26,336 nt of DNA from a virus. The stretch covers positions 1 to 26,336 of the IMG/VR virus record IMGVR_UViG_3300036845_000086, one strand, 5' to 3'. The number at the start of each line of letters is the position of its first letter. The first letter of the stretch is position 1. Both the position numbers and the translations under genes were made by a program. The notes under the pieces were generated by a model, which saw only the letters and a list, made by a program, of their open reading frames with translations, was not told where the DNA came from and made no database searches. Shown here in pieces: positions 1 through 26,336 of the stretch.

Positions 1-1
1 G

Positions 2-124
2 GATCGCGCTGACTGGTATGTCAATTCGGCTCTAGACAGCGCGCCCGTGAAAGAAGTACATTCGCGCCAGAATGAGTTTGGTGTCAGAAAACACCGACTC
101 ATATCTACCCCACTTACCACTTAA
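2..124 (+). CDS. C-terminal end of a gene cut by the window edge
   Basis: An open frame runs from the left edge to a TAA at 122-124 and gives 40 residues ending in ISTPLTT. The other two plus frames close early: one has a TGA at 10-12, the other a TAG near position 33. The composition (charged residues plus W, Y, V) looks like a real protein end. The stop lies 11 nt before the next ATG, the usual spacing in this tightly packed operon, and overlaps that gene's ribosome-binding site. The start and nearly all of the protein lie outside the window, so no function can be assigned. The call is moderate because a 123-nt open stretch can occur by chance. Confidence 0.45.
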   Translation, partial: DRADWYVNSALDSAPVKEVHSRQNEFGVRKHRLISTPLTT

Positions 125-135
125 GGATTGCCACC

Positions 136-312
136 ATGGCTTACAACGAGAATCGTGCGTCTACGAAAGGTGAAAGCCGCTCGCATGGCAAGGGCTCTGA
201 GAGTGTCAAGGAAATTGAACACGTGGGCGGCAGTGGTTCGCATTGCGTCCGCTTCAAGATGCCGAAGGAAGTTACTGACCACTCGAAGGTGCGCGGCACC
301 CTCAAGGAGTAA
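136..312 (+). CDS. Small basic hypothetical protein, 58 aa
   Basis: An ATG at 136 follows an AAGGA ribosome-binding site at 123-127 with 8 nt spacing. It opens a 58-residue frame ending TAA at 310-312. The protein starts MAYNENRAS, is rich in G, S, K, E and H with few hydrophobic residues, and has no membrane segment. The second half (VGGSGSHCVRFKMPKEVTD) is more ordered in composition. The next gene starts only 2 nt after the stop, so the two are probably co-translated. I do not recognise a family. Position just upstream of the co-chaperonin and terminase genes suggests a small phage accessory protein, but that is only context. Confidence 0.7.
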   Translation: MAYNENRASTKGESRSHGKGSESVKEIEHVGGSGSHCVRFKMPKEVTDHSKVRGTLKE

Positions 313-314
313 CC

Positions 315-506
315 GTGGCCAAGATCGCGTTTGATCCGCGCTCCAACACCAAGAGCGGCAAGCCCCGCAATGAGCCGTATGAGAAGGGCCAAGGGGCGGC
401 ACTGGTGGCCAAGACCAAAGCGAATGCCTATGACCCTGGCGGTATGCAGTTTCGCATTGGGGATAATCAGGCCAAGGTCATCGACCAAGATGCGATGCCC
501 AAGTAA
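315..506 (+). CDS. Small hypothetical protein, 63 aa
   Basis: A GTG start at 315 lies 2 nt after the preceding stop; a GGAG at 306-309 in the end of that gene can serve as ribosome-binding site. The 63-residue product (MAKIAFDPRSN...) is hydrophilic, basic at the N-terminus, and includes a stretch AYDPGGMQFRIGDNQAKVID. The stop TAA at 504-506 shares its last A with the ATG of the following gene (TAATG), an arrangement typical of translational coupling. No transmembrane segment, cysteine motif or recognisable domain is visible. The competing frame at 331 is shorter and has no initiation signal. Function unknown; likely a small phage protein co-expressed with its neighbours. Confidence 0.65.
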   Translation: MAKIAFDPRSNTKSGKPRNEPYEKGQGAALVAKTKANAYDPGGMQFRIGDNQAKVIDQDAMPK

Positions 507-805
507 TGCCTGAACCGCAAAAAGGCGAATCGCTCAACGATTTCATGGGTAAGTACATGGGATCGAAAGAGGCGAAAAAGTCTTTCCCGAAAATGAAGCA
601 GCGGGCGGCTGTCGCCTATTCTGAATTTCGGGGTAAAAAAAAAGTAAGTAATTCCAAGCTCGATGCCCGCAAGGCCGATGAGATTCGCCAGCGCCGCCTT
701 GCCGGGGAGTCGCTTGATTCACTCTCGCGCTCATTCGAGATATCGAAGGCTATGGCATCGAAGGTAGGGCGCGGCGAAGCATGGAAACAAGGTGAGCGTA
801 AGTAG
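506..805 (+). CDS. Two-part small protein: short phage domain plus HTH-like tail
   Basis: An ATG at 506 is coupled to the preceding stop (TAATG); no separate ribosome-binding site is apparent. The 99-residue product falls into two parts. Residues 1-46 (MPEPQKGESLNDFMGKYMGS...SEFRGKKK) resemble the roughly 45-50 residue phage proteins that begin with a P-KGES-DF pattern and end in QRxAVxxS plus a basic tail. Residues 50-99 carry a predicted helix-turn-helix: ARKADEIRQRRLAGESLDSL, then SRSFEISKAMASKVGRGEAW, like the HTH segments attached to phage and homing-endonuclease proteins. The join lies at a run of nine A residues (635-643). Slippage by one base either way gives an almost immediate stop, so a short N-terminal form is possible. 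DNA binding is inferred only. Confidence 0.6.
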   Translation: MPEPQKGESLNDFMGKYMGSKEAKKSFPKMKQRAAVAYSEFRGKKKVSNSKLDARKADEIRQRRLAGESLDSLSRSFEISKAMASKVGRGEAWKQGERK

Positions 806-1187
806 CGACGGCGCACGTATATCGAACGACACGATTACCGGTGTCCCGGCAAGTGCGCGGCTGCGTCCATTGGGGGACGGCATCATTGTCGAACCCCTGG
901 ACTGGCACCCGTCCAATATCTTGAACGTGGTGTACATGGGTCACCCGCTGCGCGGCACCGTGCGCGCTATCGGGCCCGGTAACTATCGGTTGAATTACAA
1001 CGGTCGCAAAGGTGTGCGTACCAAATCGTGGGAGTCGAACGTGTTCATTCCCATGGAATTGAAAGTCGGTGATGTGGTGGAGCTTGGTGGCTTGGAGCTT
1101 CGCGGCTACCTGTTTCAATCCTTTATGTGGGGCGACAAGCGTTGCATCAAATGTCGTCAAGCCGATGTGGCGATAGTCCATGGCTAA
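792..1187 (+). CDS. GroES-like phage co-chaperonin
   Basis: A 131-residue protein with the GroES layout. LRPLGDGIIVEPLDW (residues 24-38) matches the first strand. Residues 39-53, containing ILNVV, fall where GroES has its mobile loop. GTVRAIGPGNY (55-65) matches the G-V-x-x-V/I-G-x-G segment, KVGDVVELGG (91-100) the KVGD-V core strand, and CIKCRQADVAIVHG (118-131) the closing strand. GroES caps the GroEL ring and helps fold substrates; phage versions (T4 gp31 is the known case) adapt the host chaperonin to capsid folding. An insert at 66-85 and the C-x-x-C pair at C118/C121 are unlike host GroES. The GTG start at 792 overlaps the previous gene by 14 nt. No GroEL gene is in view, so the host GroEL would be the partner. 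Confidence 0.72.
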   Translation: MSVSSDGARISNDTITGVPASARLRPLGDGIIVEPLDWHPSNILNVVYMGHPLRGTVRAIGPGNYRLNYNGRKGVRTKSWESNVFIPMELKVGDVVELGGLELRGYLFQSFMWGDKRCIKCRQADVAIVHG

Positions 1188-1677
1188 AGGACACCACCCC
1201 GGTCTAAAGAACTTCCCGAAGGGCAAGAGCGGCAACCCTGGCGGCAAAGCCGTGGGCACGCGCAACCGCTTGCAGGGTTCATTCTGGCGGGCCCTCGCGG
1301 AAGACTTTGACACACATGGCGTACAAGCCATCCGCGATGCGCGGGAGTCTGACCCCATGGGATACGTCCGCACGGTGGCATCGCTCATGCCGAAACAGTT
1401 CGAAAAATCTAGCCCCTTGGAAGACCTCACAGACGATGAGCTTTGCGCAGGAATTGAATTCCTTAAATCCCGACTTTCTATTACGGTTGGAGAAGGAGTG
1501 GGAGAAACGAAGGTCCCGCAACAAGCTCGGCTCCTACCAGCCTTACCCGAAGCAGATGGAATTCCATGCGGCGGGGTTGGACTATCGGGAACGATTGTTG
1601 ATGGCCGGGAATCAGTTGGGCAAGACTCTCGCGGCGGGCATGGAAACGGCCATGCATCTGACGGGGGACTACCCTAG
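1180..1677 (+). CDS. Small terminase subunit-like protein (DUF5681-type N-terminus)
   Basis: The ATG at 1180 overlaps the co-chaperonin stop by 8 nt. The 165-residue product begins with the basic KNFPKGKSGNPGGKAVGTRN pattern (residues 10-29), typical of DUF5681 proteins encoded just before phage large terminases. It is followed by a helical region through LEDLTDDELCAGIEFLKSRL (about residues 76-95). Small terminase subunits recognise viral DNA and regulate TerL, and position immediately upstream of TerL supports this role. From about residue 86 onward the frame lies inside the TerL coding sequence, so 242 nt are read in two frames. The C-terminal 70 residues are low in complexity (G, E, A, P) and may simply follow TerL base composition. 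A shorter functional protein is possible in principle, but no earlier in-frame stop exists. Confidence 0.7.
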   Translation: MAKGHHPGLKNFPKGKSGNPGGKAVGTRNRLQGSFWRALAEDFDTHGVQAIRDARESDPMGYVRTVASLMPKQFEKSSPLEDLTDDELCAGIEFLKSRLSITVGEGVGETKVPQQARLLPALPEADGIPCGGVGLSGTIVDGRESVGQDSRGGHGNGHASDGGLP

Positions 1678-2872
1678 TGGTTGGCCTGGACGGCACTGGC
1701 GTCGCCCCGTAGTTGGGTGGGCGGCGGGGGTCACGGGCGAATCAACGCGGGATAATCCGCAGCGCATCTTGCTCGGGAGACCCGGTGAGTTTGGAACCGG
1801 TGCGATACCGAAAGATCGCATCCTTGATCACACCGCAAGCCGTGGGTTAGCGGATGCCCTGGACACGGTTCACGTGCGGCATGCGAGTGGTGACATTTCA
1901 ACCCTGCAATTCAAGGCCTACGAAAAGGGCCGCGAAAAGTGGCAAGGTGAAACGCTCGATTACGTATGGTTTGACGAAGAGCCCCCGGAAGATATCTACA
2001 CCGAAGGCTTGACGCGCACCAATGCCACGGGTGGCATGACCTATATCACGTTCACGCCACTACTCGGCATCACCGGGGTGGTTCGCAGGTTCATCCTGGA
2101 CCACGCACCCGGCACACACTTTACGCAGATGACTATCGATGATGCCGCGCACTTTACGTCTGAACAGCGCGCCGCGATCATCGGCAGTTACAAGGCTTGG
2201 GAAGTCGATGCGCGAACCAAAGGAATTCCACAACTCGGGAGTGGACGCGTGTTCCCAGTCAATCAAGATGACATCACCGTCAAGGCCTTCCCAATCCCTG
2301 ACCATTGGCCACAAATCGCAGGGCTGGACTTTGGCTATGACCATCCTAGTGCGGGAGCGCGACTCGCTTGGGATAGAGATAACGATATTTTGTATGTGAC
2401 CGCGACGTATCGGGCGCGGGAACAAACCCCGGTCATGTTTGCCGCAGCCGTCCGATCATGGGGCGGGTGGTTGCCATGGGCATGGCCGCATGACGGTCTA
2501 CAGCATGACAAGGGCTCGGGTGAGCAACTAGCGAACCTGTACCGCGAACAAGGAATGAACTTGCTTCGCGTGCGCGCCACCTTCCCGGATGGTTCGAACG
2601 GGCTGGAAGCTGGCGTAACGGAAATGCTTGACCGCATGCAAACCGGTCGCTTGCTGGTGTTTGAACACCTCGCGGATTGGTTCGAAGAGTTTAATTTGTA
2701 TCACCGCAAGGAAGGTCTCATCGTGAAATTGAACGATGACCTTATGTCGGCGACGCGCTACGGAATGATGATGCGCCGGTCGGCGGCTCCGCAGACGCGC
2801 TCTATCGCGCCGCCTAAGTTCGAAGTGGTCAGCCGTTTTGCCCGTGATGACGGGTTGGGGTGGATGCAATGA
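1436..2872 (+). CDS. terL: Terminase large subunit (packaging ATPase/nuclease)
   Basis: The 478-residue product carries all the expected motor and nuclease signatures. Walker A AGNQLGKT is at residues 57-64 and Walker B/catalytic pair VWFDEEPP has D180-E181. A coupling-type motif YITFTPL is near 203-209. RNase H-like nuclease carboxylates are at D298 (AGLDFGYD), D353 (WPHDG) and D434/D435 (LNDDLMSATRYG). It packages DNA into the prohead through the portal and cuts concatemers. I chose the ATG at 1436 because MSFAQELNSLNPDFLLRLEK begins a sensible N-terminus and the PYPKQMEFHAAG segment before Walker A looks native. Upstream in-frame residues from 1307 read like an antisense-of-frame artefact of the TerS gene. 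It overlaps TerS by 242 nt and ends ATGA-coupled to the next gene. Confidence 0.95.
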   Translation: MSFAQELNSLNPDFLLRLEKEWEKRRSRNKLGSYQPYPKQMEFHAAGLDYRERLLMAGNQLGKTLAAGMETAMHLTGDYPSGWPGRHWRRPVVGWAAGVTGESTRDNPQRILLGRPGEFGTGAIPKDRILDHTASRGLADALDTVHVRHASGDISTLQFKAYEKGREKWQGETLDYVWFDEEPPEDIYTEGLTRTNATGGMTYITFTPLLGITGVVRRFILDHAPGTHFTQMTIDDAAHFTSEQRAAIIGSYKAWEVDARTKGIPQLGSGRVFPVNQDDITVKAFPIPDHWPQIAGLDFGYDHPSAGARLAWDRDNDILYVTATYRAREQTPVMFAAAVRSWGGWLPWAWPHDGLQHDKGSGEQLANLYREQGMNLLRVRATFPDGSNGLEAGVTEMLDRMQTGRLLVFEHLADWFEEFNLYHRKEGLIVKLNDDLMSATRYGMMMRRSAAPQTRSIAPPKFEVVSRFARDDGLGWMQ

Positions 2873-3045
2873 TCGGCAAGCAAACGATTCCTATCGCAAT
2901 CAATTTCCAAGGCACGGCGCGCTTGGAAACGGTCGATGAATTCTACGTACGCATCATCATGCCGTTTAGCAAAAAGGTCATCGCTGTGTATTGGTCGCGC
3001 ATCTCACCGAGATATTGGCGCATTCGTTTGGGCTGGATGGTCTAA
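2869..3045 (+). CDS. Small basic hypothetical protein between TerL and portal
   Basis: The ATG at 2869 overlaps the TerL stop (ATGA), with a GGGGTGG stretch just upstream acting as a plausible ribosome-binding site. A GTG at 2860 in the same frame is an alternative. The 58-residue product (MIGKQTIPIAINFQGTARLE...) is rich in aromatic and basic residues, with YWSRISPRYWRIRLGWMV at the C-terminus, and has no cysteine and no clear signal peptide. The portal GTG follows its TAA directly, so it sits inside a coupled TerL-portal series. No family is recognised. A role in packaging or portal assembly is only suggested by position. Confidence 0.65.
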   Translation: MIGKQTIPIAINFQGTARLETVDEFYVRIIMPFSKKVIAVYWSRISPRYWRIRLGWMV

Positions 3046-5214
3046 GTGCCATCAACGCCGAACTCGCTCGATGTCCCTGCGGTCTCTGACCCGGACATCG
3101 TGAAAGAGTGCCTAGAGCGTTTCAAGATTGCTGAATCGATCGAAACGGATAATCGCTCACGCGGGGTGAAGGCTCTTGAGTTTCGTGACGGCCATCAGTG
3201 GCCCGATGATCTTTACAATCAACGCAAGATCGACAAGCGCCCAAGTCTTACAATTAACCATACAAATACCTTTGTGCGGCGCGTGGTCAACAATATGCGT
3301 CAGCAAAGGCCGCGCATTAAAGTCCACCCCGTGGGTGATGGGGCGGATGTGGGCAAGGCGGATGTCATATCCGGCATCATTCGCCACATCGAGAACATGT
3401 CGAACGCGAGCATCGCATACGACACGGGTGGTGAGTCGGCGGTATCGATAGGTTGGGGTTACTGGCGGGTGCTGTCCGATTTTATTGAACAGGATAGTTT
3501 CGATCAGGAATTGAAGATCATTCCGATTCGAAACCCTTTCACCGTGTACTTCGATCCCGCATCGATCTTGCCTGCGGGTGAGGATGCTGAGTGGGTCATC
3601 ATCACGGAGAAGATGAAACGCGAAGACTACAAGCGCGAATACCCGAACGCGAGCAATGCGGAATTTCAGCGCTCTGGCAATGGCGACAATACTTCGGAAT
3701 GGGAATCGAAGGATGAGATTCGCCTAGCCGAGTACTACCGCATACGCAAGACCCAAGACACGCTCTATCGCATGACCAATGGCATGGCGCTATTTCAGGA
3801 TCAGATAGACGAACTGTCGGGGGAATTGCAGCAAGCCCAAGTCACTCACTTGATGGCCAAGGGTAAGAAGGTGAGCCGCCCGACCACCAGGATGATGGTT
3901 GAGTGGTACAAATTGAACGGCACGCAAATCGTGGACCGTCGCTCGAAGGATGATGACCCGTTGCCGGATAAGTGGATACCGGTCATTCGGTGTGAGGGCA
4001 ATGTCCTGGATTTGAATGGGCGCGTGCGCCGCAAGGGCATGGTTGAGGATTTGATGGACCCGGCGCGCATGTACAACTACTGGCGCACGATGGAAACCGA
4101 GTTGCTTGCGCTTGCGCCGAAGGCCCCGTTTATTGTCGCGGCGGGCCAGCTAGACGGGCATCCCGAATGGAAGGATGCGAATCAAAAGCCTTATTCGGCG
4201 CTGGTGTACGAACCCGCGTTTGTAGAGCAACCGGATGGTAGCCGCCAGTTATTGCCGCCACCGCAGCGCCAGCAACCTGTCGCCGTGCCAGCGGGCGCAG
4301 TACAAGCCGCGCAGGGTGCGCAGCAAGACTTGATGGCAGTCGCCGGTATGCCGCATGAGCCAAGTGCGGACGTGCCAGGGGCGGCTATCTCCGGGGTGGC
4401 GTTGCGCCAGCGGCAAGCGCTGTCGGATATCGGGCACTTTCAGTATTACGACAATCAAACCCGCGCCATTGCGCACACGGGCCGCATTCTCTTGCAGTTG
4501 ATTCCGTACTACTACTCGGGTCAGCGAATGCAGCGGATTATCGGTGAGGACGGCATGCCCGCCATGGCACCGATCAATCAGCCGCAACAGAACCCGATGA
4601 ACCCCGCGATACCGATGATCCTGAATGATCTATCGGTAGGCCGCTATGACGTGGTGATGGACACGGGGCCAGGGTATGAGACCAAGCGGCTCGAAGGCGC
4701 AGAGTCGATGATTGACCTACTCAAGACTCCGCTTGCTGAATCAATCGTCAAGGTGGGTGCGGATGTCATCGTGCGCGGTATGGACTTCAACGGTGCGAGT
4801 GATCTTGCCGACAGATTGATGGCAGTGAATCCCACGGCTATGCAACAAGCCATGCCGGGGTTGCCGAAACAGGCGCAGCAAATCATATCGACCATGCAAC
4901 AACAGTTGCAGCAAGCTCAGGGCACGATTCAGCAATTGCAATTAGAGATCAAGTACAAGACTCAAATTGAGCAAGGTTGGATGAAGGTTGAGGAAGACAA
5001 GATCAAAGCCAAGTCGGGCGAAGTAGTCTTGTCGAATCTCACCAAGCGTGAGGACACGCATGTTCGCGCCGTCACGTCACGCGATGTGGCTGAAATTCAG
5101 GCTGGCGCGCAACTCCTGAACACTCACGCGGAAGCCGCGCATGAATCCGTCGCCCGTAGAGAAACACTCGCGGCGGCTGAACGCGCTGAATCCAAGCCTA
5201 ATGGGGCCGCATGA
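3046..5214 (+). CDS. P22-type portal protein
   Basis: The 722-residue product starts at a GTG immediately after the preceding stop. Its size, position after TerL, and N-terminal segments match P22-like portals: helical start KECLERFKIAESIETDNRSR, a REFRDG-like ALEFRDGHQWPDD, TINHTNTFVRRVVNNMRQQR, then VSIGWGYWRV and DPASILPAGEDAEWV. The dodecameric portal is the DNA channel, terminase dock and tail attachment site. The C-terminal third is rich in glutamine (about residues 598-650, QQLQQAQGTIQQLQ and similar), predicting long helices like the barrel region of the P22 portal. The last part is rich in A and E. It overlaps the next small gene by 4 nt (ATGA). The assignment to the P22 portal family is confident from architecture, though identity cannot be measured here. 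Confidence 0.9.
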   Translation: MPSTPNSLDVPAVSDPDIVKECLERFKIAESIETDNRSRGVKALEFRDGHQWPDDLYNQRKIDKRPSLTINHTNTFVRRVVNNMRQQRPRIKVHPVGDGADVGKADVISGIIRHIENMSNASIAYDTGGESAVSIGWGYWRVLSDFIEQDSFDQELKIIPIRNPFTVYFDPASILPAGEDAEWVIITEKMKREDYKREYPNASNAEFQRSGNGDNTSEWESKDEIRLAEYYRIRKTQDTLYRMTNGMALFQDQIDELSGELQQAQVTHLMAKGKKVSRPTTRMMVEWYKLNGTQIVDRRSKDDDPLPDKWIPVIRCEGNVLDLNGRVRRKGMVEDLMDPARMYNYWRTMETELLALAPKAPFIVAAGQLDGHPEWKDANQKPYSALVYEPAFVEQPDGSRQLLPPPQRQQPVAVPAGAVQAAQGAQQDLMAVAGMPHEPSADVPGAAISGVALRQRQALSDIGHFQYYDNQTRAIAHTGRILLQLIPYYYSGQRMQRIIGEDGMPAMAPINQPQQNPMNPAIPMILNDLSVGRYDVVMDTGPGYETKRLEGAESMIDLLKTPLAESIVKVGADVIVRGMDFNGASDLADRLMAVNPTAMQQAMPGLPKQAQQIISTMQQQLQQAQGTIQQLQLEIKYKTQIEQGWMKVEEDKIKAKSGEVVLSNLTKREDTHVRAVTSRDVAEIQAGAQLLNTHAEAAHESVARRETLAAAERAESKPNGAA

Positions 5215-5357
5215 AGTGGCTCCTAGCCGCTCTTATTGCAACGCTCATGCTTGCAATGTCATGCGTGGTGGTTGAAAGAAAACGGCTACACAAAGTGTGC
5301 GTGACCACGGTTCAGAACGGTCAAGAAACACAAGACTGTCACGTAGAACGTAAGTAA
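5211..5357 (+). CDS. Tiny exported or membrane-anchored protein, 48 aa
   Basis: The ATG at 5211 overlaps the portal stop (ATGA). The 48-residue product has a classic short signal or anchor: basic MKW, hydrophobic LLAALIATLMLAM (residues 4-16), then SC at 17-18. It continues with a hydrophilic 30-residue tail carrying two more cysteines (C30 and C43) that could pair. The sequence around C18 (L-A-M-S-C) is close to but not a canonical lipobox, since the -3 residue is Ala rather than Leu. The gene is too short for usual ORF cut-offs. Phage lipoproteins of this size include Rz1-type spanins and superinfection-exclusion proteins, but no proline-rich Rz1 tail or lysis neighbours are seen here. Function unknown. 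Confidence 0.6.
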   Translation: MKWLLAALIATLMLAMSCVVVERKRLHKVCVTTVQNGQETQDCHVERK

Positions 5358-5403
5358 ATCCAGCTCGAAAAAAGCAAAGGCGCTTCACTGCGCAGAGGAT
5401 CGT

Positions 5404-6417
5404 ATGGCTAAGGTAATCACATCGGCGGGCCTGAATGATTTTATCGCCACCGGCAAGGTGACTGAGGAAATCAAAGCAGATAAACCCAAGACACCGGAAG
5501 TGAAGGCGGAAACGCCACCACCGGAAGAGCCGAAGGAAGAGCCTAAAAAAGAGGCACCCGAAGCGCCCGATGATGATGTGGCGGACGATGATGATACCAA
5601 GGCGGCAATGGAGCAAAGTGAAAAGCTCCGCGACGCCATTGCGAAAAAGAATGCCGTAATCAATCGCAAGCATCGTGAGATGCGCGAAGCGAAAGAGGCG
5701 GCGGAAGAGTCTGAGCGGTTCGCGGAAGGTCAATACACCCGCGCCCGCCTTGCCGAAGAGCGCGCCACCGCATTACAGCGGGAGCGTGATGATTTGGCGG
5801 CGAAGGTTACGCCGCAAGAAAAAAAGGTTGAACTGGTCAAGCCCGACCCGAAGACCTTTTACGATGACAAAGGACAGTTCAAGGCGTTTGAGTACGCAGA
5901 GGAATTAGCCGCCTATTCAGCGAATAAAGCGGTAGCGGATTTTGAAACAAAACAGGCGGAAGAGCGGCGCAAAGCCGAAACCGCAGCGAACGAAGCGAAG
6001 GCGCGTGAACGGGTGGCGGAAGCCACCAAGAAACATCCTGACTTCACGGAAGTGATGCAAAAGGCTGACGTTCATACGCATAACGCGGTGCTGCAATACT
6101 TGTCCGCAAGCGACCACATAGGTGAGGTGTCTTACTACCTCGCGACGCATCCTGAGTACGTAGAGAAATTGAACGCACTCAATCCGCTCAAAGCCATCGC
6201 TGAAATCGGAAAACTTGAATTGACTTTCGAAGGCACCGCGCCCGCCCCCAAAAAGGACGATGCCGCAGCCGCGAAAGTAGTCGGGAGCGCACCCGCGCCC
6301 ATCAAGCCATTGAACTCGCAAGGCTCCGTCAATACCAACACGGACCCCGCCAAAATGAGTTTCAAAGAGCTTCGGGCCTTTGAGCGGCAACGTGCCGTTC
6401 AGCGCAAGCGCTCCTAA
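5404..6417 (+). CDS. Scaffold protein of the prohead
   Basis: The 337-residue product lies between portal and coat, the scaffold position in P22-like phages. An AGAGGA ribosome-binding site (5394-5399) precedes the ATG. Residues 25-63 are dominated by K, P, E and D, including the run DDDVADDDDTK. Residues 65-140 form a highly charged predicted coiled coil (AMEQSEKLRDAIAKKNAVIN, then repeated E-A-E/K-R patterns). A second helical region follows around 175-215. The last residues, ELRAFERQRAVQRKRS, make a basic helix like the C-terminal coat-binding element of P22 scaffold. Such proteins direct coat assembly and leave the prohead. No protease domain is visible. Function is inferred from composition and order. 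Confidence 0.82.
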   Translation: MAKVITSAGLNDFIATGKVTEEIKADKPKTPEVKAETPPPEEPKEEPKKEAPEAPDDDVADDDDTKAAMEQSEKLRDAIAKKNAVINRKHREMREAKEAAEESERFAEGQYTRARLAEERATALQRERDDLAAKVTPQEKKVELVKPDPKTFYDDKGQFKAFEYAEELAAYSANKAVADFETKQAEERRKAETAANEAKARERVAEATKKHPDFTEVMQKADVHTHNAVLQYLSASDHIGEVSYYLATHPEYVEKLNALNPLKAIAEIGKLELTFEGTAPAPKKDDAAAAKVVGSAPAPIKPLNSQGSVNTNTDPAKMSFKELRAFERQRAVQRKRS

Positions 6418-6437
6418 TAACCTTTAGGAGATAAAAC

Positions 6438-7793
6438 GTGGCTAATAACCTACTCACGATGAGCTATATCACCAATGAAGCTCTCGTGGTTTTGGAAAAT
6501 GAATTGGTGATCGCGAATCGAGTTGAGCGCCAGTACTCAAACGAATTCGCGCAGACCGGCGCAAAAATTGGCAACACTTGCAACATTCGCAGGCCCCCGC
6601 GCTACATCGGCACCTACGGTCCGCCGCTGAACGTTGAGGACAGCAACGAAACCTTTGTCCCGGTCCCGCTGATATTCCAATTCCACGTGGACGTGCAATT
6701 CACCACGCAAGATTTGGCGCTCTCGATGGACATGTTCAAAAAGCGCATCTTGCGTCCGCAGATTGCCACCGTGGCGAATCGCATCGATTCGGACACCGCG
6801 CAGTATGCGTACCTGAACACCGCGACCACCTTGGGCCAATTCGGTGTCTCCCCGGCAAGCTATAAGATTTTCTCAGATGCGCGTGCGTATCTCGCATCCG
6901 AAGCATGCCCGACTGAGGGCGAGAAAAATTGCGTGCTGGACCCCGTGTCCATGTCGGCGGCGACGGATGCGGTCAAAGGTCTCTTCAATCCGCAAGCGCA
7001 GATTGGCGAGTACGTAGAAAAGGGTTTGGTTGCGCGGCAATTCGCGGGGCTCGATTGGTGGGAGGATCAGAACATCCCCACCATGATCACGGGCGCGCAA
7101 GGTGGCGCACCGACCGTGACCGCGACCCCATCGGGCACCGCGCTACTCACCACCGGGTGGGCGCAGCAAGGCACCTTGGCTACGGGTGGCTGGACTGCCA
7201 GCACTGGCGTGGTGAAGGTCGGCGATACGATTCAGATTGCCGGTGTCTTCCCGGTCAATCCGCAGAACCGCAGCCAGTACGGCAAAATCTTGAAGCAATT
7301 CGTGATACTGCCGCCCGGTGGCTTTGTCACCCCGCCGAACGGCGCAGCGGTGCCGGGGCTTACCTTTGGTGCGGCGACTCTCACCAATGGCACGTTCAAT
7401 CCGGCGACCGGTGTTTACACCTCAACCGCTGGCGGCTTGCTGACTTTGACCATCGGTGAAGCGGTTATCTCTGGCGGACAATTCCAGAACGTAACTGCCG
7501 CGCCCGGTGTGTCTGCGGTCATCACCGTGAACGGTGGTACTAGCAACGCGAATACCACCAGCCCGCAAGGCTTGGTGTTCCACAAATATGCGTTCGCTCT
7601 CGCGTTCGCGGATTTGCCATTGCCGCAAGGTGTTGAGATGGCGGTGCGTGCTTACGATGATGAGGATGTAGGCATGTCCATTCGCTGCGTTACGCAGTAC
7701 ACCATCAACAACGACGCAGAACCGACACGGTGTGATGTGTTGTACGGACCCGCGTCGCTCTATCGTTCACTCGGCATTCGAATCGCCGGATAA
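6438..7793 (+). CDS. Major capsid (coat) protein, P22 gp5-like
   Basis: The GTG at 6438 follows a TAGGAG ribosome-binding site (6425-6430). The 451-residue product has P22 coat features. The N-terminus NNLLTMSYITNEALVVLENE and RVERQYSNEFAQTGAKIGNT matches the N-arm, and the HK97-fold core includes VQFTTQDLALSMDMFKKRIL (87-106). The C-terminus includes AYDDEDVGMSIRCV and ends ASLYRSLGIRIAG. Roughly residues 222-390 form a Gly/Thr-rich beta region where P22 coat carries its I-domain, with GDTIQIAGV (262-270) matching the P22-type start of that insert. Many copies build the icosahedral shell. A strong initiation site on a GTG and its place after the scaffold fit high late expression. Confidence 0.92.
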   Translation: MANNLLTMSYITNEALVVLENELVIANRVERQYSNEFAQTGAKIGNTCNIRRPPRYIGTYGPPLNVEDSNETFVPVPLIFQFHVDVQFTTQDLALSMDMFKKRILRPQIATVANRIDSDTAQYAYLNTATTLGQFGVSPASYKIFSDARAYLASEACPTEGEKNCVLDPVSMSAATDAVKGLFNPQAQIGEYVEKGLVARQFAGLDWWEDQNIPTMITGAQGGAPTVTATPSGTALLTTGWAQQGTLATGGWTASTGVVKVGDTIQIAGVFPVNPQNRSQYGKILKQFVILPPGGFVTPPNGAAVPGLTFGAATLTNGTFNPATGVYTSTAGGLLTLTIGEAVISGGQFQNVTAAPGVSAVITVNGGTSNANTTSPQGLVFHKYAFALAFADLPLPQGVEMAVRAYDDEDVGMSIRCVTQYTINNDAEPTRCDVLYGPASLYRSLGIRIAG

Positions 7794-7805
7794 AGGAGAA
7801 ATATT

Positions 7806-8267
7806 ATGCCTTCAGTAAATCCAGGACCGGCGACCACCAGCAATGCCAATGCTGTGGCGGCTTATGTGCCGGTCAACACTGTCACCAATTCCAACCCGAC
7901 ACTGACGAATGGTTTGCGACTGATTGCGGAAGCTCGCGCCATGTCACTCGCTGGCACTGGTGATGCGGCGAATATGCCGATCATCAATTGTGGCACCTAC
8001 ATTGTTGAATTCATCATTGTAGGTAACGCAGTCGGCGGCTCTGCGGCGGCGGGCAATATCACACTCAATACGGGGCCAGCGGTTACCGGAACGCAGTTCC
8101 GTGCTGCGGGTGTCCTCGCGGGTGTGACCGGGCCAACCACTGGCGTAGCACAGACTGTCACCAGCGGTAGCGTCATCAACAGCGCGCAAAGCATTTACGT
8201 GAATGTAAGTGCTGCGGTAGCTGGCGTCACCGTCGATGTCTTTGTCTACGGCTTCGATACGACCTAA
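7806..8267 (+). CDS. Small beta-rich head-region protein, 153 aa
   Basis: The ATG at 7806 has a strong AAAGGAG ribosome-binding site and lies 12 nt after the coat stop, so it should be made at high level with coat. The 153-residue product is rich in A, G, T, N and V. After an N-terminal segment of Pro, Asn and Ala it has alternating hydrophobic strands (CGTYIVEFIIVGNAV, NITLNTG, SIYVNVSAAVAGVTVDVFVY). This composition fits a beta-sandwich capsid decoration or fibre-type protein, but no family is recognised by name. It is the last gene before the intrinsic terminator, so coat and this protein may share a transcript end. A capsid-stabilising role is an inference from position only. Confidence 0.7.
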   Translation: MPSVNPGPATTSNANAVAAYVPVNTVTNSNPTLTNGLRLIAEARAMSLAGTGDAANMPIINCGTYIVEFIIVGNAVGGSAAAGNITLNTGPAVTGTQFRAAGVLAGVTGPTTGVAQTVTSGSVINSAQSIYVNVSAAVAGVTVDVFVYGFDTT

Positions 8268-8290
8268 GCCGAAGTCCGATTGTCTGCCTC

Positions 8291-8318
8291 GGGGCGGCTT
8301 TTGCCGCCCCTTTTTTTT
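8291..8318 (+). terminator. Strong intrinsic terminator after the head genes
   Basis: A perfect 8-bp GC stem, GGGGCGGC (8291-8298) pairing with GCCGCCCC (8303-8310), closes a TTTT loop and is followed by eight Ts (8311-8318). It begins 23 nt after the 153-aa gene stop. It should end or attenuate head-gene transcripts, with tail genes continuing by read-through or antitermination. Confidence 0.93.
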
Positions 8319-8329
8319 GGGAGTAATCC

Positions 8330-8677
8330 ATGCCATCCGCATCACTTCAAACGGGCAACGGTCGATTCGACACTGCCATCCAATTCAACATCACACCCCC
8401 GGTCAGCCTTGCGGCTGGCGCGACAGTCACATCCACCTACACCATTCCGGGCCTTGCCATCGGCGATATCGTCACCGAATGCTTCCAATCCGCGCAGCCC
8501 GTCGCCACGACTACCCTTTCCATTTGGGTATCAGCCGCGAATACCTTGAGCGTTCAATGGTTCAATTCAACGCTTGCGGCCAGTAGCGCCAGCCCGGTGG
8601 CTATCACGACGCTATTTGAAGTCTTCCGGCCCGAAGTACTGCCGGTCCTGAGTCAATTACCTTCCTCAATCTTTTAA
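8330..8677 (+). CDS. Small beta-sandwich structural protein, 115 aa
   Basis: The ATG at 8330 is preceded by GGGAG (8319-8323), directly after the terminator T-run. The 115-residue product has a pattern common in small phage virion proteins: an Ala/Thr strand region ending in a PGL-IGD turn (TYTIPGLAIGDIV), then VSAANTLSVQWFNSTLAAS, and a closing strand ITTLFEVFRP. The VSAANT-V-x-x-x-N segment followed by a final F-V/F-x-x strand is typical of beta-sandwich proteins coded near phage capsid or tail genes. The precise role is unknown; it may be a decoration or adaptor protein. No charged catalytic cluster is visible. Confidence 0.7.
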   Translation: MPSASLQTGNGRFDTAIQFNITPPVSLAAGATVTSTYTIPGLAIGDIVTECFQSAQPVATTTLSIWVSAANTLSVQWFNSTLAASSASPVAITTLFEVFRPEVLPVLSQLPSSIF

Positions 8678-8686
8678 GGCACTGCC

Positions 8687-9043
8687 ATGGAAACACGTCG
8701 CTTTGCGCCGCTGTATTCGCCCTCCGCTGGTGGGGTGGGCGGCACCTTACTTCCTACCGTCAATGTCACCGCTGGTGTCGCGGCTACCGCGTCTACCCAA
8801 TTCCCTGGCATGAGCATCAATCAATTCGTTCAAATTCTCATCACCAATCAAACCACGACTTGGGCCTATGTGAATTTTGGCGTTTTTGGTGCCGTGGTCG
8901 CGGCCACTCTCGCAAGCTCCTTGCCCGTTGCGCCTAACTCAAGCGTGATTGTCAGTGTCAATGGTGAGGTGACCGGTGCGAGTGTGATTCTCGCGGCAAC
9001 CGGCGCAGGCACCGTGTCCTTTACGCGTGGTGAAGGCATCTAG
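8687..9043 (+). CDS. Small beta-rich hypothetical virion protein, 118 aa
   Basis: The ATG at 8687 lies 9 nt after the previous stop, with TTAAGG upstream. The 118-residue product (METRRFAPLYSPSAGGVGGT...) is poor in charge and rich in V, T, A, S and G, with repeated short strands such as INQFVQILITNQTTTWAYVN and SSVIVSVNGE. It resembles the neighbouring 115-aa protein in composition but not in obvious sequence. The stop TAG at 9041-9043 overlaps the GTG of the next gene, indicating coupling. No domain is recognised. Presence in a run of beta-rich late genes suggests a structural role. Confidence 0.65.
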   Translation: METRRFAPLYSPSAGGVGGTLLPTVNVTAGVAATASTQFPGMSINQFVQILITNQTTTWAYVNFGVFGAVVAATLASSLPVAPNSSVIVSVNGEVTGASVILAATGAGTVSFTRGEGI

Positions 9044-10521
9044 TGTCGCAGCAAGTTATCAGCACCGGCACGGGACCCAACACCGGCACGGGTGATCCTG
9101 GCTTTACCGCATGGACCAAAGCGAATGCGAATTTCACGGAACTGTATGGATTGATTGGCGGCGGCGGCACACCTACGTTCTCATCAGTTACCGTCAATGC
9201 GGGCCCCGTTATCGGCGGTATCAATGTAGGCGCGGCCATCACCATCAACGGAATATCGACGGTCGGCAATGTTGAAGAGTTTATTGTTGGAAATTTAAAC
9301 AATCAGTGGCAAGGCCTTTTTACTCGCAACATCAACGCCGGTATTGCGGCAGTGAATTTGCTTGAGGTTGGCAATGACACAGTTAGTCAAGAATTAGTCC
9401 TTTACAACACTTCAACGGGCTACACCGGTACGACTAATTTTGTGACCGGGCCAAGTGCCGGTATCGGTGGTGGTGGCTCTGCGTCTCAACGCATTCTTAC
9501 CGTTGGCCCGTGTTATCGGCAGGACCAAGGCACCGGATTGCATACGTGGGTATCAACTACCAATGTCACGCGCATGACCATTCCCACAACGGGTGGCTTG
9601 AACATTGCGCAACCAACTTCCGGCGCAGTGCTAACCACTCAGGCCACCGCTGGCAATTCAGCAATCATCCAGGGGCTTGATGCCACTGGCGTGAATACTG
9701 TCGCGTTTCAGGCAGGAGCCGCGCAAGGGTTTATTGGTTCAGTATCCAATACGGGCTTTGGCATTTTCACAAACAATATCAACCGACTCACGTTTGATAA
9801 TGCTGGCAATGGCATCTTTGGTGGCACTGCCATCACCGGTGGCCTGACCATCACCGTAAACAATACAAGCGCCGTCAATGGGGACATAGCCCGCATACAA
9901 GTTATTTCCAATGCAAGCGTTGTGGGCTTGTATGCTGTAAACGCGGCAACCACTACACCAGTTATCGCGAATGGTCCCACCGGGGCGCAATCAGTGTTGC
10001 GCAATCTTGGCAGCTTTCCGCTGGTGTTTGGCGTTAACAACACCTACGCGGGTCAAATCCTTTCTAGTGGTGGTTGGGTAATACCATCGAACGCCACCAA
10101 TACGCCGATGACGATAAGCAGCAATGGCGTCACTGACGTGCTGCATTTGGACACGGATTCTGGCGGCAGATTTTGTACTCAGTTGTTTATGAATAATGCG
10201 TCGATTAGGGGGCAAGTGTTTTGGGATCAAACCACGGCCACCTTCAACATGGGCTCCGCTGTCGCGGGTGCCGTAACCAATATCCGAAGCGGCAATAACG
10301 TTGTTGCCATCACGATGCCAGCGGCGGGAGGAACAACAGTCAATGGCGCGATGGCAATGAATGGCCAAACGCCATATGCGGGTTCCGCAGGATGGGGCAC
10401 GCCGACTGGGACCGGCGTTATCGCAAGCTTTCCCGGCGCATCAGCAACCCTAGTGCAATGCTCGCAAGCTATTGCCACAATCATTGCGATCCTGAAAAAC
10501 TTTGGCGTGATGCAAGCGTAA
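9043..10521 (+). CDS. Fibre-like structural protein, 492 aa
   Basis: A GTG start overlaps the preceding TAG. The N-terminus NTGTGDPGFTAWTKANANFT plus ELYGLIGGG is the short anchor-like opening common in phage tail fibre proteins. The middle is a long Gly/Asn/Thr/Val repeat-rich beta region with fibre-type phrases (TRMTIPTTGGLNIAQPTSGA; LTFDNAGNGIFGG). The last 21 residues, VQCSQAIATIIAILKNFGVM and following, form a short helix like the terminal trimerisation helix of many phage fibres. It probably forms a trimeric adhesin or head/tail appendage. Its location, between coat-proximal genes and the gp4-like gene rather than with the fibres at 18.8-21.4 kb, is unusual. Receptor specificity cannot be inferred. 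Confidence 0.72.
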   Translation: MSQQVISTGTGPNTGTGDPGFTAWTKANANFTELYGLIGGGGTPTFSSVTVNAGPVIGGINVGAAITINGISTVGNVEEFIVGNLNNQWQGLFTRNINAGIAAVNLLEVGNDTVSQELVLYNTSTGYTGTTNFVTGPSAGIGGGGSASQRILTVGPCYRQDQGTGLHTWVSTTNVTRMTIPTTGGLNIAQPTSGAVLTTQATAGNSAIIQGLDATGVNTVAFQAGAAQGFIGSVSNTGFGIFTNNINRLTFDNAGNGIFGGTAITGGLTITVNNTSAVNGDIARIQVISNASVVGLYAVNAATTTPVIANGPTGAQSVLRNLGSFPLVFGVNNTYAGQILSSGGWVIPSNATNTPMTISSNGVTDVLHLDTDSGGRFCTQLFMNNASIRGQVFWDQTTATFNMGSAVAGAVTNIRSGNNVVAITMPAAGGTTVNGAMAMNGQTPYAGSAGWGTPTGTGVIASFPGASATLVQCSQAIATIIAILKNFGVMQA

Positions 10522-10875
10522 ATGTTGCCGCAGTGGTCTGCCGATAACGCGTACATCACGGCGGACGGTAAACAGACATTGGCGTTTCCGGCTGTCGGAA
10601 TGTGGACGGCGGACGGCGCGCTACCGCAGAACTTCTACCCACTGCCAATGTTCACGTTGACTGGTTTGTCCTGGTATCAGGCCACGCAAATATTGCTGGC
10701 CAATGACTTGGTGCCAGCGCAGCCACTATCAATCAGAGTTTTGAATAACCCTGCGGGCTACGTTTGGTCGCAGTTCCCTGCGGCGGGTGTCGTTGTTCCG
10801 CCGCTCGAACAAGTCACGCTCACAGTAATTCGTCACGGGCACCTTGTTGCCTACTCATACGATGGGACGGTCTAA
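10522..10875 (+). CDS. Small protein with PASTA-like domain, 117 aa
   Basis: The ATG at 10522 immediately follows the fibre-like gene stop, and the stop at 10873-10875 abuts the next ATG. Residues 43-103 follow the PASTA pattern: a G-x-S/T-x-x-x-A helix (LTGLSWYQATQILLANDL), a turn, then VWSQFPAAGVVVPPLEQVTL and TV. This is the V-x-x-Q-x-P-x-x-G-x-x-V-x-x-G/L-x-x-V-x-L-x-V signature. PASTA domains are best known from penicillin-binding proteins and Ser/Thr kinases, where several bind muropeptide or beta-lactam, and they also occur in phage proteins. Here it may be a virion component that touches peptidoglycan or simply a structural fold. No catalytic domain or signal peptide accompanies it. 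Confidence 0.65.
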   Translation: MLPQWSADNAYITADGKQTLAFPAVGMWTADGALPQNFYPLPMFTLTGLSWYQATQILLANDLVPAQPLSIRVLNNPAGYVWSQFPAAGVVVPPLEQVTLTVIRHGHLVAYSYDGTV

Positions 10876-11850
10876 ATGGCTACAGCGCTAGACATCATTC
10901 AAGGCGCGTTGCTCAACATCAATAGCTATTCGCCCGGTGAAACGGTAAGCCCTGCGGATGCCAAAGTCGGGCTTGATGCGCTCAATGACTTGCTTGAAAG
11001 CCTCGCGAATGATGAGTGTTTCATGTACACGCAAGTGGAAACCATTTTCCCTTGGATAGCGGGACAGTATCAGTACACGGTAGGCCAGCCGACTGGCGGC
11101 ACGTTCTTAGGCACAGTGACCGGTGGCAGTAATGTGGTGACCGGCATTGCGCCGTTTCCCACTGATCTAGGCTTTGGCGCAGTACTCACCGATCAGGGCA
11201 ACGTGTTGACCGGGGGCACCAAGCTCGCGCCGATCCCCATTACCGTGGTATCGACCACCCCAACCACCATCATCCTATCGGGCCCCGCGACCGCTACCCC
11301 CTCGATCAACCCCGACTCGATCAGCTACACCGTCCCCGGCAACATCCCGATGGTGCGTCCTTTGCGTTTCCGCAGTGGCTTTACGAGGGCCACCACATCA
11401 GGTAATTCGAACCTGGACTATGCATTCGAGTTGGTGTCATTCGACCGGTACAAGGAAGAGCTACTTAAAAACATTCAAGGGCCATGGCCGATTGTCGCGA
11501 GCTATCAGCCGACCTTTCCCTATGGAACGCTGTACGTCTACCCCGCGCCATCGGCTTCCTATACCGGTCACATTTTTTCGGACTTGATCATCACGAATTA
11601 CCCGACCACGGGAACCAATTATTCATTGCCGCAAGGCTACTCGCGTGGCTTGAAAAAATTGCTGGCGCTTGAGCTTGCGCCGACCTACGGCAAGACACCA
11701 TCACCGCAGTTGATCACGCAAGCGAAGGAAGCCAAGGAGTTGATCAAGGCGACGAACGATACCCCGGTGGTGGCGCTGCGCTTTGATACTGCGATTGTCC
11801 GGTCTCAAACCAATGACGCGGGCTGGATCATGCACGGTGGTTTTTATTAA
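10876..11850 (+). CDS. Tail accessory factor, P22 gp4-like head completion protein
   Basis: The 324-residue product begins MATALDIIQGALLNINSYSP with ADAKVGLDALNDLLESLAND following, the helical N-terminus typical of P22 gp4-like head-tail connector proteins, which bind the portal ring and start tail assembly. QVETIFPWIAGQYQYTVG (53-70) and VRPLRFRSGFTR (160-171) also fit this family. Residues about 77-153 form a separate beta module (GTVTGGSNVV, AVLTDQG, PTTIILSGPATAT) inserted between them; the same type of module occurs in the next gene. Order portal, scaffold, coat, gp4, gp10 supports the call. The TAA at 11848-11850 shares a base with the ATG of the gp10-like gene. Confidence 0.8.
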   Translation: MATALDIIQGALLNINSYSPGETVSPADAKVGLDALNDLLESLANDECFMYTQVETIFPWIAGQYQYTVGQPTGGTFLGTVTGGSNVVTGIAPFPTDLGFGAVLTDQGNVLTGGTKLAPIPITVVSTTPTTIILSGPATATPSINPDSISYTVPGNIPMVRPLRFRSGFTRATTSGNSNLDYAFELVSFDRYKEELLKNIQGPWPIVASYQPTFPYGTLYVYPAPSASYTGHIFSDLIITNYPTTGTNYSLPQGYSRGLKKLLALELAPTYGKTPSPQLITQAKEAKELIKATNDTPVVALRFDTAIVRSQTNDAGWIMHGGFY

Positions 11851-13580
11851 TGTACGCGGGGCAAGACTTCGGATTCGTAGGCGGCTCCTACGAAGCGCCA
11901 GTGACTTTGCAGGACGCGCAACGCCTCATCAATTGGTACGTGGAAGTGGACCCGATGCCGACTGCCAAGGAGCAATTGGCATTGCTCGGCTGTCCTGGCT
12001 TGAACCCCGTGGCCAGCACCATCACCGGCCAAGTGCGCGGGATGTGGGTGCTACCAGGATCGCAACAAGCCTTGGTGGTGGTGAGTAACCGCGTTTACTT
12101 GATGACCATCACCGTGCCTGCGACGCAGACATCAATACCGCAATACGCGGTAGCGCAGGTAGGCACGTTGCTGACTAACAACGGGCCGGTATGCATCCGC
12201 GACAACGGAGTTTTGCAAAACGGTTTCGGCGGCTACGCGGTCATCGTTGACGGACAATTCGGCTATTACTACTTGCTGTCGGGCACACCGCAAACGGTGG
12301 TGTTCACCGCAAACGTTTCAACCGGCAGTAATCAATTGGTATTCAGCGGCGGCTTGCCCACGGGGTTGATTGTTTCTCCCTCGGCAGTGCTGACGGATTC
12401 GGGAAGCGCAATCCCCGCAGGTACGGTGTTCACTGCGGTGAATACTGTTTCTCTCACCGCAACGATGTCGCAGAACGCAACCAACACAATCACGGGCGAT
12501 ACGATCACGCTGACGATTGCGCCTTTCGGGCAAATCACGGACCCCGGTTTTCTGGGTGCTGACCGTATCGCGTTTATCGAAGGGTGGTTGATATTCAACG
12601 ACCCGCAGACGCGGACCTTCTACACCACGGGCCCCGTGCCGTATTCGATTCTGTTTCCGGGGTCGTTCTTCGCACTGAAAGACTCTTCAACCGACAATCT
12701 CATAACACTATTTGAGAACAATAGAGAACTCTGGCTAGTCGGAGAACGTACCTCGGAAGTTTGGTTCAACGCGGGTGGTGCGAACTTTGCTTTCCAGCGC
12801 ATCCCTGGCGTGGGCCCACAAATTGGTTGCGCGGCGGTTCACTCTATTACGCGCAGCGGTGCCACGTTGCTATGGCTTGGCCGCAATGAGCAAGGCCAGA
12901 ACATCGTAGTAATGACCAATCAGTACACGTTCACGCGTATCTCAACGCATGCGGTGGAACATGCGATTGCGACTTACCCCGTGGTCAGTGACGCCATTGG
13001 CTACGGCTATGAGGAAGATGGGCACTTGTTCTACATGCTCACTTTCCCGACTGCGGATGTGACGTGGTGTTTCGATATGACTGCGGGGGTATGGCACCAG
13101 CGGGCGAGCTATACGCCGACCACCGGCCAGTTCCACCGGCATCGCTCGAATTGCTTTATGGACTTCGGCGATGTGCGCCTAGTCGGCGATTATCAGACGG
13201 GTCAAGTACACCAAATGTCGCGCAGCCTTTATAGCGATGCCGGTGCGCCGCTGGTATGCATCCGCCGCACCCCGCACGTATGGCAGAAATCCAGCCGCGA
13301 ACGCGTGTTTTGTTCGCAGCTACAAATCGAGTTTACCCCCGGTGTCGGACTGCAAACCGGCCAGGGGTCGGACCCGCAAATGATGCTTAGGTGGTCCGAT
13401 GATGGTGGCTTTACGTGGTCCACCGAACATTGGTCCACCATCGGCAAGGTAGGCCGCACGCGTAACCGCGCCATCTTTCGGCTACTGGGCCATGCGCGTG
13501 ATCGGGTATGGGAAGCCTCATTCTCTGACCCCGTACAGCGCGACATCATTGGCGCAACACTCTTCGCGGAAGCAGCGTAA
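11850..13580 (+). CDS. Tail hub / packaged DNA stabilisation protein, P22 gp10-like
   Basis: The 576-residue product follows the gp4-like gene with a TAATG overlap. Its start has the family pattern of a flexible lead followed by QRLINWYVEVDPMPTAKEQL and LLGCPGLNPV, like the NxxP...K...L-x-x-PG opening of P22 gp10. It then continues as a beta-propeller-like chain (WVLPGSQQALVVVSNRVYLM; ADRIAFIEGWLIFNDPQTRT; ENNRELWLVGERTSEVWFNA; VWHQRASYTP; GDYQTGQVHQMS). In P22, gp10 caps the gp4-portal assembly, prevents DNA loss and anchors tailspikes. Residues about 152-222 form a beta insert sharing features with the insert in the gp4-like protein. Conserved size and position make the call firm, though detailed folding is inferred. 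Confidence 0.85.
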   Translation: MYAGQDFGFVGGSYEAPVTLQDAQRLINWYVEVDPMPTAKEQLALLGCPGLNPVASTITGQVRGMWVLPGSQQALVVVSNRVYLMTITVPATQTSIPQYAVAQVGTLLTNNGPVCIRDNGVLQNGFGGYAVIVDGQFGYYYLLSGTPQTVVFTANVSTGSNQLVFSGGLPTGLIVSPSAVLTDSGSAIPAGTVFTAVNTVSLTATMSQNATNTITGDTITLTIAPFGQITDPGFLGADRIAFIEGWLIFNDPQTRTFYTTGPVPYSILFPGSFFALKDSSTDNLITLFENNRELWLVGERTSEVWFNAGGANFAFQRIPGVGPQIGCAAVHSITRSGATLLWLGRNEQGQNIVVMTNQYTFTRISTHAVEHAIATYPVVSDAIGYGYEEDGHLFYMLTFPTADVTWCFDMTAGVWHQRASYTPTTGQFHRHRSNCFMDFGDVRLVGDYQTGQVHQMSRSLYSDAGAPLVCIRRTPHVWQKSSRERVFCSQLQIEFTPGVGLQTGQGSDPQMMLRWSDDGGFTWSTEHWSTIGKVGRTRNRAIFRLLGHARDRVWEASFSDPVQRDIIGATLFAEAA

Positions 13581-13918
13581 TGCCCTCATCGTTTCGAGTG
13601 GTGCCTACGTTTTCGCAGGCCATCACTCCTGGCTATAAAAACGATTCGGTTTGGTATCGATATTTCCAAGCGGCGGATAGCGGTGAGCCGCCAGCGAATG
13701 AAAGTCCGATCACGGTTACCAATTCACCCTTTTCATTCGTCGCCCCCTCGCAAGGGTTCGTGATGATATCGGGCGGCACGGTGAGCTTGGTCCAGTTCAA
13801 TCGCTCTGGCACCAACATCAACACCGGACAAACGAACGGCACTTATCCCGTGTCATTGGGCGACACCATCCGCGTGACCTTCTCAGGCAAACCGGTGATG
13901 ACCTTTGTACCAACATGA
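13580..13918 (+). CDS. Small beta-rich structural protein, 112 aa
   Basis: The ATG at 13580 overlaps the gp10-like stop (TAATG). The 112-residue product has PFSFVAPSQGFVMISGGTVS, then INTGQTNGTYPVSLGDTIRV and TFSGKPVMTFVPT. The segment G-x-V-x-x-x-x-x-x-R-x-G ... G-x-x-x-L-x-x-G-D-x-I-x-V-x-x-x-x-x-P-x-M-x-F is frequent in small beta-sandwich phage virion proteins encoded near tail genes. P22 has its needle gene (gp26) near this site, but this protein is too short and lacks the long coiled coil of gp26. A minor tail or head-completion component is plausible. It overlaps the next gene by 4 nt (ATGA). Confidence 0.68.
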   Translation: MPSSFRVVPTFSQAITPGYKNDSVWYRYFQAADSGEPPANESPITVTNSPFSFVAPSQGFVMISGGTVSLVQFNRSGTNINTGQTNGTYPVSLGDTIRVTFSGKPVMTFVPT

Positions 13919-14379
13919 AAGAAATCCAAACCATTCCCAATTGGGATGCGCTACCCGGCTCACTCGAATGGAAAGAGAAAATTGCATACCTCACGGTGCA
14001 ATTCCTAAAGCTCGACCAAACCGAGTGCCCTGTTTCACACACATTCGAGAACGGGGTTTATATCAGGCGAATGGTGATCCCGGCACAAACGCTATTTCTG
14101 GGACGCGCCCATACCTATGGACATGAGTGCGAATTGGTATCGGGGTCTCTCATCCACATTTCACCGGAAGGTAAGCGCTATCTGGACGCGCCTTTTGCGA
14201 TGCATACCACTCCTGGATATCACATGGTTCTTTTCACTGTGACTGAAGTAGTGGGCATCACGCGCCACCCGAATCCCGATGAGTGCCGCGATATCGATTT
14301 TCTTGAGAACGATATTTTCGAACCCCTTGGTGAACTCATTCACTTGGGTGAGATGGTAGAAACGAGGTTATTGCTATGA
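13915..14379 (+). CDS. Cupin-fold-like phage protein, 154 aa
   Basis: The ATG at 13915 is ATGA-coupled to the preceding gene. Residues 50-116 follow a cupin-like beta-barrel pattern: IRRMVIPAQTLFLGRAHTYG, then a G-x-x-x-x-x-x-P-x-G segment (SGSLIHISPEGKRYLDAP), and TTPGYHMVLFTVTEVVGITR. H66 and H70 lie where a cupin metal site might be, but a complete metal-binding set is not evident. Short cupin-like proteins occur in many podoviral late operons with unknown function. The C-terminal part (PDECRDIDFLENDIFEPLGE) is acidic and similar in style to others of this group. It sits between tail-assembly and ejection genes and ends ATGA-coupled to the next gene. Confidence 0.65.
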   Translation: MKEIQTIPNWDALPGSLEWKEKIAYLTVQFLKLDQTECPVSHTFENGVYIRRMVIPAQTLFLGRAHTYGHECELVSGSLIHISPEGKRYLDAPFAMHTTPGYHMVLFTVTEVVGITRHPNPDECRDIDFLENDIFEPLGELIHLGEMVETRLLL

Positions 14380-15167
14380 CTGGCGTTGCAACGGCTATTG
14401 CTGGCTCCGCTGTAGTCGGCGCGGTTGGTTCAAGTATTGCTTCCGGCCAACAAGCCAAAGCGGCGCGCAACGCGCAGAACATTGCGCAGCAACAGCAACA
14501 GCAAAACATGTCGTTGCAACAGCCGTACAACACGGCTGGCCAAGGCGCGCTCTCGCAGCTTCAATACCTCGAAGGCATGGGGCCCAACAACAACCAAGGC
14601 GGCGGCGGCGCGGGTGGCTACGGCTCATTGAATGCGCCTTTCACCACGGATATGTTTCAACAGATGTCCCCCGCCTACCAGTTCACTAGGCAACAAGGTG
14701 GCCAAGGGGTACTCAATCAGGATGCGGGCACCTCGGGCGCGCTGTCGGGCTCGGCGCTGAAGGACTTGATGTCCTTCAACTCAGGCCTTGCCAACAACTC
14801 TTTCAACAACGCGTTCAATCAATATCAGACGCAGCAAACGAATACGTTCAACCGCTTAAACTCGATGGTAACCACCGGGCAAAACGCGGCGGCGGGAGTC
14901 GGCGCGCAGAACACGCAACTCGCGGGGACTGCGGCGCAAGCGGCGATAGCGCAGGGTCAAGCGCAGGCTGGCGGCACCATGGGCATTACCAATGCTCTGG
15001 GCCAGGGGGCGATAGGGGCTACCGCGTGGAACTCGATGAACAACACCACGCCACCCCCGCCCACCACTACGCCAAACTCCTATTCAGCACTGAACTCGAA
15101 TTTCTTTGATACGACCAACATCCAACCGATTCGCGACAGTAGCGGCGGCTTAGTAGGGTTGCATTGA
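14376..15167 (+). CDS. Putative DNA ejection protein 1 (gp7-type), 263 aa
   Basis: The ATG at 14376 overlaps the cupin-like stop. The product begins with a small-residue hydrophobic segment (VATAIAGSAVVGAVGSSIAS, residues 4-23). A Q/A-rich helix follows (QQAKAARNAQNIAQQQQQQN), then an A, Q, G and N-rich chain with SGSALKDLMSFNSGLANNSF and GQNAAAGVGAQNT-type repeats. This architecture, and placement as the first of three genes before the fibres, matches the small ejection proteins of P22-like phages, which leave the virion with DNA and help form a channel across the cell envelope. Sequence identity to P22 gp7 is not claimed. The stop TGA at 15165-15167 overlaps the next ATG. Confidence 0.7.
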   Translation: MTGVATAIAGSAVVGAVGSSIASGQQAKAARNAQNIAQQQQQQNMSLQQPYNTAGQGALSQLQYLEGMGPNNNQGGGGAGGYGSLNAPFTTDMFQQMSPAYQFTRQQGGQGVLNQDAGTSGALSGSALKDLMSFNSGLANNSFNNAFNQYQTQQTNTFNRLNSMVTTGQNAAAGVGAQNTQLAGTAAQAAIAQGQAQAGGTMGITNALGQGAIGATAWNSMNNTTPPPPTTTPNSYSALNSNFFDTTNIQPIRDSSGGLVGLH

Positions 15168-16786
15168 TGGCTGACTTCACACCCGTTTCGCAGCAACTCA
15201 ATACCGGTGATGTATTCGGTACGCTCAACAATGTGTTGGGCTTGCAGCAAAAGAAACAGGCGTTGCAAATTCAGGGACAAGAATTGCAACAGAAACAGAT
15301 AGAGACCACGAACCTACAGAACTATCAGAATTTCTTTAACGACTTTCGCCCCGATGAACACCAGGGCTCAAACCACATGTTGAGCATTGATAGCGTTCAT
15401 CAAATGTCGGCCTACCAAAATGCCGGTGCTGCAAAGCCGCTCATCGATCAGCAACTAAACGCCATCACCAATGGGCAAATAAAGAACAACGCTGACTTGT
15501 TCAATTTGGGTTCCAACAAGGTGAGCTTTCTGACGCAGCGGCTTGGCACGCTGGCGCGTGACGCCGATGTGCAAGCGGGCAATGATGATGGTTACACCAA
15601 GGTCAAAGCGGAATTAGAAATGTTGGGTAGCCCCGATCAATTGGGCGACACTGCGGGCCCGTGGCTTAAGAATGCTGAGAATGGCTTGAACGCCATGCAA
15701 AATAGCCCGAATCTAAAGGGCACGCTCGGCAAGCATCTGCAAAATATGCAGTATCAAGGTGTCGATACCTTGAACCAAATCAATTTGCAGAACCCGCCCA
15801 CTACGAAAGTCATGGGGCCGGACAATAGAAGCCACTTTGTTGAAAGTTCCACCACGGCATTGCCAGGGCAACCGGGCGCGCAAGTGGGCACGGAAGTACA
15901 AGAAGGCATCCCGCCCGAACGAAGGATAGTCACGGATAGAGACAATCGGCAATTTGTCTTGGAAGTCGGCACTGGCAGACTGACACCGCTCGCAGATTAT
16001 CAGCATGAGCAACAGGCACCAGGGCAACAGCCGCCCGCCGCTGCGCCACCGACTAGCGGCGCTGGCGCGACTCCCGGCGCACCACCGGCCAAGCCACCGA
16101 CACGTATTGCGCCGCCTAAGGGAATTCAGTTTCAGCAACCGGTTCCGCAGCAAAAGGAAGTCAACGACACGATCAGCGGCGCGCACGCGGCTGACCAAGA
16201 CTATTCGCTGAATCGACACATCAACAATCAGCTACTTGATTTGTCCAAGACTACGGACACCGGTCCCGGCACACAAAAGTGGCACGATGCTTTAGGCGCG
16301 GTCGCTGGCCCATTCGGTGGCAATGCGGTTTCTGACTACCAGACTATCGACGCCATGCTTGACCGGCAGATAGGCCTTGCACGCGGCAGTATGAACTTGC
16401 CTGAAACGAATGCGGGCTTGGCGACGGCGGCGGGCGCGACGGGCAAGACATCCTATGAACCGAAGGCCTTGCAAACCAAGGTGAAGCTCTCGCAAGCGCT
16501 GAATGAAGGCGCGCATGATTTTCGCAATGGTCTCGATAAGCTCATCGGCACGGGAGCCAATCAGGACCAAAGCCGCGTGATCGAATTCAAAAACGCATGG
16601 ACGCGTAACTTTGACCCGCGTGTGTACCTGTACAAAAACGCCAAGGATCGCGGCAAGTCTGATCCCGATTCGGCCAAGGAAGCATCCGCCGCAGCCGCAG
16701 CGATGACCCCGGAAGCCGCCAAGGATTTGGTGAACAAGCGGCATAACTTGAAGTTGCTATCTCAGGGAATTATCCCGCCACAATGA
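15167..16786 (+). CDS. Putative DNA ejection protein 2, 539 aa
   Basis: I start at ATG 15167, which overlaps the preceding TGA; a TTG 3 nt earlier is less likely. Residues about 1-50 are Q/L-rich and helical (NVLGLQQKKQALQIQGQELQ, QQKQIETTNLQ). The middle contains an N/Q-rich helical region and a Pro/Ala linker at about residues 284-320 (PGQQPPAAAPPTSGAGATPG). The C-terminal part (DAMLDRQIGLARGSMNLPET; LSQALNEGAHDFRNGLDKLI; DLVNKRHNLKLLSQGI) is helical again. Size, composition and position between two other such proteins agree with the middle ejection protein of P22-like phages (gp20 position). No lytic transglycosylase motif is evident. It overlaps the next gene by 4 nt (ATGA). Confidence 0.7.
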   Translation: MADFTPVSQQLNTGDVFGTLNNVLGLQQKKQALQIQGQELQQKQIETTNLQNYQNFFNDFRPDEHQGSNHMLSIDSVHQMSAYQNAGAAKPLIDQQLNAITNGQIKNNADLFNLGSNKVSFLTQRLGTLARDADVQAGNDDGYTKVKAELEMLGSPDQLGDTAGPWLKNAENGLNAMQNSPNLKGTLGKHLQNMQYQGVDTLNQINLQNPPTTKVMGPDNRSHFVESSTTALPGQPGAQVGTEVQEGIPPERRIVTDRDNRQFVLEVGTGRLTPLADYQHEQQAPGQQPPAAAPPTSGAGATPGAPPAKPPTRIAPPKGIQFQQPVPQQKEVNDTISGAHAADQDYSLNRHINNQLLDLSKTTDTGPGTQKWHDALGAVAGPFGGNAVSDYQTIDAMLDRQIGLARGSMNLPETNAGLATAAGATGKTSYEPKALQTKVKLSQALNEGAHDFRNGLDKLIGTGANQDQSRVIEFKNAWTRNFDPRVYLYKNAKDRGKSDPDSAKEASAAAAAMTPEAAKDLVNKRHNLKLLSQGIIPPQ

Positions 16787-18801
16787 GCGCCAGCGAAGAT
16801 GATATGAACGATGAGCTATCGCAACGGGCGGCTTTGGCCAAGCCGACCGTGGACGATGACTCGAACGATGATTTGGTGAAGCGCTCGAAGGGCATCACGA
16901 TTAAGCCTGCGGCATCGAGTAAGCCTGCGGCGGATGTCTCGTGGTGGGATGAGCATATGACCCCGATACTTCGGGACAATACGCTGAACCCCGTCGCGGG
17001 TGGTGCGGAAGCCCTCATGTCCGGGGTGACTGGATTGGCTTCCTACACTGCCGGGAACCTCGCGGGTCTTGCCCTCACGGCTAAGGATGCGCTTACCGGC
17101 AATCTAGATTCCGATGCCGAAGGCCTTAAGCGTGACATCCAAGAGCGCAACACCTACCAGCCCCGCACCATTGCGGGCGCGGCCATCAACAAGGTCCTAG
17201 GCCTTCCCGGTCGGGCCTTGGGTGCTGTCGCTGAACCGGTGGCGGATTTGTATGGCAAAGGGGCCAGGGCTTTAGGGGTGCCGGAACCGGCCATCTCCGG
17301 GCTGCAAGGCGGCATCAAGGAGCTATACCAGCAAGCCCCGGCATTCATTGGCGGCAGAAAAATAGCGGAAGCCCCCAAGCCCGAACCCCCGATAGTGCCG
17401 CCGCAGGCCGCACTAGATACCACCTATGCAAGTGGGTCAATGGGTGCCGCGAAGACCGCGCCACGCATTGGGGATGCCAGCCCGCCGCTGCAAGCGGAAA
17501 TAAAAGACGCCATCAATTCTGGCGATACATTGGATCACGAAGCGATGACCCGGCAGATGCGCGCCGATAAGTTTGGTGTGCAATTGACCAAGGGCCAAGC
17601 GACGCAGGATGAGGCGCAACTATTCAACGAAGAGCATTCGAACCATACCGACTTTTCTACCCGTCGATCAGATACCAATAAAGCGCTCATCAAAGGCATC
17701 ACCGATGAGCAAACGAAGGTAACCGGTGGACAGGCCGGTGGCGCTGATCCCGTCACCGCTGGCCAATCCCTCATCGATGAGTACAAAACCGTTGACGCGC
17801 CTTTGAAGGCGGATGCGCGGGCCAAGTGGAAGGCATTCCAAGATGCGGCGGGCGGCGCACTGCCGATTGAACCGGGCGACTTCACCACCAATGTCGCGGC
17901 CAATTTGAAGGCTACCGGCAAGACTCGATACTTGCCGAGTGATGTGGCGGGCGACATTGCCGACATCGACAACGGTGAACCATTCACGGTTGAGCGGTGG
18001 GATAATCTCAAGACCAATCTAGCGGCGGCGCAGCGCACCGCTGAACGCAGCGGCAACACCAATGCGGGCCTTGCCATCAGTGCCGCTCGCGATGCGGTTG
18101 AAAACTATCAATTCAAAGGCCTGGACCCGAAGCTAGCTGAGTTGAATTCGCAAGCCCGTGCCGCGACCAAATTGCGTTACGACAAGATGAAAGCGGACCC
18201 GGCCTATGACGTTGCGGTCAATGACCGGAAACCGGTTGGCCAGCTATCCACGGAAGCCGATGATTTTATCGACAAGCATGTCATCAACGGTGACCGGGCG
18301 AGCTTGGTAGAGATGCAAAAGAATCTTGCCAGTAGTCCTAGCGCAAAGGCGACCATTGCGAACGCTGCATTCAATCGCTTGAAAACGAAAGCGGGCATCG
18401 ACCCGTATAGCGACAAGGGTAATTTTTCCAACACGGGGTTTAACCGCGCAGTGCGTGACATGCCGAATTTACCCTACATGATTGGTCGCGATTCGATGGA
18501 ACGAATGACGGACTTAGGGAATGTCGCTGACGATGCGATGTTCCAGCCGAAGGGCTACAAGTACAACAACTCCGGGACCGGCATCGTCGCGGGCATCGTT
18601 CAGAAAGTAGGCAAGCCCGTGGGTAGGCTCCTTGAGACGGGGGTCAATTCCTTCACCGGTAAGTTGAAAGTCGGCAGTGGCGCAAGGGAAGCCGTTACCG
18701 ATTACATGGAAGACAATTGGCGCAAAGAATCATTGAAACCAGGGGCGGGAATTCGCACCAAGGCAACACCACAGACAAACCCGATGGGTACACCACCGTA
18801 A
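16783..18801 (+). CDS. Putative DNA ejection protein 3 / large internal virion protein, 672 aa
   Basis: The ATG at 16783 overlaps the previous gene by 4 nt. The N-terminus is acidic, then residues about 70-105 and 130-165 are Gly/Ala-rich and weakly hydrophobic (GGAEALMSGVTGLASYTAGN; NKVLGLPGRALGAVAEPVAD), like membrane-active segments in ejection proteins. The remainder is helical and charged, with AEIKDAINSGDTLDHEAMTR, ATQDEAQLFNEEHSNHTDFS and LNSQARAATKLRYDKMKADP. It is the last and largest of three genes directly before the fibres, the position of P22 gp16. A role in building the trans-envelope conduit during infection is inferred. I see no muramidase or protease motif. Confidence 0.72.
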   Translation: MSASEDDMNDELSQRAALAKPTVDDDSNDDLVKRSKGITIKPAASSKPAADVSWWDEHMTPILRDNTLNPVAGGAEALMSGVTGLASYTAGNLAGLALTAKDALTGNLDSDAEGLKRDIQERNTYQPRTIAGAAINKVLGLPGRALGAVAEPVADLYGKGARALGVPEPAISGLQGGIKELYQQAPAFIGGRKIAEAPKPEPPIVPPQAALDTTYASGSMGAAKTAPRIGDASPPLQAEIKDAINSGDTLDHEAMTRQMRADKFGVQLTKGQATQDEAQLFNEEHSNHTDFSTRRSDTNKALIKGITDEQTKVTGGQAGGADPVTAGQSLIDEYKTVDAPLKADARAKWKAFQDAAGGALPIEPGDFTTNVAANLKATGKTRYLPSDVAGDIADIDNGEPFTVERWDNLKTNLAAAQRTAERSGNTNAGLAISAARDAVENYQFKGLDPKLAELNSQARAATKLRYDKMKADPAYDVAVNDRKPVGQLSTEADDFIDKHVINGDRASLVEMQKNLASSPSAKATIANAAFNRLKTKAGIDPYSDKGNFSNTGFNRAVRDMPNLPYMIGRDSMERMTDLGNVADDAMFQPKGYKYNNSGTGIVAGIVQKVGKPVGRLLETGVNSFTGKLKVGSGAREAVTDYMEDNWRKESLKPGAGIRTKATPQTNPMGTPP

Positions 18802-18805
18802 CATC

Positions 18806-20728
18806 ATGACCGCTGCTTTCCTCGCGCCCAATGCTCAATTTCGCAGTTGGGACAATAGCGGCGCGCCTTTAGTTGGTGGCCAGCTATTCACTTACGCCGC
18901 AGGCACCACCACCCCGATAGCCACCTACACCGATTCGACCGCAGGCACACCGAACACCAATCCGATAATCCTGAACTCTCGCGGCGAAGCGCAAGTTTGG
19001 TTGCTACCGAATGTCGGCTACAAGTTCATCTTGCAAGATTCAAGCGGCAATCCGATATGGACCGTTGATCAGATTTTCAACAGCCAATTGCTCACCCTTT
19101 TCGGTGGGGTGGATACGGGTTCGAACAACGCGTACATCCTGAACTTCAATACGCCATTCACCTCCTACACCAATGGTGAGGTGATTTATTTCATCCCTAG
19201 TACTACCAACACTGCGATACCGCAGCCCGTTACTCTCAATGTAAACGGGCTTGGGCCCATCCCTATCGTCAACATCAACGGTAGCGCTCTGGGTGCTGGC
19301 CAAATTCAGGCTGGCCAAACAACGCAAGTGATGTATTACAACGGTTCGTTTCAACTCATCTCGATTGGTTCTTTCAGTGGCGTGACTATCGGCACCTTCG
19401 GCCAAGAGTCATCGATTGCTTCCGCCGCGACCACGGACCTCGGCACCGCGCTACAGCATGTCGTCCTCATCACCGGCACCAACACCATTACTAGTTTCGG
19501 CACTTCGGCCAACATAGCCGCGCCGATCTTTCACGTGCGCTTTTCGGCATCGCTGCTACTGACCAATTCTAATTCACTGATCCTACCGGGCGCAGCCAAC
19601 ATCCAAACCCAAGCGGGGGATGCGCTCTTGGCGCAGTACCTTGGGAGCGGCACGTGGAAGGTGAACTTCTACCAGACTGCTATCGGTGGGGGCTCAACCA
19701 ATCCCAGTAAGATCAAACCGGCAGATACGACACTTAGCACCGCGACGTTAACCGCTGATCCTGACTTGATCACGCCAGTTCTCGCGATTGGCCGATACAT
19801 TTTCAACATCTATTTGGTATTTGATTCGAGTGTCGCGGGGTCAGGATTTAAATGGGGCAATGGTGGCACCGTGGTCGATTCGCGGGGGGTGGCTCCTTCG
19901 CTTGGTTTCGGCTTGGTCAATGCCGCTGCTTACGGTCCCACCAATGTAAATATTTATTCATCGGCGGCGGGACACGCAACGGTCTCTACTGGCCCCAATA
20001 GCAATGCGGTCTCGTGGACGGGATCACTACTAGTCGGCACCGCAGGCACCTTCGGCATTTCGTGGGCGCAGAACACTGCATCTGGTGGAAACACGATTCT
20101 GCGCGCTGGCAGTTTTCTGCAATTGCAGTTGGTGAGTACCGGTAGCGTATCGAACGCCATCACGCACACCTACACCACGGCGGGGAGCTTCACCGAAACT
20201 ATCCCCACCGGTTACAACAACGTGACCATTGAGGTATGGGGCGCAAGTGCGGGCGGGGCCACTTCCGGTTTCTCTGCGCAAGGTGGTGGCGGCGGCGGGA
20301 GTGGCGGCTACGCGCTCTCGAACTATTCAGTGACCGGTCATGGCGGGCAAACCATGGCATTCGTTGTGGGCGCATTGGGAGCCTATAACGCGGCACCCGG
20401 CACGGCGGCGGGCACCTCATCTGCTACCAGCGGCACGTTCACTATCACCGGCATGAATTGCTTGGGCGGCATCGTGGGCACTCAACCGGCATCGAACTTT
20501 GCCGGTGGTCCTGGTGGCCCTGGCGGCACGGCAACCGGTGGCAATGTGAGCAACACCACCGGCAACACGGGCGGCAGTGGCGCGGGTCCATTCGGCGGCG
20601 GCGGCGGCTTGGGTGTCCCTGGCATCAATGGCGGCGGCAATTCCGGTGGTGTCGGTGCCAATGCAACCCCATCCCCACCGGGCACCGCTGGCTTGCCCGG
20701 TGTCGTTGTCTTTAGGTACACCGTATGA
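18806..20728 (+). CDS. Tail fibre 1 with glycine-rich tip, 640 aa
   Basis: Residues 6-90 form a phage fibre anchor domain: [20 protein letters not shown], then [34 protein letters not shown]. Residues about 250-450 form a beta region (KADTTLSTATLTADPDL..., GTFGISWAQNTAS, AGSFLQLQLVSTG). Residues about 452-640 are a glycine-rich domain: THTYTTAGSFTETIPTGYNN, VTIEVWGASAGGA, then GGGGGGSGGYA, GGPGGPGG, FGGGGGLGVPG and a final VVVFRYTV. Such tips can fold as polyglycine-II-like bundles and are associated with receptor binding in phage adhesins. It probably binds the host surface. The anchor is duplicated in the next gene, which overlaps by 4 nt (ATGA). No strong ribosome-binding site is seen before ATG 18806. 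Confidence 0.85.
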   Translation: MTAAFLAPNAQFRSWDNSGAPLVGGQLFTYAAGTTTPIATYTDSTAGTPNTNPIILNSRGEAQVWLLPNVGYKFILQDSSGNPIWTVDQIFNSQLLTLFGGVDTGSNNAYILNFNTPFTSYTNGEVIYFIPSTTNTAIPQPVTLNVNGLGPIPIVNINGSALGAGQIQAGQTTQVMYYNGSFQLISIGSFSGVTIGTFGQESSIASAATTDLGTALQHVVLITGTNTITSFGTSANIAAPIFHVRFSASLLLTNSNSLILPGAANIQTQAGDALLAQYLGSGTWKVNFYQTAIGGGSTNPSKIKPADTTLSTATLTADPDLITPVLAIGRYIFNIYLVFDSSVAGSGFKWGNGGTVVDSRGVAPSLGFGLVNAAAYGPTNVNIYSSAAGHATVSTGPNSNAVSWTGSLLVGTAGTFGISWAQNTASGGNTILRAGSFLQLQLVSTGSVSNAITHTYTTAGSFTETIPTGYNNVTIEVWGASAGGATSGFSAQGGGGGGSGGYALSNYSVTGHGGQTMAFVVGALGAYNAAPGTAAGTSSATSGTFTITGMNCLGGIVGTQPASNFAGGPGGPGGTATGGNVSNTTGNTGGSGAGPFGGGGGLGVPGINGGGNSGGVGANATPSPPGTAGLPGVVVFRYTV

Positions 20729-21393
20729 GCGTAGTACTAGCCCCGTCGCCAATCTTCCGTGGTGTCGCGAACGATGGCACGGCGCTGGTGGGTGGCCAGC
20801 TATTTACCTATATCGCAGGCACCACCACGCCACAAGCGACATGGATCGATTCGACCCAAACCACGCAAAACACCAACCCCGTGATATTGAATTCGCGTGG
20901 CGAAGCGAATGTATGGATTAACCCCGCGCTCATCTACAAGTTCGTTCTACAGGATTCGGCTGGCAATCCGATTTGGACGGTGGACCAAATCAATGGGGTG
21001 GGGCAATCAATCGTTACCAAGACCTTCACCCCCGCGCTCGCGTTTCAAGGGGGAGGTTCAGTCACTCAAACTGTGCAATACGCAAATTACAGCGTGGTTG
21101 GTAATGTGGTGACCTTCGTCGCCAAAATAAATTGGAGCGCAATCGCCGCACCAAGCGGTAACGTGACCGTTACTGGCTTGCCGATTGCGCCCAACATTGC
21201 CATGCAATTTGTTCCCATCAGCGTGTGGTGGGCCGGTCTTAACTTGACCGGCACCACGTTTCTAATGTTGCTACAGGCTGGCTTGACCACGGCTCTTACA
21301 TTCAACATGACCACCACTAGCAGCAACAACCTTCAAGGCTCCGCATTGCAAGCTAGCGGGCAATTGGTTTTTGGTGGCAGTTACCAAATCTAG
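20725..21393 (+). CDS. Tail fibre 2, sharing the anchor of fibre 1, 222 aa
   Basis: The ATG at 20725 overlaps the end of fibre 1. Residues 5-89 align without gaps to residues 6-90 of fibre 1, with about 59 of 85 positions identical by hand count; [23 protein letters not shown] and [10 protein letters not shown] are shared. Residues about 95-222 are different: a compact beta domain with [20 protein letters not shown] and [20 protein letters not shown], a style common in short phage fibre tips, and lacking the glycine-rich region. It probably attaches at the same site as fibre 1 and offers an alternative or additional receptor-binding tip. Its TAG stop overlaps the csrA stop on the other strand by 3 nt. 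Confidence 0.83.
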
Positions 21394-21578
21394 CGATTGC
21401 CGATGCTCTGCGCCTTGTCGGGATGAATCTTCGCGTAAATCTCTTCCCGATGAACCTCGACATCCTTGGGCGCGTTCACCCCTAGCCGCACTTGGTTGCC
21501 CTTGACCCCTAGCACCGTCACGGTGATGTGGTCCCCAATCTTCAACGATTCACTTACCCGCCTTGTCAAAATAAGCAT
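21390..21578 (-). CDS. csrA: CsrA/RsmA-family RNA-binding translational regulator
   Basis: The 62-residue product [20 protein letters not shown] continues with [20 protein letters not shown] and [11 protein letters not shown], near-identical in pattern to bacterial CsrA. Key RNA-contact residues L4 and R44 (in VHREE) are present. CsrA dimers bind GGA motifs in mRNA leaders and block or alter translation. The start is ATG 21578, because an AAGGAG ribosome-binding site lies just upstream and the family begins with MLILTRR; ten upstream in-frame residues are not native. It is the last gene of a three-gene leftward cassette, 26 nt after the triple-HTH gene, and its TAG overlaps the convergent fibre stop. 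Targets could be phage or host transcripts. Recent transfer from a gammaproteobacterial-type source is an inference. Confidence 0.95.
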
Positions 21579-21604
21579 TGGAACTCCTTTTCGAATAACT
21601 CTGA

Positions 21605-22480
21605 TCATTTGGTCAAACTATTCAGCGCCATCATTGCTAGCAAGTGCGCCTGATCGAACTCCTTTATAACTCCCCTTTGTAGCATCCCTGTACATTCATC
21701 CTTCGCGTGCCTCAAGAATGAAATGGCGTCGCGCACGGTAACGGGTATAGGGATGACTTTGCCGCCCGTCGCATCGAAGGGCACCCCTAGAGCATTCGCC
21801 ACCGCTTTGGTGCCTTCGGCGCGTTTTATATAGGCCCTCGGTATCTTCCCGCCCAAAGTCCGCCGCCAATAGTCGATGCCACTCGGTGTGACTCCAATTT
21901 CCGCACCGATATCAGTAATCCGCTCACCCGCCGCAACCCTTGCCAGCACCGCTAGCTTTTCCTCGCGGCTGAACTTGCTCACTCCTATTTTTGCTGTGGG
22001 CGATACCGCGTGCTTGGCGTGATGCGAACGGCGCTGCGCTTTCTTGGCGGTCTCCGGCGATAGCTTGCGACGCCACGCCGAAAGCATGCTGGTGGATATT
22101 TTCAAATCCTTGCAGATGATATCAAGCGTTTCCTTGCCCTTGTTCCACCGCTCAACCGCTTTGCGTTTGAAGACATCGGAATAAACGGTCAAGCCGCCCG
22201 GTGTCTTGGTGACGCCAGCTACCTTGGTGGGCTTGGCTTTGGCCTTCTCGCCTAAATCGCCATTCATCCACCGTCGCAGCATGGTGGGGTGTAGGTCCAT
22301 TTCCCTGGCTAGCACCACCATTTGCCCTTTCCATTTCTTAGCCCTCGCGACTGCGGCACGTTTAAACGCCTCATCGAACTCGCGGCGCGGCACTATCCGC
22401 CGACCCTTAGAATCGGTGCGCTTAAGTTGTACTGTCGGTTCCGGGGCGGCTATCTCACTTGCTACGTTACCTTCGGCCAT
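21605..22480 (-). CDS. Protein with three tandem helix-turn-helix repeats, 291 aa
   Basis: The ATG at 22480 has an AGAGGATC ribosome-binding site. Three similar segments resemble IS3/IS911 OrfA-type or homeodomain-like HTH units. Repeat 1 is residues 35-74 ([20 protein letters not shown] ... [13 protein letters not shown]). Repeat 2 is 100-140 ([20 protein letters not shown] ... [13 protein letters not shown]). Repeat 3 is 169-209 ([20 protein letters not shown] ... [13 protein letters not shown]). Basic linkers join them. Residues 221-291 form a different helical domain ([20 protein letters not shown]). No transposase DDE catalytic domain follows, so this is unlikely to be an IS remnant. A DNA-binding regulator contacting an extended or repeated site is inferred. 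It lies between the zinc-finger gene (14-nt overlap) and csrA. Confidence 0.78.
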
Positions 22481-22712
22481 TTCTCTTGATCCTCTTTTCG
22501 CGGCGGTATGATGCTAATTGGGTGATGTCTTCGCGCCGCTCTTCAATATGCTCGGCACGGAATAAGTACTTACCTAAACGCTTGGTGTAATCCAGTATTT
22601 CGGCTGGACGTTTCTTTGAGTGGTACGCCATCGACTGACGGCAGTTTGAACAAAACTTTCGACGTGCGTTGCCCGTAAGAACATTCGGGCAGTTCATTGT
22701 TGGACACTTCAC
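22467..22712 (-). CDS. Small Cys-rich zinc-finger-like protein, 81 aa
   Basis: A GTG start at 22712 has a well placed AAGGAG ribosome-binding site 5 nt upstream. The 81-residue product contains C3-x4-C8 ... C21-x2-C24 (MKCPTMNCPN, then KFCSNCRQS), a four-cysteine arrangement that could bind Zn(II). A basic, helical C-terminal half follows (SKKRPAEILDYTKRLGKYLF, RAEHIEERREDITQLASYRR), ending in [10 protein letters not shown]. It overlaps the triple-HTH gene by 14 nt, so the two are co-transcribed. Small proteins with this layout are often nucleic-acid binding, but no specific family is recognised. It is the first gene of the leftward csrA cassette, read from the non-coding region at 22713-23125. 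Confidence 0.72.
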   Translation of the reverse strand: MKCPTMNCPNVLTGNARRKFCSNCRQSMAYHSKKRPAEILDYTKRLGKYLFRAEHIEERREDITQLASYRREKRIKRNGRR

Positions 22713-22850
22713 TGCTACTCCTTGGCAAGGCGCGGGATGCGCCCATCGATTGGTCTAGCTCCTTTGGTTGCGAGTCAAGAAGAGTTTACCCCCGACACCG
22801 ATATAATTGAAACAGGGACCTTAAGGAGGGGCCCCAAGCGATGTAATTAG

Positions 22851-22910
22851 ATGGAGCTAGATTGAGCCAAATGGGAGTCAGAGACTCCCAACCCTATCCC
22901 ACGGCTCCGT
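22851..22910. other. Two-stem potential RNA or cruciform structure
   Basis: An 8-bp perfect inverted repeat, TGGGAGTC (22872-22879) with GACTCCCA (22883-22890), has a 3-nt loop AGA. It sits inside an outer 7-pair arm, 22851-22857 (ATGGAGC) with 22904-22910 (GCTCCGT), including one G-T wobble. The nesting looks like an acceptor stem with one internal arm, but there is no T-arm or tRNA consensus. It may be an operator, an attachment-site feature or a small structured RNA. The role is unknown. Confidence 0.45.
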
Positions 22911-22990
22911 AAGTTGCTGATTCTAAAGCCCCAAAAACCACGTTGCAGCCACGGCCAGGATAAGCGATCATGTTTTCTTGGGGTTTTCGT

Positions 22991-23043
22991 TCAATCTGGT
23001 TAAATCGTGATCAATCTGAAACCACTTAAATCCATGGGTTTCA
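22991..23043. repeat. TCAATCTG direct repeat and TGAAACC inverted repeat
   Basis: TCAATCTG occurs at 22991-22998 and 23011-23018, exactly 20 bp apart (about two helical turns). Overlapping the second copy, TGAAACC (23017-23023) faces GGTTTCA (23037-23043) across 13 nt. Such phased and inverted motifs fit binding sites for a dimeric regulator or integration accessory protein. The binder is unknown. Confidence 0.5.
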
Positions 23044-23063
23044 ATAAAACCAGCAAAACGAAT

Positions 23064-23093
23064 TATCCCAAAAGTATCCCAAGATTTTTGGGA
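23064..23093. repeat. TATCCCAA repeats directly upstream of the integrase
   Basis: TATCCCAA occurs at 23064-23071 and 23075-23082 (11-bp phase), and TTGGGA at 23088-23093 is an inverted partial copy, forming TCCCAA-GATTT-TTGGGA. The set ends 32 nt before the int ATG. Phased short repeats at this position fit arm-type integrase sites or an operator controlling int. The hairpin lacks a T-run, so it is not a terminator. Confidence 0.55.
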
Positions 23094-23125
23094 CAATAAA
23101 CGAGATTGAGCAACGGAGAAAAGAC

Positions 23126-24187
23126 ATGGCAACGTTTGTAAAGAGAGCTAACAGTGTGCAAGCGAAAGTAAACATTCGCGGCAACAAGGCATCAGAAACT
23201 TTCCCGACCATGAAAGAGGCGAAGGCATGGGCGGCGGACAAGGAAACGCAGTTCCGCAACCGCGTGAAAGTGTCGGCCAACATGACGGTGGGTGAAATCG
23301 TTGAGAAGTACTTGGAACACTACATCGACATCACGTTGAAAAAGGGCTACGTGGTCAAGCCCACCGAATCGCATTACACCCGGATGATTCGGGAATTCGC
23401 CAACACCGAATTGGCGTCGATGGATGAGGCGTGGTGGCTGGCCACGGTGCAAGGGTGGGAAGTGTCCCCCGGCACCGCGCAGCGCTACATCACCTTTCTT
23501 TGCACGGCGCTGCGCTACGCACAGTCGATGCTTAAAATAAAGTTCGATTGGGACGGCTACCATGCCGCCAAGGCCATCTTGAAGCGCAGCGATATCAATT
23601 TGGTTGGCGAAGCCAATGAGCGCAACCGGCGCTTACTGCCGGGGGAATTGGAAACGTTGAAGGCTGCGGTTCGTCCGACCCACGTGCCCTTGGGCGACAT
23701 GATCGACTTCGCGCTTTGCACGGGGTTGCGCCTGTCGGAAATTTGCAATCTCGAATGGAAGGATTTGAACCCGCTCACCAAGATGATTTGGGTGTTCAAT
23801 CGCAAGGACCCCAAGAACAAGATGAAAAAGCATACTCACTTGCCGCTCTTGTTCAACGCGCTCAACATCATCGACCGTCAACCGACCCGCGATAAGAAAA
23901 AGATTTTCCCGTATGTGTCGGGCTACGTGTCGGCGCTCTTCGGGCACACCGTTGAGGCGGCTGGCATCAAAGACCTTCACTTTCATGACTTGCGGCACGA
24001 AGCAATCTCACGGCTCTTCGAAGCGGGCTACGCCATCCAGCAAGTGGCGCTGGTGTCCGGCCATAAGAACTGGAAGCATCTGGCGCGCTATACCCACGTC
24101 AAGGGTGAGGACCTTCACAAGGGCCCGATGTTCACCGGACATGCCCCGGCACGGCATGAGCCGCCAAGGCTGCGCAGCGTTGCGTAA
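23126..24187 (+). CDS. int: Tyrosine recombinase integrase
   Basis: The 353-residue product has the tyrosine recombinase layout. The N-terminus is a three-stranded arm-binding-like domain (FVKRANSVQAKVNIRGNKAS, then a T-F-x-x-x-x-E-A-x-x-W/A pattern, residues 4-40). A SAM-like core-binding domain spans about 52-150 (MTVGEIVEKYLEHYIDITLK). The catalytic domain has R202 (CTGLRLSEICNLEW), H287 and R290 (FHDLRHEA), H313 (VSGHKN) and nucleophile Y322 (ARYTHV). It inserts and, with a directionality factor, excises the phage genome at attP/attB. A GGAG ribosome-binding site precedes ATG 23126, and repeats that could be its arm or operator sites lie immediately upstream. It is followed by a bidirectional terminator and convergent to the Xis/PrtN-like gene. 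Confidence 0.95.
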   Translation: MATFVKRANSVQAKVNIRGNKASETFPTMKEAKAWAADKETQFRNRVKVSANMTVGEIVEKYLEHYIDITLKKGYVVKPTESHYTRMIREFANTELASMDEAWWLATVQGWEVSPGTAQRYITFLCTALRYAQSMLKIKFDWDGYHAAKAILKRSDINLVGEANERNRRLLPGELETLKAAVRPTHVPLGDMIDFALCTGLRLSEICNLEWKDLNPLTKMIWVFNRKDPKNKMKKHTHLPLLFNALNIIDRQPTRDKKKIFPYVSGYVSALFGHTVEAAGIKDLHFHDLRHEAISRLFEAGYAIQQVALVSGHKNWKHLARYTHVKGEDLHKGPMFTGHAPARHEPPRLRSVA

Positions 24188-24195
24188 AAAAGAAA

Positions 24196-24218
24196 GGGGC
24201 CGCAAGGCCCCTTTTTTT
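24196..24218. terminator. Bidirectional intrinsic terminator between int and xis-like gene
   Basis: The stem GGGGCC (24196-24201) pairs with GGCCCC (24206-24211) around a GCAA tetraloop. Seven Ts (24212-24218) follow on the plus strand, and an A-rich run (24186-24195) provides the T-run on the minus strand. It serves int on one strand and the early leftward operon on the other, and overlaps the stop codon of the xis-like gene. Confidence 0.9.
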
Positions 24219-24462
24219 ATCCGCCGTTCATCGTCTTCCATTCTATCCAAGCCTCTTCGTCCTTTTTGCGCAGGTAGTCGGCCAGGACCTTTTTGTTGAT
24301 CACGCGAAAGCGCCCGCGCCGCATGGTGGGCACTGGGAACCGGTCGCGGTACACGGCATTCTGAGCCGCGCCAAACCCCATGCCGAATAGGTGGCAGACC
24401 TTTTTTAAGTCCACGCAATTATCATCAAGCTCGGCTTGCGTGAGCCTTTCAATTTCAGTCAT
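24217..24462 (-). CDS. Small winged HTH protein, Xis- or PrtN-like, 81 aa
   Basis: I choose ATG 24462 because a GAGGTGG ribosome-binding site lies upstream; a GTG at 24471 in the same frame lacks one. The 81-residue product has a predicted HTH at 18-41 (DLKKVCHLFGMGFGAAQNAV, then YRD) followed by FPVPTMRRGRFRVINKKVLA and DYLRKK. This is the style of small winged-helix excisionases or of PrtN-type activators that choose DNA by a V-P-x-x-R wing segment. Position next to int favours a recombination directionality factor; the leftward early operon favours an activator. The stop overlaps the intrinsic terminator. The call of a DNA-binding role is firmer than the choice between them. Confidence 0.65.
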   Translation of the reverse strand: MTEIERLTQAELDDNCVDLKKVCHLFGMGFGAAQNAVYRDRFPVPTMRRGRFRVINKKVLADYLRKKDEEAWIEWKTMNGG

Positions 24463-24472
24463 GGTATCCACC

Positions 24473-25342
24473 TCAGTAGATCACTATTTTTTGGTCATCA
24501 GTCGGCTGGACCGTCACGGTGTTGCGGGTCGCGGGTGCCTCTTGCTTGCGCCGTGACCAATTCCACCCCTTGATGACCATCCGCATGCGGATGGCCAGCG
24601 GGTACTTGGCCACTTGCGCGGCATCGCGGATGAATGCGGCACGTAGGATGTATTCGGGGTCCGACCGTATGATGTCTTCCCCGGTAAAGAGCCGCCGCAT
24701 AAAGCGGGTGGCTTCGTCCTGGTTTTTGCGTTGAAACATTTCATACAGCGCAACGCCGCACCCCAATGACAGGGGCCGCGACTCATGCGGGTAGCCCTGT
24801 AGGGTTTCCGCACACTGCAACATCGATAGATGCTCTTTCACGTATTCAATCACTGCGGTGTTCGATAGCCGCCCGTGGCTAATCGCTTTTTTATCCAAGC
24901 GCGCACACCATTGTGCTGCTGTAGCACACGCTTTGATGATGTAGTGCTGTACCTGCGGGAAGTACAGGAACAAGGCATCCGCCCCGGTTCGCACCGCACC
25001 CGTGTCGATGGTCTTAAATGCATCCGGGGTGATGCCGTACACCACCAGTGACTTGATGCTCTTGCCCGCCTCAACGATGGCGAAGAGTCGGTGTTGCCCG
25101 TCCAAGATTTGCTCATCCTCGGCAATGACGATGGCTTGGCCATTCACTTGCCAATTGCCATCAAGAATCTCTTGCGCCAAGAAGGCTACATGGGTCTTGC
25201 GCACCGGGCGGTTGTTGCGGTTGCAGCGCAGCCATTCGGTGGCATCACTGGGACGGATGGTCATCACCTCGGCAACAATGTTGCGATCACCACCGTATAT
25301 CTTCGCCGCATTCGGGAACTGAATGATTTTAGGGTCTGCCAT
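24473..25342 (-). CDS. DGQHR / ParB-N-like phage protein, 289 aa
   Basis: The ATG at 25342 opens a 289-residue frame. Residues 60-105 carry the signature LDGNWQVNGQAIVIAEDEQI then LDGQHRLFAIVEAGKSIKSL and VVYGI, with DGQHR at 81-85. This is the loop that defines a ParB/Srx-like domain found in phage and mobile-element proteins. A DTG-x-x-R segment (TIDTGAVRTGADAL, 111-124) follows, as is usual in this group, then a helical domain about 125-250. The biochemical activity is not established for most members; nuclease, nucleotide binding and DNA-modification links have been proposed for relatives. It sits between the SSB-like and Xis/PrtN-like genes in a single leftward operon, so a DNA-metabolism role is plausible. 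An A/T-rich run before the start gives no strong ribosome-binding site. Confidence 0.72.
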   Translation of the reverse strand: MADPKIIQFPNAAKIYGGDRNIVAEVMTIRPSDATEWLRCNRNNRPVRKTHVAFLAQEILDGNWQVNGQAIVIAEDEQILDGQHRLFAIVEAGKSIKSLVVYGITPDAFKTIDTGAVRTGADALFLYFPQVQHYIIKACATAAQWCARLDKKAISHGRLSNTAVIEYVKEHLSMLQCAETLQGYPHESRPLSLGCGVALYEMFQRKNQDEATRFMRRLFTGEDIIRSDPEYILRAAFIRDAAQVAKYPLAIRMRMVIKGWNWSRRKQEAPATRNTVTVQPTDDQKIVIY

Positions 25343-25359
25343 GGATGTCTCATTTTTTT

Positions 25360-25602
25360 TTAGAAGGGTATTTCATCATCGAAGTCCGCAACCTTCGGCG
25401 GCGGGATTGGCACCTTGGTGGGCTTTACCTCTTCGAACTGCAACGGGCAACGCCAGTCGCCCGTTTTATCAATCCAACCCGCCACGCGGTAGTCAATGCC
25501 CTTGATGCGCGCAGGGCCCGTGACATCGGGGGCTTTGGGGTTGCCTTTCTTATCGTTCTTAAACAGGCATCCGCGCATTTCATTGTCATACTCTTTTTTC
25601 AC
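25360..25602 (-). CDS. SSB-like single-stranded DNA-binding protein, 80 aa
   Basis: The start GTG 25602 overlaps the nuclease stop (GTGA). A second start, ATG 25578, matches the usual MRGCLFKND-type opening, so the true protein may be 72 residues. It has the short OB-fold pattern MRGCLFKNDKKGNPKAPDVT, then GPARIKGIDYRVAGWIDKTG and WRCPLQFEEV. A Pro/Lys linker leads to VADFDDEIPF. The acidic tail DDEIPF at the extreme C-terminus is the tip used by bacterial SSBs to recruit partner proteins. The protein is far shorter than host SSB, resembling compact phage OB-fold proteins. Next to a recombination nuclease, it likely coats ssDNA during phage recombination or replication. No annealase is in the window. 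Confidence 0.72.
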   Translation of the reverse strand: MKKEYDNEMRGCLFKNDKKGNPKAPDVTGPARIKGIDYRVAGWIDKTGDWRCPLQFEEVKPTKVPIPPPKVADFDDEIPF

Positions 25603-26255
25603 GCTGCTACCCCCATGATGGTGTTGTAAGCCGCATCGACTTCGGACAGAAATTTCATGGCGGCGGTTTCATACTCGCCAACCCCCGCGTTGTATCGCTC
25701 GATGCGCACGCGAAGCATTTGTTTATGCTTTGGTAAGCGGTCATCGAAGGAAATCAAATCGCAGAACGCTGCGCCCGATATCCACAAGTTATGCGCGACT
25801 TGCGCGGCATACTCTTGCGGCAAGGATGCGGGGTTACCGAGATACCCCAAGTGCGTGGCGAGCTTCGGGCACTTCAACTCGATGATCCCTGAGAACCCGT
25901 TGATATCCCCGTCCAATGAGCAACCCGCCATGATGTCATCGCAGGATAGGAAACCGGTGTGCCTGACCATTTCGCCGGTTGCCGCCTCATACGCTGCGAA
26001 TGCCAGCGGTTCCAAATCAACGCCGCGCTGCATATCGGCATTGAAGTAAAAGTTTTCTTGCGGCACGCCAGTGATGCGCTCCGCAACCAATTGCAACCGG
26101 TAGTCGCGGCGCTGCGTTGACTCGGTGTCCTTTTGCCGACCCTTGGCCAGGATCACCGCAGCCCTGGACCCGGTGAGCCGACCGGCACGGGCCTGGGACC
26201 ATTCGGGTGAGCGCTGCGCCGCTTCAATCACCGTGAAGCTCACGGTTTCAACCAC
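25599..26255 (-). CDS. YqaJ / lambda exonuclease-type recombination nuclease, 218 aa
   Basis: The product has the PD-(D/E)XK layout of YqaJ-type viral recombinases. An N-terminal RSPEWSQARAGRLTGSRAAV (residues 15-34) matches the S-x-E-W-x-x-x-R-x-G-x-x-T-x-S-x-x opening. G78-V-D-L-E82-P follows. D115 (CSLDGDI) and E126-L-K128 (GIIELKCP) are the catalytic residues. Y149-x-x-Q152 (EYAAQVAHNLWISG) completes the set. These nucleases resect double-stranded ends for single-strand annealing with a partner protein. The GTG at 26255 has no strong ribosome-binding site; a GTG at 26243, in GTGA overlap with the upstream stop, is an alternative that removes four residues. It is ATGA-type (GTGA) coupled to the SSB-like gene. 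Confidence 0.85.
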   Translation of the reverse strand: MVETVSFTVIEAAQRSPEWSQARAGRLTGSRAAVILAKGRQKDTESTQRRDYRLQLVAERITGVPQENFYFNADMQRGVDLEPLAFAAYEAATGEMVRHTGFLSCDDIMAGCSLDGDINGFSGIIELKCPKLATHLGYLGNPASLPQEYAAQVAHNLWISGAAFCDLISFDDRLPKHKQMLRVRIERYNAGVGEYETAAMKFLSEVDAAYNTIMGVAA

Positions 26256-26336
26256 AATCGCAATAGGGTGCGTATCTCTTCGGACTGCCGTAATTGATCC
26301 TTCAAGACAATCACGCGGGAATCGGAAGACACATGC
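26240..26336 (-). CDS. C-terminal part of an early gene cut by the window edge
   Basis: On the minus strand an open frame enters from the right edge and ends TGA at 26240-26242, giving about 32 residues with SSDSRVIVLKDQLRQSEEIR then TLLRLWLKP. The composition, a charged amphipathic helix, looks genuine. The stop overlaps the nuclease start region, typical of this operon. A GTG at 26332 could start a very small protein, but more likely the gene continues outside the window. No function can be given. Confidence 0.45.
   Translation of the reverse strand, partial: HVSSDSRVIVLKDQLRQSEEIRTLLRLWLKP

Follow-up and report, generated by a model that had tools for sequence, protein, structure and literature searches.

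In bacterial regulators, long DNA sites are usually covered by paired subunits rather than by several HTHs strung along a single polypeptide. The virus record analysed here, whose full 26,336 bases we call the window, encodes a 291-residue protein in which HTHs follow one another, close to a phage integrase gene. This raises the question of what such a chain recognises and what it does for the phage. An earlier note on this DNA had read it as three transposase-type HTHs with a distinct C-terminal domain and no DDE domain, and had pointed to nearby repeats as a candidate target.

Three HTH units and a C-terminal hairpin

The array gene and its parts are as follows.

21605..22480, minus strand: HTH-array gene, 291 aa (ORF list, translation, Pfam, AlphaFold model)
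22259..22378, minus strand: HTH unit 1, residues 35-74 (best Pfam HTH_Tnp_1 stretch 32-80; helices 37-49, 54-60, 65-72)
22061..22183, minus strand: HTH unit 2, residues 100-140 (own unit HMM; helices 102-114, 119-126, 130-140)
21854..21976, minus strand: HTH unit 3, residues 169-209 (HTH_28 at 174-207; helices 172-183, 188-195, 199-208)
21611..21742, minus strand: C-terminal helical hairpin, residues 247-290 (AlphaFold model; own HMM)

The HTHs that the earlier note placed at residues 35-74, 100-140 and 169-209 were recovered both by profile and by model. Pfam HTH_Tnp_1 (PF01527) matched three times (E 8.9e-18, 64.7 bits against a curated cut-off of 24.1), which confirms the transposase type, and structure prediction, proposed in the note as a check, returned three tri-helical units at residues 37-72, 102-140 and 172-208. 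The AlphaFold model, whose input was an alignment of ten three-unit array proteins, had a mean pLDDT of 66.9, with the unit blocks mostly at 75-87, and a pTM of 0.31, which suggests that the units have no fixed mutual arrangement. From these modelled units, we infer that the array protein binds DNA. As the residues of the recognition helices vary among the three units of one protein, a single composite site is more probable than a repeated one. The extended site that had been proposed remains a fair expectation, and the repeated site is less likely.

No DDE domain was found in the array protein with Pfam, as had been claimed; the adjoining genes are the Cys4 gene described below and csrA, the latter being next after the array. 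The IS3 and IS66 profiles of NCBIfam gave 51.7 of 74 bits and 39.1 of 160 bits, and the protein stayed under every transposase cut-off. The C-terminus matched no Pfam family and was modelled as a pair of helices (247-269/277-290). Our own HMM of this hairpin found it at full length in 12 array proteins and shortened in L006, L009 and L119, and matched one other protein weakly (L043), so the distinct C-terminal domain of the earlier note is a conserved helical hairpin. The array gene is under purifying selection (pN 0.20-0.25 and pS 0.67-0.76 in the window and two relatives, with synonymous sites near saturation).

Searches of solved structures by sequence gave no match to the array protein, and Foldseek returned nothing at E <= 0.001 for either the array protein or the Cys4 protein. 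Many of the top-ranked, non-significant Foldseek matches of the array protein were tandem or bipartite DNA binders, with the Cbp1-type 2lvs first, Mos1 and Reb1 following, and Pax, Tc3 and KorB later.

Relatives and unit number

Direct searches yielded two array relatives, 72 and 64% identical to the window protein. Further array records were reached via the neighbouring DndB-like gene and one more via the Cys4 gene, giving 15 phage records with the array, window included. As the records were gathered through these neighbours and the array itself, all linkage counts given here describe a non-random sample, in which many records are possibly fragments. The window's own DndB/ParB-like protein (24473-25342, minus strand; phrog_5931, E 1.3e-51) has 206 related stretches in uncultured phages. 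Among annotated phages and plasmids, the window array protein and query P0011 had zero matches, and the hits of query P0009 were confined to two weak places, in Latilactobacillus phages. For the L013 Cys4 protein, annotated phages gave no match. The genome collection gave nothing with A1 and four distant DndB-like matches with the DndB-like alignment; an integrated copy of an array phage was not found in it.

The number of units differs between records: three in ten (the window, L002, L003, L007, L008, L010, L011, L013, L019 and L027), two in four (L006, L009, L049 and L119) and six in one (L014). The second unit of L049 is weak (E 0.0004), and L007 and L010 are near copies. Among 18,010 ORFs from 100 loci, the family-unit HMM found strong multi-unit ORFs only in the array gene, in 13 distinct records including the window; beyond these, it returned the weaker gene of L049 and a small number of hits that were single or under threshold. 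A tryptophan stands near the unit end in all 42 aligned units (the two units of L119 are outside the alignment). Units at the same position were more alike than units at shuffled positions, both in the ten three-unit proteins, several of which are close relatives (0.389 against 0.309, p 0.0005), and in the six distinct ones (0.318 against 0.287, p 0.01); the alignment compared contains a spurious fourth L003 unit (E 0.4) that is excluded from the unit counts. Unit order is therefore kept across phages, and the units are accordingly old. DNA reach may change as HTH units are gained or lost, and this natural series of two, three and six units offers a test of whether HTHs add like beads to give new DNA specificity.

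The array is encoded with a Cys4 protein and often csrA

Two further genes make up the cassette in the window.

22467..22712, minus strand: small Cys4 protein, 81 aa (conserved residues in alignment; model pLDDT 86.6)
21390..21608, minus strand: csrA, 72-aa ORF (PF02599 E 2.6e-25, 88.6 bits against a cut-off of 27)

In the window, the Cys4 and array genes share 14 nt at the array start, and the longer, 72-aa csrA ORF overlaps the array stop; the usual CsrA start, MLILTRR, is at residue 11 of this ORF (21578). The Cys4 gene lies just upstream of the array in 15 of 15 records. Its residues C3, C8, C21, C24, R25 and R52 are invariant in all 15 aligned rows, which represent 14 array records and the array-less L015, the Cys4 gene of L119 having been read separately. 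csrA is found beside the array in 13 of the 15 records. Within a set of 20 tested records, the 12 with csrA are that set's array records other than L049, with the csrA of the window in addition. csrA was not found in L049 or L119, the match in L009 spans only part of CsrA, and in the L027 record the array occupies one end and csrA the other, with the final part of the array at the record's end and csrA immediately after it. The Cys4-array pair is thus the constant core, and csrA is a frequent third member. The five other phage csrA records that we examined had no array beside csrA.

The position after the Cys4 gene can be taken by other proteins. In L043, a protein read by eye as winged-helix ends in a hairpin like that of the array (E 0.0016, a weak match). 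This winged-helix-like protein (L043:7431-7985) is downstream of a Cys4 gene. In the group of L031, L037, L042, L046 and L047, the Cys4 gene is followed by a different protein, XRE-like by eye, and the one tested (L046) had no Pfam family match. Such swapped partners suggest a slot that exchanges DNA-binding domains, and whichever gene follows the Cys4 gene seems to encode a DNA-binding protein. A perfect palindrome, GTGTGTATACACAC, is found directly upstream of the Cys4 gene in L007:9189-9560, L008:3585-3974 and L010:2974-3335 and may be an operator. A promoter and terminator scan showed no excess above shuffles.

The repeats beside the integrase

The cassette is divergent from the integrase gene in the window, and the gap between them contains the repeats at 22991-23093 that had been put forward as the array's target.

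23126..24187, plus strand: tyrosine integrase (PF00589 E 2e-25; phrog_1), divergent from the cassette
22713..23125, no strand: 413-bp divergent gap between integrase and cassette, likely attP (repeats and core)
23064..23095, no strand: TTGGGATA pair (23064-23071, 23075-23082) and inverted TTGGGACA, probable integrase arm sites
22910..22921, minus strand: core-like element ATCAGCAACTTA
22895..22902, no strand: second arm-like site GTGGGATA
22859..23109, no strand: span of four AGATTGA/TCAATCT copies (22859, 22991, 23011, 23103)

Tyrosine integrases use paired arm sites around a core. In the window, the TTGGGATA copies are 11 bp apart with the inverted near-copy TTGGGACA close by. The counterpart in relatives is tandem TGGTAACA or TGGTACA next to the integrase gene, arranged around a core that resembles TAAGTNATTGA. 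At least three TGGTAACA-like repeats within one mismatch were present in 9 of 12 gaps, where shuffles averaged 0.3-0.5, and the gaps of L002 and L003 have TGGTACA pairs instead. A tandem-repeat test gave P <= 0.034 in 12 of 13 array gaps, with 0.116 for L002 (L013 and L049 are outside the gap set); the pairs listed for L006 belong to an AG run and are no arm sites, and L011 has a pair of a different sequence. This AG dinucleotide run is located in the integrase-Cys4 gap of L006 (L006:9797-10179). Array-less gaps gave 1.0 (L101), 0.112 (L102) and 0.002 (L103), so that, for array-less gaps, the layout is backed by the count in L103 and by eye only in L101 and L102.

Marinobacter phage PS6 has the same layout of repeats and core at its integrase, and none of the adjoining genes shown encodes an array. 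As this layout occurs beside an array-less integrase, we read the repeats as integrase arm sites rather than as the array target. The recognition helices of units 2 and 3 are common to the window and L002, yet the two records differ in their gap repeats, and their integrases are only 46% identical, which again fits arm sites. The TTGGGATA repeats around the attP-like core are thus probable integrase arm sites, judging from sequence and layout. Repeats and core were found in most gaps, and attL and attR were not found. Most of the proposed target at 22991-23093 therefore probably belongs to the integrase; the AGATTGA copies at 22991 and 23011 are the part that stays a candidate.

Alternative roles of the array protein

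AGATTGA or its complement TCAATCT occurs six times in the window, four of these inside the 413-bp gap (P 0.010 for the highest 7-mer count against shuffles), and AACCAGAT is kept at about the same position in the window, L002 and L003. Of the sequences that could serve this phage as a local operator, this 7-mer is the most promising one left. The array could accordingly bind the attP-like gap between the divergent genes, either to control its own operon and the integrase or to help build the recombination complex. We consider this possible but unlikely: the array is also present at the other 12 gaps listed, yet their repeated 7-mer is not AGATTGA, and a separate excisionase-like gene exists (phrog_1300). 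That the array is the lysogeny repressor of these phages is improbable. An S24-type repressor is absent in 20 of 20 records and no CI-like gene was seen beside Cro in L018 and L020, but HTH_3 CI-like proteins lie near recombination genes in the array phages L029, L019 and L023, and L018 has a P22-type Cro elsewhere. The array is at the integrase border and not in the immunity region with Cro, a region that the window does not contain. As relatives have separate genes of the Cro and CI types, the array is probably not the main repressor.

The array might also coat repeated or host DNA in the manner of Cbp1, as a chromatin-like or silencing protein, and its three HTHs in one chain would agree with this role. 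Cbp1 is reported to have three HTHs aligned along one CRISPR repeat, and Cbp2 to have two (PMC10883916). The 2lvs structure ranked first in Foldseek, and NCBIfam HTH_Cbp1 matched P0004 weakly (E 0.0013, 18.7 of 140 bits), the window protein not being listed; both matches are far under cut-off or significance, and a repeat array for such a protein was not found, which makes this role quite improbable. Cbp1 and Cbp2 are archaeal CRISPR-repeat binders and have no significant sequence or fold match to the array, and they are not known to have a C-terminal hairpin, a Cys4 partner or a csrA partner. Tandem-HTH DNA binders such as Cbp1 are already known and the array is a variant of that kind; Cbp1 is the nearest in design, by analogy and not by membership. 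Paired-domain and Tc/mariner proteins place two HTHs on one composite site. Pax, Tc3 and Mos1, listed by Foldseek and VIA-align without significance, accordingly have two HTHs against three in the array. It is highly improbable that the array is a packaging protein like a small terminase. PHROG terminase-small matches are weak and cover single HTHs that fit many families, and VIA-align gave Z 5.2 to the small terminases of phages G20C and P74-26 (residues 170-291, rmsd 9), where its own guide states that Z < 8 may mean only a common arrangement; the large terminase gene (within 1445-2872) is far from the array (21605) and on the other strand. We give least credence to an IS element leftover, that is, OrfA without OrfB. 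HTH_Tnp_1 and the phrog_151 transposase (E 2.7e-17), the best PHROG match, agree with such an origin, with matched stretches that span at least two units but only the first ~200 of 582 profile positions. InsJ, the IS3-family OrfA of IS150, has HTH units of similar type with two HTH_28 stretches, but is under the HTH_Tnp_1 cut-off, reaches only E 0.005 with the array family HMM and is followed by insK, a gene that the array lacks. Place and partners of the array are conserved in 15 records, and the purifying selection, the lack of a DDE gene and the scores under every transposase cut-off argue further against a remnant.

A proposed regulator at the prophage edge

We slightly favour the reading that the array gene encodes a transcription regulator with several HTHs, which is produced from the prophage edge and teamed with a translational regulator. 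Each HTH unit would cover a short DNA stretch, so that three units together would read one long composite site, and the C-terminal hairpin would serve oligomerisation or bind a partner, for example the Cys4 protein. The array and the Cys4 gene, usually with csrA, lie in one overlapping operon at the integrase border, and integration would bring this cassette to one edge of the prophage. There, expressed in the lysogen, the array would act on promoters of the host or the prophage, and CsrA on mRNAs. As an integrated copy was not found, the edge position rests on the attP reading. Joint action with CsrA cannot be general, as csrA is missing from L049 and L119 and partial in L009.

Prophage ends are a usual place for host-serving genes. 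In Xanthomonas phage PBR31, related through its portal protein, a putative deacetylase gene precedes the integrase at the end of the late genes. csrA has been reported as a phage moron in JC1 (PMC9144972) and also in CSP3, both Burkholderia phages; there, csrA lies among head genes and without an array. At TldR loci, csrA is paired with a transposon-derived repressor, and both are proposed to act on the same target at two levels (PMC13418256). TldR is an RNA-guided TnpB relative, unlike the array, which has no such domain. Together, the csrA morons, the TldR-csrA pairing and the edge position suggest that the phage may control genes of its host cells at two levels. The cassette was absent from a limited library of literature on tandem or three HTHs in phage, phage csrA and lysogeny, transposase-derived HTHs and prophage regulators.

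Elsewhere in the window, two adjacent tail proteins (18806-20728 and 20725-21393) share an N-terminal domain of ~85 residues that is 71% identical, as if one anchor served two fibres.
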